Part shown: positions 1 through 64,000 of the stretch, one piece after another | How the letters are laid out: the number at the start of each line of letters is the position of its first letter | How positions within the stretch are numbered: position 1 is the first letter of the stretch | DNA from: Mesorhizobium sp. AR10 | Lineage (GTDB): Bacteria; Pseudomonadota; Alphaproteobacteria; Rhizobiales; Rhizobiaceae | Direction of reading: 5' to 3' | Length of the DNA: 64,000 nt | Assembly: GCF_024746795.1 (NCBI RefSeq) | Contig: NZ_CP080524.1 | Location: forward strand, 1,798,001-1,862,000 | Made by a program: the position numbers and the translations under genes | The notes under the pieces: generated by a model | The model's database searches: none | What the model was told of the DNA's origin: nothing | Seen by the model: the letters and a program-made list of their open reading frames with translations, nothing else

Positions 1-8
1 TGAACTCG

Positions 9-818
9 ATGAGCATCGCGGCTACCGTCCCGCCCATGCATTCCGATATCGTTGATCTCCGCTCCTTCTATTCAACAACGCTCGGGCGCCTGGCCGAACG
101 CTCGATCACCATGGCGCTGTCCTCGATATGGGCTGTTGTGCCCAATGAGCGGCTGGTCGGCCTCGGCTACACCTTGCCGTGGCTGGAACGGTTCGGCGCC
201 GATGCGGAGCGCGTCTTCGCCTTCATGCCGGCGACGCAAGGCGCGGTGGTCTGGCCGGCGACCGGTCCGACCGCGACGGCACTCGTCTTCGACGAGGAAC
301 TGCCGTTGGTCGATTCCTGCATCGACCGCATGCTGCTTGTCCATTCGCTCGAACATGTCGAGAATCCGCGCGAGACGCTGAACGAGATCTGGCGGGTTCT
401 GTCGCCCGCCGGCCGTGTCGTCATCGTCGTGCCCAACCGCCGCGGTGTCTGGGCCCGGTTCGAACATACGCCATTCGGCAATGGCCGGCCCTTCTCGCGC
501 GGCCAGCTCACCGAATTGCTGCGCGAAACGAATTTCACGCCGGCGGCATGGTCCGATGCCCTGTTCTTCCCGCCGTCCCGGCGGCGCTTCCTGATGCAGT
601 TCCACAATGTGCTGGAACGCGTCGGCCGGCGGTTCTGGCCAATCTTTTCCGGTGTCATCGTGGTCGAGGCGCAGAAGCGGCTCTATCAAGGCGTGCCGGT
701 CGCCCAGCGTGCCTCCCGCCGCGTCTTCGTGCCGGTTCTCTCGCCGCAAGGCGCCACCAGGCTCGGCCGGCTGGCCGAAGACGCAACGCCGTCGACCCCG
801 CGGTTGACACGTTCGTGA
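9..818 (+). CDS. Class I SAM-dependent methyltransferase-like protein
   Basis: The protein is 269 aa from the first ATG. A second in-frame ATG at 36 (residues MHSDIVDL) is a likely alternative start, and the frame is open to the left edge, so the true start is not fixed. Methyltransferase-fold features are visible: a DRMLLVHSLEHVENP stretch at residues 106-120 (end of the SAM-binding half) and a following RVLSPAGRVVIVVPN strand. The glycine-rich motif I is weak (VGLGYTLPWL, residues 50-59), as in the methyltransferase_11 group often found beside glyoxalase II genes in alphaproteobacteria. The substrate is unknown. It is the first gene in the window, so its operon partners upstream cannot be seen. 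Confidence 0.75.
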   Translation: MSIAATVPPMHSDIVDLRSFYSTTLGRLAERSITMALSSIWAVVPNERLVGLGYTLPWLERFGADAERVFAFMPATQGAVVWPATGPTATALVFDEELPLVDSCIDRMLLVHSLEHVENPRETLNEIWRVLSPAGRVVIVVPNRRGVWARFEHTPFGNGRPFSRGQLTELLRETNFTPAAWSDALFFPPSRRRFLMQFHNVLERVGRRFWPIFSGVIVVEAQKRLYQGVPVAQRASRRVFVPVLSPQGATRLGRLAEDATPSTPRLTRS

Positions 819-832
819 TCGTGGTTGTGCTT

Positions 833-856
833 GTTCCGACCCTATCTGTCGGGAAC
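833..856. terminator. Imperfect palindrome after the methyltransferase gene
   Basis: GTTCCGAC (833-840) and GTCGGGAAC (848-856) can pair with one bulged G around a 7-nt loop. It sits 14 nt after the stop codon of the methyltransferase gene and before the ABC exporter gene. There is no clear T run, so a terminator role is only a guess. Confidence 0.3.
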
Positions 857-940
857 GGGTTCGTGGCCCGGTTGAAGGGCATGCGCCGTCAAAGCCTGTG
901 ACCGGTTTCAGCACTGCTCCCGAATGCAAGGATCTCACTC

Positions 941-2761
941 ATGGCTGATCATCGCGACGACAAGGCCAGCACCGTGCCTGTTGCCGCGCCGATCGACACC
1001 AGTCTCCGCGAACAGCTGGGGACAATCAGGCTGGCGCTGAAGACATCGCCGGTACGCAAACAGCTGCTTTGGGTCTGCATCGGTATCGTCGCCGTCATTG
1101 TCGCAACGTCGATCGGGCAGGTTCTGCTCAATCGCTGGAACCAGCCTTTCTACGACGCGCTGGCACGGCGCGACATGCAGGGTTTCCTGCATCAGCTTCT
1201 CGTCTTTGCAGGCATCGCCGGCGGTCTCTTGGTGCTCAATGTCGGTCAGACCTGGCTCAACCAGATGATCCGGCTGAAGCTGCGCGAGGGGCTGACGCTC
1301 GACCTGATCGACGAATGGATGCGGCCGACGCGCGCTTTCCGGCTCGCGAATGCCGGCGCCATCGGCGTCAATCCCGATCAGCGCATGCAGCAGGACGCCG
1401 GCCACCTTTCCGACCTTTCGACCGATCTCGGCGTTGGTCTGCTGCAGTCGCTCATCCTGCTTGCCTCCTTCGTCGGCGTCTTGTGGACGCTGTCTTCCGG
1501 CTTCGTCTTTCATATCGGCGGCCATTCGCTGGCGATACCGGGCTACATGGTGTGGGCCGCGATCCTTTATGCCGGCATAGCCTCCTGGCTGAGCTGGCTG
1601 GTCGGACGGCCGCTCATTCGCCTGAACAGCGATCGCTACGCGCGCGAGGCGGAGCTGCGCTCCTCGATGGTCCGCGTCAACGAGAATGTCGACGCCATCG
1701 CGCTTGCCCATGGCGAGGCCGACGCGAAACGGCGGCTTGAACTCGATCTCGGCACGGTGCTCGGCGCCATGCGGCGCATCTACAGCGCCCAGATCAATCT
1801 GTCCTGGGTAACCGATACCTATGGCTGGATCACCGTCGTCGCACCGATCCTCGTCGCATCGCCGGTCTATTTCGCCGGCGATATCAGCTTCGGCGGGCTG
1901 ATGATGGCGGTCGGCGCCTTCAACCAGGTTCATTCATCCCTGCGTTGGTTCATCAACAACATCGGTGGCATCGCCGATTGGCGCGCCACGCTGATGCGCG
2001 TCGCCGACTTCCGCATCGCGCTTGCTGAAACCGATGTGCTCCATCGCGCTGAAAGCCGCATCGCGTTCGGCGAAAACCCGGACGGCAGCCTGACATTCGA
2101 GAAGCTTGAGGTTGCCTCGGCGGACGGATGCGCGAAGCTCGCGGAGCCGCATGTCGAAATCCGCGTCGGCGAGCGCGTCATGATCACCGGAGAGCCGGGC
2201 GCCGGCAAGACGCTGTTCTTTCGCGCGCTTGCCGGTCTGTGGCCGTGGGGAAGCGGGCGTATCGGCATGCCGGCCGCAGAGGCGCCGGCTTTCGTGCCGC
2301 GCACCCCCTATTTCCCGCTCGGCACCCTTCGCGAGGTGCTCAACCACGCCGATGGCGCGGTCACGACGGATGCCGACATCTCGGCGGTGCTTGCCGAGGT
2401 CGGTCTTGAGCGTCTGTCGTCCTCGCTCGACCGTTCGGCGCGATGGGAGCGTGAGTTGGGCGATGACGAGCAGCGCCTGCTTGCCTTTGCCAGGCTCGCT
2501 CTGCTGCGGCCCAAATGGGTGATCATCGACGAGGCGCTGGATACGTTCGACGGGGCGACGCTGCGGCGGGTACTGGCGATGCTGGAGACGCGCCTCGCCG
2601 GTGCCGCAATCCTCAACATCGGGCGCGGCCAGCATAACAGGCATTTCTTTCCACGCTCCTTGACGATCGTGAGGGATACCGGCGGTTCAACGCTTAAACC
2701 TGTCCGTGTCAGGGCCGGTGCGATCGAGCCACCGCCGGCCGTCACCCAGCGAAAGAAATAG
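941..2761 (+). CDS. ABC transporter, fused permease/ATPase, SbmA/BacA-YddA type
   Basis: This 606-aa half-transporter combines an N-terminal membrane domain (residues about 40-340, several hydrophobic spans, including LNRWNQPFYDAL near 63-74, typical of the SbmA/BacA/YddA family) with a C-terminal ATPase domain. Walker A is GEPGAGKT at 417-424 and Walker B is VIIDE at 527-531. The signature motif is degenerate: LGDDEQ at 506-511 in place of LSxGEQ. The family moves peptides or acyl compounds across the inner membrane and probably works as a homodimer. AAGGA lies about 9 nt before the ATG. It stands alone, with no partner gene nearby, so the substrate cannot be inferred. Confidence 0.9.
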   Translation: MADHRDDKASTVPVAAPIDTSLREQLGTIRLALKTSPVRKQLLWVCIGIVAVIVATSIGQVLLNRWNQPFYDALARRDMQGFLHQLLVFAGIAGGLLVLNVGQTWLNQMIRLKLREGLTLDLIDEWMRPTRAFRLANAGAIGVNPDQRMQQDAGHLSDLSTDLGVGLLQSLILLASFVGVLWTLSSGFVFHIGGHSLAIPGYMVWAAILYAGIASWLSWLVGRPLIRLNSDRYAREAELRSSMVRVNENVDAIALAHGEADAKRRLELDLGTVLGAMRRIYSAQINLSWVTDTYGWITVVAPILVASPVYFAGDISFGGLMMAVGAFNQVHSSLRWFINNIGGIADWRATLMRVADFRIALAETDVLHRAESRIAFGENPDGSLTFEKLEVASADGCAKLAEPHVEIRVGERVMITGEPGAGKTLFFRALAGLWPWGSGRIGMPAAEAPAFVPRTPYFPLGTLREVLNHADGAVTTDADISAVLAEVGLERLSSSLDRSARWERELGDDEQRLLAFARLALLRPKWVIIDEALDTFDGATLRRVLAMLETRLAGAAILNIGRGQHNRHFFPRSLTIVRDTGGSTLKPVRVRAGAIEPPPAVTQRKK

Positions 2762-2823
2762 AAGCGGCTTTATTTCGCCGCGATCACGGCCAAGATTCCG
2801 GATGGAAACATCCTGGTGCGGCG

Positions 2824-3624
2824 ATGCTTGAGACCCTCAGCCTGCTTGCCTGCCTTGCCTGCCCTCCGGCAACGCCTGTGGCTGCCCCGGCCGACGCCAT
2901 TGCCGTCGATGTCGAACTGGTGCTGGCGGTAGACATCTCGCAGTCGATGGATGAAAATGAGTTCGCCTTGCAGCGCGCCGGCTATGTCGCAGCGTTGCGC
3001 CATCCCGACTTCATCAAGGCCGTGCGCTCCGGGTCCACCGGCCGCATCGCGCTCACCTACTTCGAATGGGCGGGCACCATCCGCGACGATGCGGTCATTG
3101 CCTGGCAGGTCATCGACAGCAGTGAGAGCGCCAACGCTTTCGCCGACAAGGTCGAAGCCCGCCCGTTCCGGAGCTTTCGCGGCACCTCGATTTCCGGCGC
3201 GCTCGCCTTCGGCGCCATGCTGTTCGAGGCAACCGCCTTCGAGGGAGAGCGCAGCGTCATCGACATTTCAGGCGACGGCCCCAACAATATCGGGCTGCCC
3301 GTAGCAGCGACCCGCGATGCGGCGCTGGCGAAGGGAATCGTCATCAACGGCTTGCCGATCCTGATCAGCCCGTCGCCGACCTTCAGCCATCTCGACCGGT
3401 ACTATGCCGACTGCGTCATCGGCGGGCCGGGTTCCTTCGTGCTGCCGATCTATGCGGCTTCCGAATTCACGACCGCCATACGCCGCAAGCTGATTCTCGA
3501 GGTGAGCGGCATTGCCGATCCCACAATGGTCCGGATCGATGCAACGGCGCCCATCGACTGTCTGCAGGGCGAACGCGACCGCCGGTTTTTTTCAGATCCG
3601 TATTTTCCCGAGCTCGATCGATAA
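2824..3624 (+). CDS. DUF1194 von Willebrand factor A-like secreted protein
   Basis: The 266-aa protein begins with a hydrophobic, probably cleaved N-terminus (residues 1-22) and then has a VWA fold starting VELVLAVDISQSM. DISQS (residues 37-41) is a metal-ion-dependent adhesion site motif (DxSxS). This matches DUF1194, a family of exported VWA proteins common in Rhizobiales with no assigned role. Two cysteines late in the protein (YADCVIGG and APIDCLQG) could form a disulfide. It follows the ABC exporter by about 60 nt in the same direction, but the spacing does not prove co-transcription. Confidence 0.85.
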   Translation: MLETLSLLACLACPPATPVAAPADAIAVDVELVLAVDISQSMDENEFALQRAGYVAALRHPDFIKAVRSGSTGRIALTYFEWAGTIRDDAVIAWQVIDSSESANAFADKVEARPFRSFRGTSISGALAFGAMLFEATAFEGERSVIDISGDGPNNIGLPVAATRDAALAKGIVINGLPILISPSPTFSHLDRYYADCVIGGPGSFVLPIYAASEFTTAIRRKLILEVSGIADPTMVRIDATAPIDCLQGERDRRFFSDPYFPELDR

Positions 3625-3639
3625 GGTCTATGTTCTTGT

Positions 3640-3684
3640 TGAACCAGATCTTTTCCGAACCTTCGGTTCGGGATCCTTGGTCTA
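3640..3684. terminator. Palindromic terminator-like repeat between convergent genes
   Basis: CCGAACC-TTC-GGTTCGG forms a tight hairpin within a longer palindrome running from GAACCAGATC to GGATCCTTGGTC. It lies between the convergent DUF1194 and glycosyltransferase genes and probably terminates one or both. Its 26-nt right part (3659-3684) recurs at 25952-25977 with two mismatches. Its last bases supply the glycosyltransferase stop codon. Confidence 0.55.
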
Positions 3685-4617
3685 GGCGGGCCGGGCACCG
3701 TATTTGTCGCGAAACTCAACGTAGAGATCGCGGCGCCAGCGCCGGCCACCGACGTATCCGCGCAGCAGTTGCGGCAGCGAGTAGCCAAGCGCCTTCGACG
3801 AGCGATTGGCCAGATAACCGGCGAATGCCTGCGAAACCCTGCCTTTCATCGCGTCTGCGATGATCTGGCGCGCGATCATGTAAGGCGGAATGTCGGGATA
3901 GCGGTCGACGATATAGGGGTGTTTGCAGATCAGGTTTGCATAGGCTTCGACATAGCCGTCGCGCTGGCCGGAAATGGAATTCTCCGAATTGTATTTTTTC
4001 CAGTCGATGTCCTCGGACAGCTGCGCCCCACTGCGCCGGGCAAAGCGCAGCAGCAATTCGCGATCCTGCATGCGCGCGATGTCGCTGTCGTAGCCGCCAA
4101 TCGCCAGCAGGGACTCGCGCCGCGCGGTAATCGCGGAGCCGGCGATGAAGATGGCCTGTGCGACCAAAGCTCTTTCCAGCGAGTTTCCGGTCAGGAAGGC
4201 CTCGCGGTTGACGCATTTGGTGCTGCGACCACCCTTAACGGACACGAACGAACTGATCAGGACTTCGAGCGACGGATTTTCGTCGAAGCGCGCTAGCGTT
4301 CGCTGCAGCCGGTCTGGCAAGTAGACGTCGTCGGAATCGAGGAAGGTCACGATGGGAGCCCGGGCTCGCTCGATGCCGGCATTGCGGGCCGCATTGGCAC
4401 CCCGCCATTTCGCGCCGACATAGATGAGGCGCGGATCGTGAATGCGGGCCAGCGCCGCCGCCGTCGCATCGGTCGAGCCGTCATCGACGACGATATGCTC
4501 GAAGCGGGTGAGGTTCTGCGCCAGCACGCTCTCCACGGCGCGCACGACCTGATCACGTCGATTGTGGGTCGGCGTGATCACCGTGATGAGAGGAGCTTGG
4601 TCCGTCTTTCGGGGCAT
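3682..4617 (-). CDS. Family 2 glycosyltransferase
   Basis: This 311-aa protein has the GT-A fold of glycosyltransferase family 2: ITVITPTHNR at residues 11-20, VVDDGSTD at 43-50, the acceptor-side GANAARNAGIERA from 73, and the metal-binding DSDD at 94-97. Such enzymes transfer a sugar from a nucleotide-sugar onto a polysaccharide or lipid acceptor at the cytoplasmic face of the membrane. No other polysaccharide gene is adjacent, so the acceptor is unknown. Its TAG stop lies inside the short palindromic repeat at 3659-3684. Confidence 0.9.
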   Translation of the reverse strand: MPRKTDQAPLITVITPTHNRRDQVVRAVESVLAQNLTRFEHIVVDDGSTDATAAALARIHDPRLIYVGAKWRGANAARNAGIERARAPIVTFLDSDDVYLPDRLQRTLARFDENPSLEVLISSFVSVKGGRSTKCVNREAFLTGNSLERALVAQAIFIAGSAITARRESLLAIGGYDSDIARMQDRELLLRFARRSGAQLSEDIDWKKYNSENSISGQRDGYVEAYANLICKHPYIVDRYPDIPPYMIARQIIADAMKGRVSQAFAGYLANRSSKALGYSLPQLLRGYVGGRRWRRDLYVEFRDKYGARPA

Positions 4618-4969
4618 ATGGCTTTCGCTATGCCCCGGATTCTGCAGGGATCGGATAGATTTGATGCTCGCCTTCCATGGCCCGCCCCGGAATTGCGTTC
4701 GAATCGACGCTACAAAAAAGCAGCCGTCGTGTCATCACAAAGTGTTGAGCGGAACCTGTCCGGCCCGGCGAATTCCATAACCAGCGCCTCAATTGCCACA
4801 CCGCCTACCGGCTGGGAATCCCCAAACGGTTTGCGGAAGATATCTTCATCGCCGGCAAAAATGTAAACATACCTATTACTCCCGACGTAATCGACCGGCG
4901 TTCAAGGTCCAGGCAGATTGCCCTCATGAAGCCGGTTGTTTCGGCTTCGATCCAACAGGGAGTTCAGCC
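4618..4969. other. Intergenic region without a recognised gene
   Basis: About 350 nt separate the glycosyltransferase start from the divergent DUF1330 gene. Short open frames here are extensions or antisense shadows with no recognisable protein sequence. The stretch is somewhat more A+T rich near 4855-4890, where promoters for the DUF1330 gene would be expected, but no convincing promoter pair was found. Confidence 0.4.
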
Positions 4970-5290
4970 ATGACCGCATACGCCGTTGCCCATATGCGCC
5001 AAGCCACAATGGGTCCGCAGATCGTCGAATATCTGCAGAAGATCGATGCCACGCTCGAACCTTTCGGCGGCCGGTTTCTGGTCCATGGCGGCGATGTGGA
5101 GGTGATCGAAAACGACTGGCCAGGGCATCTGATTGTCATCGAGTTTCCCGACAGGGAGCATGCACGCGGATGGTATCATTCGCGGGCCTATCAGGAGATC
5201 CTGGCGTTGCGCACCGACAACTCGCGCTCCGATGTGGTTTTCGCTGATGGCGTCCGGCATCCGCACAAAGCCACGGATGTTCTGGAATAG
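4970..5290 (+). CDS. DUF1330 domain-containing protein
   Basis: This 106-aa protein fills a single DUF1330 domain (ferredoxin-like, dimeric alpha-beta-barrel fold): an N-terminal MTAYAVAHMRQATMGPQIVEYLQKI, a central GGRFLVHGGDVEVIE, and an IEFPDREHARGWYHSRAYQEI segment typical of the family. The biochemical role of DUF1330 proteins is not known. The ATG at 4970 is preceded by a CAGGGAG stretch with suitable spacing and matches the family N-terminus, so it is preferred over an upstream in-frame start at 4793. It converges on metW. Confidence 0.88.
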   Translation: MTAYAVAHMRQATMGPQIVEYLQKIDATLEPFGGRFLVHGGDVEVIENDWPGHLIVIEFPDREHARGWYHSRAYQEILALRTDNSRSDVVFADGVRHPHKATDVLE

Positions 5291-5313
5291 GCACGTGGGC
5301 CGGCAGGCTTCCG

Positions 5314-5928
5314 CTATCGCTTCAGCAGAAACACCGCTTGCTGGCCGAAGAAATTCCAGAACCACCACGGCATCGACAGGCCGATCTTCTGGCCGTTGCC
5401 GTCGAGCGCGGTTGCCCTCTCGACCGTCGCGCCGAGCTCGTCGCACAGATTGACGAAGTCGCGGATGGTGCAGAAATGGATGTTGGGCGTGTCGTACCAG
5501 GAGTAGGGCAGGTCCTTGGTCACCGGCATCCGCCCGTTGAGGAACAGCGACAGGCGCACCCGCCAGTGGCCGAAATTGGGGAAGGAGACGATGGCGCGGT
5601 TGCCGATCCTGAGCAGTTCGTCGAGCACCAGCTTCGGGTTGCGGGTCGCCTGCAAGGTCTGCGACAGGACGACGAAATCAAAGCCCTTGTCGGGATAGAA
5701 TTCGAGGTCCTTGTCGGCGTCGCCCTGGATGACGCTGAGGCCGCGCGCCACGCATTCGTTGACGCCGCGCTGCGACAGCTCCAGCCCGCGGCCGTCGACC
5801 TGCTTGGTGTCCTGCAGCAATTCAAGCAGCAAGCCGTCGCCGGAGCCGACGTCCAGCACTCGCGATTGCGGCGGGATGAGATCGGCGACGACTTCGAGGT
5901 CGACGCGCTGGGCGCGGTTCACGCTCAT
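5314..5928 (-). CDS. metW: Methionine biosynthesis protein MetW
   Basis: This 204-aa protein matches MetW, a methyltransferase-like protein needed with MetX for homoserine acylation in many proteobacteria. The SAM-binding motif [10 protein letters not shown], is at residues 24-32. FVVLSQTLQ is followed by a conserved [43 protein letters not shown] stretch, here cited only by its ends (FPNFGHW and CTIRDF). The start overlaps the metX stop as ATGA, so the two genes are almost surely translationally coupled. The pair should share the SAM-II control upstream of metX. Confidence 0.95.
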
Positions 5929-7094
5929 AAGGCGAGCCCTCTCGCCCGCGCGGCTGAGCCGATGAAGCCGTTGATGGCGGCGAACAGTTCCGGCTCGTCG
6001 AGCAGGAAGGCGTCATGGCCGCGGTCGGTGTCGATCTCGACGAAGGATACGGATGCGCCGGCGGCGTTCAGCGCATGGACGATCGAACGGCTCTCCTCGG
6101 TCGGGAACAGCCAATCGCTGGTGAAGGAGACCAGGCAGAAGCGGGTTCTGGTGCCGGCGAAGGCGTCGGCCAGCCGCCCACCGTGGTCGGCGGCGAGGTC
6201 GAAATAGTCCATGGAACGGGTCATGTAGAGATAGGAGTTGGCGTCGAAGCGATCGACGAAGGTCATGCCCTGATGACGCAGATAGCTTTCGATCTGGAAG
6301 TCGGCGTCGAAACCGAAGGTGAGCGCTTCGCGGTCCTGCAGGTTGCGGCCGAACTTCCGGTGCAGGGCGGCTTCCGACAGATAGGTGATGTGGGCGGCCA
6401 TGCGCGCCACCGCCAGCCCCTTTTCCGGGCGCTTGCCATGCTCGAAATATTTGCCGCCATGCCAGTCCGGATCGGCCATGACAGCTTGCCGGCCGACCTC
6501 GTGGAAGGCGATGTTCTGCGAGGAATGACGCGCGCCGGTGGCGATCGGCAGCGCCGAGAAGACGCGCTCCGGATAGCTCGACGCCCATTCCAGCACCTGC
6601 ATGCCGCCCATCGAGCCGCCAAGCACCGAGAACAGCTTCTCAATGCCGAAATGGTCGACCAGCATCAATTGCGCCCGGACCATGTCGCGGATGGTGATGA
6701 TCGGCAGGTCGAGCCCATAGGGCTTGCCGGTGGCGGGATTGGTCGAAGCCGGGCCGGTGGAGCCAAGGCAGCCGCCGATGACGTTGGAGCAGATGACGAA
6801 GAAGCGGTTGGTGTCGATGATCTTGCCGGGGCCGATCAGCACTTCCCACCAGCCCGGCTTGCCGGTCACCGGATTGGTGCTGGCGACGTGCTGGTCGCCG
6901 GTTAGCGCATGGCAGACGAGGATGGCGTTGGAGCGGGCGTCGTTGAGCGTGCCGTAGGTTTGGTAGGCGATCTGGAACGGCGACAGCAGTGTGCCCGCGT
7001 CGAGCTTGAGCGGCTTGTCGGCGCCGAAACGCAACACTGGGCTCGACGGTGCGTCGGCCTCGTTGTTGGTCTTTCCAGCGCGCAGAGCGGCCAT
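5925..7094 (-). CDS. metX: Homoserine O-acetyltransferase MetX
   Basis: MetX transfers an acetyl group from acetyl-CoA to L-homoserine, the committed step of methionine synthesis. The alpha/beta-hydrolase fold shows the nucleophile elbow GGSMGG (serine near residue 161), an aspartate in [12 protein letters not shown] and the histidine in [11 protein letters not shown]. The start at 7094 ([10 protein letters not shown], 389 aa) is chosen because the longer frame, beginning at 7175, would run through the leader terminator; a GAGAGA stretch sits 5' of this ATG. The stop overlaps metW. Control is by a SAM-II riboswitch and terminator in the 5' leader. Confidence 0.95.
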
Positions 7095-7151
7095 TACGTC
7101 TCTCTTACATTCCGCATCGATGCGGTCGTCGTCCGGCCGGTCGCGGACAAC

Positions 7152-7183
7152 AAAAAACCGGCAGTGCCTTCGCAAAGCCGGTT
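7152..7183 (-). terminator. Intrinsic terminator in the metX leader
   Basis: On the minus strand AACCGGC (7183-7177) pairs with GCCGGTT (7162-7156), followed by a run of Ts (7157-7152). The hairpin lies between the SAM-II aptamer and the metX ATG and so fits a transcription-attenuation design. Its 5' arm is complementary to a GCCGGT strand in the aptamer loop. Confidence 0.7.
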
Positions 7184-7194
7184 ACAGGATGCAA

Positions 7195-7252
7195 ACGGCC
7201 CTTTAGCAAGTTGTTTAACGTGGCTGCAAGCCGACCGGCCAAATCACCACGG
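7195..7252 (-). promoter_or_regulatory. SAM-II riboswitch (metA-type) upstream of metX
   Basis: The minus-strand leader carries the compact H-type pseudoknot of SAM-II. P1 is CGTGG (7251-7247) with CCACG (7223-7219). The loop contains TTTGGCCGGTCGGCTTGCAG. The conserved CGTTAAA and TGCTAAAGGG segments follow, with GGCC (7200-7197) able to pair with the loop GGCC to form the pseudoknot. SAM-II elements are known to lie upstream of metX/metA and related methionine genes in alphaproteobacteria, and to turn expression off when SAM binds. Position, order and conserved blocks all agree. Confidence 0.9.
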
Positions 7253-7264
7253 AAGTTGGTATCT

Positions 7265-7293
7265 CTTCTAGGGCGGACGCGTGCGGGCGTCAA
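7265..7293 (-). promoter_or_regulatory. Sigma-70-type promoter for metXW
   Basis: On the minus strand TTGACG (7293-7288) and TAGAAG (7270-7265) are separated by exactly 17 nt. Transcription would begin near 7258, just before the SAM-II aptamer, so the whole aptamer would be transcribed. Confidence 0.6.
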
Positions 7294-7366
7294 CGGTCAG
7301 CCGCCCGCACCACTGCCACCTCTCGACATTCCGGGCCACGGCTTGTATTTCCGCAGCGGCTTCTCG

Positions 7367-7399
7367 GCGGAAGCATTCTCGCCAGCGGAAGCATTCTCG
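7367..7399. repeat. Two-copy 15-bp direct repeat in the hisC leader
   Basis: GCGGAAGCATTCTCG occurs at 7367-7381 and again at 7385-7399, separated by 3 nt (18-nt period). It ends 15 nt before the hisC ATG. It may be a recent small duplication or a binding site; nothing decides between these. Confidence 0.6.
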
Positions 7400-7413
7400 A
7401 CGGATTTTGCGAC

Positions 7414-8523
7414 ATGAACCAGAGACCGGATCAGGCACGGCCAACGCCCCGCGCGGGCATCATGGACATCGAAGCCTATGTGCCGGGCAAGAGCGCCGCA
7501 CCCGCCGGTGTCGCCAAGGTCTACAAGCTGTCGTCGAACGAGAACCCGCTCGGTCCCTCGCCGAAGGCGATAGAGGCGGCGCGGGAGATTGCTGGAAAGC
7601 TCGACATCTATCCCGACGGCACCGCCAGGCGGCTGCGCGAGGCGATCGCCGAGGTGCACGGCCTCAACCCGGCGAACATCATCTGTTCCAACGGTTCGGA
7701 CGAGATTCTCGGCCTGCTGGCGCAGACCTATCTCGCGCCCGGCGATGAAGCAATTTTCACCGAACACGCCTTCATGGTCTACAAGATCTACATCCAGTCG
7801 GCTGGTGCCGTCCCGGTATCGGTCAAGGAGACCGACGAGCGCGCCGACATCGATGCGATCCTTGCCGCGGTGACGCCGCGCACCAAGATTGTTTTCCTCG
7901 CCAACCCCAACAACCCGACCGGCACCTATGTGCCGTTCCAGGAGGTGCGCCGCCTGCATGCCGGCCTGCCCCGGAACGTGCTTCTGGTGCTGGATGCCGC
8001 CTATGCCGAATATGTCCGCCGCAACGACTATGAAGCCGGCATCGAACTGGTGGGCGGCGCCGAGAATGCGGTCATGACTCGCACCTTCTCCAAGATCGGT
8101 CTTGGCGGCGCGCGGATCGGCTGGATGTATGCGCCGACGCATATCGTCGACGCGATCAACCGCGTGCGCGGTCCCTTCAACGTCAACGCGACGGCGATCG
8201 AGGCCGGCATAGCCGCGATCCGCGACCGCGCCCATGTCGAGCGCAGCGTCGCCCATAACGAGACCTGGTTGGCCTGGCTGAGCGAGGAATTGACCAGGCT
8301 TGGACTGCGGGTGACGCCGAGCGTCGGCAATTTCATCCTCATCCACTTCGCCGACGACCAGAAGCATTCGGCGGCTGCGGCAGACGAATATCTGAGCCAG
8401 CGCGGTTATATTTTGCGGCGCGTTTCCGGCTACGGTTTTCCGAATGCGCTGCGCATGAGCATCGGCACCGAAGAGGCCAATCGCGGCGTTGTCGCCGCTC
8501 TCACGACATTTCTGAAAAGCTGA
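7414..8523 (+). CDS. hisC: Histidinol-phosphate aminotransferase
   Basis: This 369-aa fold-type I PLP enzyme has [11 protein letters not shown] (40-50), NPNNPTG (164-170), LDAAYAEY (193-200) and the Schiff-base lysine in [14 protein letters not shown] (Lys about 227). HisC converts imidazole-acetol phosphate to L-histidinol phosphate, and many homologues also transaminate aromatic amino acids. It lies 4 nt before tyrC, a common alphaproteobacterial arrangement that suggests a part in tyrosine and phenylalanine synthesis as well as histidine. It is divergent from metX. Confidence 0.93.
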
Positions 8524-8527
8524 AGCA

Positions 8528-9463
8528 ATGACATCACCGATGTTCGAAAAGATCGCGCTGGTCGGTATCGGCCTGATCGGCTCGTCGCTGGCCCGAATCA
8601 TCCGCCGCGAGGGGCTGGCCCGTCACATCGCCATCTCGACCCGAAGCGCTGCGACGCTGGCGCGAGCGCGCGAACTTGGCCTTGGCGATTCCTACACCAC
8701 GGATGCGAAAGAGGCGGTCCGCGATGCCGATTTGGTCATCGTTTCGGTGCCGGTCGGCTCTTCGGGCGCGGTCGCCGCCGAAATCGCCCCGGCGCTGAAG
8801 CCAGGCGCCATCCTCACCGATGTCGGCTCGACCAAGGCATCGGTCATCGCGCAAATGCAGCCGCATGTGCCCGATGGCGTGCACTTCATTCCCGGCCATC
8901 CGCTGGCCGGTACCGAAAAATCGGGACCGGATGCCGGTTTCGCCGATCTGTTCGAGAACCGCTGGTGCATCTTCACGCCGTTGCCCGACACTGATCCAGA
9001 CGCGTTGGAAAAGCTCTCGGAATTCTGGCGGCGCTGCGGCTCCAACATCGACACGATGGACCCCCAGCATCACGACATGACGCTGGCCATCGTCTCGCAT
9101 CTGCCGCACATCATCGCCTACAACATCGTCGGCACCGCCGACGATCTGCAGTCGGTGACCAAGTCCGAAGTCATCAAATATTCAGCCTCGGGTTTTCGCG
9201 ACTTCACCCGTCTCGCCGCCTCCGATCCGACCATGTGGCGGGACGTCTGCCTGCACAACAAGGATGCCATCCTCGAAATGCTGGCGCGGTTTTCGGAAGA
9301 CCTCGCCTCGCTGCAGCGGGCGATCCGCTGGGGCGACGGCGAAAAGCTGTTCGACCTGTTCACCCGCACCCGCGCCGTGCGCCGCTCGATCATCGAGGCC
9401 GGCCAGGACATCGACGTTCCCGATTTCGGACGCCAGGCCGTCGAGCACCCGGCAAAGGGCTGA
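8528..9463 (+). CDS. tyrC: Prephenate/arogenate dehydrogenase
   Basis: This 311-aa enzyme has an N-terminal Rossmann domain with KIALVGIGLIGSS (glycine motif at residues 13-18) and a C-terminal helical prephenate dehydrogenase domain with HFIPGHPLAGTEKSG and a later MTLAIVSHLPHIIAYNIV. It oxidatively decarboxylates prephenate or arogenate on the way to tyrosine. A second ATG at 8540 (MFEKIALVG) is an equally good start. The gene follows hisC by 4 nt and is surely in the same transcript. Confidence 0.92.
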   Translation: MTSPMFEKIALVGIGLIGSSLARIIRREGLARHIAISTRSAATLARARELGLGDSYTTDAKEAVRDADLVIVSVPVGSSGAVAAEIAPALKPGAILTDVGSTKASVIAQMQPHVPDGVHFIPGHPLAGTEKSGPDAGFADLFENRWCIFTPLPDTDPDALEKLSEFWRRCGSNIDTMDPQHHDMTLAIVSHLPHIIAYNIVGTADDLQSVTKSEVIKYSASGFRDFTRLAASDPTMWRDVCLHNKDAILEMLARFSEDLASLQRAIRWGDGEKLFDLFTRTRAVRRSIIEAGQDIDVPDFGRQAVEHPAKG

Positions 9464-9468
9464 GTTTT

Positions 9469-10392
9469 TCAGGCAGGCCAGTGAGCCGCCATCATCGCCA
9501 GCGTCTCGGTCCTGTCGGGCGCGCCCAGCCTGCCGCCAAAGCGCAGGCATTTGAGCGCCGCGGCGGCGCTGGCAAAGCGCAACGCGTGTTCGACCGGCAT
9601 GGCTTCCGCCAATCCGACGGCAAAGGCGCCGTGGAACACGTCGCCGGCAGCCAGCGTGTCCACCGCCTTGATCCTTGGCGCGGCGACATGGCGCACGGAT
9701 CCGGCGGAGCGGTCGAACCACCAGCTTCCCGCCGCGCCGCCCGTTACCGCGACGAGGGCATCGGTGCGTCGCGCCAGGGCTTCACAGGCCTGTTCCGGGC
9801 TAAGCTCCTTGCCGCAGAGGATGCGCGCCGCCGGCTCCGATGCGACAATGTGCGACGCCAGCGGAAACAGGCGTTCCAGCACGTCGAGCGGTGCGGTGTC
9901 GGCGTCGAGTATGGCTGGACGGCTGGTGGCTCGCGCCGCAGTCAGAGCCAGGGAGGCAGCGCCCGGCCAGCGCACATCGACCAGCACGGCGTCGAATGCG
10001 GAGAGGTCGGTGGCAGGCAGCTTCTCGGGATCGGCCTGGGCGCGCTTGTCATAGAAAGGCACGATGATGCGCTCGCCATGGGCATCGACCAGGATGGAGG
10101 ACAGCGCCGATCGGGCACCGACGACGCGCCGGACAAATCCGCAATCGACGCCTTCAGCCTCGATCCCGGCGATCAGTTGGTCGCCGACGGCATCATCGCC
10201 CGCGCTCGCCCACAGCGATACCTCTGCACCGAGCCGGCGTGCCGCACAGGCAGCGCTCGATGCCATGCCTGCGGCGATCTGGACGCCGTCCGAGGCGATG
10301 AACTTGCCCTGATGCGCGGGCAGTGTATCGACGCGAAGGATCGTGTCGAGCGTCAGGGCGCCAACGCTGAGGAGGTTCACGGGTCTGTTCAT
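9469..10392 (-). CDS. PfkB-family sugar kinase
   Basis: The 307-aa protein has the ribokinase fold: an N-terminal LSVGALTLDTILRVDTLP, an AAGMASSAACAARRLGA sugar-binding region, and a C-terminal ATP/anion-hole motif. That motif is DTLAAGD at residues 245-251, where an Ala replaces the first Gly of the usual DTxGAGD; the catalytic Asp is kept. The family phosphorylates sugars or nucleosides, and the substrate here is unknown. Its stop lies 5 nt after the convergent tyrC stop. Confidence 0.85.
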   Translation of the reverse strand: MNRPVNLLSVGALTLDTILRVDTLPAHQGKFIASDGVQIAAGMASSAACAARRLGAEVSLWASAGDDAVGDQLIAGIEAEGVDCGFVRRVVGARSALSSILVDAHGERIIVPFYDKRAQADPEKLPATDLSAFDAVLVDVRWPGAASLALTAARATSRPAILDADTAPLDVLERLFPLASHIVASEPAARILCGKELSPEQACEALARRTDALVAVTGGAAGSWWFDRSAGSVRHVAAPRIKAVDTLAAGDVFHGAFAVGLAEAMPVEHALRFASAAAALKCLRFGGRLGAPDRTETLAMMAAHWPA

Positions 10393-10401
10393 GAGACTGT
10401 G

Positions 10402-11400
10402 CTATTCGACCGGCTTGATCTTGCCCAGCGGGATGAAGCCGAGCGAGGCCTTGCCCTTGACGATCCTGAGCGGCATTGACGGTTCGTTGCCGAGCAGTGC
10501 CAGGCCGGCAAAGCCCTGTTCGATCGGGCCTTTCTGCTCAGGAATGGCGGTGGCAAGGATTGCGGCCACGGCTTTCGGATCCTTCAGCTTGATCGTCAGC
10601 TCGGCGTTGACAAGGCCTTCGGCATCGACCGACACCGGGCCGGAAACGGTGATGCGCGCGGTTCCCGACGACAGATCGAGCTTGCGGATATCGACCGCCT
10701 GGCCACGCAGACTCTTGGTCTGCGTCTTGATCAGCGCCACGCCGTTCTTGAGCGTCGCGTCGCCGCTGCCGTCGAGCGGCGGCAGCACGCGTCCGCCGAT
10801 CGCTTCGGGGTCGATTTCGAGATCGGCAAAGCTGCCGGTATAGTCGACGTCCCCGCCGTTAGGACGCAGTTGCCCCGCCGCCGTTCCGGCACTGAACAGC
10901 TCTACGGGGTCGGTGTCGTCGGCCGGATCGGTCTGGCCGGAAAGGCCTTCGGCCTGCAGTGAAATGCGCCGGGGCAAGGGCCAGGACAGGTTCACGCTGG
11001 CCTGCAGATTGTCCCAGTTGATCCACAACGGCACCATGCCGGGGACCGAGGTTCTGAGCGGTCCCCGCAGGTCGGCGACAGGCGACAAGGGCTGCGTGAT
11101 CTGTGCGACGGCATTGAAGCTGCCGGTCGAGGCGGCAATGTTCCTGGCGTCATCCTCGTAAGCCATGTTGTCGCAGGAAACGGCAAAGCTGAGCGGGTAG
11201 CCGCTGACCGTGAGATTGGCGCACCCGGCCTCGATGCCGTTGCCGTTGAGCGCTGCCACCGCGCTGTCGGCTTCGCTTTTGACCCTGTCCGCCAGATAGA
11301 ACCAGCCGCCACTGTAGATGCCGAACAGCACGACGATGAAAGCGGCAAGCCAGAACAGGCGGCGGCGGAAATTCGGCGGGCGCTCGTCACTTGACGTCAT
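10402..11400 (-). CDS. DUF2125 domain-containing membrane-anchored protein
   Basis: A start at 11400 gives MTSSDERPPNFRRRLFW, followed by one transmembrane segment (about residues 14-36, WLAAFIVVLFGIYSGGWFYLA) and a long periplasmic beta-rich region, for a total of 332 aa. The layout and sequence (YSGGWFYLADRVKSEADSAV and GYPLSFAVSCDN) match DUF2125, widespread in Rhizobiales and of unknown function. An in-frame start 57 nt upstream is less likely because it adds residues ahead of the normal short cytoplasmic tail. It ends 9 nt before the PfkB kinase start, so the two may share a transcript. Confidence 0.85.
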   Translation of the reverse strand: MTSSDERPPNFRRRLFWLAAFIVVLFGIYSGGWFYLADRVKSEADSAVAALNGNGIEAGCANLTVSGYPLSFAVSCDNMAYEDDARNIAASTGSFNAVAQITQPLSPVADLRGPLRTSVPGMVPLWINWDNLQASVNLSWPLPRRISLQAEGLSGQTDPADDTDPVELFSAGTAAGQLRPNGGDVDYTGSFADLEIDPEAIGGRVLPPLDGSGDATLKNGVALIKTQTKSLRGQAVDIRKLDLSSGTARITVSGPVSVDAEGLVNAELTIKLKDPKAVAAILATAIPEQKGPIEQGFAGLALLGNEPSMPLRIVKGKASLGFIPLGKIKPVE

Positions 11401-11523
11401 GCTGCGGCTCTCGTTAACGCGAATGTGGTGAGCGGGCTGTCGTTTTACGCCCAGCAAAAAGGTAGGCAGAACAACACCGATTCCGGTGCGGTGTCGTCAC
11501 TCTAGTGCATCAGGCTCGGCGAT

Positions 11524-12059
11524 ATGGGCGATTTTTGGGTTTTTGGCTACGGGTCACTGATCTGGCGACCGGGATTCGCGCATGTCGAGACGCGGCGCGC
11601 GCGCCTGTACGGCTACCGCCGGTCGCTCTGCGTCTATTCCTTCGTGCATCGCGGAACGCGCGAGCGGCCAGGGCTGGTGCTCGGCCTCGACCATGGTGCT
11701 CCTGCATCGGGCTGGCCTTTCGCGTGCCCGGCGATTTGCGCGGCGAGGTCATTGCCTATCTGCGCGAGCGTGAACTGGTCACCAATGTCTATCTTGAGCG
11801 CGTACTCTCCGTCCGCCTCGACAAGGCCGGGACGAATGGGGGCGAGCCTGTCGAGGCAGTCACCTACATCGTCGACCGTCACCATGAACAGTATGCGGGT
11901 GGGCTCGATGAGGCCGATGCGGCTGATATCGTTCGCGGCGCCGTTGGCCAGTCCGGAAAGAACGAAGACTATGTGCTCAACACGCTGGAGCATCTCGAGG
12001 CGCTGGGCATCCGCGACCATTGGTTGGAAGAGGTGGCGCGGCAAGTCGCGCCTTTGTGA
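11524..12059 (+). pseudogene. ChaC-like gamma-glutamylcyclotransferase, frameshifted
   Basis: The reading frame from 11524 begins with the ChaC signature [18 protein letters not shown] and runs well to GLVLGLDHG. The family sequence then continues in another frame as [21 protein letters not shown] through to the stop at 12059. Restoring one G near 11697-11698 (ggtgctcc to ggtggctcc) rejoins the two halves into one ordinary ChaC protein of about 178 aa. ChaC enzymes cleave glutathione or gamma-glutamyl peptides to 5-oxoproline. Either this copy is inactivated by a one-base deletion or the base was missed in sequencing. Confidence 0.85.
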
Positions 12060-12190
12060 AGCCCTGGCTGGTTGGAAAACGCGACCAGGCCTTTGACGTC
12101 GCCGGGGCCAGACCTAGGTTAGGCTCCGGACCTGACGTCCGCCAGGGGCTTTCACCCGATCCATCCCCCAGAGCACTACGGAGATCAATC

Positions 12191-13138
12191 TTGCAGAAAC
12201 GCCGTCTCGGTCACACCGACCTTTCCATCGCGCCGCTGGTTCTGGGCGGCAACGTCTTTGGCTGGACCGCCGACGAAAAAACCTCCTTCGACCTGCTCGA
12301 CCGGTTTTTCGGCGGCGGCCTCAACGCCATCGACACCGCCGATGCCTATTCGCGCTGGATCGCCGGCCACACTGGCGGTGAGTCCGAGACCATCATCGGC
12401 AAATGGATGAAAAGCCGCGGCAATCGTGACAAGGTTGTCGTCATCACCAAGGTCGGTTCGGATATGGGGCAAGGCAAGAAGGACCTCTCCGCCGCCTATA
12501 TCGAAAAGGCTATCGATGCCTCGTTGAAGCGGCTGCAGACCGATGTCGTCGATCTCTATCTGTCGCACTGGCCGGACCCGACCACCCCGTACGAGGAAAC
12601 GCTCGGCGCCTACCAGACGCTGCTCGCCAAAGGCAAGATCCGCCACGTCGGCGCTTCCAATCTCGACGCCGGCCAGTTGCGCGCCGCGCTGGATGTCGCA
12701 AGCCTGCGCGGCCTGCCGCGCTACGAAGTGCTGCAGCCGGAATACAATTTGTACGATCGCTCGTCGCTCGATGGGCAGCTGCATGATTTGTGTGCAGACG
12801 AAGGTCTCGGCGTCATCACCTATTTCAGCCTCGCCAAGGGGTTCTTGAGCGGCAAGTACCGCAGCGAAGCCGATCTCGGCAAAAGCGCGCGTGGCGGCGG
12901 CGTTAAGGGCTATCTCAATGCGCGCGGTATGCGCATCCTTGCCGCGCTCGACGCAGTGTCGGCGCGTCACTCCGCCAAGCAGGCGGAAGTGGCGCTCGCC
13001 TGGGTGATGGCACGACCCGCCATCACCGCGCCGATCGCCAGCGCTACGACGCTGGAGCAGGTCGACAGCCTCGTGCGCGCCGCTGCGCTGAACCTCAGCT
13101 CGGAAGATGTGGCCGAACTCGACAGAGCGAGCGCGTAG
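12191..13138 (+). CDS. Aldo/keto reductase
   Basis: The protein starts at a TTG codon (LQKRRLGHTDLSIAPLVLGG), preceded by GGAG with 7-nt spacing; the family N-terminus (RRLGxTxLxxxxLxLGG) begins right there, so the upstream in-frame start at 12020 is rejected. It is 315 aa. The catalytic tetrad is visible: Asp48, Tyr53 (IDTADAYS), Lys87 (VVVITKVGS) and His126 (LYLSHWPDP). It is a soluble NADPH-dependent (beta/alpha)8 oxidoreductase of the AKR12/YajO-like type with an unknown carbonyl substrate. Confidence 0.9.
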   Translation: MQKRRLGHTDLSIAPLVLGGNVFGWTADEKTSFDLLDRFFGGGLNAIDTADAYSRWIAGHTGGESETIIGKWMKSRGNRDKVVVITKVGSDMGQGKKDLSAAYIEKAIDASLKRLQTDVVDLYLSHWPDPTTPYEETLGAYQTLLAKGKIRHVGASNLDAGQLRAALDVASLRGLPRYEVLQPEYNLYDRSSLDGQLHDLCADEGLGVITYFSLAKGFLSGKYRSEADLGKSARGGGVKGYLNARGMRILAALDAVSARHSAKQAEVALAWVMARPAITAPIASATTLEQVDSLVRAAALNLSSEDVAELDRASA

Positions 13139-13151
13139 TCGGGGTCTGATG

Positions 13152-13946
13152 TCAGGCTTTTGCGGCCGCGGCCAGCTCGCTCAACCGCTTCACTGCCGTC
13201 GGCGGCATAGCCGGCGGGTTCGGCGCCTGTGACGCTTCGATGAGGAGCTGGTCGCAGGCGGCTTCCGTATCGCCGATCAGCCGCTCCATGAATTCTTCCT
13301 TGTCCAATCCAGGGGGGATCGGCGGCAGGAAGCGCGCCTTGATCGTGCCGGGAAAGCGCAGGAACTTCCGGCGCGGCCAATAGAGGCCGGCGACATGGGC
13401 GACCGGCACCACAGGAACGCCAAGCTGTGTATAGAGCTCGACGATGCCGTATTTGTAGGCTGGCTCGTCGCCCGGCGGACGCCTTGTGCCTTCCGGGTAG
13501 ATGATGAGCTGGCGCGGATTGCGTGCCATCTCCTGCCTGGTTGCCGCGACCACAGCCTTCAGCGCCTTGGAACGGCTGCCTCGATGGACCGGGATCATCC
13601 GCATTTTCAGGATGTACCAGCCGAAGAACGGGATCCAGGTCAGCTCGCGCTTCAGGATGTAGAGCGGATCGTTGAGGAAAGGGAAGAAGGCGATCGCGTC
13701 CCAGAAGGACTGATGCTTCGGCGCCAGGATGAAGGAACCCTCGGGCAGGTTTTCCTGGCCGGTGATCTCGCTTCTGGTCCCGGCGATCTTCTCATAGAGC
13801 CAAAGGCTGGTGCGCGACCAGAATTTCGGCACGAACCAGGCACGGTGACGCGGCGACAGGAAGTAGTAGGGCGTCCAGACAACCATCTGGACGATCAGAT
13901 TGACATAGAAGACGAGGTTGAACGCCAGCGAGCGGATAAGGAGCAT
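13152..13946 (-). CDS. plsC: 1-acyl-sn-glycerol-3-phosphate acyltransferase (PlsC family)
   Basis: A start at 13946 (MLLIRSLAFNLVFYVN) gives 264 aa with a hydrophobic N-terminal anchor. The acyltransferase signature is complete: HQSFWD (HX4D, residues 78-83), a VHRGSRSKALK block, and PEGTR at 151-155. The enzyme acylates lysophosphatidic acid in phospholipid synthesis at the inner membrane face. The longer open frame to 14477 only runs over the neighbouring LysR gene and is rejected. It is convergent with the aldo/keto reductase. Confidence 0.92.
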   Translation of the reverse strand: MLLIRSLAFNLVFYVNLIVQMVVWTPYYFLSPRHRAWFVPKFWSRTSLWLYEKIAGTRSEITGQENLPEGSFILAPKHQSFWDAIAFFPFLNDPLYILKRELTWIPFFGWYILKMRMIPVHRGSRSKALKAVVAATRQEMARNPRQLIIYPEGTRRPPGDEPAYKYGIVELYTQLGVPVVPVAHVAGLYWPRRKFLRFPGTIKARFLPPIPPGLDKEEFMERLIGDTEAACDQLLIEASQAPNPPAMPPTAVKRLSELAAAAKA

Positions 13947-14059
13947 GCGGGAGGGCCCGGTGAGGAGGTGTGCGTTGGTTACACCAAGCGCGGGGAAAAA
14001 GGAAACGGCGCAGTGGCCGGAGATCGCTCCGGGCCTGCGATGAACCGCTATTGCGTTCA

Positions 14060-14974
14060 TCAGCTCCGCCATGTCGCCTGCGCCAGCCGCTCCTTCACGC
14101 GCGGGGCGGCGAAATCGAGGAACGCACGCAGCTTCACCGGCAGCAGGCCCTGGCCGGCATGCACAAGGCTGACGGGCCACGGCGCAGGCTCGAACGCTTC
14201 CAGCACGGGATAGAGCGCGCCCGACCGGACCGCAGCTGATATCTGGTAGGAAAGCACCCGCGTCATGCCAACGCCGGCAATCGCGGCATCGATCGCAGCT
14301 TCGGCGGTGTTGACGCGAAGCCGCGAGCGGATCGGAACAGTGAGTTCGGCCTTGTCCGTGCCAAAGGTCCATGTGGCGAGCGCGGCAGGCCCCTCGAAGC
14401 TGATGCAGCTGTGCGCTGCAAGGTCTTTTGGGGTCTTCGGCGTGCCGTGTTCGGTCAGATAGGCCGGGCTCGCGCAAACGACGCGACGGATCGAGCCGAC
14501 GCGGGTTGCGACCATGGTGCTATCGGGAAGCTCGCCGATGCGGATGGCGAGATCGATGTGTTCCTCGATCAGCTGGGTTATCCGGTCCGCGAGCGTCAGC
14601 TGGATGTCCACATCGGGGTAGGCCGCAAGGAATTCGGTGACGACCGGCAGCACATGCAGGCGGCCAAAGACGATCGGCGCGGTGATGATCAGTTCGCCCG
14701 TAGGCGCGCTGTATTCGCCGGCGGCGGCGCGCTCGGCCTCGCCGACCTCACCCAGAATGCGACGGCAGGCGACGAGATAGGCGTGACCGGCATCGGTCAG
14801 CGTCAGCTGCCGCGTCGAGCGGTTCAAGAGGCGTGTTTTCAGTTGCCGCTCCAGGTCGGAGACCTTGCGGCTGACTGTCGCCAGCGGGACACCGAAACGA
14901 CGCCCGGCAGCGGAAAGGCTGCCGGCCTCCACGGCGGCAACGAAAAGCGACATGGCTTCGAGACGATCCATCAT
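14060..14974 (-). CDS. LysR-family transcriptional regulator
   Basis: The N-terminal winged helix-turn-helix begins MMDRLEAMSLFVAAVEAGSLSAAGRRFGVPLATVSRKVSDLERQL (only the ends are diagnostic: FVAAVEAGSLSAAGR and VSRKVSDLE). A LysR substrate-binding domain follows. Start 14974 gives 304 aa; the next codon is also ATG, and an upstream ATG at 15013 cannot be excluded. It is divergent from the flavin-binding protein gene at 15083, the usual place for a LysR target. Confidence 0.88.
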   Translation of the reverse strand: MMDRLEAMSLFVAAVEAGSLSAAGRRFGVPLATVSRKVSDLERQLKTRLLNRSTRQLTLTDAGHAYLVACRRILGEVGEAERAAAGEYSAPTGELIITAPIVFGRLHVLPVVTEFLAAYPDVDIQLTLADRITQLIEEHIDLAIRIGELPDSTMVATRVGSIRRVVCASPAYLTEHGTPKTPKDLAAHSCISFEGPAALATWTFGTDKAELTVPIRSRLRVNTAEAAIDAAIAGVGMTRVLSYQISAAVRSGALYPVLEAFEPAPWPVSLVHAGQGLLPVKLRAFLDFAAPRVKERLAQATWRS

Positions 14975-15082
14975 TCTTCCGGAAAGTGGAAGGACAAGTG
15001 GCAGGTATGTCACCTACATTGAAAAGATGGAAGGCTCTATCTCTGACGGGTAACACCGGCAGTTTGCCTTGGAGGAGTTTCC

Positions 15083-15709
15083 ATGAACGCTCATGCCTTC
15101 ACCAGCGACGTCGCCTTCACGCCAACCGTCAAGGCGATCCAGACCCGCAAGGGCTCCCGGCAGGCCTATGCCCGCGTCGAGGAACGTGGTGGCTGGCAGG
15201 CTGAGATCACGCCCGACCTCGCCGCCTTCATCGAGGCGCAGACCAGCGTCTTCCTGTCGACGGCCAACGGCGACGGCCAGCCCTACATCCAGCACCGCGG
15301 CGGGCCTGCCGGCTTCCTCAAGGTACTTGACGAGCAGACGATCGGCTTCACGGACTTTGCCGGCAACAGGCAGTTCATCACCCAGGGCAATCTGGACGAC
15401 AACCCGCAGGCTTTCCTGTTCCTGATCGACTACGCCCATCGGCAGCGCATCAAGATCTGGGGCTCGGCACGCGTCGTCGAAGACGACGCCGAACTGACGG
15501 CAAAGCTGATGCCGCAGGACTACAAGGCACGTCCCGAGCAGGTCATCCTATTCACGGTCTCGGCCTGGGATTCCAACTGCTCGCAGCATATTCCGCAGCG
15601 CTTCGAAGCGGCCGACGTGGCCGCAGCGCTTGCCGAACGTGACAGGCGGATAGAGCGCCTCGAACAGGAGGTCGCGCGCCTGGGTGGAGCATCGGGCGTT
15701 GGCGGATGA
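15083..15709 (+). CDS. Pyridoxamine 5'-phosphate oxidase family (flavin-binding) protein
   Basis: This 208-aa protein has the split-barrel PNPOx fold: FLSTANGDGQPYIQHRGG and IGFTDFAGNRQFITQGNL are typical of the FMN-binding pyridoxamine oxidase-like family rather than true PdxH. The last 40 residues (ALAERDRRIERLEQEVARLGG) form a short coiled coil, likely for dimer contacts. A GGAGG-like ribosome site precedes the ATG. It is divergent from a LysR regulator that probably controls it. Its substrate is unknown. Confidence 0.85.
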   Translation: MNAHAFTSDVAFTPTVKAIQTRKGSRQAYARVEERGGWQAEITPDLAAFIEAQTSVFLSTANGDGQPYIQHRGGPAGFLKVLDEQTIGFTDFAGNRQFITQGNLDDNPQAFLFLIDYAHRQRIKIWGSARVVEDDAELTAKLMPQDYKARPEQVILFTVSAWDSNCSQHIPQRFEAADVAAALAERDRRIERLEQEVARLGGASGVGG

Positions 15710-15724
15710 TCTGCGCCGATACAG

Positions 15725-16441
15725 TCAGCGCTTGACTGTTGAAACCTCGGCCAGCGCGATGCTGCCGCCGGTTTGGCGAACCGGCACGATGCCGCGCGCC
15801 AGCGCCAGCAGATATTTGCTGTACTCGGTCAGCAGCACGCGCAGCGCCTCGGGCTTGGTCAGCCAGCCGCCATTGCCGAGATTGGTGTTGACCACCGGAT
15901 AGGGTTCGAGCCTGGCGCCGTGCAGCAGCCGGCCCATCTCCAGCAGGCTGCGCGGCATGTGGTAGTTGTTGGTGACGAGGATGACGGTGCCGTAGGCGTG
16001 GCTCTCCACCCATTTGGCGCTTTCCTCGGCATTGCCGATCGTGTCGAGCGCGGCGCGGTCGATGTCGACACAGCAGGAAAACAGCGCCTTGTTGCCGCCG
16101 GTCGCGGCCTGAAGCTGGCGGCGGCTGGCCGAAGGATGAACGCCGCTGATCAGCAGCCGCTCGCCCTTGCCGGAGGCCAGCAGATCGATTGCTGCATCAA
16201 GGCGCGACTGACCACCGGTGAGCACGATGATGGCGTCGGCCTTTGCGGGATTGGCCGGGGTCGTCAGATGGCTGACCGTGTTGGCAAACCAGCCGAAGCC
16301 ACCGGCAAACAGCGCCACAAGCAGAAGCAGGAAGAGAGCGGAAATGCGCAGCGCAGCCATCATTCGGCCGCGCTCACGCGAACGGGCAACCACCACTGGC
16401 ATCTGTCCAGCCGTTCCGGTTGAATTCCGCGCGTCCATCAT
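15725..16441 (-). CDS. YdcF/SanA-like DUF218 membrane protein
   Basis: One transmembrane helix (ALRISALFLLLLVALFAGGFGW) is followed by a DUF218 domain with ADAIIVLTGGQSRLDAAIDLL, LLISGVHP, NAEESAKWV and VILVTNNYHMPRS. This matches the YdcF/ElyC/SanA group, linked to envelope metabolism in enterobacteria but without a proven reaction. The start is taken at the first of two adjacent ATG codons (16441), giving 238 aa. It lies downstream of ftsX on the same strand, with a dispersed palindrome between. Confidence 0.85.
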   Translation of the reverse strand: MMDARNSTGTAGQMPVVVARSRERGRMMAALRISALFLLLLVALFAGGFGWFANTVSHLTTPANPAKADAIIVLTGGQSRLDAAIDLLASGKGERLLISGVHPSASRRQLQAATGGNKALFSCCVDIDRAALDTIGNAEESAKWVESHAYGTVILVTNNYHMPRSLLEMGRLLHGARLEPYPVVNTNLGNGGWLTKPEALRVLLTEYSKYLLALARGIVPVRQTGGSIALAEVSTVKR

Positions 16442-16520
16442 CCTATGGTTAATCCTGAAATGTGGCCTTTGGAAGCTCACATTGCGTTACGGCAGTTTTC
16501 ATCCGTGATAGCTCCTGGGC

Positions 16521-16567
16521 TGCATGTCGTTGTCCCAAGACCGCTGTGCACTGTTGGGCGACATGCA
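16521..16567. repeat. Dispersed palindrome, family P (copy 1), abutting the ftsX stop
   Basis: TGCATGTCG (16521-16529) and CGACATGCA (16559-16567) are perfect inverted arms around a conserved core (TTGTCCCAAGACCGC and TTGGG). A related copy lies at 52389-52436. The copy touches the TAA stop of ftsX, so it may act as a 3' stem-loop for the ftsEX transcript. Confidence 0.75.
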
Positions 16568-17557
16568 TTAGCCTCCATCCGGTTGGCGAACATCGATGTC
16601 GCTGAGATAGGCGACGACAGTGGCGTGCGACGTCGCCGCCGTCAGTGCGCCGATCACCAGCACCATCAGGCCGACGCCGAGATAGCCTGCCGATCCGATG
16701 GCGAAATTGCCGAACAAGGCGGTCGCCTGATCGGCCTGAGGCGTTGCCATGTTGCGCGACGACCACCAGGAAAAGACGACGAAGACGAGTATCGCTGCGG
16801 CGCCGCCAGCGGCCGCGCCCTTCATGCCGGTGACGAGGAAATGCCGGCGAAATTCCCGCGCGATGAAGCGCGCCTCGGCGCCGACGAAATGCAGCACCTC
16901 GATGATGTGGCCGTTGCCGGCCATGGCGCCGCGCGTCGCGAACACCACGGTCAGCACGGTCGCCGACAGCATCAGCGCCAGTACGGCGATGCCGATGGTC
17001 ACCGTCGTGCGGGCCATGGCGACCAGCCGGTCGACCCAGGTGCGATGATCGTCAAGTGATGCACTCGGCAGCTTGGGCGTGATCGCCGCGCGCATGGCGG
17101 CGAAATCGGGCGGGCTGCTCTCGTCGATGGTGACGATGATCAAACGCGGCACCGGCAGTTCATCGATGTTCAGGCCCGAGCCCAGCCACGGCTCCAGCAG
17201 ACGTGCCGTTGCGTCGCGGTCGATGATCCGGGTAGCCTTAACGCCGGGGAACTCGCTGGCGAGTTGCGACGCCTGAGCAAGTGCAGCTTCCATGTCGAGG
17301 CCGTCGACGGGTTTGATCTGGATCGTCGCCTCTCGCGAAATCTGGTTCTCCCAGACCGAGGCGGTGTCGCGCACCAGCGTGACCGCGCCGAAGGTCAGGC
17401 ACGACAGGAAGGTCATGATGGCGATGACCAGCACCAATGCCCGGCCGGCGATGTTCTGCGCCGGGACGATCGGCGCCATCTTGCGCTGGGCGCGCGGCTT
17501 CGCCTCGGCCTCCTCGATGGGCTGATCGCGGGGATGGTCGGCGGAAAGGTCAGTCAT
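16568..17557 (-). CDS. ftsX: Cell division protein FtsX (permease-like)
   Basis: This 329-aa protein has a proline-rich cytoplasmic tail, a first transmembrane span (ALVLVIAIMTFLSCLTFGAV), a periplasmic domain and three more C-terminal spans, the FtsX topology. FtsX forms the membrane half of the FtsEX complex that couples cytoplasmic ATP hydrolysis to periplasmic peptidoglycan hydrolases at the septum. The start overlaps the end of ftsE by 8 nt, indicating translational coupling. Confidence 0.93.
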   Translation of the reverse strand: MTDLSADHPRDQPIEEAEAKPRAQRKMAPIVPAQNIAGRALVLVIAIMTFLSCLTFGAVTLVRDTASVWENQISREATIQIKPVDGLDMEAALAQASQLASEFPGVKATRIIDRDATARLLEPWLGSGLNIDELPVPRLIIVTIDESSPPDFAAMRAAITPKLPSASLDDHRTWVDRLVAMARTTVTIGIAVLALMLSATVLTVVFATRGAMAGNGHIIEVLHFVGAEARFIAREFRRHFLVTGMKGAAAGGAAAILVFVVFSWWSSRNMATPQADQATALFGNFAIGSAGYLGVGLMVLVIGALTAATSHATVVAYLSDIDVRQPDGG

Positions 17558-18209
17558 AGATATCGAGCCTTCCGCCGGCCAGGATCATGCGCCGCGCGTC
17601 GACCTGCTCCATCAGGCCGAGATCGTGGGTTGCGATCACCACCGCGGTGCCCAGCCGGTTGAGCTCGATGAATAGCCGCAAAAGCCTGCGCGCCAGTGGC
17701 GGATCGACATTGCCGGTCGGCTCGTCGGCAAGCAGGATCTCGGGCTGTTCGATGAGCGCCCGGGCGATCGCGGCGCGTTGTTTTTCACCACCGGACAGCA
17801 CCGGTGGCAGCACATGCATGCGCTCGCCGAGGCCGACCCATTTCAGCAGCTCGGTGACGTCGGTGCGGTAGCTCGCTTCCTCGCGCCCGCGCACGCGCAG
17901 CGGCAGCGCCACATTCTCATAGGTGGTCATGTGGTCGAGCAGGCGAAAATCCTGGAACACGACGCCGATGCGGCGCCTCAGATGCGGCAGTTCGTTTCGC
18001 GAAATGCGCGAGCGGTCCTTGCCGAAGATGGTGATTAGGCCGCGCGTCGGCTTCAGCGACATGAACAACAGGCGCAGCAACGTCGTCTTGCCGGCGCCCG
18101 AAGGCCCGCTCAGGAACTGGAAGGAGCGCTCCGGAATGTGCAGGGAGATGTCGCGGAGGATTTCCGGACCCATGCCATAGCGGAGGCCGACATTTTCGAA
18201 GCGGATCAC
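17550..18209 (-). CDS. ftsE: Cell division ATP-binding protein FtsE
   Basis: The 219-aa ATPase has Walker A GPSGAGKT (35-42), Q-loop VVFQDFRLL (83-91), signature LSGGEKQ (138-144) and Walker B LLADEPTGN (159-167). Together with FtsX it regulates septal peptidoglycan hydrolysis. The start MIRFENVGLRYG is the family standard. It is divergent from a DUF3426-like membrane protein gene, and a CtrA-type box lies between them. Confidence 0.95.
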   Translation of the reverse strand: MIRFENVGLRYGMGPEILRDISLHIPERSFQFLSGPSGAGKTTLLRLLFMSLKPTRGLITIFGKDRSRISRNELPHLRRRIGVVFQDFRLLDHMTTYENVALPLRVRGREEASYRTDVTELLKWVGLGERMHVLPPVLSGGEKQRAAIARALIEQPEILLADEPTGNVDPPLARRLLRLFIELNRLGTAVVIATHDLGLMEQVDARRMILAGGRLDIYD

Positions 18210-18279
18210 GTTCGACGACCTGAAACTCTTGGCGGCAACGAGCCAGCCTTTTCCTGGAAATGACCATCGGCCGGCATGG

Positions 18280-18294
18280 TTAACCCTTGGTTAA
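18280..18294. promoter_or_regulatory. Candidate CtrA box (TTAA-N7-TTAA)
   Basis: TTAACCCTTGGTTAA fits the full CtrA recognition pattern TTAA-N7-TTAA and is itself nearly palindromic. It lies 71 nt before the ftsE start and about 110 nt before the divergent DUF3426-like gene. CtrA controls cell-cycle and division genes in alphaproteobacteria, so the location is sensible. A further isolated GTTAACC half-site occurs near 18340. Confidence 0.55.
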
Positions 18295-18404
18295 TTTTCG
18301 AGCCTTTTCGGTTTGGCACAGGGTTTCCGGTGGGGAAGCGTTAACCATTTCCCTTTACGCAAAAGAAACGAAGAGCGAACAAGTGCTGCAATACTGGGGC
18401 CGTG

Positions 18405-19040
18405 ATGGCTGAGGATCGAACCGCGCGCCCGGTTTCCGGCGAAATCATGACCGGACCAGCCGCCGCATCGGAATTGCGGGGTCCGCCAACCGACGTCATC
18501 GATGCCGATTATGAAGTGCTGCCGCGCTTTGCTCTGAAGGCGGAAGCCGTGCCGCCGCTTCCACGCGACATTGCCGCGCCGACGCTCGAAGGCATGGATA
18601 TGCTGCGCAAGCCGGAAGCCGCATTGGGCCGGCCTCCGGCCGCGCGCGGCGGACCGATCTTCTGGATCGCCGGTGTCGGCGCAGCACTTGCCGCCTTCTG
18701 GGTCTCGGGTGGCCACGCGCTGGTGCGCCAACAGCCGTTCTGGGCAGCCGAGCAACAGGCTGGCGCTGCACTCAGCATTTCAGGCGTCACCTCCCGCGTC
18801 GATGCGTCCGGTCCCAGTCCGGTCCTGTTTGTCGATGGCGAAGCCGCCAATGACGGGGCGAAGGCCGCGCAGTTGCCACCGCTGGAAATCCGGGTCACCG
18901 GAAATGACAGCCACATCACCCGCTATACGTTGGGGACATCCAACCGTTCATTGGCGCCGGGCGAAAGATTTGGCTTTGCCAGCCGGCTCGACCTGCCTAG
19001 AAACGGGGTAAGGACCGTGTCGGTCACCTTCGCCAACTAG
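18405..19040 (+). CDS. DUF3426-like single-span membrane protein without zinc ribbon
   Basis: The 211-aa protein (GTG at 18402 immediately before the chosen ATG) has a 75-residue proline-rich N-terminal region, one transmembrane helix (IFWIAGVGAALAAFWVSGG) and a periplasmic C-terminal domain ending LAPGERFGFASRLDLPRNGVRTVSVTF. The LAPGE...F..RL..P...V.V.F pattern is that of DUF3426, which in relatives is usually fused to an N-terminal MJ0042 zinc ribbon. No cysteine pairs are present here, so the ribbon is absent. It is divergent from ftsE and upstream of hpt. Confidence 0.75.
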   Translation: MAEDRTARPVSGEIMTGPAAASELRGPPTDVIDADYEVLPRFALKAEAVPPLPRDIAAPTLEGMDMLRKPEAALGRPPAARGGPIFWIAGVGAALAAFWVSGGHALVRQQPFWAAEQQAGAALSISGVTSRVDASGPSPVLFVDGEAANDGAKAAQLPPLEIRVTGNDSHITRYTLGTSNRSLAPGERFGFASRLDLPRNGVRTVSVTFAN

Positions 19041-19064
19041 GCGACCATTCTGGGAAGGCGGAAA

Positions 19065-19607
19065 ATGCCAGTCGTACGCGGCAAGGACATCGAAGTCCTG
19101 TTTTCGGCGTCCGCCATCGCGCGGCGGAATCTGGAGCTCGCCAAGGAGATCGCCGGGCACGATTACCATGACCTGCTGGTGATTTCGGTGCTGAAGGGAT
19201 CCTTCATCTTCGCGGCCGACCTCATTCGTGCCATGCACGATGTCGGCCTGTCGCCCGAGGTCGAGTTCATCTTCATTTCCAGCTACGGCGCCGGCACCAC
19301 CAGCGGCGAAGTGAGAGTGCTGCGCGACATCGACAATGAGGTCGCCGGCCGCGACGTGCTGTTGATCGACGACATCCTTGAATCGGGTAAGACGTTGTCT
19401 TTCACCCGCGAGCTGATGCTGTCGCGCGGCGCCAAGAGTTGTGCCATTGCAGTGCTGCTCGACAAGCGCATGCGCCGCCAGACCGCGCTCAACGCCGACT
19501 ATGTCGGCTTCGACTGCCCCGATTATTTCGTCGTCGGCTATGGCATGGATGTCGCCCACGCCTTTCGCGAATTGCCGTTCGTCGGCATCGTCAAAGGTGA
19601 TGCCTAG
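19065..19607 (+). CDS. hpt: Hypoxanthine phosphoribosyltransferase
   Basis: This 180-aa type I PRTase has the PRPP-binding signature VLLIDDILESGKT at residues 98-110 and an LKGSFIFAADLIR loop at 43-55, matching Hpt. It salvages hypoxanthine (and guanine) to nucleoside monophosphates using PRPP. It lies 25 nt after the DUF3426-like gene on the same strand and may be co-transcribed with it. Confidence 0.92.
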   Translation: MPVVRGKDIEVLFSASAIARRNLELAKEIAGHDYHDLLVISVLKGSFIFAADLIRAMHDVGLSPEVEFIFISSYGAGTTSGEVRVLRDIDNEVAGRDVLLIDDILESGKTLSFTRELMLSRGAKSCAIAVLLDKRMRRQTALNADYVGFDCPDYFVVGYGMDVAHAFRELPFVGIVKGDA

Positions 19608-19635
19608 ATTTCGTCTGTGATGCCGTTGGCGGTTC

Positions 19636-19655
19636 AGGAAAAGTCAACTTTTCCT
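19636..19655. other. Perfect palindrome between hpt and the response regulator
   Basis: AGGAAAAG-TCAA-CTTTTCCT is a perfect inverted repeat with an 8-bp stem, 29 nt after the hpt stop and 16 nt before the next start. It lacks a T run, so it may be an operator or an mRNA stem-loop sequestering the region just upstream of the regulator's start. Confidence 0.45.
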
Positions 19656-19671
19656 CGCCAAGTATCGCGCC

Positions 19672-20043
19672 ATGGCAAAGCTTCTAATCGTCGAGGACGA
19701 TGAGTCCGTCCGCACCCTGGCCGCCCGCGCGTTCGAACGCGCGGGGCATAGCGTCGACATCGCCGCCGACGGCGCGCAAGGGCTCGCCCTGATCCGCGTA
19801 GCACTTGGCGGCTACGATCTTGTCGTCTCCGACATCCGTATGCCGGAGATGGACGGCATCGAAATGGCCAAGGCGGCCGCAGCCCAATTTCCGGCGATGA
19901 AGATCATGCTGATGACCGGCTATGCCGACCAGCGCGAGCGTGCCGAGGAGTTGAACGGCGTCATTCTCGACGTCGTGCAGAAGCCGTTCACGCTGGCCGA
20001 AATCCGCGCCCGTGTCGAACGGGCGCTTGCCTGCTTCGCCTGA
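19672..20043 (+). CDS. CpdR-like single-domain response regulator
   Basis: The whole protein (123 aa) is one receiver domain: acidic pair in VEDDES (residues 8-12), phosphoacceptor Asp54 in VVSDIRMPEMDGIEMA, conserved Thr in MLMTGYADQ and Lys in VVQKPF. It has no output domain. The sequence resembles CpdR, which in Caulobacter and Sinorhizobium steers ClpXP to the pole to degrade cell-cycle regulators. The link is by similarity and size; other stand-alone receivers cannot be excluded. Confidence 0.8.
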   Translation: MAKLLIVEDDESVRTLAARAFERAGHSVDIAADGAQGLALIRVALGGYDLVVSDIRMPEMDGIEMAKAAAAQFPAMKIMLMTGYADQRERAEELNGVILDVVQKPFTLAEIRARVERALACFA

Positions 20044-20049
20044 CTGCGG

Positions 20050-20997
20050 TCAGGCAGGATCGCTCGCGGCAAACGCCGCGCCCCTCTCCTTGCGCCGGCC
20101 GGCATTCAGCGCGAACAGACCAGCGCCGACGATGAGGGCCGCACCGATCACGGTTGTCGACTGCGGCACTTCGGCGAAGAACAGCAACCCCCACAGCGGC
20201 GACCAGATGATGCCGGTGTATTCGAAGGTGGCGACGCTGTTGGCCGGCGCCAGGCGGTAGGCCTGGGACAGGAGCAGCATGCCGGCCGAGGCGATGACGC
20301 CGCAGGCGGCCATTTTCAGGAAATCGATCGTCGTTGGCCAGGTCCAGGGCCTGACCAGGAACTCGAGGCTTGGATGGGCGGCGTGTTCGATGCCGAGCGC
20401 CATGAAAAGCCCGGCGATCAGAAGCGCGCCGGCGAGATAGACGCCGTTCTGATAGAAGGTCATCACCGGCGCGGTCACCGTGACGCTGACCTTGCGTGCC
20501 ATCAATTGCGACAAGGCATAAAGCGCTGCCGAAAACAGCGACAGCAGCCCCGCCCATTCGAACACGCTGGCGCCGGGACGCAGCATGATGACGACGCCGA
20601 TCATGCCGGCCGCCACCGACACCAGGCTTTTCCATGAGACGCGCTCGCCGAGATAGGGACCGGCCAGCAGCAGGATAAACAGCGGCGTGGTGAAGAACAG
20701 CGCCACCGCGTCGGCCAGCGGCAGTGCCGGCAGCGCCAGATAATAGGTGCCATAAGCCCCGAACATGATCAGCGCCCGGACCGTCAGGAAGCCGATGCTT
20801 TCGGCGAAGATGGCGCCAACACCGGTGTCCAGGTGAACGACGGCAAGAAGGATCGGCATGGCGACGATGGCGCGGATGGCGATCGCTTCGGTGACTGGAT
20901 AGGCCCCGGAAATATCCTTGATCAGTGCGTCCTGCAGCGAAAACACTGCGACGCCGACGCAGAGGCAGAAAATACCGAGAAGGATGCGGTTCTGCAT
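20050..20997 (-). CDS. EamA/DMT-superfamily transporter
   Basis: The 315-aa protein has about ten hydrophobic helices arranged as two EamA repeats, for example the first span FCLCVGVAVFSLQDALIKDI and the later ATFEYTGIIWSPLWGLLFFAE typical of RhaT/DMT exporters. It probably exports a small metabolite across the inner membrane; the substrate is unknown. It converges on the response regulator with a 6-nt gap. Confidence 0.88.
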   Translation of the reverse strand: MQNRILLGIFCLCVGVAVFSLQDALIKDISGAYPVTEAIAIRAIVAMPILLAVVHLDTGVGAIFAESIGFLTVRALIMFGAYGTYYLALPALPLADAVALFFTTPLFILLLAGPYLGERVSWKSLVSVAAGMIGVVIMLRPGASVFEWAGLLSLFSAALYALSQLMARKVSVTVTAPVMTFYQNGVYLAGALLIAGLFMALGIEHAAHPSLEFLVRPWTWPTTIDFLKMAACGVIASAGMLLLSQAYRLAPANSVATFEYTGIIWSPLWGLLFFAEVPQSTTVIGAALIVGAGLFALNAGRRKERGAAFAASDPA

Positions 20998-21234
20998 GGT
21001 CTTTCCAGACTGAAATCCTCGCCAATCCGTATCACATCCACATGCCGGCGGCTGTCAGGAGAAAAAGAACCCGCCACCGTTTCGGGCAGCGGGCACGAGT
21101 GAGGACTTTTCGATTGGTCCGCGGCTGATTTCGCAACCGCATGTCCAATGGGTGAGCTGACTATCATCCGACGTTTGACATGTTGCAAACGAATTGGAAT
21201 GATGCCTGCGATCAGATTTTCTTATGGCGGCACC

Positions 21235-22134
21235 ATGAAGCCTACGCTCGACAGCGATCTCCTGCGCACCTTCGTCGCCGTGGCCGAGACCGGCAATTTC
21301 ACCAAGGCGGCGGCGCAGGCCGGCCGCACCCAGTCGGCGGTCTCGATGCAGATGAAGAAGCTCGAAGGCATGGTCGGCGATAGTCTGTTCGCGCGTGGTT
21401 CGCGCGGCGTGGTGCTGACGCGCCGCGGCGGCGAACTCATTGCCAACGCCAGGCGCATCGTTTCACTGCTCGACGAGACCGAGGCATCGATGGCGGCGCC
21501 GCCGCTCGGCGGACCGGTCCGTATCGGCATCCCGGCGGAATACGGCCACTCGATCCTGTCGCGCGCGCTTGGTGCCTTCGCCAAGCGCCATCCGCAGGTC
21601 GAGGTCACGGTGCGCTATGCCCATTCCGGCTCGCAGATGCGGGCGCTCGCTGCAGGCGACCTCGATCTCGCGGTGGTGTTCGAGTGGGAAGGTCTTTCGG
21701 GTGGCGAGGTGCTGATGCGCGATCCGACGGTGTGGGTAACGTCGACATTGCATCACATGCATGAGGAGCGGCCGGTGCCGATCGCTCTCTACAATCGCGA
21801 CGGCTGGTGCCGCGACTTCGCCATCAAGTCGCTGGAGCAGCGCGGCGTCGGCTACCGCGTCGCCTATACCAGCGACACCAATGGCGGCCTGACGCTCGCT
21901 GTTACCTCCGGACTGGCGATCGCGCCGATCTCGCGCAGCAACATTCCGGCCGGCTGCCGCGAGCTTAGCGCTGCCGATGGTTTCGGCGATATCGACTCCT
22001 CGAATGTCGTCCTGCACCGCAATCCGACCGTTTCCGGCGAAGCTATCGACGGCATGGAAGAAGCGATCCGCGAGGCGTTCATCAACAAGCCAGGCGTTTG
22101 GCCGACGTCGGGAACGGACCCGACCTCGCCCTAA
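21235..22134 (+). CDS. LysR-family transcriptional regulator
   Basis: The start at 21235 gives MKPTLDSDLLRTFVAVAETG, the standard LysR opening, and a 299-aa protein; an upstream in-frame start at 21148 adds an atypical N-terminal tail and is rejected. The helix-turn-helix runs FTKAAAQAGRTQSAVSMQMKK. The effector domain starts VRIGIPAEYGHSIL. It resembles the group annotated as LysR substrate-binding regulators near DMT transporters, and it is divergent from the EamA gene, so it may control that exporter. Confidence 0.9.
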   Translation: MKPTLDSDLLRTFVAVAETGNFTKAAAQAGRTQSAVSMQMKKLEGMVGDSLFARGSRGVVLTRRGGELIANARRIVSLLDETEASMAAPPLGGPVRIGIPAEYGHSILSRALGAFAKRHPQVEVTVRYAHSGSQMRALAAGDLDLAVVFEWEGLSGGEVLMRDPTVWVTSTLHHMHEERPVPIALYNRDGWCRDFAIKSLEQRGVGYRVAYTSDTNGGLTLAVTSGLAIAPISRSNIPAGCRELSAADGFGDIDSSNVVLHRNPTVSGEAIDGMEEAIREAFINKPGVWPTSGTDPTSP

Positions 22135-22163
22135 GACGCCGCGTTGAAACGGATAGCGGTGGG

Positions 22164-24770
22164 TTATTTCAGCTCAAGCAGCCGCTCGAGATAGCTGCGT
22201 TCGATGTCGGGGCTGAGCGCATTGCCGAGCCGCTTCCGGATCGCTTCCAGAATCTGGCGGGCACGTTGCACGTCGATCTCGTCCGGCACCTTTACCGAAT
22301 CGCCGAAATCGGGACCGTCGCTGGCGCGGGGGCGTCCGAGCGGATCACGATCGGCATTCTGTTGGCGGCCGCCTTGCTCACTGCCGCCCTGGTCGCCCTG
22401 CATGGCCTGCAACTGCTTCATCATGTCCTTGGCGCCCTTGCGCAGCGCTTCCAGCGCGCGGCCCTGGTGACCGACGGCCTGGTCGCCTTCGCCTTCGCCG
22501 AGCGCCTGTTCGGCATTGCCCATCGATTTGCCGGCCTCGCCAAACCCCTCGCTGGGCTCAAGGCCCATGCCTTCGAGCCCCTTCTTCAGCTGTTCGAGGT
22601 CACTTTGCAGTTTGCCCTGACCTTCCTGCAACTGCTTCAGCGCCTCGGCGAATTCTTGGGGCGTCATCGGCTTCGGCTGGCCGAGCGGATCGTCACCCGG
22701 GCCGGGCTGGTCCTGGTCCTGTCCGCCGTTTTCGCCGAGCTGTTCGTCGCGGTTCTCTCCGCGCTGGCGCTGGCCACGCTGCATCTGGTCCATGCGGAAG
22801 GTGTCGTTCATCATCTCCTGCTGGCGCCGCATGATCTCGCCGAGCTTGTCCATCTGCTGGCGCATCTCGCTGTCTTGCTGATTGCCTTGCTGCTGGCGTC
22901 CGGCCTGCAGATTGTTCATCATGTCCTGCAGTTGCGAAAGCAGTTCCTGCGCCTTGTCGCGATCGCCGGACTTCGCCAGATTCTCGATCTGGTCCATCAT
23001 GCGATCGATATCGCTCTGGCGTAGCTCTTGGCCGTTCTGCTGCATCTGCGGCGCATTCGGGTTCTGCTGCGCGCGCGCTGCGAATTCCTGCAGGAACTGG
23101 TTCATCGCCTCGCGCAGTTCCTTCATCGCCTTGTCGATTTCTTCGTCGCTGGCGCCGTTCTTGATCGCGTCCTGCAGCGCCTGCTGCGCCTGGCGCAGCC
23201 GCTTCTCAGCCGCCGACAGGTTGCCTTCCTCGATACCGAGCGCGATTTCCCAGAGATAGGACACTTCGCTGCGCAGCTTGTCGTCGTTGTCGGCCATCTT
23301 CAGCCGGCTGCGGGCGCTCATGATGGCGAGGTAGTGCGCCATGTTGTCGAACGTGTCCTCGGGCCGCAGTGTGATCGCGTCCATCAGGTCGAGCACGCGC
23401 TTCTTGGCATTGGCGTCGAGCGCCAGCATGCGGCGCTGCTCGATCACGGCCCTTGCCAGCGGATTGGAGAAAGGCCGCTCCGGCATCACCAGCGTCTTGG
23501 TTTCGCTGGTTGCGGTATGTCCGGCATCGTCGGTGGCCACGAGCGACAGCTTGATGTTGCCGCCGGCCCAGACATGCTCGGTCAGATCCTTGGTGGTCTT
23601 GGCGGCGTTCGCCTTGCCGCCGCGGCGCGGCAGTGTCAGCGGCATTTCGGGTGGGCCATAGAGCGGATGGGCGTTGGGCGCCTGCGGGTCGGCCAGCGCG
23701 ATAACCGCGTTGGCGGTAGCCGCGCCATAGTCGTCGTCGATCTGGTAATTGAGTTCGAAGGCGCCGTTGGCGGCGCGTTTTGGCTGGCCGACGAAGCGGA
23801 TCTGCGGCGGCTTGTCAGGGATCACCGCGAAAGCCCAGCGACCGAGGTCGTCTTCGCCCGATTTCAGCGTCAGCGTGCCGTCGGCCGTCAGCTTGCCGGT
23901 GAACTGGCGCAACTTGGGCGTGGCCGCGCTTGCCACAGGCTTGGCGGTGGTGGCCTGCGGTCCGGTCGGGTCGATGGCGCGGGCGTTGCCGCCGGCGTCG
24001 GCGTAGCTCAGCGTTTCTTCGCCCGAACCGCCGGTGACGCGCAGCGAGATGTCGCTGCCCTGCGGCACGGTGAAGATGGGGGCCGCCTGATTGGCATTGG
24101 CATCGAGGAAGACCGGGGCAGTAAGGAATACCGGTGGCTTGCCAGTATAGGCAGGCGGCGTCACCCAGGCATCGATGCGCGGCGGCACCGCGTCGCGCGC
24201 GGCGTGAGCACTGAAGCCGTCGCCTATCCTGCCGCCCGATGGTCCGAAAGAAAAGGCAAAAGCGGTGACCAACAAAAGCGCCGCCACGGCGCGTAGCCCC
24301 CACGGGTCACGTTCCGGGACATGGGCGCGCGGCAGGTCGGCGCCGAGGTTGCCGAGCTGATCCGCCATGCGTTTCTGATGTTCGCGCCACAGCGCTTGCG
24401 AAAACCCGCTTTCCTTGCCACTCGGCCGGTCGGTCTGCACCAGCACCGGGCTGTGGAGCAAGTTGTTGGCGGCTTCGATCCGCCGATCGATCTCGGCAGC
24501 GGTCGGCATCTTGAAGAAACGCAGCGGATAGAGCGCCGTAAGGCCGGCGAAGCCGAATGCCGCGACGAGACCAATGCGCGCCATGTCGGGCAGGCGAGGG
24601 AACAGGCCAAGCCAGGAGACGCTAAGGAACAGGCTGGCGACGATGACCAACGGCAGCAGCAACGGCCAGCCACGCTCGACCATCATCGCGACTCGCGTCG
24701 CCAGCCGGCTCAAGGCAAGGCGCCCGGCCAGGCCGCGATCGCTGCTGGAAGTGGGTCGTTGCTGCGTCAT
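22164..24770 (-). CDS. TIGR02302 family large membrane-anchored protein
   Basis: The 868-aa protein has two N-terminal transmembrane helices (PLLLPLVIVASLFLSVSWLG and LVAAFGFAGLTALYPL), a third near residue 160, a central beta-rich periplasmic region with DAWVTPPAYTGKPPVFL, and a long C-terminal region extremely rich in Gln, Met and charged residues (QQGNQQDSEMRQQMDKLGE and similar) predicted to be coiled coil. This is the layout of TIGR02302 (DUF4175), conserved in Rhizobiales and without a known role. The Gln/Glu-rich tail produces long antisense open frames that are not genes. Confidence 0.88.
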   Translation of the reverse strand: MTQQRPTSSSDRGLAGRLALSRLATRVAMMVERGWPLLLPLVIVASLFLSVSWLGLFPRLPDMARIGLVAAFGFAGLTALYPLRFFKMPTAAEIDRRIEAANNLLHSPVLVQTDRPSGKESGFSQALWREHQKRMADQLGNLGADLPRAHVPERDPWGLRAVAALLLVTAFAFSFGPSGGRIGDGFSAHAARDAVPPRIDAWVTPPAYTGKPPVFLTAPVFLDANANQAAPIFTVPQGSDISLRVTGGSGEETLSYADAGGNARAIDPTGPQATTAKPVASAATPKLRQFTGKLTADGTLTLKSGEDDLGRWAFAVIPDKPPQIRFVGQPKRAANGAFELNYQIDDDYGAATANAVIALADPQAPNAHPLYGPPEMPLTLPRRGGKANAAKTTKDLTEHVWAGGNIKLSLVATDDAGHTATSETKTLVMPERPFSNPLARAVIEQRRMLALDANAKKRVLDLMDAITLRPEDTFDNMAHYLAIMSARSRLKMADNDDKLRSEVSYLWEIALGIEEGNLSAAEKRLRQAQQALQDAIKNGASDEEIDKAMKELREAMNQFLQEFAARAQQNPNAPQMQQNGQELRQSDIDRMMDQIENLAKSGDRDKAQELLSQLQDMMNNLQAGRQQQGNQQDSEMRQQMDKLGEIMRRQQEMMNDTFRMDQMQRGQRQRGENRDEQLGENGGQDQDQPGPGDDPLGQPKPMTPQEFAEALKQLQEGQGKLQSDLEQLKKGLEGMGLEPSEGFGEAGKSMGNAEQALGEGEGDQAVGHQGRALEALRKGAKDMMKQLQAMQGDQGGSEQGGRQQNADRDPLGRPRASDGPDFGDSVKVPDEIDVQRARQILEAIRKRLGNALSPDIERSYLERLLELK

Positions 24771-24890
24771 CGGCCCTTCCTGTCCGGGCGGGATGGCCCG
24801 AACCTCATGACTCGAAGAATACCAGCAAACACGGCAAAGGCGAGGCGGGTTTTGAAAACGTGAACTGAGGTTGCATCGTCCGCAACCAGA

Positions 24891-24989
24891 CCATGATCCC
24901 GAGAAGTCGAGACAGATCCTTGGAAAAGATCATGGCCAAACAAAGAGATAGGACCCATCCCGATCCTATCGGGGTGGATCAGGCTCTAG
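24891..24989. repeat. RIME1-like mosaic element, copy A
   Basis: Two palindromic modules are joined: CCATGATCCCGAGAAG to GAAAAGATCATGG, then CCATCCCGATCC to GGTGGATCAGGCTCTAG. The same two modules in the opposite orientation make up the element at 44346-44447. About 100 bp, two palindromes and intergenic location match RIME1 of Rhizobiaceae. Its CTAGAGCC end supplies the TAG stop codon of the threonine dehydratase-like gene. Confidence 0.75.
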
Positions 24990-25927
24990 AATTTCGCGGG
25001 ATTTGCGTTTGCACCGCAGACCAGCACGGCGATGCGCTCGCCAGGCGACGGTGCATAGCGGCCTGACAGGATCGCCGCAAAGGCGGCTGCGCCACCCGGC
25101 TCGGAGATGATTCGCACCCGGTTCCACAACGCCGCCTGCGCGGCGATGATGTCGTCGTCGCTGACCAGTATCGAGCGTTCGACGAAGGCCTCGGCGATCG
25201 GAAACATCATTTCGCCGACGCGCTTGGGCGCCAGCGAATCGGCGGCGACACCTTCCGCCGGCGCATCGACCGGCCGGCCGGCCTCGAAGGCGCGGTGGAG
25301 CGTCGGCGCGCCCTCGGGCTCGACGGCGATGATCCTGATGCGGCCGGCGAACCAGGCGGCGATGCCGCCGATCAGGCCGCCGCCGCCGACGGCGACCAGC
25401 AGCGTGTCGAGTTCCGGCAGGTCGGCCTCGATCTCGAGCCCAAGCGTGTCTTGTCCGACCAGCGTTTCCTCCTGGTTGAAGGCGTGGATCTGCAGTGCGC
25501 CGGTTTTTTGGGCAAAGCTTTCGCTGGCAGCCAGGGCCTCGGCATAGCGCGCGCCGCCGACAACCAGATCGGCGCCGTAGCTGCGGATGCGCTCCAGCTT
25601 GGCCGGCGGGCTGACTTCGGGAACGAAGATGGTCGCCTTGTGGCCGAGCCGCATGGCGGCATAGGCGACGGCTGCGCCATGGTTGCCGCCCGATGCCGCG
25701 ACAACGCCGGCCTTGGGCACCGACCGCTCGAGAAGATTGGTGAAGGCGCCGCGCGCCTTGAACGAGCCGGAGTGCTGCAGGCATTCGAGTTTCAGGTCGA
25801 CCGCCATTTGCGGACGATCAAAATCCACCATGTCGACGCGCAACACCGGCGTGTGGCGCACGAAAGGCCGGATGCGCGGCTCCATTGCGGCGATGCGTTC
25901 ACGGGTAATGGTGCTGCCGTTCGACAT
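24986..25927 (-). CDS. Threonine/serine dehydratase-like PLP enzyme
   Basis: The 313-aa fold-type II PLP protein has the Schiff-base lysine in HSGSFKARGAF (Lys57), the phosphate-binding SGGNHG (79-84) and GGGGLIGG near the middle. It lacks a C-terminal ACT regulatory domain, so it is of the short catabolic TdcB/serine racemase-like type rather than the biosynthetic IlvA. It probably deaminates threonine or serine to the 2-oxo acid. It follows lysA on the same strand; its stop is formed by a RIME1-like repeat. Confidence 0.88.
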   Translation of the reverse strand: MSNGSTITRERIAAMEPRIRPFVRHTPVLRVDMVDFDRPQMAVDLKLECLQHSGSFKARGAFTNLLERSVPKAGVVAASGGNHGAAVAYAAMRLGHKATIFVPEVSPPAKLERIRSYGADLVVGGARYAEALAASESFAQKTGALQIHAFNQEETLVGQDTLGLEIEADLPELDTLLVAVGGGGLIGGIAAWFAGRIRIIAVEPEGAPTLHRAFEAGRPVDAPAEGVAADSLAPKRVGEMMFPIAEAFVERSILVSDDDIIAAQAALWNRVRIISEPGGAAAFAAILSGRYAPSPGERIAVLVCGANANPAKF

Positions 25928-25951
25928 GGCTTGCTCCTGGAGGTTGAGCGG

Positions 25952-25977
25952 ACCTTCGGTTCGGGAACCGTGGTCTA
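25952..25977. repeat. Short palindromic repeat at the lysA stop (copy 2)
   Basis: The 26 nt beginning ACCTTCGGTTCGGGAACC and ending TGGTCTA match 3659-3684 with two mismatches. On the minus strand the element starts with the TAG stop of lysA and can fold around GAACCGAAGGTC. It is likely a 3' end structure. Confidence 0.65.
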
Positions 25978-27243
25978 TTCCAACCAGTCGGGCAGCGAAT
26001 CCAGCCCGATCAGCTCTTCATAAGTCTGGCGCGGGCGCACGACATGGAAGCGGTCGCCATCGACCAGAACCTCTGCTACCAGCAGGCGCGTGTTGTAGGT
26101 GCCGGCCTGCACCGCGCCATAGGCGCCGGCGGTGGCAATGGCGATCAGGTCGCCGGACTTCAGCCTGGGGAGGTCGCGGTCGAGGCCGAGATAGTCGCCG
26201 GTCTCGCAGACCGGACCGACCACGTCGACCATCATGCGCGGCGCCGCGGCGGGCTGCTGCACCACCGGCTTGATGTCATGGAAGGCATCGTAGAGCGTCG
26301 GCCGGATCAGATCGTTCATGGCGGCATCGACGACCAGGAAATTCTTAGCGTCGCCTTCCTTCACGAAGATCACTTCCGAGACAAGAATGCCGGCATTGCC
26401 GACGATCAGCCGGCCCGGCTCGAACATCACCTTCAGCCCGAGCTTGGTGACATGCTTCCTGACGATCTGCGCATAGGCGTCGGGCAAAGGCGGCGGACTG
26501 TTATCGACGCGGTAGGGGATGCCGAGGCCACCGCCGAGATCGACATGCTCGATGGCATGCCCGTCGGCACGCAAGGCGCCGACCAGGTCGACGAGCAATG
26601 CGAAGGCGTCGTCGAAGGGCTGCAGCTCGGTGATCTGGCTGCCGATATGGGTGTCGATGCCGGTGATCTTGATGCCCGGCAGAAGTGCTGCGCGGGCATA
26701 GACCTGCCGCGCTTTCTGCCACGGAATACCGAACTTGTTCTCGGCCTTGCCGGTCGAGATCTTCTTGTGGGTCCTGGCATCGACATCCGGGTTGATGCGC
26801 AGTGAGATCGATGCCACCTTGCCCAGTGCCGTGGCGCGCGCCGAGAGCAGTTCGAGTTCAGGTTCGGATTCGACGTTGAAGCAGAGGATGCCGGCGGCAA
26901 GCGCAAGGTCCATTTCGCGCGCGGTCTTGCCGACGCCCGAAAACAGGATCTTGTTCGCCGGAATGCCGGCGGCCAATGCGCGGCGCAATTCGCCTTCCGA
27001 GACCACGTCGGCGCCGGCGCCAAGTCTGGCCAGCGTTCTCAGCACCGCCTGGTTGGAATTCGCCTTCATGGCGTAGCAGACCAGCGTGTCGAGCCCGGCA
27101 AAGGCCTCGGCGAAGACGCGGAAATGCCTGGTCAGCGTCGCCGTCGAATAGCAGTAGAATGGTGTGCAGACGCTCGCGGCGATGTCTGAAATCGCCACGT
27201 CCTCGGCATGCAGCACGCCGTCGCGGTAGTCGAAATGGTTCAC
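25975..27243 (-). CDS. lysA: Diaminopimelate decarboxylase
   Basis: LysA decarboxylates meso-diaminopimelate to L-lysine. The 422-aa protein starts at GTG (VNHFDYRDGVLHAEDV), which is the family N-terminus; the longer frame to 27375 is a shadow of the next gene. PLP lysine is Lys60 in CYAMKANSNQAVL, followed by HIGSQI, GGGLGIPY, EPGRLIVGNAG and the active-site cysteine in GPVCETGDYLG. It lies downstream of argH and the small lipoprotein gene on the same strand, a standard alphaproteobacterial cluster. Confidence 0.95.
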   Translation of the reverse strand: MNHFDYRDGVLHAEDVAISDIAASVCTPFYCYSTATLTRHFRVFAEAFAGLDTLVCYAMKANSNQAVLRTLARLGAGADVVSEGELRRALAAGIPANKILFSGVGKTAREMDLALAAGILCFNVESEPELELLSARATALGKVASISLRINPDVDARTHKKISTGKAENKFGIPWQKARQVYARAALLPGIKITGIDTHIGSQITELQPFDDAFALLVDLVGALRADGHAIEHVDLGGGLGIPYRVDNSPPPLPDAYAQIVRKHVTKLGLKVMFEPGRLIVGNAGILVSEVIFVKEGDAKNFLVVDAAMNDLIRPTLYDAFHDIKPVVQQPAAAPRMMVDVVGPVCETGDYLGLDRDLPRLKSGDLIAIATAGAYGAVQAGTYNTRLLVAEVLVDGDRFHVVRPRQTYEELIGLDSLPDWLE

Positions 27244-27262
27244 GAGAGTGGTTCCGAAAAGG

Positions 27263-27469
27263 TCAGAGCAGCGGGTCGAGAATGAACTTCTTGTCCTCGA
27301 CCGGTTTTTCCGGCTCCGGCGGCACAGCTTGCTTGGCCCTCTCGGCATCCTTGCGCGCCTGCACGGCGGCCTCATAAGGCGTGTCGAGACCGGCCTTCCT
27401 GCCGCAGGCCGTAACGGCCGCCATCGCCGCCAGCAGCGTCAGCGTCACCAAAATCCTGCTTCCGGTCAT
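27263..27469 (-). CDS. LptM-like small lipoprotein
   Basis: The start MTGSRILVTLTLLAAM gives 68 aa. A signal peptide ends in a lipobox with the acceptor Cys22 (AAVTAC), followed directly by GRKAGLDTP, close to the short N-terminal motif of LptM/LPAM-type lipoproteins, then a charged Pro/Glu-rich tail. LptM in enterobacteria aids disulfide maturation of the LPS translocon LptD. The position between argH and lysA is conserved in Rhizobiales. Functional equivalence with LptM is an inference from the motif only. Confidence 0.75.
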   Translation of the reverse strand: MTGSRILVTLTLLAAMAAVTACGRKAGLDTPYEAAVQARKDAERAKQAVPPEPEKPVEDKKFILDPLL

Positions 27470-27538
27470 CGATCCATCCGTCCGAAACTCTTGTCCGCCG
27501 CTGCTTCTAGCCGAGTTTTCGGCGCATTGCACCCCGGC

Positions 27539-28939
27539 CTAGGCTTTGGCCAGCTGCTTTTTCCAATAGCGGATCTGCTTCCTCACTTCCGACGGCGCGG
27601 TGCCGCCGAAGCTGACGCGGCTCTTCACCGAATTCTGCACCGCAAGCACCGAGAAGATGTCGGCGGTGATGCCGGGGTGGATGGACTGCAGATCTTCCAG
27701 CGAGAGCTTGTCGAGCCCGACCTTCTTGTCTTCGGCCAGCGCCACGGCGCGGCCGGTTACGTGATGTGCCTCGCGGAATGGCAGGCCGAGGGTGCGCACC
27801 AGCCAGTCGGCAAGATCGGTCGCGGTCGAATAGCCGGCGCCGGCAGCCTTCTTCATGGCCACGGCGTTGACCGTCATGTCGCGCACCATGCCGGTCATCG
27901 CCGCCAGCATCAGGTCGAGCGTCTCGGCGGCATCGAAGACGGATTCCTTGTCTTCCTGCATGTCCTTGCCATAGGTCAGCGGCATGCCCTTCATCACCGT
28001 CAGCAGGCCGACCAGATGGCCGGTGACGCGGCCGGTCTTGCCACGCACCAGTTCGGCTGCATCGGGGTTCTTCTTCTGCGGCATGATCGACGAGCCGGTG
28101 GAGAAGCTGTCCGACAGCCTGACGAAGCCGAATTGCGGCGTCGACCAGATGATGATCTCTTCGGCCAGCCGCGACAGATGCGTGGCGCAGATTGCCGCCA
28201 GGGCCAGGAATTCGAGCGCGAAATCGCGATCGGAAACGCTGTCGAGCGAATTGCGCATCGGCTCGCGAAAGCCAAGGCTCTTCGCCGTCTGGTGCCGGTC
28301 AATGGGGAAGCTGGTGCCGGCAAGGGCGGCTGCGCCCAATGGGCTTTCGTCCATCCGCTCGATGGCGTCGCGGACGCGCGACAGGTCGCGCGAAAACATC
28401 TCGACATAGGCCATGCAGTGGTGGCCAAAGGTAACCGGCTGTGCTGCCTGCATGTGGGTGAAGCCCGGCATCACCGTCGCCGCATGCTCCTCGGCGCGTT
28501 CCAGGAAGGCCGCGATCAGGCCCTTCAGCGCCTCGGCGACGCGGAAGCATTCGTCCTTTACCCAGAGCCTGAGGTCCACTGCCACCTGGTCGTTACGCGA
28601 GCGGGCGGTGTGCAGGCGTCCGGCGGCCGGGCCGATCAGGTCGGCAAGGCGGGCCTCGACATTCATGTGGATGTCTTCCAGCCGGGTCGAGAACTCGAAT
28701 GTGCCGGCCTCGATCTCTGCCAGGATCGTGTTCAGCCCGTGAGCGATTTTTTCTTGATCGGCCGCCGAAACAATGCCCGTTTGCGCCAGCATTTCGCTGT
28801 GGGCGATCGAGCCTCTGATATCCTGCGCGTAGAGTTTGCGGTCGAAGCCGATCGACGCGTTGATCGCTTCCATGATCGCGGCCGGACCCGAGGCAAAACG
28901 TCCGCCCCACATCTGGTTGCTGGCCTTCTTGTCGCTCAT
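27539..28939 (-). CDS. argH: Argininosuccinate lyase
   Basis: ArgH splits argininosuccinate into arginine and fumarate. The 466-aa protein has the fumarase-superfamily signature [12 protein letters not shown] and the ArgH motifs [14 protein letters not shown] and [14 protein letters not shown]. The N-terminus [15 protein letters not shown] is typical. It leads the minus-strand series argH, lipoprotein, lysA, and it is divergent from tlpA with only 35 nt between starts. Confidence 0.96.
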
Positions 28940-28974
28940 CGCTATAACCCGTGCTCCGGAGCAGTATTCAGAAA

Positions 28975-29661
28975 ATGGCAGACGGCAATAGATTTTTCCC
29001 GGCCCCGCGCCTGATCCTCGCCGCTTTGGTGGCGGGCGTGCTGGCCGGCGCGGTCGCGGTATATGTCAGCGAGAGCGGTTCTGGCAACAACGCTCCGGCA
29101 CAAGTCGCTGTCGGCGACAGCAAGGACGATGTCGCCTGCGCCGCCAAGACCGACCGCGCCAGGAAGGTTGCCGCCGCGGCCACCGGCCAGGTAGCCGCGC
29201 TTTTGCCGGCCGACCCGCCGCAATCGCTGAAAAGCCTCGCCTTCAACGATCCCGACGGCAAGCCGATGACGATCGCCGACCATGCTGGCAAGACGCTGCT
29301 GCTCAATCTGTGGGCGACATGGTGCGCGCCCTGCCGCGCCGAAATGCCGGCGCTCGACGCGCTGCAGAAGGAGATGGGCAGCGATGCCTTTCAGGTCGTT
29401 GCCGTCAATGTCGATACCGGCGACGATACCAAGCCGAAGAAGTTCCTCGGGGATATCGGCGTCGAGGCGCTCGGTTATTATCGAGATCCGACGATAGCGC
29501 TGTTCAACGACGTCAAGACGCGCGGCCTGGCGCTCGGCCTGCCGGTCACGATGCTGATCGACGGTGAGGGCTGCCTGATCGCCCATATGAACGGCCCGGC
29601 CGAATGGTCCGGACCGGACGCCAAGCGGCTGGTCGAGGCGGCGCTGAGCCCATCAGGCTGA
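28975..29661 (+). CDS. tlpA: TlpA-type membrane-anchored thiol:disulfide reductase
   Basis: The 228-aa protein has one N-terminal transmembrane segment ([20 protein letters not shown]) and a periplasmic thioredoxin domain with active site WCAPC at residues 116-120 and the cis-proline loop [12 protein letters not shown]. Two further cysteines (ACAAK near 55 and GEGCLI near 201) are the extra pair typical of alphaproteobacterial TlpA. TlpA reduces periplasmic targets, notably for cytochrome oxidase copper-site assembly. An upstream GTG at 28951 is possible but adds residues with no family match. Confidence 0.9.
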
Positions 29662-29778
29662 GTGCAGAGCGGTCGGCGATCGTCGACGGATCTGCCATGT
29701 CCATGGATCGTTGAGCCGGCTTGGTATTTCTCTCCATCCTCCTCCGGGACGATGGAACGCTATTTTAGCCGGATATGA

Positions 29779-29800
29779 ATTTCATAAAACAGCAACAAAA
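29779..29800 (+). promoter_or_regulatory. Weak Pho-box candidate upstream of ugpB
   Basis: ATTTCAT-AAAA-CAGCAAC-AAAA has the architecture of a PhoB site: two 7-mers 11 nt apart, each followed by an A-rich tetrad. The 7-mers match CTGTCAT/C at only 5 and 4 positions, so this is tentative. The ugp systems of other bacteria are phosphate-starvation regulated. Confidence 0.3.
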
Positions 29801-29880
29801 CCGTTGTCCGATCGTCACGTGCGACACATATTGCCGTTGCGGGAGTGCCCCTTTCGCCAATGACAAACGGGAGATGAAAC

Positions 29881-31191
29881 ATGAAGTTGTTCGGCTTCGC
29901 GGCCGGTGTTGCCGCCACCTTGACCCTGCTTTCCACCACCTCGGCCTTCGCCGTCACCCAGATCAGCTGGTGGCATGCCATGACGGGCGCCAATGCCGAG
30001 GTTGTCGACAAGATCGCCAAGGATTTCAATGCCAGCCAGAGCGACTATGAGATCCTCCCCGTGTTCAAGGGTACTTATCCCGAGACACTGAATGCCGGCA
30101 TCGCTGCCTTTCGTGCAGGTCAAGCGCCCGATATTATCCAGGTGTTCGACGTGGGTACCGGCGTCATGATGGCCGCCGAAGGCGCGATCAAACCGGTGGC
30201 CGATGTGCTGACCAGCGCCGGCATGACCTTCGACAAGAGCCAGTATTTGCCTGGCATCGTCGGCTATTATTCGAAGCCGGACGGCACCATGCTGTCCTTC
30301 CCCTACAATTCCTCCTCGCCAATCCTCTACTACAACAAGGATATCTTCCAGAAGGCCGGGCTTGATGTGAACAACCCGCCCAAGACCTGGAACGAGGTGT
30401 GGGAAGCAGCCAAGAAGATCAAGGCGAGCGGCGCCGCCTCCTGCGGCTATACCTCGACCTGGCTGACCTGGATCCACCTCGAGGCTTTCGCCGCCTGGAA
30501 CGACGTTTCCTATGGCACCAACCAGAACGGACTTGCCGGCACCGACGTCGAACTCAAGATCAATGCGCCGATCTTCGTCAACCATTTCCAGGCGCTAGCC
30601 GACCTGGCCAAGGACGGCACCTTCAAATATGGCGGCCGCACCTCCGAAGCCAAACAGATATTCCTCGCCGGCGAATGCGGCATCTTCACCGAATCGTCGG
30701 GTGGCCTCGGTGACATCGTCAAGTCGGGCATGAACTACGGCATCGGCCAGCTTCCCTATGATACCGACGCCAAGGGGGCGCCGCAGAACACCACGCCGGG
30801 CGGAGCCAGCCTGTGGGTGTTCGGCGACAAATCGGACGAGGAATACAAGGGCGTCGCGGCGTTCTTCTCCTACCTGTCCAAGACTGAAGTGCAGGAATAT
30901 CTGCATCAGAAGTCAGGTTACCTGCCGGTGACGCTCGCTGCCTACGAGGCAACCAAGAAGTCCGGCTTCTATGACAAGAACCCCGGCCGGGAGACGCCGA
31001 TCCTGCAGATGCTGGGCAAGGCGCCGACCGAGAATTCGAAGGGCGTGCGCCTCATCAACTTGCCGCAGGTGCGCGACATCGAGAACGAGGAGTTCGAGAA
31101 GATGCTGGCCGGTCAGCAGACTGCCCAGCAGGCGCTCGACAACGCGGTCGCACGCGGCAACAAGGCTATCCAGGAAGCGATCGGGAACTGA
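29881..31191 (+). CDS. ugpB: sn-Glycerol-3-phosphate ABC transporter binding protein UgpB
   Basis: The 436-aa protein starts with a signal peptide (MKLFGFAAGVAATLTLL to TSAFA) and is a type 1 extracellular solute-binding protein. ITQISWWHAMTG-like openings, EILPVFKGTYPETLNAGIAAFR, PYNSSSPILYYNKD and the conserved W-rich CGYTSTWLTWIHLEAFAAW agree with UgpB. It captures glycerol-3-phosphate or a phosphodiester in the periplasm. GGGAG lies 7 nt before the ATG. It heads a four-gene operon, separated from ugpA by an 8-bp hairpin. Confidence 0.9.
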   Translation: MKLFGFAAGVAATLTLLSTTSAFAVTQISWWHAMTGANAEVVDKIAKDFNASQSDYEILPVFKGTYPETLNAGIAAFRAGQAPDIIQVFDVGTGVMMAAEGAIKPVADVLTSAGMTFDKSQYLPGIVGYYSKPDGTMLSFPYNSSSPILYYNKDIFQKAGLDVNNPPKTWNEVWEAAKKIKASGAASCGYTSTWLTWIHLEAFAAWNDVSYGTNQNGLAGTDVELKINAPIFVNHFQALADLAKDGTFKYGGRTSEAKQIFLAGECGIFTESSGGLGDIVKSGMNYGIGQLPYDTDAKGAPQNTTPGGASLWVFGDKSDEEYKGVAAFFSYLSKTEVQEYLHQKSGYLPVTLAAYEATKKSGFYDKNPGRETPILQMLGKAPTENSKGVRLINLPQVRDIENEEFEKMLAGQQTAQQALDNAVARGNKAIQEAIGN

Positions 31192-31220
31192 AGCGATTTG
31201 TCTCAGTTGAATGAATCTCG

Positions 31221-31240
31221 TCCACGCAGACCTGCGTGGA
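31221..31240 (+). other. Perfect stem-loop between ugpB and ugpA
   Basis: TCCACGCA-GACC-TGCGTGGA forms a perfect 8-bp stem with a 4-nt loop, 29 nt after the ugpB stop. It has no T run. Such hairpins after the first gene of importer operons typically protect the binding-protein mRNA and lower downstream expression. Confidence 0.7.
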
Positions 31241-31269
31241 CGACTTCCTGAATAGCGAGGGAAATCACC

Positions 31270-32154
31270 CTGTCTCCACGCGTCGTCTTTCCCAACAAGA
31301 TCCTGCCTTACCTGCTGGTGGCGCCGCAACTCGCCATTACGCTGATTTTTTTCTACTGGCCGACCGGTCAGGCGCTCTACCAGTCGATGCTCAGAGAAGA
31401 TCCGTTCGGGCTGAAGAGCAAGTTCGTCGGTCTTGCCAATTTCCGAAAGGTTCTGGCCGACCCGGCCTACCTCAATTCGATCAAGGTCACGGTGGTGTTT
31501 TCGCTGGCGACAGCGATCGTCGCCATGGGGGTGGCACTGCTGCTTGCCGTCATGGCCGAGAAGGTGGTGCGCGGCAAAGGCCTCTATCGCACGCTGATGA
31601 TCTGGCCGTATGCGGTGGCGCCGGCGATTGCCGGCATGTTGTGGCTGTTCCTGTTCAACCCATCGATCGGTTCGCTGGCCTACGCCCTGAGAGGTCTCGG
31701 CATCGACTGGGACCCGTTGCTCAACGGTGACCACGCCATGATCCTGCTGGTGTCTGCGGCTGCCTGGAAGCAGATCAGCTACAATTTCCTGTTCTTCGTC
31801 GCCGGGCTGCAAGCGGTGCCGAAGACGCTGATCGAGGCGGCTGCCATGGACGGCGCCGGAGAGACGAAGCGCTTCTGGACCATCGTCTTCCCGCTGCTTG
31901 CGCCGACGACCTTTTTCCTGCTTGTGGTCAACACCGTCTATGCCCTGTTCGACACCTTCGGCATCGTTCATGCCGTTACCGGCGGCGGGCCGGGAAAAAC
32001 GACCGAGACGCTGGTCTACAAGGTCTACAATGACGGTTTCGTCAATCTGATCCTCGGCGACTCGGCGGCGCAGTCGGTCATTCTGATGGTCATCGTCATC
32101 TCGCTCACGGCCATCCAGTTCCGCTATGTGGAACGCAAAGTCCACTACGGCTGA
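31270..32154 (+). CDS. ugpA: sn-Glycerol-3-phosphate ABC transporter permease UgpA
   Basis: UgpA is one of the two inner-membrane channel subunits. No ATG, GTG or TTG gives the family N-terminus. The frame reads [21 protein letters not shown] from a CTG at 31270 that is preceded by GAGGG with about 8-nt spacing. Starting there gives 294 aa, the normal UgpA length, whereas the first GTG (31318) would cut into transmembrane helix 1. The EAA loop is visible as [21 protein letters not shown]. The CTG start is an inference. Confidence 0.85.
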
Positions 32155-32163
32155 GGGCGAGCG

Positions 32164-33012
32164 ATGATCGGCCAGTCCTCGCTTCGCACCTTCATCGCCC
32201 ACGCCGTGCTGATCCTCGGCATACTGATCGTCGCCTTCCCGATCTACTACACCTTCGTCGCCTCCACACAGACGCTGCAAACCATCCTCAAGCCGCCATT
32301 GCCGCTGTTGCCCGGCGACCAGTTCTGGAACAATTACAGCGAGGCACTGTTCGGCGGTGTCGGCCGTATCGGTGGGGTCAGTGTCGGCCGCTTGCTGCTC
32401 AACACTACGATCATGGCGCTCGGCATCGCCGTGGGAAAGATTTTCATCTCGATCCTGTCGGCCTATGCGATCGTGTTCTTCCGTTTTCCGCTGCGCATGG
32501 TGTTCTTCTGGCTGATCTTCATCACCCTGATGCTTCCCGTCGAGGTGCGCATCCTGCCGACCTACAAGGTGATGGTCGATCTCGGCATGATCGACACCTA
32601 TGCCGGCCTGATCATCCCGCTGATCGCCTCAGCCACCGCAACGCTGTTGTTCCGCCAGTTCTTCATGACCATTCCAGGGGAACTGGTGGAAGCGGCGCGT
32701 GTCGACGGCGCCGGGCCATGGCGCTTCTTTTTCGACATCCTGTTGCCGCTGTCGCGCACCAACATCGCGGCGCTGTTCGTCATCCTCTTCATCTACGGTT
32801 GGACGCAGTATCTGTGGCCGCTGCTCGTCACCAACAGCAACGACATGAACACCATCGTCATCGCGCTGAGAAAGATGGTTTCCTTCGCCGATGCCGATAC
32901 CCAATGGCATCTGGTCATGGTCACCGCGATGCTGGCCATCCTGCCGCCGATCCTGATCGTGGTGCTGATGCAACGCTGGTTCGTGCGCGGACTGGTCGAT
33001 TCCGAAAAGTGA
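32164..33012 (+). CDS. ugpE: sn-Glycerol-3-phosphate ABC transporter permease UgpE
   Basis: This 282-aa permease has six predicted helices and the EAA loop [21 protein letters not shown] that contacts the ATPase. The opening with [25 protein letters not shown] and the conserved [14 protein letters not shown] are standard for UgpE. It starts 9 nt after ugpA and lies 7 nt before ugpC. Confidence 0.93.
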
Positions 33013-33019
33013 GAAGCTG

Positions 33020-34081
33020 ATGGCGACCGTTGATCTGAAGGATGTGAAGAAGGTCTATCCCAGCGGCGTCGAAGCCGTGAAGGGCGTCTCCATAGCCATT
33101 CCCGACAAGGAGCTTTGCGTGCTGGTTGGCCCGTCCGGCTGCGGCAAGTCCACGCTGCTGCGGATGATTGCCGGGCTGGAGACCATTTCTTCCGGTACGG
33201 TCGCCATCGACGGCAAGATCGTCAACACCATCGGCCCGACCGAGCGCGACATTGCAATGGTGTTCCAAAACTATGCGCTCTACCCGCATATGAAGGTCTA
33301 CGACAACATGGCCTACGGGTTGCGCAACCGCGGCACGCCGAAGGACGAGATCGACAGCAGGGTCCGCTCGACTGCCAGGGTGCTCGAACTCTCGGCGCTG
33401 CTTGACCGGCGCCCGCGCGAGCTTTCCGGCGGCCAGCGCCAGCGCGTCGCCATGGGGCGTGCCATCGTGCGCAATCCGAAAGTCTTCCTTTTCGACGAGC
33501 CGCTCAGCAATCTCGACGCCAAACTGCGCGGCCAGATGCGGGTCGAAATCAAGAATCTGCAGCGCTCGCTCGGTGTCACCTCGGTCTACGTCACCCACGA
33601 TCAATTGGAGGCGATGACCCTGGCCGATATCCTCGTCGTGATGAACGCCGGATTGGTCGAGCAGACCGGCGCGCCACTCGACATTTACGAGAAGCCGGCC
33701 TCGACCTTCGTCGCCTCCTTCATCGGCGCACCGCCGATGAATCTTCTGCCCCTTTCGCAAGGGCCGGCTGGTCCGGCGCTGACTGATGGCAAGACGATTG
33801 ACTTTGCCCCTGCGAACGCTGCCACGCTTGGCTTCCGCCCCGAGGATGCCGACGTCACCTTCGGCGCCGAGGCATCGTCCGGCGCGCTCATCCTGCCGGC
33901 AATGGTCGAGGCGGTCGAACCGGTGGGAGCCGAGAGCTTCCTTCACTGCGCGGCAGGCGGCAACCGTATCGTCGTGCGTGTTGCCGGCCGTGCAACAGCC
34001 AAGCCCGGCGACCAGTTGCGGGTCGTGGCCAGGACCGAAAAGCTGCATTGGTTCGACGGTGCGGGGAAGCGGGTCGATTGA
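33020..34081 (+). CDS. ugpC: sn-Glycerol-3-phosphate ABC transporter ATPase UgpC
   Basis: The 353-aa MalK/UgpC-type ATPase has Walker [10 protein letters not shown] (37-45), signature [17 protein letters not shown], Walker [13 protein letters not shown] and a C-terminal TOBE-like regulatory domain. It energises import by UgpA-UgpE. The gene closes the ugpBAEC operon; the following region converges with the iron ABC operon after about 50 nt. Confidence 0.93.
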
Positions 34082-34131
34082 GGACTGCCTCTAAGCGCTG
34101 ACCAGCAGGTTACAGGTACGCGCAACAGCCC

Positions 34132-35214
34132 TCAGGCAAAGACATGCGCCTTGCCCGACACGGTCAGCCGAACGATTTCGCCGACGGCAGGGGCGTCCAT
34201 GCCGGGCTTGCGCAGGATCAATGGCGTGTTGCCGATCGCGGCGGCGTCCGGCGGATCGGCACTGTTCAGGAGCCGCACGGCGATGGTGCACATCGAGCCG
34301 GCGAATTCGGAGTCCGTCACTTCACCGAACAGCATCTCCGGCGTGCCCGACATGCCTTCGCGCGACGTTCGTTTCAGCAGTATCTGCTCGGGCCGCAGCA
34401 TGATGCGGGCGAGATCGCGCCGCTCGCTGGTGTCGACGGCGATGCGGCCAAGCGGCGAGTTGGCAAAACCGCCTGATATCTTTGCCGGCAGGATGATGGC
34501 GTCGCCGAGGAATTCGGCGATCATCCGGTCTTTCGGCTTGAGATAGAGTTCGCGTGGCGTGCCGACCTGCGAAAATTTGCCATCGCGCATGACTGCGACC
34601 TGGCTGGCAAAGGAGAGCGCCTCGGCCTGGTCGTGGGTCACCAGTATGGTGGTGATCCCTGCGGCTTCCAGAAGTTCGGCCACCGCCTTGCGCATCGAGG
34701 CGCGCAGCCCGGTGTCGAGCGCCGAGAACGGCTCGTCGAGCAGCATCAGCCGTGGCTTCATCGCCATGGCGCGGGCCAGCGCCACGCGCTGCTGCTGGCC
34801 GCCGGAAAGCTCGTGCGGGCGGCGTTTCAGGATCGCCTTGTCCAGCCCGACGATGTAGGCGAGTTCGATGATGCGCTCGCTGCGCTTGTTCTCGTGGCGC
34901 CCCATGCCGAAGCCGATATTGTCGGCAATGGTCAGATGCGGGAACAGGGCGCCGTCTTGCGCCACCAGACCGATACCGCGGCGATGCGCCGGAACAGCGG
35001 TGCCGCCATTGGCCAGTAGCTGGCCGTCGAGCACGATGCGGCCCTGGTCCGGGGCCTCGAAGCCGGCGATCAGGCGCAGCAAGGTCGTCTTGCCACAGCC
35101 CGACGGTCCGACGATCGCCGTGCGGCTGCCGCTGATCACGCCGAGATCGACGCCGGCCAGTGCCGCCACCGGGCCATAGTGCTTGTGCACGCCGCTGAGT
35201 TCGAGAAAGCTCAT
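34132..35214 (-). CDS. fbpC: Fe3+ ABC transporter ATPase (FbpC/SfuC type)
   Basis: The 360-aa ATPase (start [20 protein letters not shown]) has Walker A GPSGCGKT (36-43), signature [16 protein letters not shown], Walker [13 protein letters not shown] and a C-terminal TOBE/FbpC domain. It drives ferric ion uptake with the adjoining permease and binding protein. Its start overlaps the permease stop as ATGA, so the two are translationally coupled. A longer open frame to 35937 lies inside the permease gene and is rejected. Confidence 0.9.
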
Positions 35215-36797
35215 CGTCCGGCCATCCGCTTCGATTGGACATAGAGCAGCCATGTCAGAGGCAGCGACATCGCCACCATGATGAAAGCGTAGGGCGCGGC
35301 CGACGCATAGTCGATCTCGCCACTGTAGGACCAGAATGCCATCGCCAGTGTGCGGGTGCCGTTGGGCGCCAGCATCTGGGTGGCGGTCAGCTCGTTCATG
35401 ATGCCGAGCGCGACCAGCGCCATGCCCGCCGCCGCCCCCGGCGCCGACAGGCGGATCGTCGTCGACCACAGCGCCTTGAGCGGCGATCGGCCGAGGCTGC
35501 CGGCGGCGCGTTCGAGCTCGACCGGCGCCTGTGCGATCGACGCCCGAAGACTGATCAGGGCGCGCGGCAGGAACATCAGGGCATAAGCGACAAGGATCGT
35601 GAACAGCGTCTGATAGAGCGGCAGGGCGATGCGCACGGCAATGGTCACCAGCGCCAGGGCTATGACGACGCCGGGCAGCGAGCCGACAATGTAGTTGCAG
35701 CCCTCCAGAAGGCGCTGCAGCGGACCCGGCGCGCGGATCGAGATCCACGCCATCGGCATGGCGGCGACTGTGGCGAGCAGCGCGCCGGCGAGCGCCAGAA
35801 GCAGCGTCTGGCCGAGTGCGAGGCCTATCTCGTCGAAACGCCAGACGTCGGCGCCCCCGGCCGCAAGCCAGCGGCCGATGGTGACGAACGGAACGCCAAG
35901 CGCCAGCAGCGTGGTGATGACCGGCAGCGCCAGGCAAGGGATCGTGGCGCGGCCGAGGCTTGCGCGTTGCTGGTGGCGCGCGGCGCCCGAGCCGACGCGG
36001 GCATAGCGCTCCTGGCCGCGCACAAGCACCTCCAGGCCGAGCAGCACAAAGCAGCAGGTTACCAGCACGCCGGCCAGCATGTTGGCGGCAGGTCCATTGA
36101 AGGTCGACTGGAACTGGTCGACGATCGCCGTGGTGAAGGTGTCGAAACGGATGAACACGTAGAGCCCGTATTCAGCCAGCAGGTGCAGGCCGACCAGCAG
36201 CGAGCCGCCGCAGATGGCGAGCCTCAGCTGCGGCAGCACGACACGCCTGAACACGCGCCAGGGGTCGAGGCCAAGCGCTGCCGCGGCGTCCTCGAGGGCG
36301 GGATCAAGCCGGCGCAAAGCCGCTGACACCGGCAGATAGAGGAACGGAAAATAAGCGATGACGGAAACCAGAACGCCGGCCCACAGGCCGTGCAGCCCCG
36401 GCACCATGGTGACCCAGGCATAGCTGTGCACGAAGGCCGGGACGGCGAGCGGCGCCACCGCCAGCCAGGCCCAAAGGCGGGCACCTGGCAGGTCGCTGCG
36501 CTCGGTCAGCCAGGCCAGTGCCACCGAAAGCACGATGGAGATTGGAACGGAAAGCAGCACCAGCAGGACGGTGTTGACCAGCAGTTCGCCGACGCGCGGC
36601 CGGAAGACCAGGGCTGAGACGGTTCCCCAGCCGGTCTGCACCGCGACCCAGACGATGAAGGCAAGCGGCAGCAGTGAAAGCAGCGAGACGAGAATGGCGG
36701 CGAGCAAAATCCAGGACATGGGCCGCCGCCGCGTCGATCGCCCGACCGTCCTGTCGGTCGGCAAGCCTGAACGCGCAAGATCGACCGCAGGCTGCAT
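35211..36797 (-). CDS. fbpB: Fe3+ ABC transporter permease (fused FbpB/SfuB type)
   Basis: The 528-aa protein contains two homologous binding-protein-dependent permease halves, each with its own EAA-like loop ([21 protein letters not shown] in the first, [21 protein letters not shown] in the second), a total of about twelve helices. This fused layout is the rule for FbpB/SfuB/AfuB ferric permeases. The first of several possible starts (36797) is given; [21 protein letters not shown] nearer the first helix is an alternative. Confidence 0.9.
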
Positions 36798-36904
36798 CAG
36801 CTCAGGCGCCGTGCCGCTGCCGCCCGGTAGCGGCAGCTGAAGGACCGCAAGCGCGGCCGGAAATGCAGCTTGTCGTCATGGACGAATGCCATCTCGAAAA
36901 CAGA

Positions 36905-36939
36905 GCGCTCCTGCGGAAAGCGAATTGCCGCAGGAGCGC
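36905..36939 (-). other. Strong stem-loop between iron binding-protein and permease genes
   Basis: GCGCTCCTGCGG (36905-36916) and CCGCAGGAGCGC (36928-36939) form a perfect 12-bp stem with an 11-nt loop, 30 nt past the binding-protein stop on the minus strand. There is no T run directly after it, which favours an mRNA-stability or attenuation role over full termination. Confidence 0.75.
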
Positions 36940-36968
36940 AGTCGTTGCCCTTTTAGGACGAACGCGGA

Positions 36969-37976
36969 CTAAAGCAAGCCGGCTGCCGTCATCAGATCGG
37001 TCACCTTCTTCGAGTTCAGCGTCGTCGGATCGACCTTCGGTGCCTGCAGGTCGGCCAGCGGCACCAGCTTCGGATTGGACTCCGCGCCTTTGGCGACGGC
37101 GTATTCGAAGGAATCACCGGTCTTCAGCACGTCCTGGCCACCCTTGCCGGTGACCCATTTCAGGAAGGCCTGGGCTTCCTTCGGGTGCTTGCTCGAGGCC
37201 AGCACGCCGCCGCCGGAGATCGAGACGAAAGCGCCCGGATCCTGGTTCTTGAAATAGTGCAGTTCGACGTTCTTGCTGTTCTCGCCGGTCTTGGCCTGAT
37301 CGCCGAAATAGTAATAGTGATAGATCACGCCGCCTTCGATCTCACCGGCATTGACCGCCTTCATCACCGTGCTGTTGCCCTTGTAGGCGGTGAAGTTCTC
37401 CTTCATCGCCTTCAGCCAGTCCGCCGTGGCGGCCTCGCCCTTGAGCTGGAGCAAAGCACTGACGATCGCCTGGAAATCAGCCCCGGAAGGCGATGCGGCC
37501 CAACGTCCCTTCCAGCTCGGATCGGCGAGATCGAGCATCGACTTGGGCAGCTGGTCTGCGGTCAGCTTGGTCTTGTTGTAGGCAAAGACGGTGCTGCGCG
37601 CGGCGACGCCGACCCATTTGCCGCTGGCCGGTTGGAAATCCTGGGGAACCTGCGCCAGCGTGTCGGCATCGACCGGTGCGAACAGGCCTGATGTCTCGAC
37701 CAGCACCATGGCCGGTGAGTTTTCCGTCAGGAACACGTCGGCAGGGGAGGAAGCGCCTTCCGCGACGATCTGGTTGGAGAAATCGCTGTCGCCGCCGTTG
37801 CGGACGGTGACCTTGATGCCCGTTTCCTTGGTGAATCCTTCCGCCCACGCCTTGGTCAGGCTCTCGTGCTGGGCGTTGTAGACGACGATGCCGTCATCCT
37901 GCGCCATCGCCGGGCCGATGGCCATGCTGATTGCCAGCGCTGCGGCGCCGGCAAGGGTGGAAAGAGCGTATTTCAT
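36969..37976 (-). CDS. fbpA: Fe3+ ABC transporter periplasmic binding protein (FbpA/AfuA type)
   Basis: A start at 37976 gives MKYALSTLAGAAALAISMAIG, a signal peptide cleaved after AMA, and mature DDGIVVYNAQHESLTKAWAEGF: the family opening. The protein is 335 aa. A tyrosine cluster (GVIYHYYYFGDQ) is the ferric-ion ligand region of this family. It is the first gene of the minus-strand iron operon and has a TGA-N9-TCA operator upstream. Confidence 0.92.
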   Translation of the reverse strand: MKYALSTLAGAAALAISMAIGPAMAQDDGIVVYNAQHESLTKAWAEGFTKETGIKVTVRNGGDSDFSNQIVAEGASSPADVFLTENSPAMVLVETSGLFAPVDADTLAQVPQDFQPASGKWVGVAARSTVFAYNKTKLTADQLPKSMLDLADPSWKGRWAASPSGADFQAIVSALLQLKGEAATADWLKAMKENFTAYKGNSTVMKAVNAGEIEGGVIYHYYYFGDQAKTGENSKNVELHYFKNQDPGAFVSISGGGVLASSKHPKEAQAFLKWVTGKGGQDVLKTGDSFEYAVAKGAESNPKLVPLADLQAPKVDPTTLNSKKVTDLMTAAGLL

Positions 37977-38032
37977 CGCGTCGTCCTCCATCTTGGTGGT
38001 CTTGGTTTGGCACGTGCGCACCTACCTATACA

Positions 38033-38047
38033 TGACAAGGATAGTCA
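38033..38047. promoter_or_regulatory. Candidate iron-responsive operator (IRO box) for fbpABC
   Basis: TGACAAGGATAGTCA fits the TGA-N9-TCA pattern attributed to the iron regulator RirA in Rhizobiales and is extended to TGAC...GTCA. It lies 57 nt before the iron-binding-protein start, the right zone for a repressor site, and 130 nt before the divergent sigma-factor gene. Confidence 0.6.
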
Positions 38048-38134
38048 ACATTGATGGACTGCTTCAATCGGTCGCCAGGCGCAAACTTTCGTGATTTTGC
38101 GGTAGTTTGGCTTGGACATTATTTCGCCGGCCAC

Positions 38135-38160
38135 GTAACAAATCAGCGCCGAGACGCGAA
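38135..38160 (+). promoter_or_regulatory. Candidate SigF-type ECF promoter
   Basis: GTAACA (38135-38140), a 16-nt spacer and CGAA (38157-38160) match in sequence and spacing the GTAACC-N16-CGAA element described for Caulobacter SigF. It ends 19 nt before the GTG start of the sigma-factor gene, so the factor probably transcribes its own gene. Confidence 0.6.
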
Positions 38161-38179
38161 TATCGGGGAGTGAACTCTT

Positions 38180-38722
38180 GTGACCGGCAAGGACGAAGCC
38201 GAACTCTCCCGGCTGCTGCGGGCCGCGATCGCGGGAGACGAAAGGGCTTACGCCGACTTTCTGCACCGGACCGCCGCTCTCGTTCGCGGCTTTGTCAGGC
38301 GCAAGATCGTACAGGGCGGAGTGGATCCCGAGGATGTCGTGCAGGAAACCTTGCTGGCCATTCATGTGAAACGGCACACCTGGCGCCAGGATTTGGCGGT
38401 GCTGCCTTGGGTCTATGCCATAGCGCGTTTCAAGCTGATCGATGCCTTTCGGCGGCGCGGGCGGCGCATCGAGATCGAGATCGACGACATCGCCGAGACC
38501 TTCGCCGAGCCGGAAGCCGAGACCGTCAGCGAGCGCGACATCACCCGGGCGCTGGACAGCCTGCCGCCGGCGCAGCGCTCCGTGGTCTCTGCCGTGTCTG
38601 TCGAAGGCCGTTCCATCGGCGAGACGGCGGCGAAATTCGGCATTAGCGAGACTGCGGTGCGCGTATCGCTGCATCGCGGACTTGCCGCCATTGCCAAGCG
38701 ATTCGGGACCGGGCGACAATGA
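38180..38722 (+). CDS. sigF: ECF sigma factor, SigF-like
   Basis: The 180-aa protein has ECF region 2 (GFVRRKIVQGGVDPEDVVQETLLAIH, WVYAIARFKLIDAFRRR) and region 4 (LDSLPPAQRSVVSAVSVEGRS with SETAVRVSLHRGLAAI). It starts at GTG with GGGGAG 9 nt upstream. Immediately downstream (1 nt) is an NrsF-type membrane anti-sigma gene, the partner of SigF in Caulobacter, where the pair responds to metal and oxidant stress. Assignment to SigF rests on this pairing and the promoter motif. Confidence 0.85.
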   Translation: MTGKDEAELSRLLRAAIAGDERAYADFLHRTAALVRGFVRRKIVQGGVDPEDVVQETLLAIHVKRHTWRQDLAVLPWVYAIARFKLIDAFRRRGRRIEIEIDDIAETFAEPEAETVSERDITRALDSLPPAQRSVVSAVSVEGRSIGETAAKFGISETAVRVSLHRGLAAIAKRFGTGRQ

Positions 38723-38723
38723 T

Positions 38724-39362
38724 ATGAGGACGGACGATCTCATCAAGGCGCTCGACGCCGATGCCCGCAACAAGGCGATGCCGTTGCGCTCGGCCTGGCG
38801 GATGGCCGCCGGTGCTGCCGTGGTGATCGCAGCGGTGGTTTTCTGGCTGACGATCGGTCCACGTCACGACATTGCTACGGCCATGCATACGATGCGCTTC
38901 CTCGCCAAATTCGTCTTCACCATCGTGCTTGCCGTCAGCGCCTTTGCCCTGATCCAGGCGCTGTCGACGCCCGGTGCGTCGACAGGCAAGGCGGCGACCG
39001 GAATGATCGCCGCGCCGTTGCTGGTAGTGGTGGCCGTCATTCTGGAACTCTTCGTGGTGCCGGAGGCGCAATGGGGCACGCGGCTCGTCGGCACCAACAT
39101 GCCTGTCTGCATGATTTTCATCCCGCTGATCGGCATTGGCCCGCTCGCCATCTTCCTTTGGGCGCTGAACCATGGCGCTCCGACGCGGCCGGTGCTTGCC
39201 GGCACGGTGGCCGGCCTGCTCGCCGGTGGGCTGTCGGCGACCTTCTATGCCGCGCACTGCGTCGACGACTCGCCGCTTTTCGTCGCCACCTGGTACACGA
39301 TCGCGATCGTCATCCTTGCCGCGCTCGGCGGGCTCGGCGGGCGGCTTTTCGTGCGCTGGTAA
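38724..39362 (+). CDS. nrsF: NrsF-like (DUF1109) membrane anti-sigma factor
   Basis: The 212-aa protein has a short cytoplasmic N-terminus (MRTDDLIKALDADA) and six predicted transmembrane helices, the DUF1109/NrsF topology. Two cysteines sit at membrane or periplasmic positions (GTNMPVCMIFIPL and AAHCVDD), matching the conserved cysteines thought to sense the signal in Caulobacter NrsF. It probably binds and silences the adjacent sigma factor until released. Its ATG lies one base past the sigma-factor stop. Confidence 0.88.
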   Translation: MRTDDLIKALDADARNKAMPLRSAWRMAAGAAVVIAAVVFWLTIGPRHDIATAMHTMRFLAKFVFTIVLAVSAFALIQALSTPGASTGKAATGMIAAPLLVVVAVILELFVVPEAQWGTRLVGTNMPVCMIFIPLIGIGPLAIFLWALNHGAPTRPVLAGTVAGLLAGGLSATFYAAHCVDDSPLFVATWYTIAIVILAALGGLGGRLFVRW

Positions 39363-39494
39363 GACGGCCTGCGACCGGAACCGATAGATACCGATCCTTA
39401 ATCATGCCGGCAATTGTTTGCCGGTAAATCATATCGTCAATGCCGCCGGCGCAACCTTTCCTTAAAATCGATCATCCAAGGTTTTCGCGGGGAC

Positions 39495-41522
39495 ATGCGA
39501 CTATGCATGGGGATCGCACACATCGTGACATGGCAAGAATCGAAGGGCTTGGGACCTAATAGGCGCGCAGCTTTGGCGCTGCTGGCTGTCAGCTTTTGCG
39601 CGGTGGCCGTGTCCGTCCCGTTGTCGCGGCTGGACGTCAGTGCCGAAGCCCTGAAGCTCTGTCTGCAGATATCGGTCACGATTGCCGCGGGCGCGGTTTT
39701 CATTTTGATCTTGTTCATCCGTCGGATCGTGGACGATCGCCGGCAGATCGCCGAGAGCGAGCAGCGCTTCCGCCGCGCCATGGAAGATTCGGCGATCGGT
39801 GTCGTCATCGTTGGCCTCGACGGTCGCATTATCCAGACCAATCCCGCCTTCGCCGCCATGCTCGACTATGCCCGTGAGGAGCTCGAGACGCTGACCTTCT
39901 TTCAGATCACGCATCCTGACGATCTGCAGATCGGCAAGGAAACGATGGAGAAGCTGAGAGAGGGCAAGGTCGATTCCTTCCGCTTCGAAAAGCGCTACCT
40001 CAGGAAGGACGGAACACCCGTCTGGGCCCAGCTTGCCGGCTCCGTCATTCGCGAAGAAGGCAGCGGCCGTCCGCTCTACCTCGTTTCCCAGATCGAGGAC
40101 ATCGACGCGCGCAAGCAGTCCGAGGCGCGCATAGCCGAAGCCGAAACGCGCTGGAATTTCGCACTGGCCAGCGCCGGCCAAGGTGTCTGGGACCTCGACA
40201 TGCGCAAGGGCGGCACGACCTATTCCGCTACCTGGGTGGAGATGCTGGGCTATGCGAATGGCGAGCTGGACGGCGATCCCGACCTCTGGCTGACGATGAT
40301 CCATCCGGACGACCGTGAGGTCGTCGCCGAGGCCGATCGCGCCCATCTGGACGGCAAAACGCAGTACTTCGAAGCCGAATTCAGGATGCGCCATAAAGAT
40401 GGCCACTGGATCTGGATCCTCGACCGCGGCAAGGCGCTGGAGCGCGACAGCGAAGGGCGCCTGATCAGGGCCATCGGCAGCCTGACCGATATCACCCAAC
40501 GTAAGCAGGCCGAAGCGCGCCTCATCGTCTCGGCGGCGATGCTGGCCGATGAGAAGGAGCGCCTTCGGGTAACGCTGCAATCGATCGGCGACGCCGTCAT
40601 CTGCACCGATGCGGCAAACCGTGTCACCTTCATGAATCCGGTTGCCGAAAAGCTGACCGGTGTTGAAGGCAGCGAGGCGCTCGGCAAGACGCTTGGCCAT
40701 GTCTACTGGGCGGTCGACGAGGAAACCGGCCAAAGGATCAGCGTGACGCGACCGGCGATCGGTGGCTCCGGCCCTGCCGACCAGAACAGCCGCGCAGTCC
40801 TCATCCGGCGCGACGACACGCGATGCAGCATCCGGCAGGTCGTATCGCCGATCATGAACGACCGGAACGAGTTCTGCGGCCTGGTCATCGTCTTTCAGGA
40901 CTTCACCGATGCGCGCGCCTTGCAGCGCCAGCTCGCCTATGCCGCCGCCCATGATGCGCTCACCGGCCTCGCCAATCGCTCGAGCTTCATCCGCACCATG
41001 GAGGAGCTGATCGATCAGAGCCGCAAGGCCGGTACGGCCGACGCGACAAGGTCGGTCGGGGGCGAGCATCAGTTCATGTTCATCGATCTCGACCATTTCA
41101 AGCAGGTCAACGATACCGGTGGTCACGCTGCCGGCGATGCCTTGCTCAAGCAGGTTGCCGACGCCATCCGTGGCGCCCTCGGTCCGGAAGACATCGTTGC
41201 CCGCCTGGGAGGCGACGAATTCGCGGTCATCCTGAAGTCAGGCTCGGCTGCCGGCGCCACCCATATCGCGCGATCCATCATCAAAGCGATCCGCAGCCTG
41301 GATTTCACCTGGGATGACCGGCCTCACTCGATTGGCGCCAGCGTCGGGTTGACGCCGATCCGCGCCGGCTGCGGCGAAGTCGACGAGATCATCGCGCGGG
41401 CCGACGCCGCTTGTTATGCAGCCAAGGCCGCCGGCCGTGGATGCGTTTCCATGGCGCCAGACGAGGCCGACACAAGCGGCGACAGCACAAAGGCACCAGC
41501 GCCGCTCGCCGTGGCGTCGTAA
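39495..41522 (+). CDS. Membrane-anchored PAS-PAS-PAS-GGDEF diguanylate cyclase
   Basis: From the ATG at 39495 the protein is 675 aa: two transmembrane segments near the N-terminus (ALALLAVSFCAVAVSVPL and VTIAAGAVFILILFI), three PAS modules each followed by a PAC-like stretch (SQIEDIDARKQ, GSLTDITQRKQ, VFQDFTDARAL), and a C-terminal GGDEF domain with intact ARLGGDEFAVIL. It should make cyclic di-GMP from two GTP. The inhibitory RxxD site before GGDEF reads GPED, so product feedback at that site is lost. No EAL domain is present. Confidence 0.88.
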   Translation: MRLCMGIAHIVTWQESKGLGPNRRAALALLAVSFCAVAVSVPLSRLDVSAEALKLCLQISVTIAAGAVFILILFIRRIVDDRRQIAESEQRFRRAMEDSAIGVVIVGLDGRIIQTNPAFAAMLDYAREELETLTFFQITHPDDLQIGKETMEKLREGKVDSFRFEKRYLRKDGTPVWAQLAGSVIREEGSGRPLYLVSQIEDIDARKQSEARIAEAETRWNFALASAGQGVWDLDMRKGGTTYSATWVEMLGYANGELDGDPDLWLTMIHPDDREVVAEADRAHLDGKTQYFEAEFRMRHKDGHWIWILDRGKALERDSEGRLIRAIGSLTDITQRKQAEARLIVSAAMLADEKERLRVTLQSIGDAVICTDAANRVTFMNPVAEKLTGVEGSEALGKTLGHVYWAVDEETGQRISVTRPAIGGSGPADQNSRAVLIRRDDTRCSIRQVVSPIMNDRNEFCGLVIVFQDFTDARALQRQLAYAAAHDALTGLANRSSFIRTMEELIDQSRKAGTADATRSVGGEHQFMFIDLDHFKQVNDTGGHAAGDALLKQVADAIRGALGPEDIVARLGGDEFAVILKSGSAAGATHIARSIIKAIRSLDFTWDDRPHSIGASVGLTPIRAGCGEVDEIIARADAACYAAKAAGRGCVSMAPDEADTSGDSTKAPAPLAVAS

Positions 41523-41550
41523 GGACGCGCAGCGCTTCTTGTTTGTTGGT

Positions 41551-42429
41551 CTAGCGCGTTGGAACGGGATGTTCGCCGCGATAGTCGTAGAAGCCGCGTC
41601 CGGTCTTGCGGCCTAGCCAGCCGGCCTCGACATATTTCACCAGCAGCGGGCAGGGGCGGTATTTCGAATCCGACAGGCCATCATGCAGCACCTGCATGAT
41701 CGACAGGCAGGTGTCGAGGCCGATGAAATCGGCAAGCTGCAGCGGTCCCATCGGATGGTTGGCGCCGAGCCTCATGGCGGTGTCGATGGCGTCGACCGAA
41801 CCGACACCCTCGTAGAGCGTGTAGATAGCCTCGTTGATCATCGGCAACAGGATGCGGTTGACGATGAAGGCGGGAAAATCCTCCGAGACGGTGATCGTCT
41901 TGTCGAGCTGCTTCACATAGGTCTTTGCCGCCTCGAAGGTCTGGTCCTCTGTGGCGATGCCGCGCACCAGTTCGACCAGCTTCATCAGCGGCACCGGGTT
42001 CATGAAATGGATGCCGATGAAGCGTTCCGGCCGGTCGGTTTGGGCGGCAAGGCGAGTGATCGAGATCGACGAGGTGTTCGTCGCCAGGATCGCTTCAGGA
42101 TTGAGCTGCGGGCAAAGCTGGGCGTAGATCTTGCGCTTGACCGTCTCGTCCTCGGTCGCCGCTTCGATCACCAGATCAGCACCCGCAAGGTCGGCCATGG
42201 CGGGGGCGGCCACAATGCGCGCCATCGCGTCGTTGCGGACCTTTTCCTCAAGCTTGCCGGAGCCGACTTGGCGGGCCATGTTGCCGCTGATCGTGGCGAT
42301 ACCCTTTTCGATGCGATCGGGTGAAATGTCGTAGATCAGCACCTTGTAGCCCGAGAGCGCGGAGACATGGGCGATGCCACCGCCCATCTGGCCCGCGCCG
42401 ATGATGCCGATCGTCTCGATCTTGCTCAT
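41551..42429 (-). CDS. 3-Hydroxybutyryl-CoA dehydrogenase
   Basis: The 292-aa protein has the NAD-binding [11 protein letters not shown] (11-21), the catalytic region with [20 protein letters not shown], and the C-terminal dimer domain [21 protein letters not shown]. It oxidises (S)-3-hydroxybutyryl-CoA to acetoacetyl-CoA using NAD+, or the reverse. It is placed after etfB-etfA on the same strand, a common set for fatty-acid and butyrate metabolism. A terminator precedes it, so it may have its own promoter. Confidence 0.93.
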
Positions 42430-42485
42430 TACACCGATCCCGTCCTAAGGCCTTTGCGGCCTGCTTTTTGTGCGGTGCAAACTAA

Positions 42486-42516
42486 AAGGGTGGGGCAGCT
42501 TCGTCTACCCCACCCT
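42486..42516 (-). terminator. Intrinsic terminator of etfBA
   Basis: On the minus strand AAGGGTGGGG pairs with CCCCACCCTT around TAGACGAAGCTGC-like loop bases, followed by a short T run (TTTTAG). It begins 30 nt past the etfA stop. Confidence 0.8.
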
Positions 42517-42546
42517 TCACAATTTAATACGCTTTGGGAGAAAGCG

Positions 42547-43476
42547 TCAAAGCGCCTTTTGCAGTTCCGGCAGAATGACGAAAAGGTCGCCGACGAGGCC
42601 GTAGTCGGCGACCTGGAAGATCGGCGCTTCCTCGTCCTTGTTGATGGCGACGATGACCTTCGAATCCTTCATGCCGGCGAGGTGCTGGATGGCGCCGGAG
42701 ATGCCGACGGCGATGTAGAGATCGGGGGCGACCACCTTGCCGGTCTGGCCGACCTGCCAGTCGTTCGGCGCATAGCCGGCATCGACCGCGGCGCGGGAGG
42801 CACCGACGGCGGCACCGAGCTTGTCGGCGACCGGCAAAATGACTTCCTGGAATTTTTCCGCCGAACCCAGCGCGCGGCCGCCCGAGATGATGATCTTGGC
42901 CGAGGTCAGTTCCGGACGGTCGGTCTCGGAGAGCTTGTTCTCGACGAAGGAGGACAGGCCGGGATCGCTTGCGGCCTTGACGGCCTCGACCGCTGCCGAG
43001 CCGCCCTCGGGAGCCGCCTGGAAGGAAGCGGTGCGCACGGTGATGACCTTCTTGGCGTCGGTCGACTGCACCGTCTGGATGGCGTTGCCGGCATAGATCG
43101 GCCGCTTGAAGGTGTCGGGCGACACCACCTCGATGATTTCGGACACCTGCGCGACATCGAGCAGGGCTGCCACGCGCGGCGCGACATTCTTGCCCGACGA
43201 GGTCGCCGGCGCGATGATCGTGTCATAGAAACCGGCCAGCGAAACGACGAGTGCGGCCATCGGTTCGGCGAGGCGCTCGGCCAGTTCATCGGCATCGGCC
43301 AGCAGCACCTTGGTCACGCCCTTGAGCTTGGCAGCGGCGTCGGCTGCCGGCTTGGCGCCCTTGCCGGCAACCAGCACATGCACGTCCGAACCGATCTGCA
43401 GCGCTGCCGACAGCGCCTTGGCGGTCTGGTCGGAAAGCGTCGAATTGTCGTGTTCGGCAATCAGAAGAATAGCCAT
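42547..43476 (-). CDS. etfA: Electron transfer flavoprotein subunit alpha
   Basis: The 309-aa protein has the FAD-binding C-terminal domain with [35 protein letters not shown] (key: GRALG and [10 protein letters not shown]), [15 protein letters not shown] and [20 protein letters not shown], the EtfA signature. It pairs with EtfB to pass electrons from acyl-CoA dehydrogenases to the quinone pool through ETF-QO. AAAGGAG precedes the start; the gap from etfB is 24 nt. Confidence 0.96.
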
Positions 43477-43500
43477 GTTCTTGTCTCCTTTTCCGATCGC

Positions 43501-44250
43501 TTACAGCACGCCGGCTTCATTCTTGAGCTTGTCGACCAGTTCGGCGACGCTCTTGACCTTGACGCCTGCCTTGCGGCCGCTCGGCTCTTCGGTCTTGAGC
43601 ACTTTCAGGCGCGGCTTGACGTCGGCGCCGTAGTCGGCAGGGCTCTTCTCGTCGAGCTGCTTCTTCTTGGCCTTCATGATGTTGGGCAGCGAGGCATAGC
43701 GCGGCTGGTTGAGGCGCAGATCGGCCGTCACGATCGCCGGCATCTTCAGTTCCACCGTCTGCAGGCCGCCATCGACTTCGCGTGTCACCTTGGCCTTGTC
43801 GCCGTCGAGCACGATCTTGGAAGCGAAGGTGCCCTGCGCCCAGCCCAGCAATGCGGCCAGCATCTGGCCGGTCTGGTTCGAATCGTCGTCGATCGCCTGC
43901 TTGCCGAGAATGACGAGGCCGGGCTTCTCCGCCTCGACGACACCCTTCAGCACCTTGGCAACGCCCAGCGGCTCGGTCTGCTCGTCGGTCTTGACCAGGA
44001 TGGCGCGGTCGGCACCCATGGCGAGTGCGGTGCGCAAGGTCTCCTGCGCCTGCTGCAGTCCGATCGAGACGACGATGATCTCGTCGGCCTTGCCGGCTTC
44101 CTTCAGCCGGATCGCCTCTTCGACCGCGATCTCGTCGAACGGGTTCATCGCCATCTTGACGTTGGCCAGTTCCACCGCCGAACCGTCAGCCTTGACGCGA
44201 ACCTTAACATTCGCATCCACAACCCGCTTCACGGGCACAAGGATCTTCAT
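43501..44250 (-). CDS. etfB: Electron transfer flavoprotein subunit beta
   Basis: The 249-aa protein opens [20 protein letters not shown] and carries [42 protein letters not shown] (key: NQTGQ) and [14 protein letters not shown], the EtfB signature. It contributes the AMP-binding part of the flavoprotein. A clear AGGAGAGG ribosome site lies upstream. The gene pair is transcribed toward the hydroxybutyryl-CoA dehydrogenase. Confidence 0.96.
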
Positions 44251-44345
44251 TTTCCTGTCACCTCTCCTGAGATAGTTGGGCGCGCTATAGCAGCGTGTGG
44301 CCCTTCAGAGTTGTCGAAAGCCGACATTCCGGACGGAATTCTAGC

Positions 44346-44447
44346 CTAGAGCCTGTTCCATCCCGATGGAATCGGGATGGGGCTCTATCTTTTGTTTGAG
44401 CATGATCTTTTCCGAAAACCGGTTTCCACTTTTCGGGATCATGCTCA
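44346..44447. repeat. RIME1-like mosaic element, copy B
   Basis: Opens CTAGAGCCTGTTCCATCCC, has an inner palindrome CATCCCGATGGAATCGGGATGG, and ends with the second palindrome GCATGATCTTTTCCGAAAAC to TTTCGGGATCATGC. The modules and their order match copy A at 24891-24989 in the opposite orientation. It fills most of the gap between etfB and the rhomboid gene. Confidence 0.85.
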
Positions 44448-44511
44448 ACGGTGGCGCTTCCGTAGTTGCGACAACCCTGCTCGTCAATATCTGTAGCGCA
44501 CTCAAATCGGT

Positions 44512-45336
44512 TCAGTCCGGGCTGGCAGTGCTTCCTCGCCCCCAGCGCGGCGCCGGTTGGGCAGCGGGCGGATCGTTTGCGACCGGCCCGGCAGAGACGG
44601 GCGTCTGTTCCATGACCGCAACGGCCTCGTCGTCCCCACGAAGCAGCTGTACGCCACGCCTGCGCAAGACAAGCACCAGCACGGCCCCGGCGATGATGCC
44701 GCCTATATGGCAGGCCCAGGAAATCTGGTCCTCGCCGCCGGCGGCAAACATCACGATTTGAAACAGGATCCACAGGATCAGCGGGATGAAGGCCGGGATG
44801 CGCAGCGGAATGCGGGCAAAGGCCAGCACCCATACTTTCACCCTGGGATAGAGGATCAGGTAGGCGGCGACCACGCCGGCGATGGCGCCTGAGGCGCCGA
44901 TCAACGGCACTTGCGAGTCCCACGCCACCAGCCCCTGGAAGAAGGCACCGGCGATGGCGCAAGCCAAGTAGAAGATGAGATAGCGGATATGGCCGAGCGC
45001 ATCTTCGACATTGTCGCCGAACACCCACAGGAACAGCATGTTGCCACCGAGGTGGAAAATATCGGCATGCAGGAAGGAATAGGTGAGGTAGCTCAGGCTC
45101 TCGGGGATGACCACAAATTGCGGGGCCAGTTCCACCCTGTCGTGAACGACGGACGGAATAAAACCGAGGCCGAGCACTGCGGCGTTTGAGAAAGCCTCAC
45201 CGCCGAGCGATGTGGCGAGGTAGATGAGCGTGTTGACCGCAATCAGGCTGATCGTCACATATTGCAGCCGGATATGCCGCAGCCTGTTGGTGTCGTAGAG
45301 CGGGATGAACAACTGGGACCCCTCCCGCTTCGGCAA
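44512..45336 (-). CDS. Rhomboid-family intramembrane serine protease
   Basis: The 274-aa protein has six to seven transmembrane helices and the catalytic dyad: Ser149 in IGASGAIAG and His210 in ACHIGGIIAG. The L1/TM2 motif HLGGNMLFLWVFGDNVED (95-112) is also present. The long C-terminal tail is Pro/Ala-rich and cytoplasmic. Rhomboids cut transmembrane helices of other proteins; the target is unknown. It is followed upstream (3 nt) by the adenosyltransferase gene on the same strand. Confidence 0.93.
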   Translation of the reverse strand: MPKREGSQLFIPLYDTNRLRHIRLQYVTISLIAVNTLIYLATSLGGEAFSNAAVLGLGFIPSVVHDRVELAPQFVVIPESLSYLTYSFLHADIFHLGGNMLFLWVFGDNVEDALGHIRYLIFYLACAIAGAFFQGLVAWDSQVPLIGASGAIAGVVAAYLILYPRVKVWVLAFARIPLRIPAFIPLILWILFQIVMFAAGGEDQISWACHIGGIIAGAVLVLVLRRRGVQLLRGDDEAVAVMEQTPVSAGPVANDPPAAQPAPRWGRGSTASPD

Positions 45337-45339
45337 AAT

Positions 45340-45921
45340 TCAGCGGTTCTTGCCGGGAACCCATAACACGTCGGCGTTTCCGTTGTCATTGACCGCACGC
45401 GCGGCGACGAACAGAAAATCCGACACCCGGTTGATGTATTTTATGGCCTCGCGGTTGACGTGTTCGCGCGGGTCCTGCGCCAGCGCCACCATGATGCGCT
45501 CGGCCCGCCGCGCCACCGTGCGGGCGAGGTGAAGGGCGGCGGCGGCCGGCGTGCCGCCGTTCAGGACGAAGGATTTGAGCGGCTGCAGATCCTTGTTGAG
45601 CAAGTCGATGTCCTTTTCGACACGGTCGGTCTGCGAGACGATGATGCGCAGCGGCTCATAGCCGAGCGGCTTGCCGTCCTCAGGCACGGCCAGATCGGCG
45701 CCGAGGTCGAAAAGGTCGTTCTGGATGCGGCTGAGCATCGCGTCGATCGACGGATGGGTTGAAGCGGTGTGGACGCGGGCCATGCCGATGCAGGCATTGG
45801 CTTCGTCGACCGTGCCATAGGCGTCGATGCGCAGATCGGATTTCAGCCGCCGTTCACCGGTGCCGAGGCCGGTGGTGCCGTCGTCGCCGGTGCGAGTGTA
45901 GATCTTGTTGAGCTTGACCAC
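45340..45921 (-). CDS. PduO-type cob(I)yrinic acid a,c-diamide adenosyltransferase
   Basis: The 193-aa protein opens MVKLNKIYTRTGDDGTTGLG (ATP-binding N-terminus) and has the conserved RIDAYGTVDEANACIG, FVLNGGTPAAAALHLARTVARRAER and INRVSDFLFVAAR segments of PduO/MMAB enzymes. It transfers the adenosyl group of ATP to cob(I)alamin to form coenzyme B12. No other cobalamin gene or B12 riboswitch is in the window. Confidence 0.94.
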   Translation of the reverse strand: MVKLNKIYTRTGDDGTTGLGTGERRLKSDLRIDAYGTVDEANACIGMARVHTASTHPSIDAMLSRIQNDLFDLGADLAVPEDGKPLGYEPLRIIVSQTDRVEKDIDLLNKDLQPLKSFVLNGGTPAAAALHLARTVARRAERIMVALAQDPREHVNREAIKYINRVSDFLFVAARAVNDNGNADVLWVPGKNR

Positions 45922-45942
45922 GGCTTGCCTCCCGAAATGCCG

Positions 45943-46134
45943 TCACTTGCGGGTGAAATACACCGCCAGCAGGATCAGCACCAATGCCACGAACTGCAAG
46001 AGCACACGCGCCTGCATCAGCTTGTTCGAGGTCATGCCGTCGCCGCCGCGCATCATGTTGATGAGGCCGCGGATAAGCACGATCACCACGGCGACCATGA
46101 CGAGGACGGCGAGGACATTGAAGACGGTTGCCAT
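45943..46134 (-). CDS. Twin transmembrane helix small protein (HIG1-like)
   Basis: The 63-aa protein is two hydrophobic helices (VFNVLAVLVMVAVVIVLIRGL and LLQFVALVLILLAVYF) joined by a polar hairpin GGDGMTSNKLMQARV. This is the HIG_1_N-related twin-helix family of alphaproteobacteria, related to factors that stabilise respiratory complexes. The role here is unproven. It lies just upstream of the adenosyltransferase gene, a conserved rhizobial order. Confidence 0.88.
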   Translation of the reverse strand: MATVFNVLAVLVMVAVVIVLIRGLINMMRGGDGMTSNKLMQARVLLQFVALVLILLAVYFTRK

Positions 46135-46158
46135 AGTCTGTTCCCAGTTCGATTGCGT

Positions 46159-47025
46159 TCAGGCGCGTTTGGCAAGCAAGCGGTAGAGCATCGATGCCGG
46201 CAATATGCGTTTGAGGATCACGCCGATTCTGGCCGGCACTGTTACCACATAGTGCGGTCGCGGGCGCCGCGACAGAAGCGCATGGCGCAGGGCCGCATGA
46301 ACCACCTCCGGCCCGGGTTTCAGCCCCGATACGCTGCCGCCGGCCCGCAGCCGTGCCAATTGCGCCTCGTAGTCGACACGGTGGACGGAGTTCTCGTGGT
46401 CGATATTCCTGAGGAACCAGAACAACGCATTGCTGGCGATCTTCGATGTCACCGGCCCCGGCTCGATCAGTGAGACGTGGATGCCGCTGCCCTGGAGCTC
46501 CTGATGCATGCACAGCATCAGCCCTTCGAGCGCGTGCTTCGATGCCGAATAGGCGCCGCGAAAGCGAACCGGCGTCAGCCCGAGGATCGAGGAGCAGTGG
46601 ACGAGCCGACCATGGCCCTGGCTGCGCATCGCCGGCACGATACGGCGGGTAAGGTCGTGCCAGCCGAAGACATTTGCCTCGAATTGTTCCCTGAGTGCGG
46701 CTACCGGCAGGTCTTCCACCGCACCGGGCTGTGCGTAGGCGCCATTGTTGAACAGGGCATCGAGCCGTCCGCCCGTCCGCTCGAGCACCGAGGCCACCAG
46801 CGCCTCGATGGAGTTGGGTTCACGGTAGTCGAGATAGAACGCCTCGATGCCATCGGCCTCGAGCGCGGCAATGTCGCTGGGTTTGCGCGCCGTCGCGAAC
46901 ACCCGCCAGCCCTCCGTCTTGAGCGCCCGGGCGCAATAAGCGCCTATCCCGGAAGAGGCGCCGGTGACGATGATCGTGCGCAACGCGGCTCCATGAGGAA
47001 TTGTCGTTTGACCTAGGGTTGCCAT
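46159..47025 (-). CDS. Short-chain dehydrogenase/reductase
   Basis: The start MATLGQTTIPHGAALRTIIV gives 288 aa. The classical SDR motifs are present: TGASSGIG (21-28), NNGA, and the active-site YSASK with an upstream serine in HCSSILG. It most resembles the group of single-domain SDRs acting on retinol- or steroid-like alcohols, but the substrate is unknown. The longer open frame to 47580 runs antisense over the BrkB gene and is rejected. It is divergent from that gene with 48 nt between starts. Confidence 0.9.
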   Translation of the reverse strand: MATLGQTTIPHGAALRTIIVTGASSGIGAYCARALKTEGWRVFATARKPSDIAALEADGIEAFYLDYREPNSIEALVASVLERTGGRLDALFNNGAYAQPGAVEDLPVAALREQFEANVFGWHDLTRRIVPAMRSQGHGRLVHCSSILGLTPVRFRGAYSASKHALEGLMLCMHQELQGSGIHVSLIEPGPVTSKIASNALFWFLRNIDHENSVHRVDYEAQLARLRAGGSVSGLKPGPEVVHAALRHALLSRRPRPHYVVTVPARIGVILKRILPASMLYRLLAKRA

Positions 47026-47073
47026 TTGCCGCAATCCCTTCCCATATTCGCGACGTCGAGACAATCGAAGGGA

Positions 47074-47934
47074 ATGCGGTTCTTGTTGCGGAAGATTGTC
47101 GCCCTGCGCCGCGTGCTCTATGACGCGCTTGGCCATTTCAACACCGACGACGGCTGGGCAATGGCCAGTCATCTGGCGATCACGTCGTTGATGGCACTGT
47201 TCCCGTTTCTGATTTTCGCCACGACGCTGGCCAGCTTCCTCGGCGCGCAGGCCTTCTCCGACACGGCCGTGCACCTCGTCTTCGACACCTGGCCTGAGCA
47301 GATCGCCAAGCCGATCGCGCGCGAGGTGCTCAACGTGCTCACTGTTCGGCGCACCGACCTTTTGACCTACGGCGTGCTGCTTGCCGCCTACTTCGCCTCG
47401 AACGGCATCGAGGCGCTGCGCACCTCGCTCAACCGAGCCTATCGTGTGTCCGAGACGCGCGGCATCATCTACCGCCGGGTGCAGAGCATCATTTTCGTTT
47501 TGATCGCCACGGCAGGGTTCCTGGCGATCAGCGTGCTGCTGGTGCTCGCGCCGTTGCTGGCGCGGCTCGCCGAAGCACATATCGAAGGGATCAAGCCCTA
47601 TATGGGCACGATCACGCTATGGCGTTACGTCATCGCCTCGGTGGTCATCGTCGGCGGGCTGTTTGCCGTGCATTTCTGGCTGCCGGCGGGCAGGCGCCGC
47701 TTCGTCTCGATCGTGCCCGGCATCATCTTCACACTGGCGGCATGGCTTGTCGGTTCGACCGTCTTCGCCACCTATCTCGATCATTTCTCGTCCTATGTGA
47801 CCACCTATGCCGGCCTCGCCTCGATCATGATCGCGGTGGTCTTCCTCTACATGCTCTCGGCGATCTTCATCCTCGGCGGCGAGCTCAACGCCGCGATCAG
47901 CCGCTATCTCGAGGCGCGCGCCCGCGTCGGCTGA
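47074..47934 (+). CDS. YihY/BrkB-family membrane protein
   Basis: The start MRFLLRKIVALRRVLYDALG gives 286 aa; a TTG at 47026 in frame is less likely. Six predicted transmembrane helices and the motifs DDGWAMASHLAITSLMALFPF, SNGIEALRTSLNRAY and VTTYAGLASIMIAVVFLYM match the YihY/virulence-factor BrkB family, which is of unknown function despite the old name ribonuclease BN. An 8-nt tandem-repeat hairpin follows its stop by 8 nt. Confidence 0.92.
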   Translation: MRFLLRKIVALRRVLYDALGHFNTDDGWAMASHLAITSLMALFPFLIFATTLASFLGAQAFSDTAVHLVFDTWPEQIAKPIAREVLNVLTVRRTDLLTYGVLLAAYFASNGIEALRTSLNRAYRVSETRGIIYRRVQSIIFVLIATAGFLAISVLLVLAPLLARLAEAHIEGIKPYMGTITLWRYVIASVVIVGGLFAVHFWLPAGRRRFVSIVPGIIFTLAAWLVGSTVFATYLDHFSSYVTTYAGLASIMIAVVFLYMLSAIFILGGELNAAISRYLEARARVG

Positions 47935-47942
47935 GTCCGGCG

Positions 47943-48055
47943 ATTGAGGAATTGAAGAACTGGAGAATTGAGGAATTGAGGAATTGAGGAAAAAGCGGCC
48001 ATCCAGCGCTGTGTGCTTTTTCTCCAATTCTTCAGTTCTTCAATTCCTCAGTTCT
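47943..48055. repeat. Inverted arrays of an 8-nt tandem repeat
   Basis: Six tandem 8-mers of consensus A(T/C)TG(A/G)(A/G)GA run from 47943 to 47990. About four more copies of the same unit lie on the opposite strand at about 48022-48055. The arms flank AAAAAGC (47989-47996) and GCTTTTT (48015-48021). The whole can fold into one long hairpin between the convergent BrkB and EamA genes, and the right arm includes the EamA stop codon. Confidence 0.85.
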
Positions 48056-48926
48056 CCCTGGCGGGCCGAGCGGTTGCCAGCCCAACGCCGAGCGTGGCGA
48101 TCGCCATGCCGGCAATCTGGACAAGATTGAGCTGTTCGCCGAAAAGGGCCCAGGCGATGACCGCGGTGACGGCCGGAACCAGGTAGAACAGTGACGCGAC
48201 TTTCGACATCTCGCCGTCGCGGATCATCACCATCAACAGGAAGATGGCGCCGATCGACAGCACCAGCACCAGCCATGCCATGGCAAAGATCAGTTCGCCG
48301 TTGACGGTGACCGTGCGTGTCTCGAAGGCGAGCGAAGCCAAGGCCATCAGCGAGGCGCCGCCGACATATTGCCACATGGTCGCCGCCACGAGATCGCCAC
48401 CGGAGGCGAAGCGCTTTTGCCAGATCGTGCCAGCGCTCATGCCCAGCACCGAGACAAGCGAGGCGATCAGCGTCTCCGCCGTCACACCGCCGCCGAGAGC
48501 GCCGAGTTTCGGCCAAAGCACGATGATTGCGCCGACAAGGCCGACTGCAAGGCCGGCCCAATGACGCGGCAGTATGGTCTCGCCGAGAAACCTGCCGGCG
48601 AGCACAGCGGTGACCAACGGCTGCAAGCCGACGATCAGAGCAGAAATCCCGGCTGGCATGCCTCTGTGGATCGCCCAGAACACGGCGCCGAGATAGACGC
48701 CATGCATCAGAATGCCGGCGCCCGTTGCATGAAGCGCCTCCGCGCGGGTTGCTCTCTTCGAGCCGAGCACGACCATCAGGCCGGCCAGCAGGACGGCCGC
48801 CAGAACGAAGCGCACGGCCAGGAAAGTGAAGGGCTCCGCCCACGGCATGGCATAGCGCGCGCCGATGAAGCCGGTCGCCCACAGGACGACAAAAGAGGCG
48901 GGGATGAACCGCTTGAGACTGTGCAT
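48048..48926 (-). CDS. EamA/DMT-superfamily transporter
   Basis: Ten hydrophobic helices in two EamA repeats are evident, starting from MHSLKRFIPASFVVLWATGF (292 aa from 48926). ISALIVGLQPLVTAVLAGRF and VASLFYLVPAVTAVIAWALF are typical repeat signatures. It is probably an exporter of a small metabolite. The upstream in-frame start at 49001 adds a polar tail and is disfavoured. The end of the gene lies inside the 8-nt repeat array. Confidence 0.9.
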   Translation of the reverse strand: MHSLKRFIPASFVVLWATGFIGARYAMPWAEPFTFLAVRFVLAAVLLAGLMVVLGSKRATRAEALHATGAGILMHGVYLGAVFWAIHRGMPAGISALIVGLQPLVTAVLAGRFLGETILPRHWAGLAVGLVGAIIVLWPKLGALGGGVTAETLIASLVSVLGMSAGTIWQKRFASGGDLVAATMWQYVGGASLMALASLAFETRTVTVNGELIFAMAWLVLVLSIGAIFLLMVMIRDGEMSKVASLFYLVPAVTAVIAWALFGEQLNLVQIAGMAIATLGVGLATARPAREN

Positions 48927-49087
48927 TTTGCCGGACCGCCGCGTGTTGGGTGAAAGGATCACTACCGCGACTGCTCTAATGCGCTTCAAACCAGCAAGCA
49001 AAACGAAACAATTGATTTATAAGCTCATTCGAATTTAACGGGTGGCGTCACAGGATGGCGTTTCGGCTTCGACAGGAGCGGGCGAAC

Positions 49088-49375
49088 ATGCTTTTGCATC
49101 TCGATACAAGTTGGCTGCTGATGACAGTTGCGAGCGTCGCCGTCTTCGGCTTCTTCTTCGGTACGGCGCTCGACGCCATCATGAAGGATGACGGCTTCGG
49201 CTCGACCGGCAACACGCTGCTGTTCACGCTCGGCTTCTTCCTGGCGGTCATGGTGGCAAATGAACATGGCATCGTCCTGAGAGATCTCAAGCTCGCGGTC
49301 GGCTGGGGCTTGGGCGGCGCCTTCACCTTCATCAGCACGCTAGCGCTGGTCAAGGCAGGGCTCGCCCGCTGGTGA
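49088..49375 (+). CDS. Small membrane protein of unknown function
   Basis: From the ATG at 49088 the protein is 95 aa (MLLHLDTSWLLMTVASVAVF), with three hydrophobic stretches separated by a polar loop MKDDGFGSTGN. GGAG lies about 9 nt upstream. I recognise no named family. It is divergent from the EamA gene and converges on gluQRS with no gap. Confidence 0.7.
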   Translation: MLLHLDTSWLLMTVASVAVFGFFFGTALDAIMKDDGFGSTGNTLLFTLGFFLAVMVANEHGIVLRDLKLAVGWGLGGAFTFISTLALVKAGLARW

Positions 49376-50251
49376 TTACAGCCCGACGAGCCGCCTGACA
49401 TCGTCAGGCGATGCGCCTGCCTGCCTGAGGGCAGCAAGACCGGTGTCCCCAAGACTCTTCGACAGCTTTCGTCCGTCCGGTCCTAGGATGAGACGATGGT
49501 GCAAGTAGCGTGGCTGCTTGAGGCCGAGGATTTCCTGAAGCAGGCGTTGCACTCCGGTGGCGGAAAACAGGTCCTGGCCGCGCACGACGTGGCTGATGCC
49601 TTGCAGCGCGTCGTCGACGACGACGGCGAGATGATAGCTGGTCGGGATTTCGCGTCGCGCCACGATCACGTCCCCCCAGTCCTGCGGCCGGGCCTCCACC
49701 GCACGTGTTGAAGAAAGCGTCTCGTCGGAAAATTCGCTCCATGACAGGTCCTTGCCGACGCGCGCCATCGCAGCCTCGACATCCAGCCGCCAGGCGAAGG
49801 GCGCCCCTTCGGCGATCCGCCGCTTGCGCTCTGTCATCGGCAACGTCTTGTCGGTGGCTGGATAGAGCGGCACGCCGTCCGGGTCGCGCGGCCAGTCGCG
49901 ACCGCGCTTTTCGCTGTCGGCAATGAAGGCTCTGATGTCGCCTCGGCTCATGAAGGCCGGGTAGACGAGTTCTTCGCGGATCAACCGGTCGAGCACGCTC
50001 TGATAGTCCGTGAAATGGTCGGACTGGCGGCGGACCGGCTCTTCCCAATCAAGCCCGAGCCACTCCAAGTCGCGAAAGATACCCGCTTCGAATTCCGGGG
50101 TGCAGCGTGTCGTGTCGATGTCCTCGACACGCAGCAGCAGGCGCCCGCCCGCCGCCCTTGCCAGTTTTTGGTTGAGCAGCGCCGAATAGGCGTGGCCGAG
50201 ATGCAGTTCGCCATTCGGGCTCGGCGCGAAGCGGAATGTCAGGAGCGTCAT
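49376..50251 (-). CDS. gluQ: Glutamyl-Q tRNA(Asp) synthetase
   Basis: The 291-aa protein is a truncated GluRS-like enzyme: FRFAPSPNGELHLGHAY (class I HxGH at 17-20), DIDTTRCTPEF, DRLIREELVYPAF and the KMSKS-type KLSKS near the C-terminus, without an anticodon-binding domain. It attaches glutamate to queuosine at position 34 of tRNA-Asp. Only one cysteine (TTRC) is present, so the cysteine-rich zinc site of the Escherichia coli enzyme is missing. Confidence 0.93.
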   Translation of the reverse strand: MTLLTFRFAPSPNGELHLGHAYSALLNQKLARAAGGRLLLRVEDIDTTRCTPEFEAGIFRDLEWLGLDWEEPVRRQSDHFTDYQSVLDRLIREELVYPAFMSRGDIRAFIADSEKRGRDWPRDPDGVPLYPATDKTLPMTERKRRIAEGAPFAWRLDVEAAMARVGKDLSWSEFSDETLSSTRAVEARPQDWGDVIVARREIPTSYHLAVVVDDALQGISHVVRGQDLFSATGVQRLLQEILGLKQPRYLHHRLILGPDGRKLSKSLGDTGLAALRQAGASPDDVRRLVGL

Positions 50252-50342
50252 CTCTCAGGCAGCAATCGGGTTGTCGGGCGCTTTCGCCAATTCTACCTTG
50301 CGCCTGGTTTCATCTGCCATTCTGCGCCGGGAACAAGCATCC

Positions 50343-50984
50343 ATGCAACGCATCGCCACGCTCGACGACATTTCGCGAGGTCTCGAGGCGCTTTGCCTGA
50401 TCGATCCGCGCCTTGAAATGGTTCGCGGCATGGCCGGCGACGTGCCGCTCAGGCTGTCCGAACCCGGGTTCAGGAGCCTCGCCTCGATCATCGTCTCGCA
50501 GCAGGTCTCCCGCGCCAGCGCCGACGCCATTTTCGGCCGGCTGACAAAACTCGTCGATCCGCTGACACCGCACGCGATCCTTATCGCTGAGGAGGGCATG
50601 TTTCGCGAGGCCGGGCTGTCGCGGCCGAAGCAGCGCGGCCTGATCGCCATCGCCCAGGCCGTGGCCGATGGTCTCGACCTCGATCATCTCTGCTTGCTCG
50701 ATGCCGGCGAGGCGATCGCGGCGATGACCAAGGTGCCGGGCATCGGTCCGTGGACGGCGGAAGTCTATCTTCTGTTTGCCGCCGGCCACCCCGATATTTT
50801 CCCGGCGCGTGATGTCGCGCTACAAACGGCTGTCGGTCACGCGCTCGGCATCGAGCCGCGTCCGCCGGAGAAAACGCTGATCCAGCTGGCCGAATCATGG
50901 AGCCCGTGGCGGGGTGTCGCATCGCGGCTTTTCTGGGCCTATTATCGCGAATTGAAGGGCAGAGACGCCGCGCCTCCCGCCTGA
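50343..50984 (+). CDS. DNA-3-methyladenine glycosylase II (AlkA-like)
   Basis: The 213-aa protein has the helix-hairpin-helix/Gly-Pro-Asp fold: SIIVSQQVSRASADAIFGRL, hairpin VPGIGPWTAEVYLLF (131-145) and the catalytic Asp157 in PARDVAL. It removes alkylated purines from DNA. The start MQRIATLDDISRG is preferred over the in-frame start at 50271, which adds a tail with no family match. It is divergent from gluQRS. Confidence 0.9.
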   Translation: MQRIATLDDISRGLEALCLIDPRLEMVRGMAGDVPLRLSEPGFRSLASIIVSQQVSRASADAIFGRLTKLVDPLTPHAILIAEEGMFREAGLSRPKQRGLIAIAQAVADGLDLDHLCLLDAGEAIAAMTKVPGIGPWTAEVYLLFAAGHPDIFPARDVALQTAVGHALGIEPRPPEKTLIQLAESWSPWRGVASRLFWAYYRELKGRDAAPPA

Positions 50985-51113
50985 AATCGCAAAAAAGCTT
51001 TAAAATCATGCGCTTTTGGCGTGTCATTTGGCCGACATGCCGCTTCACATCCCTGTCATGTCGGGCTTACAGTATCCGCGCCGATCGGTTCAAGAGCCAA
51101 GGAGGTCCAGGAC

Positions 51114-51671
51114 GTGACGGTTGCCGTATCTCCGGATGGGCTTCCAGCGCTGGTGCTGAATGCGGATTACCGTCCGCTCAGCTATTACCCTCTGTCGCTC
51201 TGGTCATGGCAGGACGCCATCAAGGCAGTGTTCCTCGACCGGGTGAACATCGTCGCCGAATACGAGCATGCCGTATCCTCTCCGACCTTCTCGATGAAGC
51301 TGCCGAGCGTCGTCAGCCTGAAGGCCTATGTGAAGCCGTCCCGGCATCCGGCCTTCACCCGCTTCAACGTCTTTCTGCGCGACCGCTTCCAGTGTCAGTA
51401 TTGCGGCACGCCGGAGGACCTGACCTTCGACCATGTCGTTCCCCGCCATCGCGGCGGCGCGACGACGTGGGAAAATGTCGTTGCCGCCTGCTCGCCCTGC
51501 AATCTCAGGAAGGGTGGCATGATGCCGGCCCACGCGAAGATGTGGCCGCTGCAAAAACCCTTCCAGCCGACGGTGCACGACCTGCACAACAACGGCCGGT
51601 TGTTCCCGCCCAACCATCTGCATGAAAGCTGGATGGATTATCTCTACTGGGATGTCGAACTCGAACCATAG
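51114..51671 (+). CDS. HNH endonuclease
   Basis: It starts at GTG with a near-perfect AGGAGGT 7 nt upstream and gives 185 aa. The N-terminal region VLNADYRPLSYYPLSLWSWQDAI is typical of the alphaproteobacterial HNH family. The HNH core is intact: zinc ligands C94QYC97 and C126SPC129, and DHVVPRHRGG (106-115). Its substrate is not known; the family is widespread in chromosomes and not tied here to a restriction system. The stop TAG abuts a palindromic element. Confidence 0.88.
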   Translation: MTVAVSPDGLPALVLNADYRPLSYYPLSLWSWQDAIKAVFLDRVNIVAEYEHAVSSPTFSMKLPSVVSLKAYVKPSRHPAFTRFNVFLRDRFQCQYCGTPEDLTFDHVVPRHRGGATTWENVVAACSPCNLRKGGMMPAHAKMWPLQKPFQPTVHDLHNNGRLFPPNHLHESWMDYLYWDVELEP

Positions 51672-51810
51672 AGTTCGGCAGAAATCCGCCATGCTGGCCG
51701 CCTGACGCAGCTTTCTGCGCTTCCGGTGCTCACGTACTTGAGTACGCTCCGCTCCGGTTCTCGAAAGCCGCGCCATCCGACTCAGCCTGCCGAATTTTTG
51801 CGCGAACTCT
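51669..51810. repeat. Palindromic intergenic element after the HNH gene
   Basis: The ends AGAGTTCG (51670-51677) and CGAACTCT (51803-51810) are perfect inverted repeats. Inside lie AGCTTTCTGCGCTTCCGG, a perfect CGTACTTGAGTACG palindrome, and CTCCGCTCCGG. The HNH stop codon TAG overlaps the left end. The region codes for nothing recognisable. Confidence 0.65.
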
Positions 51811-51823
51811 GCGTCGCGCTAAT

Positions 51824-52342
51824 TCAGTCGCGTGAAAGCGCGCTGCGGAAGGCGACGGCGGCCAGGATGAAGCTGGCGATGGCGTTCCAGCCGGCCAGCG
51901 AGAGGCCGAGGATGCGCAGTGCCGCCTTGTCGCAGGAGGGCGGCACGAATTTGTCGAGCGCGTCGAGCACGCCCTTGCCGCCGGTGTCTACCGGGCCGGC
52001 ACCCGCGGTGCAATCGGTCGGACCCGCCCACCACGCCCATTCGACACCGGAGTGATAGACGCCGAGATAGAGGCCATACAGCATCAGCAGGCCACCGACA
52101 GCCAGCAGGCCACGAGTCAGCCAAGCAGGGGCGTGCAGCGCCGACGCCAACACGGCCAGCAGCATCAACGGCACGCCGACATAGTAGGGGGTGCGTTGCT
52201 CCAGGCAGAGATGGCAGGGGATGTAGCCGCCGATATACTGGAAGGCCAGTGCGGAGCCGACGGTGCCAGCCATGGCGACTGCGAGAAACAACGCCGTCCG
52301 TGTCCGCTGGCGCCCGGTGTCGGCATTCATGGTCGCTGTCAT
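51824..52342 (-). CDS. dsbB: Disulfide bond formation protein DsbB-like
   Basis: The 172-aa protein has four transmembrane helices, the redox-active CHLC motif (Cys43 and Cys46 in YIPCHLCLEQR) and a second periplasmic pair (Cys111, Cys137 in PTDC and PSCDK). DsbB passes electrons from periplasmic DsbA to quinone. The first of two nearby starts (MTATMNADTG) is given. Confidence 0.9.
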   Translation of the reverse strand: MTATMNADTGRQRTRTALFLAVAMAGTVGSALAFQYIGGYIPCHLCLEQRTPYYVGVPLMLLAVLASALHAPAWLTRGLLAVGGLLMLYGLYLGVYHSGVEWAWWAGPTDCTAGAGPVDTGGKGVLDALDKFVPPSCDKAALRILGLSLAGWNAIASFILAAVAFRSALSRD

Positions 52343-52388
52343 TGATCTATCGTCCGTTCAGTTCGCCGCCGCGCTCAGCCTCGTTTTA

Positions 52389-52436
52389 TGCATGCCGTTT
52401 TCCCAAAACCGCTGCGCATTTTTAGGCGACATGCAT
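52389..52436. repeat. Dispersed palindrome, family P (copy 2), abutting the yqaA-like stop
   Basis: TGCATGCCG (52389-52397) and CGACATGCAT (52427-52436) frame TTTTCCCAAAACCGC and TTTTTAGG, the same pattern as 16521-16567. The right end contributes to the TGA stop of the YqaA-like gene. Confidence 0.75.
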
Positions 52437-53023
52437 CAGAACGCGTATTTGACGACGATATAGAGCAAAATCAGGGCGGCGGCGCCGGCGCCTGCGATCA
52501 GGCCGAGGCGCTTTTCGATGAACTCGCGGATCGGCTCGCCATAGCGGCGCAGCAGCCAGGCCAGGAACAGGAATCGGCCCCCGCGGGCGACGATGGCCAA
52601 CACGATGAACAGCCCCAGATTGACGCCGATGACGCCGGACAGGATCGTGACCACCTTGATCGGCGGCAGATGGGCGGCACCCGAGGTGATCAGCATCAGA
52701 ACGATGAAGCCGACGCCCGATGAGGTGCGCAACTGCTCGAACTCATCATACTTGCCGTAGAATTCGAGGATCGGTCGCGCCACCGCATCATAGGCATAGT
52801 GGCCGATGAACCAGCCGGCGATGCCACCCAGCACCGAAGCAGCGGTGGCGATCGCCGCGTAGCGATAGGCACGATCCGGCCGCGACAACGCCATCGGCAG
52901 ATAGAGCACGTCGGCCGGCACCAGGAACACCGAGCTTTCGACGAAAGCGATGAAAGCCAGCCACCATTCGGCGGATTTTCGGGCTGCAAGGGATAGGGTC
53001 CAGTCGTAAAGTCCGCGAAGCAT
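52436..53023 (-). CDS. YqaA/DedA-like inner-membrane protein
   Basis: The start MLRGLYDWTLSLAARKSAEW gives 195 aa. The core motif ESSVFLVPADVLYLPMALSRP and several membrane spans with GGIAGWFIGHYAYD match the YqaA branch of the SNARE-associated (DedA/VTT) family, implicated in lipid translocation and membrane homeostasis. AGGAGAG precedes the ATG. Its stop lies at the end of palindrome copy 2. Confidence 0.9.
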   Translation of the reverse strand: MLRGLYDWTLSLAARKSAEWWLAFIAFVESSVFLVPADVLYLPMALSRPDRAYRYAAIATAASVLGGIAGWFIGHYAYDAVARPILEFYGKYDEFEQLRTSSGVGFIVLMLITSGAAHLPPIKVVTILSGVIGVNLGLFIVLAIVARGGRFLFLAWLLRRYGEPIREFIEKRLGLIAGAGAAALILLYIVVKYAF

Positions 53024-53192
53024 CCGCTCTCCTGTGGCACGCGTCGTCTGTCTAGAAAGATTTTCCGCGCTGCACAATGGCAGTGGCTTCACGAAACCGA
53101 AAGATGAAGTTTGGTCGCGGGCATGGAATTGGCCAGTTGACGAACAGGCCTCCAACCGTATAGTCCGCGCCCATCCAGGCCCTCAGGCCTGA

Positions 53193-53277
53193 GCCCCTAT
53201 GGCGGAATTGGTAGACGCGCTCGACTCAAAATCGAGTTCCGCAAGGAGTGCTGGTTCGATTCCGGCTAGGGGCACCA
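53193..53277 (+). tRNA. tRNA-Leu (anticodon CAA)
   Basis: The acceptor stem GCCCCTA pairs with TAGGGGC, followed by A and an encoded CCA. The D-arm contains TGGTAGACGCGC, and the anticodon stem CTCGA/TCGAG encloses CTCAAAA, giving CAA at 34-36. The long variable arm (TTCCGCAAGGAGT) is the class II leucine type, and the T loop is GGTTCGATTCC. Length is 85 nt. No integrase or att-like duplicate is nearby. Confidence 0.97.
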
Positions 53278-53559
53278 TTCCCATTTTTTGAGCGCCCGGG
53301 GTTCATCTGCTGGCCGGGTTTGCCGGTCACGGGATCGATCGGCGTCACGCTGCCCTGGGCTGGGGCGTGGCCGAGTTTATGCGCAGGATCGGGCAGCGAC
53401 TGCGGCATAGTACCTTGGGGTTATGGTCGCGCTGCGCCGGCTAAGTCATGTTCGCTTCATCTTGAAAGAAATGCGAACGGAAGCCTGCGCGGAACAGTTC
53501 GATCTCAAGCCCGCCCGGTCTCCAAAAGCATCGGACATCACACTCCCGGAGGCGGAACA

Positions 53560-54891
53560 ATGAACGACACAATCAAACTCGACCGCGCGCTCGGCCTCTG
53601 GTCCGTCGTGCTTTTCGGGCTCGCCTACATGACGCCGATGATCGTCTTCGGCACGTTCGGCGCGCTGGCGACGGCAAGTCAAGGAACGACTGCGATGGCC
53701 TATCTGGTCGCCGCCGCGGCCATCCTGTTGACGGCCATCAGCTACGGCGTCATGGCGCGGGTCTATCCGGTTGCCGGATCGGCCTATACCTATGCCCGCC
53801 GGTCGATCAATCCCAGCGTCGGCTTCCTTGTCGGCTGGGCTGTTCTGCTCGACTACTTCTTCCTGCCTATGGTGATCTGGTTGATTGGCGCTGCCTATCT
53901 CTCTGCGGCCTTTCCGGCGGTGCCGACCTGGGTTTGGATCATCGGCTTCATCATGGTGACGACGCTTGTCAATGTCATCGGTATCGCCTTTGCCAACCGC
54001 GTGAACGTCATCCTGATGCTGGTGCAACTTGCCGTGCTGGTCGTCTTCCTGGTGCTGGCGGCGCGCTATGTGATCGCGCTCAACGGCCCTGGCGGACTGG
54101 TTTCCGTCACGCCCTTCTTCAAGACCGGCGTGCCGTTCTCGGCCTCGGTCGCCGGCGCTGCCATCGCAGCGTACTCCTTCCTCGGGTTCGACGCCGTGTC
54201 GACGTTGACCGAAGAGACCAGGGATGCCAGGCGCACCATGCCGAAGGCGATCCTGATCGTCGCGCTTGCCGGCGGCCTCATCTTCATCGTCTCAGCCTAT
54301 CTCACTCAGTTGGCCCACCCAGGTGCGGATTTCGCCTCGGTCGACACTGCTGCCTCCGAAATCGCAAAGGCGATCGGTGGCGACCTCTTCGTGACGATCT
54401 TCCTGGCGACGCTGGTGGTGGCGCAGTTCACCTCCGGTCTTGCCGCGCAAGCGAGTGTCGGCCGGCTGCTCTACGCCATGGGCCGCGACACCGTGTTGCC
54501 CGCGTCTTTCTTCGGCAGCCTGCATCCGAAATGGCACACGCCGATCCTGAACCTGATCCTGGTCGGTGTGGTCGGCCTTGCGGCGCTGACCATGGACGTC
54601 ACCACCTCGACTTCGTTCATCAATTTCGGCGCCTTCCTCGCCTTCACCGCCGTCAATGTCTCGGTGATCGCGCTCTACCTCAGGCGCGATCAGCAGGTCC
54701 ATCCGCTCGGCATGCTGATCGGTCTCATCATCCCGGCGCTGGCGGCCGTCTGCGACCTCTTCCTGCTGTGGAACCTCGATGGAAATGCCAAGGTGCTTGG
54801 CCTCATCTGGCTGGCTGTCGGCGTGGTCTATCTCGCGTACCTCACGAGCTTCTTCCAGAGCGCGCCGCCGGAAATGGATTTTGCCGAATAG
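53560..54891 (+). CDS. APC-family amino acid permease
   Basis: The 443-aa protein starts MNDTIKLDRALGLWSVVLFG (GGAGG nearby upstream) and has twelve predicted transmembrane helices with the APC signature GLAYMTPMIVFGTFG and the conserved SFLGFDAVSTLTEETRDARRTMPKA. It probably imports an amino acid or amine by proton symport. The following LuxR regulator and amidase suggest use of amides or amino-acid derivatives. A frame extended upstream runs over the tRNA and is rejected. Confidence 0.9.
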   Translation: MNDTIKLDRALGLWSVVLFGLAYMTPMIVFGTFGALATASQGTTAMAYLVAAAAILLTAISYGVMARVYPVAGSAYTYARRSINPSVGFLVGWAVLLDYFFLPMVIWLIGAAYLSAAFPAVPTWVWIIGFIMVTTLVNVIGIAFANRVNVILMLVQLAVLVVFLVLAARYVIALNGPGGLVSVTPFFKTGVPFSASVAGAAIAAYSFLGFDAVSTLTEETRDARRTMPKAILIVALAGGLIFIVSAYLTQLAHPGADFASVDTAASEIAKAIGGDLFVTIFLATLVVAQFTSGLAAQASVGRLLYAMGRDTVLPASFFGSLHPKWHTPILNLILVGVVGLAALTMDVTTSTSFINFGAFLAFTAVNVSVIALYLRRDQQVHPLGMLIGLIIPALAAVCDLFLLWNLDGNAKVLGLIWLAVGVVYLAYLTSFFQSAPPEMDFAE

Positions 54892-54944
54892 TAAAGCAGT
54901 GAGACCCCGTTCGAACGGATCTATCGGTGCGCTTCAAATCCCTC

Positions 54945-55721
54945 TCAAGCGAGGAACAGCCGAAACAGCTCGGCCTGGCTTGATATGGCCAGCTTGGAAT
55001 AGACCTGCCGGCGATGGACCTTGACCGTGTTGGGCGAGAGCGAAAGCACCGCGGCGAGCGAAAGGTTGGAATGTCCCTTGAGGATCAAGGTGACGATTTC
55101 AAGCTCGCGCCGGGTCAGCAGCGGATGCTCGATCCTCGCCGCGGGGACTGTGTTCTTGATGTCGAGCGAGAGGCCGGGAACATGATACCAGTGCCGCGCT
55201 GCCAGCGCGCAGACTACCGGCGCGGCGGATCTGAACAAGTCCAACTCCTCGCCGGAAAACAGCGCCGCGGAGCCGGTTCGCGACAGCGAGAGGACGCCGG
55301 TGAAGCCGTTTTCCAGCTTCAGCACGAAGCCAATCTCGTCGACGATCTCGGTCGTGGCGTAGTGCTGGCGGTGATATTCGGTCTGCAGGAAGCCGTCCGG
55401 CGCCAGCTCGCGCATGACGATCATGCGCTGGCTGCTGTCGCTGCACACGGCATCGTAGAACGGGTCGAGCACATAGGCGCCGGCAAGATAGCGGTCGACG
55501 ATGATCGATCGCGCGGCCACGATCTTGTCGTTGTAGAGGTCGAAAGCGTGGCCATCCGGCGAATAGAGGAAGCCGTTCATCATCTGGAAGGGTGCCAGCA
55601 GCCGCAGCGCTGCCGCCAGCGCATCGGGAAATCCGCGCACGCCGATCGCCGCCACCGCCGCACCGAGATTGGCATTCCAGACATCGAAGGACGGAGACCG
55701 GGCTCCGGCTGCGGACTTCAT
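54945..55721 (-). CDS. LuxR-type HTH regulator
   Basis: The 258-aa protein (start MKSAAGARSPSF) has an unassigned sensory N-terminal half, then a LuxR-type DNA-binding domain: LTRRELEIVTLILKGHSN and LSPNTVKVHRRQVYSKL. It is not an autoinducer-binding LuxR by sequence pattern I can see. It is divergent from the amidase gene and convergent with the permease, so it may control both. Confidence 0.88.
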   Translation of the reverse strand: MKSAAGARSPSFDVWNANLGAAVAAIGVRGFPDALAAALRLLAPFQMMNGFLYSPDGHAFDLYNDKIVAARSIIVDRYLAGAYVLDPFYDAVCSDSSQRMIVMRELAPDGFLQTEYHRQHYATTEIVDEIGFVLKLENGFTGVLSLSRTGSAALFSGEELDLFRSAAPVVCALAARHWYHVPGLSLDIKNTVPAARIEHPLLTRRELEIVTLILKGHSNLSLAAVLSLSPNTVKVHRRQVYSKLAISSQAELFRLFLA

Positions 55722-55842
55722 GGTAGCGGCAAGCCTCTTCTTCGGGCGCTTGCGAGATTGGTCAGGTCCCGCTGCACAGAACAAGCACGCTTTCCCTTTC
55801 ACGCGCAATCACCCCGTTTGGAAGCCGCTGGAGACCCATGCC

Positions 55843-57261
55843 ATGACCCATCCACTGGACCTGACCGTCGTCGAGATCGCCAACGGCATCCGCTCCGGCG
55901 CGTTCAGCGCCGAGGCCGTCGTGGCCGAGTCGATCCGCCGCGCCACGGCCGTCAACGAGACACTCAATGCTTTTGCCGTCATTCGCGAGGACAAGGCGCT
56001 GGAAGCAGCCCGGCGCGCCGACCAGGCCGTGGCGCGTGGCGAGGCGACCGGGCCATTGCACGGTGTGCCGTTCGCAGCCAAGGATCTGACGCCGACTGCC
56101 GGCGACCTGACCACGCTCGGTTCGTGGACGAGGGGAGATTGGGTGCCATCCGGGACGGCGCTTTGCATCCGCCGTCTCGAGGCGGCCGGCGCAATCCTGA
56201 TCGGCAAGACGACGACGCCTGAATTTGCTTTCTCCAGCTTCACCAACAGCCCGCGCTGGGGCATTACCCGCAATCCGTGGAATCCCGAGCGCACCAGTGG
56301 TGGCTCCTCGGGCGGGTCGGCGGTCGCCGTGGCTATGGGCGTCGTACCGTTCGCCGAAGGCACCGACATGGGTGGTTCGGTCCGCATTCCGGCGGCCTTC
56401 TGCGGCGTGGTTGGATTGAAGCCGAGTTTCGGGCGTATCCCGATGACCATCCTGCCCAGCGTCTTCGACAACATCTCGCATTTCGGGCCGCTGGCGCGCA
56501 GCGCCGCCGATGCCATCGCCTTCATGGCGGCGACGGCGGGCGCCAGCGACGAGGACATCTCTTCGCTGCCGATCGCGTTCGACGTCTGTGCGGCAAGAAC
56601 GGGCGGTCTCGCAGGCAAGCGCTTCGCGCTGTCGATCGACCTTGGCTATTACGCCGTCCAGCCGCAGGTGGAAGCCGTCGTCCGGCAGGCCGTTGCCGAG
56701 ATGCGCGAGGCCGGAGCCGTCGTCGAAGAGGTGCCGATCGCCTGGACGCGCGCCGTCAATGACGAATGGTTCGATCTCTGGTGCGTGTTCATGTCGGCCT
56801 TTTTTGGCAACGAACTTCCCGGCCATCGCCACCACATGGACCCTGCCGTCGTCTCGATGATCGAACGCGGCCTGGCGATGAACGCGACCGCCTACAAGCG
56901 AATCGAACTGCTTCGTACCTCGATGTGGCGCGACATGGCCGGGATCTATGAAAGCTACGACGCGCTGCTGTGCCCGACCTGCGCCATAACCGCGCCGCCG
57001 GTGGGTGAGACCGACGATGACTATAGCGCGACGTTGCCTGACGGCCGCTTCAAGGGGCTCGACATGACGTGCCCCTTCAACATGCTGCCGCAATTGCCGG
57101 CGCTGTCGCTGCCCATTGGATTGGCGGCCGACGGCTTGCCGGTCGGTCTGCAGATTATCGGCCGGCGCTTCGGCGACGAACAAGTTCTTTCCTTTGGGGC
57201 CGCTCTCGAAGCGGTTTCAGTTGGTTCCGATATCGATGCCCTGCGGGCACCGGCACAGTGA
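55843..57261 (+). CDS. Amidase-signature-family amidase
   Basis: The 472-aa enzyme has the complete amidase signature: Lys80 (HGVPFAAKDLT), cis-Ser near 155 (TSGGSSGGS) and nucleophile Ser179 (DMGGSVRIP). It hydrolyses a carboxamide to acid and ammonia; the substrate is not predictable. GGAG lies 9 nt before the ATG at 55843; a longer frame from 55669 overlaps the regulator gene and is rejected. The context of permease plus LuxR regulator suggests a catabolic unit. Confidence 0.92.
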   Translation: MTHPLDLTVVEIANGIRSGAFSAEAVVAESIRRATAVNETLNAFAVIREDKALEAARRADQAVARGEATGPLHGVPFAAKDLTPTAGDLTTLGSWTRGDWVPSGTALCIRRLEAAGAILIGKTTTPEFAFSSFTNSPRWGITRNPWNPERTSGGSSGGSAVAVAMGVVPFAEGTDMGGSVRIPAAFCGVVGLKPSFGRIPMTILPSVFDNISHFGPLARSAADAIAFMAATAGASDEDISSLPIAFDVCAARTGGLAGKRFALSIDLGYYAVQPQVEAVVRQAVAEMREAGAVVEEVPIAWTRAVNDEWFDLWCVFMSAFFGNELPGHRHHMDPAVVSMIERGLAMNATAYKRIELLRTSMWRDMAGIYESYDALLCPTCAITAPPVGETDDDYSATLPDGRFKGLDMTCPFNMLPQLPALSLPIGLAADGLPVGLQIIGRRFGDEQVLSFGAALEAVSVGSDIDALRAPAQ

Positions 57262-57337
57262 CCGCATCGCCGGCCGCCCGCGTCGGTACCCGGGGAGCCG
57301 GGAGCTCCGGCTCGGCGTTGTCCCTGAAGATCGGTGT

Positions 57338-57367
57338 GGGGATGCCCCCCAGAAGGGGGGGCACCCC
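57338..57367. terminator. G/C-rich stem-loop between convergent genes
   Basis: GGGGATGCCCCCC (57338-57350), loop AGAA and GGGGGGGCACCCC (57355-57367) form a very strong hairpin with small bulges between the convergent amidase and secreted-protein genes. It has no T run; a bidirectional terminator or transcription block is likely. Confidence 0.5.
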
Positions 57368-57396
57368 GCCTCTGCCGCTAGTTCGACTCGGGGCTG

Positions 57397-58002
57397 CTAC
57401 ATCTTCATTGGTCCCGGCACCATCTTGGTCGGCGCTTCCGGCATCGGGAACGAGTAGTTGTCGCATGTCACGTTAGGGTTCGTCGGGCTGAACACTCCGT
57501 TTGGGTTGTCCTTGAACCAGGCGTGGAGATCGTAGTGGTGGAACTCCCTCGGGATCAGCGGATAGTGCCCCTCCATTGGCCCCATGAATGTCTGTCCAAA
57601 GAGTTCCGGTGGCGCCTTGGTGTCGGGTGTCAAGGGCACGAGCCATTCCACGCCGACCAGGCGCAAGCCGCCATCGACCGGCTCATAGATCAGGACATTG
57701 GGGCGCATCGGATCGACTGTCGGGCCGATGCTGGGGACGTTGACGAAATGAATGCCCATGGCGCCCTTCGGATATTCCATCGTTCCGGGTATCTTTTCTC
57801 CGGTGTAGGAGACACATCCGACCGTCGACAGATAGAGGTCGCGAATGGCGGCCGTGTAGTCTTCATACTTGGCCAGCGATTTTTTCAGGGCGTCGATCTC
57901 GGCCTTGTTGGGTTCGGCGGCCTGAGCTGCGGCCGCGGCCAGACAGGCGAGGCCTGTCAAAGCAAGGATACTGCGACGCCCAGGGTGAGTTGTTTTCGTC
58001 AT
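57397..58002 (-). CDS. Secreted protein of unknown function, family X member 1
   Basis: From the start MTKTTHPGRRSILALTG (201 aa) a signal peptide ends at AQA. The mature protein has GAMGIHFVN, VLIYEP, GLRLVGVEWL, DLHAWFKDNPNGVF and NPNVTCD blocks. The gene at 61091-61591 is a paralogue with the same blocks in the same order. Two cysteines (VGC and TCD) and the two His-containing blocks (GIH and LHAW) are shared. I do not recognise a named family. It ends after the strong hairpin. Confidence 0.8.
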   Translation of the reverse strand: MTKTTHPGRRSILALTGLACLAAAAAQAAEPNKAEIDALKKSLAKYEDYTAAIRDLYLSTVGCVSYTGEKIPGTMEYPKGAMGIHFVNVPSIGPTVDPMRPNVLIYEPVDGGLRLVGVEWLVPLTPDTKAPPELFGQTFMGPMEGHYPLIPREFHHYDLHAWFKDNPNGVFSPTNPNVTCDNYSFPMPEAPTKMVPGPMKM

Positions 58003-58314
58003 GCATTCCTCCCAGATTTCTTTTCTGGCCGTGCAAGACCGAGGCGGCAACCATGCTGACTGCGCGGCCGAAAATGTATCGCCTCATCCCCGTTGGAACT
58101 GCGTCGATGCTAATCCTTTCCACTGCTTGGGAAAAGCAACCCTCATGATCTAGGCCGAGCAGGCCCTTGGTCAGGGAAGAGACAAAACGACCAGAACCGG
58201 AACAGGTTCGCGGTCAGCGTTATTTCGGAGAGCTGCAAAGGTCAGGGTCTTTCCCCACCTGGCGGGACTTGAAAACCAGATGGCTTCCTGCGCCCTGGCT
58301 TTGCTTGGCCCGAC
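58003..58314. other. Intergenic region without a recognised gene
   Basis: About 310 nt between the secreted-protein start and the GNAT/FemAB gene stop. Short open frames show no recognisable protein. No strong promoter or hairpin was identified. Confidence 0.4.
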
Positions 58315-59595
58315 CTAGCGCCGCCCCAGCAGGCTCTTCATCCGGTTGCGCAGGATGCGCGCCATGTTGCGGGTCTCGCGATAGAGGTGAAGCTGCGATG
58401 CGGCCTGGCGGGCGAGGCGGTCGGCGTCCGGCGTCAACCCAATGACCAGCGAGCCGATCGGCTTGCGCTCGCTCCACAGCCGGCTCATCACCGGATGGTC
58501 GGGCACGGCGCAGGAATCGGTCCTCATGATGTTGGGGTCGTCGAGATGCTGCCTGGTCACCTCGATCATCAGCAGCGTGCCTGGTGAATAGACAGAGAGC
58601 GTCTCGTCATAGGCGGTCTTCCAGGTGTAGGCGACGCCGGCTTCGACGAAGACGACCAGGCAAGCGATGGTGCGGCCGTCGAGCGTCAGCGAATGGATGC
58701 GGCACAAATCCTGCTCGGCCAGCCGGTGCACGGCCTCGCGGGCGAAGGCGGCGCGGTAGCGGTCGATCGCCATGGCGGTGCGCTCGCGGCCCTTCCAGCC
58801 GGCCGCCTCGAGCGTCAGGAAGCTTTCGATGGCGTGGCGGATTTCCTCCGGCCCGCGCGCCACAAAATGTTCCAGTTTGCCAAGATCGGCGAGCCGTCGC
58901 TTCAGCCGGCGGAACTCGCGATAATGGTGCGAGCGCAGCGAGGCCTTGAGGTACTCGTCGCCATCGAGTTCACTTTCAAGGAACGGGCGGTCGGCCTTGC
59001 CGGTGGTGACCATCGTCAGGCCGCGCGTCTCTGCGACGGTGGCGAGCAGGCTTGCCACAGCGCCGTCGAGCCGCATGTCGGGCAGCACGAAGACTTTCGG
59101 CAGCTTGAGATGCGGCCGCGACAGCATGGCGAAGAAATCCTCGATGACACCGACCGGGTCGTCGCGGTCGACCAGTGGCGTGCCGATCGGGCCGAACGGG
59201 CTCGACCATGTGCGCATGACGGGAACGCCCAGCGGCACTGCCGGCTTTTCCACCGAGAACGGCACCAGCAGGCGCAGACGGTTGCGGTATTCGTCGCCGT
59301 CGCGGATCACTGCCAGCCGCACCTCGCGGTCTTCCAGCCTCGGCATGGCCGGGGCCAGGAAGCGCGGGTTGAAGAACACGTTGGGCTCGACCGTGCGGAC
59401 GCAGAGATAGTCCAGTTCCTCGACCAGATCGAAGCCGGCGGAAGCCGGATAGATTGCCAGTTTGCGCTCAGGCCGGTTGTTGGCCAGGATCTCGATATGG
59501 GCCGGATCGGCGTCGCTTGCCAGCCCGGCGAGGCCGGACACCATGGCGCCGGCCGGGCCGCCGCTGGTTTCTTCGAGCAACGGGACGGCGGCCAT
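58315..59595 (-). CDS. FemAB/GNAT-type acyltransferase-like protein
   Basis: The 426-aa protein (start MAAVPLLEETSGGPAGAM) has a C-terminal BioF2-like/GNAT domain: SHHYREFRRLKRRLADLGKL, IACLVVFVEAGVAYTWKTAYDETLSVYSPGTLLMIE and NIMRTDSCAVPDHPVMSRLW (key: YTWKTAYDE...YSPGTLL). Such proteins are typical of exopolysaccharide and cell-surface loci. Its start shares a base with the flippase stop (TGATG), so the two are translationally coupled. The acceptor is not known. Confidence 0.85.
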   Translation of the reverse strand: MAAVPLLEETSGGPAGAMVSGLAGLASDADPAHIEILANNRPERKLAIYPASAGFDLVEELDYLCVRTVEPNVFFNPRFLAPAMPRLEDREVRLAVIRDGDEYRNRLRLLVPFSVEKPAVPLGVPVMRTWSSPFGPIGTPLVDRDDPVGVIEDFFAMLSRPHLKLPKVFVLPDMRLDGAVASLLATVAETRGLTMVTTGKADRPFLESELDGDEYLKASLRSHHYREFRRLKRRLADLGKLEHFVARGPEEIRHAIESFLTLEAAGWKGRERTAMAIDRYRAAFAREAVHRLAEQDLCRIHSLTLDGRTIACLVVFVEAGVAYTWKTAYDETLSVYSPGTLLMIEVTRQHLDDPNIMRTDSCAVPDHPVMSRLWSERKPIGSLVIGLTPDADRLARQAASQLHLYRETRNMARILRNRMKSLLGRR

Positions 59596-60998
59596 CAGGC
59601 GTCTCCCCTGGCGGCGGGCACGAAGATGAGCATGACGATGCCGAGCTTGCGCCAGACGGTGAAGGACAGCGCGCTGGCCTCGAAGATCATGGCGAAGCTG
59701 GTGGCAATGGCTGCGCCCCACAGGCCGAAAAGCGGGATCAGCACCACGTTGAGGCCGATGTTGAAGGCCAGCGTCATGGCATAGACGGCGGCGCAGATGT
59801 TCTGGTTGCCGCTCATGGTGAGCAGGCTTTCGCAAGGGCCGACGGCGGCGCGGGCGACGACGCCGAACACCAGCAGGAACAGCAGCGGGTAGCCGGCGGT
59901 GAATTCGGGGCCGAACAGTGTCAGCATCGGCTGCCCCAATGCCAGCACCAGCAGCGCCATCAGCAGCGACGGCCAGAAGGTCCATGACACCGTCTCGCGG
60001 GCGAAGGCAGCGAGTTTTTCCGGCTCGCCATGGGTGAACTGCGCGTAACGCTGGGCGACGCCGGCCTTGACGGCGAAATAGACGAAATGCACCAGCGCCA
60101 GCGTCTTGACCGTGGCGAAATAGACGGCGACGTCGTTGGGGGCCATATAGGCGCCGACCATCAGCACGTCGGCGTTGGTGAGCAGGAAGAAAAAGCTCTC
60201 GACCAGGAAGATCGGCAGCGACACGATGAACCACTGTGCAAAATGCACCTTCATCGGCCCGGCCGGGATCTTCTTGTCCATGCGCGCCGTGACGCCGATG
60301 AGTTGACCGAGCGTGGTGGCATAGGTGGCGGCGATCGAGGCGAAGATCGCGGTCTTGGCATCGGGCGCGTAGCCGACCAGCAGCAACAGTGCCATGAACC
60401 CCAGGATCAGCACCGGCCGTACCAGATAGGTCGGCGACAGCGCAAACAGCGCCCATGAGTTGGCCCGTGACAATCCTTGCAAAAGGTCGCCCATCGCGAT
60501 CATCGGCAGGCAGATGACGCCGAGGATGAACGGCACGACATAGTAGTTTTCGATAAAGGGCGAAAACAGCCAGACGCCGAGCGCGCCGAGCCCCGCGATC
60601 AGCGTCGAGGCGATCAGCACGAACAGGCGGCTTGCCACCACGATGCCGCGCAATTCGTCCATCAGGCCGCGCTCGCTGTATTCGGGGATGAAGCGGATGA
60701 CCGAGGTGTGGAAACCGAGGCAGGCAAGGTTGCCGACGATGACCATCGTCACCCAGACGAGGACAAAAATGCCGTATTCGAACGAGCCCATCCAGCGCGC
60801 CATCAGCACCTGGCTGACGAAGGCGATGACGGCGCTGACGATGCGGATGGAAAAGGCGATGAGCGACATGCGGCCGGCCTCGCCGCGCTCGTCGGCGGTG
60901 AACAGCACGGCGTCGATGAGGCCAAGCAGCGGCTTCATGCGCAGCGCAAGGCGCTGCGGCAAGAACCGCCCGGCTGTCGTCGCCGCGGAAAAGCGCAC
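59595..60998 (-). CDS. Polysaccharide/oligosaccharide flippase
   Basis: The 467-aa protein has 12 or more transmembrane helices and the MATE/MOP-like opening VIAFVSQVLMARWMGSFEYG, the pattern of lipopolysaccharide O-unit flippases (Wzx-like). It probably flips a lipid-linked sugar across the inner membrane. A start at 60938 (MKPLLGLIDAV) is possible. Its stop overlaps the start of the FemAB/GNAT gene. Confidence 0.88.
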   Translation of the reverse strand: MRFSAATTAGRFLPQRLALRMKPLLGLIDAVLFTADERGEAGRMSLIAFSIRIVSAVIAFVSQVLMARWMGSFEYGIFVLVWVTMVIVGNLACLGFHTSVIRFIPEYSERGLMDELRGIVVASRLFVLIASTLIAGLGALGVWLFSPFIENYYVVPFILGVICLPMIAMGDLLQGLSRANSWALFALSPTYLVRPVLILGFMALLLLVGYAPDAKTAIFASIAATYATTLGQLIGVTARMDKKIPAGPMKVHFAQWFIVSLPIFLVESFFFLLTNADVLMVGAYMAPNDVAVYFATVKTLALVHFVYFAVKAGVAQRYAQFTHGEPEKLAAFARETVSWTFWPSLLMALLVLALGQPMLTLFGPEFTAGYPLLFLLVFGVVARAAVGPCESLLTMSGNQNICAAVYAMTLAFNIGLNVVLIPLFGLWGAAIATSFAMIFEASALSFTVWRKLGIVMLIFVPAARGDA

Positions 60999-61090
60999 TC
61001 CGATTGTTCTCCGTTTTCCGCCTCTTTTTCAGGTTTTGGTCTATCCAAAACACATTAAGAAACGGTTGGGTGGGCTTTCCTTCTCCCCGC

Positions 61091-61591
61091 CTACATTCCC
61101 TTCATCGCATCACACGACACGTTCGGGTTCATGTCGGCGAAGGTGCCGGTCGGGTTCTGTTTCCAGGCCCAGACATGCAGCTCGTAGAACGGCCCGAGGC
61201 CGTAGCGATTGGGGGCGCTGTTGAAGTTGAACAGCTGTCCGCCGAGCGAGGCCGGGCCTTTCGAGGTGATGTATTCGACCGCCACCAGCTTCAGCGTGCC
61301 GTCGGCCATCGGTTCATACATCACCGCCTCGGGCTTGGCGACATCGACGGCATCGTCCTTGAGATAGGTGGGGTTGACGTAGTGAATGCCCATGGCGCCG
61401 CCGGTGATGCCGCTGGCGCAAGGGATGGGGGCATAGCCTTCGGCGGTCGCCGCCGAGACATTTTCGAAACGGCTGTTGGCTGTCCGCACCATGTCGGCCA
61501 GCGGATTGCTGCCAGCAGCCTGAGCGGCAGTGGCCGCGAGCGACAGGACGGCCAGGGTAGCGAAGCGTCGGGTCCAAAGAGTTGTGGTCAT
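61091..61591 (-). CDS. Secreted protein of unknown function, family X member 2
   Basis: The start MTTTLWTRRFATLAVLSLAA gives 166 aa with a signal peptide ending at AQA. It shares with the protein at 57397-58002 the blocks GAMGIHYVN, VMYEP, TLKLVAVEYI, ELHVWAWKQNPTGTF and NPNVSCD. Beyond these blocks the two differ. The family is not one I can name. An alternative start lies 15 nt upstream. Confidence 0.8.
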   Translation of the reverse strand: MTTTLWTRRFATLAVLSLAATAAQAAGSNPLADMVRTANSRFENVSAATAEGYAPIPCASGITGGAMGIHYVNPTYLKDDAVDVAKPEAVMYEPMADGTLKLVAVEYITSKGPASLGGQLFNFNSAPNRYGLGPFYELHVWAWKQNPTGTFADMNPNVSCDAMKGM

Positions 61592-61756
61592 GATCGTTCC
61601 ATTCATTGTTGATGACGCGACGGGGAGGTCCACGGCCGGGCGTGTTTCGATGCTGCGGCGTCGGGTTGGATGTCGCGGGACGGAACCCGTCCGTCCCGGT
61701 ATGCAGGCCGCGGTCACGCGACCTTGCAGTTTGCTTCGCTTCGTCCAGCGAAATCA
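61592..61756. other. Intergenic region upstream of the second secreted-protein gene
   Basis: About 165 nt contain no recognisable gene. The CGGGACGG-AACC-CGTCCG stretch (61678 on) is a short G/C hairpin of unknown role. Confidence 0.35.
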
Positions 61757-61933
61757 CTAGTTGCCCCACCAGTAATATTGCCAGTATTCCCGCTGGATAT
61801 CGCGCTCCGAAAGCCCGATATCGCGCCTCAGATAATCGTCTTGCGCGGGCAATCGCCGGCGCCTGACGTGCAGATGCGAAGGCAGGTTCGACGCGAACCG
61901 CCATAGACGGCCGAGCAGGCCGGCGTTTCCCAC
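61757..61933 (-). CDS. DUF1127-like small protein (start uncertain)
   Basis: The frame ending RRRRLPAQDDYLRRDIGLSE then RDIQREYWQYYWW is DUF1127-like (LRDIGL core), a family of short basic peptides in alphaproteobacteria, some of which act in RNA and stress responses. The only start in this frame with a bacterial codon is a GTG at 61933, giving 58 aa. An ATG at about 62004 (MSIKLPF) with a GAGAG stretch opens the frame one base away, so a single missing base could have split a longer gene. Confidence 0.55.
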   Translation of the reverse strand: MGNAGLLGRLWRFASNLPSHLHVRRRRLPAQDDYLRRDIGLSERDIQREYWQYYWWGN

Positions 61934-62021
61934 GCCAGACGTGGGTTGACCGACCGGCAGGCCATCGGGCAGTTCGCCATTGCCGCGAAGGGCAGTTTGA
62001 TGCTCATCGACGTGCTCTCGA

Positions 62022-62294
62022 TCAACGATAAAAGTAAGGCTCAAGGACCCGCACCTCCGTGATCTTGTCGACAGGCAGCGAATTCTTCTGGGCGGTGCTG
62101 CGGATCGCCTCGGGGGAGGGTGAGTCGTAGATGCAGAAGCTGCGCTTCTTGTCCGGCGAAACGAAGGATTGCACCCAGGTGACACCTTTTTCGGCGTTGC
62201 GCATGATGACGCCGCCCAGCGCATCGGCGCCGATGTCGGTCATCGGCACGTTGAGGCCGTCCGGAAATGTGCGTTCAACCAGATAGCGAGGCAT
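62022..62294 (-). CDS. DUF4242 domain-containing protein
   Basis: From MPRYLVERTFPDGLNVPMTD (90 aa, AAGGAAG upstream) the protein is a single DUF4242 domain, ferredoxin-like, with NAEKGVTWVQSFVSPDKKRSF (key: VTWVQSFVS) and a closing VRVLEPYFYR. It is related to nickel-binding SCO4226-like proteins; no function is known for this one. It is divergent from the MalT-like regulator gene. Confidence 0.85.
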   Translation of the reverse strand: MPRYLVERTFPDGLNVPMTDIGADALGGVIMRNAEKGVTWVQSFVSPDKKRSFCIYDSPSPEAIRSTAQKNSLPVDKITEVRVLEPYFYR

Positions 62295-62514
62295 GGGAAG
62301 GCTTCCTTTTTCCATTGGTTCACGCTCGATCTGAGCGCGAGTGGATAATGACCACGCTCGCCAAGGGCGCGCATCGGAGCCATTCCCCATATTTCGGGGG
62401 ACGATCCCCTATGTTGGCAGCGTTTGTGATCGGGATCACATTGGTGGACTCCGACCCTGGGGTAGTCTTGGCGGGCGCATCGCGAACCCCGCCTTGCCGG
62501 CAAACCGTGAGCGA

Positions 62515-64000
62515 ATGACCATGCTTCTGGAACGGCAGACACAGCTGGAGCAACTGGATGGCCTTCTGGTGGAGGCGGCACGCGGACGTGGTCGCGTCGC
62601 AGCTCTGGCGGGAGAGGCGGGCGCCGGCAAGACCGCGCTTGTCGAGGCCTTCATCGACCGCGTCGGGCCAGGCGCACGCATATTGCGCAGCGCCTGCGAG
62701 GATCTGTCGATACCAGATCCGCTCGGGCCGCTTTACGATCTCGCCCGGGAGGCCCAGTGGGCGCTGCCGCAAGCGATCGACAACCTGCAGGGGCAAAGAC
62801 TGCCGTTGTTTTCCGATGCGCTCGAGATCTTCGAGACAAAGGCACAGCCTAGCCTGCTGGTGATCGAGGACCTGCACTGGGCCGATGACGCGACGCTGGA
62901 TTTTGTCCGCTTTCTCGGCCGGCGCATCGTCAACACCCATATTCTGCTGCTGGTGACGGCGCGCAACGACCGCAGCGACGCACAGATGCGCGTGCGCCGC
63001 GCACTGGGCGAAATCCCGGCAAGCAGCGTCGCGCGCATCGACGTACCGCTGCTCAGCGAGGCAGCGGTGTTGTCGCTGGCTGGTGCCGCGGGCCGCGATG
63101 GCGACGCCATTTACCGGGCCACGGCCGGCAACGCCTTTTTCGTCACCGAACTTTTGTGCGCCGAAAACGAAACGGCGCTGCCGGCAAGCGTGCGCGACGC
63201 CGTACTGGCTCGGGCCGAGCGGCTGTCGGTCGGCGCCCGCTCGATGCTCGACGCGGTGTCGGTGTTTCCACGGCGGGCCGACGCCTGGGCCTTGCAGGGC
63301 CTGTGTGGCGTGGCCAGCGCCGGCCAGCTGGCGGAGTGCGTCTCGGCCGGTTTGCTGGAAGATATGGGTGACGGCTATGCCTTCCGGCACGAAATCGCCC
63401 GGCGAGCCGTGGAAATGATGCTGACGACGACCCACAGGCGGCAATTCAACCAGCGCGCGCTGGCTGCCCTGCTTGAAAACGGCGATGTTTCCGCCGGCCG
63501 CCTGGTGCATCATGCGGTGGAGGCCCACAATCTGGAGGCCGTCCGCGAACTGGCGCCGATCGCCGCACGGGAGGCGTCGCGTGTCGGCGCGCATCGCGAT
63601 GCCGTTGGATATTATGAGGTCGCCCTGCGGCAGGCCGACAGCCTGCCAATGGAAAACCGAGCGGCGCTCTACGAGAAATATGCTTTCGAGTGCCACCTCA
63701 TCGGCCGGATCGACGAGGCCATCGAAGCGCAGGGCCATGCGCGCCTGCTGCATCAGGCTCAAGGGAACAAGGCGAAGGAAGGGGACAGCCTCAGATGGCT
63801 GTCGCGCTTGGCCTATCTCACAGGCGACCGCAAGGCCGCCGACGTGTTCGGCGAGCAGGCGGTCGCGCTGCTGGAAACCGTGCCGGCCGGTGCCGAACTA
63901 GCCATGGCTTATTCCAATCTCTCGCAACTGGCGATGCTGGCCGAGAAGCTGGACGAGACGCTGATGCTTGGCGAGAAGGCCGTCTCCCTTGCCGAGGCCA
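62515..64000 (+). CDS. MalT-like AAA ATPase regulator, 3' truncated by window end
   Basis: The open frame begins MTMLLERQTQLEQLDGLL, with Walker A GEAGAGKT (33-40) and Walker B LLVIEDLHWAD (114-124), followed by an AAA/STAND-type domain and helical repeats resembling TPRs (from about residue 380). This is the layout of large LuxR-C-terminal regulators. The C-terminal part, including any HTH, lies beyond the window, so its identity as a transcription regulator is not confirmed. It is divergent from the DUF4242 gene. Confidence 0.75.
   Translation, partial: MTMLLERQTQLEQLDGLLVEAARGRGRVAALAGEAGAGKTALVEAFIDRVGPGARILRSACEDLSIPDPLGPLYDLAREAQWALPQAIDNLQGQRLPLFSDALEIFETKAQPSLLVIEDLHWADDATLDFVRFLGRRIVNTHILLLVTARNDRSDAQMRVRRALGEIPASSVARIDVPLLSEAAVLSLAGAAGRDGDAIYRATAGNAFFVTELLCAENETALPASVRDAVLARAERLSVGARSMLDAVSVFPRRADAWALQGLCGVASAGQLAECVSAGLLEDMGDGYAFRHEIARRAVEMMLTTTHRRQFNQRALAALLENGDVSAGRLVHHAVEAHNLEAVRELAPIAAREASRVGAHRDAVGYYEVALRQADSLPMENRAALYEKYAFECHLIGRIDEAIEAQGHARLLHQAQGNKAKEGDSLRWLSRLAYLTGDRKAADVFGEQAVALLETVPAGAELAMAYSNLSQLAMLAEKLDETLMLGEKAVSLAEA

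Follow-up and report, generated by a model that had tools for sequence, protein, structure and literature searches.

The window, a stretch of 64,000 nucleotides of Mesorhizobium sp. AR10, carries on its minus strand an element that probably stops transcription of metXW when SAM is plentiful. Reading its sequence together with those of its relatives, we find it likely that this SAM-II riboswitch is an OFF switch that lowers metXW transcription at high SAM and uses a local hairpin (H2) as antiterminator. The relatives suggest that it is this hairpin, and not the long-range pairing (H1) put forward in an earlier note on the same DNA, that keeps the genes on at low SAM. As a SAM-II attenuator the element is well formed and belongs to a known kind, and the assignment of the antiterminator strand is the added prediction; the earlier note identified the parts correctly but was probably mistaken about the switch.

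The mechanism that we propose is a competition for one strand. Without SAM, the pseudoknot 3' strand (7202-7196) would be free and would pair with the terminator 5' arm (7180-7174) once the arm leaves the RNA polymerase, the linker between the two closing the hairpin. The arm would thus be unavailable during passage of the polymerase over the T run, and transcription would read through into metX. SAM binding would instead lock the 3' strand in the P2 pseudoknot with the loop strand, leaving the arm free, and the terminator would form. The arm would work because it resembles the loop strand, both being partners of the same 3' strand.

The riboswitch, its terminator and the genes downstream

All the features described here lie on the minus strand unless otherwise stated. 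The SAM-II (SAM_alpha, RF00521) covariance model matches 7260-7183 over its whole length (model positions 1-79) with 78.3 bits (E 6.1e-16), against a gathering cut-off of 36 bits; this is the Rfam search that the earlier note had suggested as a check on its SAM-II core, and it bears the core out. The strands of the P1 stem and of the P2 pseudoknot are both present in the sequence: CGTGG (7251-7247) pairs with CCACG (7223-7219) in P1, and in P2 CGGTC (7237-7233), which lies in the loop of P1, pairs with 7200-7196, with one G-U pair. The conserved 3' core of the aptamer, GCTAAAGGGCCG (7207-7196), holds this P2 3' strand, GGCCG (7200-7196), and the copy would be expected to bind SAM. The SAM-II long loop family (RF01726) was also tried and rejected, the window scoring 25.2 bits, under its cut-off of 44.

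The sigma-70 promoter claimed in the earlier note is in place as well. A -35 element, TTGACG (7293-7288), read in the sequence and recovered by a relaxed promoter scan, stands 17 bases from a -10 element, TAGAAG (7270-7265), which agrees with the consensus at four of six positions and was recovered by the same scan; transcription would start near 7258. A strict promoter scan found none. With the relaxed scan (spacing 16-18), a -35/-10 pair lies 5' of the SAM-II in 78 of 90 representatives of the loci compared below, versus 27 of 90 shuffled sequences, the other 32 of the 122 representatives being omitted as unplaceable or short; most pairs begin 40-48 bases ahead of TGATTT.

Between the aptamer and metX sits a T-tailed hairpin, the terminator (7183-7156; AACCGGC-TT-TGC-GAAG-GCA-CT-GCCGGTT). 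Its 5' arm AACCGGC (7183-7177) is shared with the proposed antiterminator hairpin, its 3' arm GCCGGTT (7162-7156) is followed by a T run on to 7152, and TGC/GCA forms an inner pairing. The earlier note had named this hairpin and its T run, and rightly so: at -16.8 kcal/mol (z -3.5) it is more stable than any of 200 shuffles, although a first hairpin scan, with a loop limit of 8, did not pick it up. The attenuator with OFF logic described there is likewise supported by the sequence, and SAM would act through it to turn metXW down. Beyond the T run, at 7131-7148, lies a short inverted repeat, GTCCG...CGGAC, that recurs in many Mesorhizobium metX leaders.

The genes downstream are methionine genes, as the earlier note had them: metX, encoding homoserine O-acyltransferase (7094-5925; NF001209, 553.1 bits, cut-off 331), and, after it, metW (5928-5314; TIGR02081, 294.2 bits, cut-off 189.5). 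Since the metX start codon, ATG at 7094-7092, is 58 bases past the T run, P2 does not cover the ribosome site. In the opposite orientation, from 7414, lie hisC and a prephenate dehydrogenase gene.

The riboswitch family is widespread among the relatives. Counting matches at E 0.001 or better, RF00521 is present in 61 of 61 genomes of the Mesorhizobium genus sample, in 189 of the 199 that make up the family sample (188 scoring above the cut-off), in 77 of 101 of the order sample (76 over the cut-off) and in 54 of 104 of the class sample (47 over the cut-off). Nine of the ten family genomes without it do not exceed 2.6 Mb, a hint that the element is lost as genomes shrink, and two genomes of 1.9 Mb (G072) and 1.5 Mb (G111) that keep a match are counter-cases. 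The genome of the window has a second SAM-II with a terminator, ahead of metZ (C2:243014-243091, within L002 1501-1620), whose P2 3' strand is GGACCG. In three loci of the genus (L035, L036 and L037, near 1501-1600) a metX-type leader with the same linker stem and terminator arm stands ahead of metA, identified by a family match in L035 and L036 and by its start in L037. It would seem that these loci retained the riboswitch cassette and swapped the acyltransferase gene, metA being unrelated to metX. By a first criterion, 24 of 269 SAM-II leaders have no T-tailed hairpin (for example L020, L024, L083, L241, L245 and L267), and these may control translation instead.

Two candidate partners for the terminator arm

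Both candidate antiterminators occupy the terminator 5' arm, and P2 excludes both. H1, the pairing of the earlier note, joins the loop strand GGCCGGT (7240-7234) to its complement ACCGGCT (7182-7176). The exact complementarity that the note had pointed out, between GCCGGT (7239-7234) and ACCGGC (7182-7177), is there, with G7240-T7176 as a seventh pair, and its core CCGG is palindromic. H2, the local hairpin proposed in the follow-up analysis (7202-7174), pairs AGGGCCG (7202-7196), the pseudoknot 3' strand, with CGGCTTT (7180-7174) in a lower stem and TTGCA (7194-7190) with TGTAA (7186-7182) in an upper stem, under a TCC cap (7189-7187). It is the fold of lowest energy for 7207-7172 (-12.3 kcal/mol, a stability reached by 10 of 200 shuffles), is conserved in metX leaders, and excludes the terminator, with which it has bases 7183-7177 and 7174 in common, as well as the SAM-bound P2, with which it has 7200-7196 in common. 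As free duplexes, the 7 bp of H1 reach -11.6 kcal/mol versus -7.8 for the lower stem of H2. Against unrelated terminator arms, drawn from the window and 19 named loci with distant lineages not each represented, neither stands out when the window is taken by itself: the window loop is matched as well or better by 20 of 190, so the H1 complement is not rare, and 19 of 190 fit the P2 3' strand equally well. ACCGG is present in 13 of 15 SAM-II terminator arms versus 8 of 190 other arms.

Comparison across loci goes some way towards telling the two pairings apart. The aptamer finder parsed 269 of 282 fetched loci (13 were dropped), of which 237 have, within reach, a T-tailed hairpin at least as stable as -8 kcal/mol and 32, without one, were omitted from the tests. 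Clustering at 85% identity gave 122 representatives, and terminator arms were permuted among loci, yielding counts that are not true probabilities because related loci share changes, in tests blurred by hairpin calls that must be in error at some of the divergent loci. Over the 122 representatives, H1 scores 15.05 versus 14.91 when permuted (467 of 2000 permutations as high) and H2 14.91 versus 14.17 (0 of 2000). By this sequence comparison, the match of the P2 3' strand to the arm is locus-specific and that of the loop is not; the loop-arm pairing that the earlier note took for the switch is possible in the window, but it is not the conserved one. The signal comes from the 83 representatives outside the family (H1 938, H2 0 of 2000 permutations); for the 39 inside it, neither pairing is significant (564 and 557 of 2000), "family" meaning here loci up to L105, from L233, and L142 and L154, with a few neighbouring-family records such as L071 and L095 among them.

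H1 looks good in the window because the loop strand of its group holds the palindrome CCGG: CCGG being its own complement, an arm that copies such a loop strand also complements the loop. In this palindromic group, to which the window belongs (79 representatives with a P2 3' strand G(G/A)CCG), H1 reaches 16.6 versus a background of 12.8 and H2 14.8 versus 11.5, with H1 stronger in 43 and H2 in 24, and contiguous-match scoring cannot separate them there. In the 40 representatives with GGT(C/T), H1 is at background (12.1 versus 12.0) while H2 is well above it (14.9 versus 10.8), and H2 is stronger in 30, H1 in 9; three of the 122 fall outside both groups. Among these 40, 27 form a non-palindromic set whose loop strand is CGACC or CGATC, and here an arm that copies the loop strand pairs with the pseudoknot 3' strand and not with the loop. 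The copy (GACC or GATC) is found in 13 of these 27 arms versus 27 of 188 in the background (Fisher p 1.5e-4), and the loop complement GGTC in 0 of 27 versus 12 of 188. Eight of the 27 have CCGG, with which the loop could form 4 bp.

A reduced set with a single locus for each family of the class sample (30 usable out of 40, 5000 permutations) ranks H1 higher, with 71 of 5000 permutations for H1 and 499 of 5000 for H2. The levels, however, run the other way, H1 lying under background (11.23 versus 11.89) and H2 well over it (14.87 versus 10.97). Permutation should say little about H2 in this set because most leaders share GGTCG, and the H1 signal would be that of a few palindromic loops carrying palindromic arms. 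When arms were replaced by GC-matched unrelated ones, the native arm folded with its leader at least as well as all but 5% of the replacements in 34 of the 70 loci from outside the family and in 6 of the 36 from inside it, the share for the window being 0.07. Linker shuffles revealed little general constraint, the median share being 0.29 in both groups and 0.06 in the window.

The linker is conserved in the metX leaders of close relatives. We examined 115 loci, 72 from the genus and 43 retrieved with a DNA pattern that fixes GGGCCG and leaves the linker free, and a protein match places metX downstream in 76 of them, a selection made by protein and not by hairpin. The string GGGCCG-UUUGC-cap-GUAA-CCGGCUU is kept in 76 of these 76 leaders. 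This is the fair count, because the 38 distinct leaders used for column-by-column comparison were chosen by a pattern in which the letters of the stem and some of those in both arms are already set. In these rows none of the 8 columns of the UUGC/GUAA stem varies, whereas all 5 of the cap do; in the terminator, 1 of 12 columns varies in the 5' arm and 3 of 12 in the 3' arm. At the top of the H2 stem the pair is AU in 26, GC in 9, GU in 1, UG in 1 and unpaired in 1, so that one pair only covaries, through perhaps two or three events. H1 is present in all 38, two of them with one pair fewer, and is uninformative because no H1 pair varies; the terminator has one pair with one-sided changes, and RNAalifold on the 38 leaders returns the terminator and not the H2 hairpin.

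Predicted timing of the proposed switch and alternative explanations

Folding was computed with programs without pseudoknots, H1 and P2 being scored as free duplexes or imposed as constraints. The switch would need timing, because the whole terminator stem wins in both states. When the growing window RNA is exposed to 7160, H2 pairs stand at 0.89 and the terminator at 0.01 in the free RNA, while holding P2 brings the terminator to 0.57; with exposure to 7158 the terminator stands at 0.47 free and 0.80 held, and with exposure to 7156 at 0.89 and 0.92. SAM could thus matter, in this model, only while the last terminator stem bases emerge. Given the polymerase's usual footprint, these bases should emerge as it crosses the T run. 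With three stem bases missing, the window terminator goes from 0.01 free to 0.98 held. With four missing, holding P2 raises the mean over 39 family loci from 0.22 to 0.79 and that over 81 loci outside from 0.23 to 0.69, and swapped terminators gain less than the loci's own (0.44 versus 0.57 in the family, 0.29 versus 0.46 outside). The own terminator switches better than the swapped one in 24 of 39 family loci and 50 of 81 outside with four bases missing; with two, the figures are 21 of 39 and 48 of 81. For the metZ copy in the genome of the window the modelled response is weak (0.61 free, 0.82 held).

Could the loop strand (7240-7234) hold the arm (7182-7176) as a pseudoknot without SAM, and be removed by P2 upon SAM binding? 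It makes the stronger free duplex, outscores H2 more often than the reverse in the palindromic group, ranks ahead in the one-per-family permutation and is found in all 38 distinct leaders. We nonetheless think it unlikely, as H1 has no locus-specific signal over the 122 representatives, falls to background with GGT(C/T) and loses its GGTC complement altogether in the 27 non-palindromic arms. It also leaves the conserved linker stem unexplained, and it has to form through the P1 loop, which carries a cost.

Alternatively, there could be no dedicated antiterminator, the terminator being a fixed bottleneck, as reported for S. meliloti metA, and the aptamer acting mainly on RNA stability or translation. 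The accessible text of Scheuer 2022 (PMC9373788) reports no predictable SAM-II-driven antiterminator for that metA and a strong terminator in both media, and in our folds the complete stem is favoured whether P2 is free or held. The same text, however, predicts that S. meliloti metZ terminates on SAM and describes a 100-nt RNA whose level rises in rich medium. The conservation of linker and arm seen in 76 of 76 metX leaders would be superfluous for a fixed terminator, and the distance of 58 bases keeps P2 off the ribosome site. We rate this explanation as somewhat less probable still than a switch through the loop strand. A chance Rfam match beside an unrelated terminator has a negligible probability, given the score of 78.3 bits, the occurrence in every genome of the genus sample and nearly all of the family sample, and the met genes downstream in the loci checked. 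The local hairpin H2 thus remains our preferred antiterminator.

Known SAM-II systems and a possible copy rule

A SAM-II followed by a terminator is, as far as the accessible literature goes, an already published arrangement. The available text of Corbino 2005 (PMC1273637) describes the P2 pseudoknot of the family, promoter elements a few bases ahead of P1 and putative terminators in many members, and suggests an OFF switch. For SAM-II, a small pseudoknot that has attracted much study, a transcriptional mechanism was not established in the literature as of 2007, in the parts accessible, and effects of SAM-II on gene expression are said in Scheuer 2022 (PMC9373788) to have been unstudied before 2022. 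As described in the accessible parts of these two papers, Agrobacterium tumefaciens metA (PMC1273637) and S. meliloti metZ (PMC9373788) resemble our element in the aptamer with P1 and P2, the promoter near P1, the terminator between P2 and the methionine gene and the OFF logic proposed. Ours differs in its operon, metX-metW of Mesorhizobium, and in that the antiterminator is spelled out and tested on relatives; the prediction for S. meliloti metZ (figure S1 of PMC9373788) may show the same pairing as H2. In Leyn 2014 (PMC4239095), SAM_alpha also stands ahead of metXW, there in five Bradyrhizobiaceae genomes and thus in another genus, and the accessible text does not describe an antiterminator for it.

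The compact translational SAM-II (metX; PDB 2QWY, according to the review PMC10907184) belongs to the same aptamer class. In the part of that 2024 review available, SAM-II is treated as direct occlusion of the ribosome site, which P2 hides, whereas the P2 3' strand of the window is linked instead to a terminator. The tandem SAM-II/SAM-V of Pelagibacter (PMC11508383), as far as its accessible text describes it, also has a hairpin before a U run after the SAM-II, a linker that competes with SAM binding by the SAM-II; there, however, the linker blocks the SAM-II response altogether and a second aptamer follows. A literature search that covered few subscription journals, with sources accessible in part, returned no statement of the SAM-II antiterminator strand and no copy rule.

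Such a rule can be proposed, tentatively and as a possibility that we ourselves rate as rather doubtful. In SAM-II attenuators in general, the terminator 5' arm would copy the pseudoknot loop strand, both competing for a single 3' strand; where the loop strand holds the CCGG palindrome, in Rhizobiaceae and neighbouring groups, it could also hold the arm, so that P2 would pair the two captors with each other and free the arm from both at once. For the window, H2 would explain how the loop-arm complement can exist without being the switch. The SAM-II class is common in Alphaproteobacteria, and to name the strand through which the aptamer would signal to the terminator is to make a precise prediction, open to mutation.
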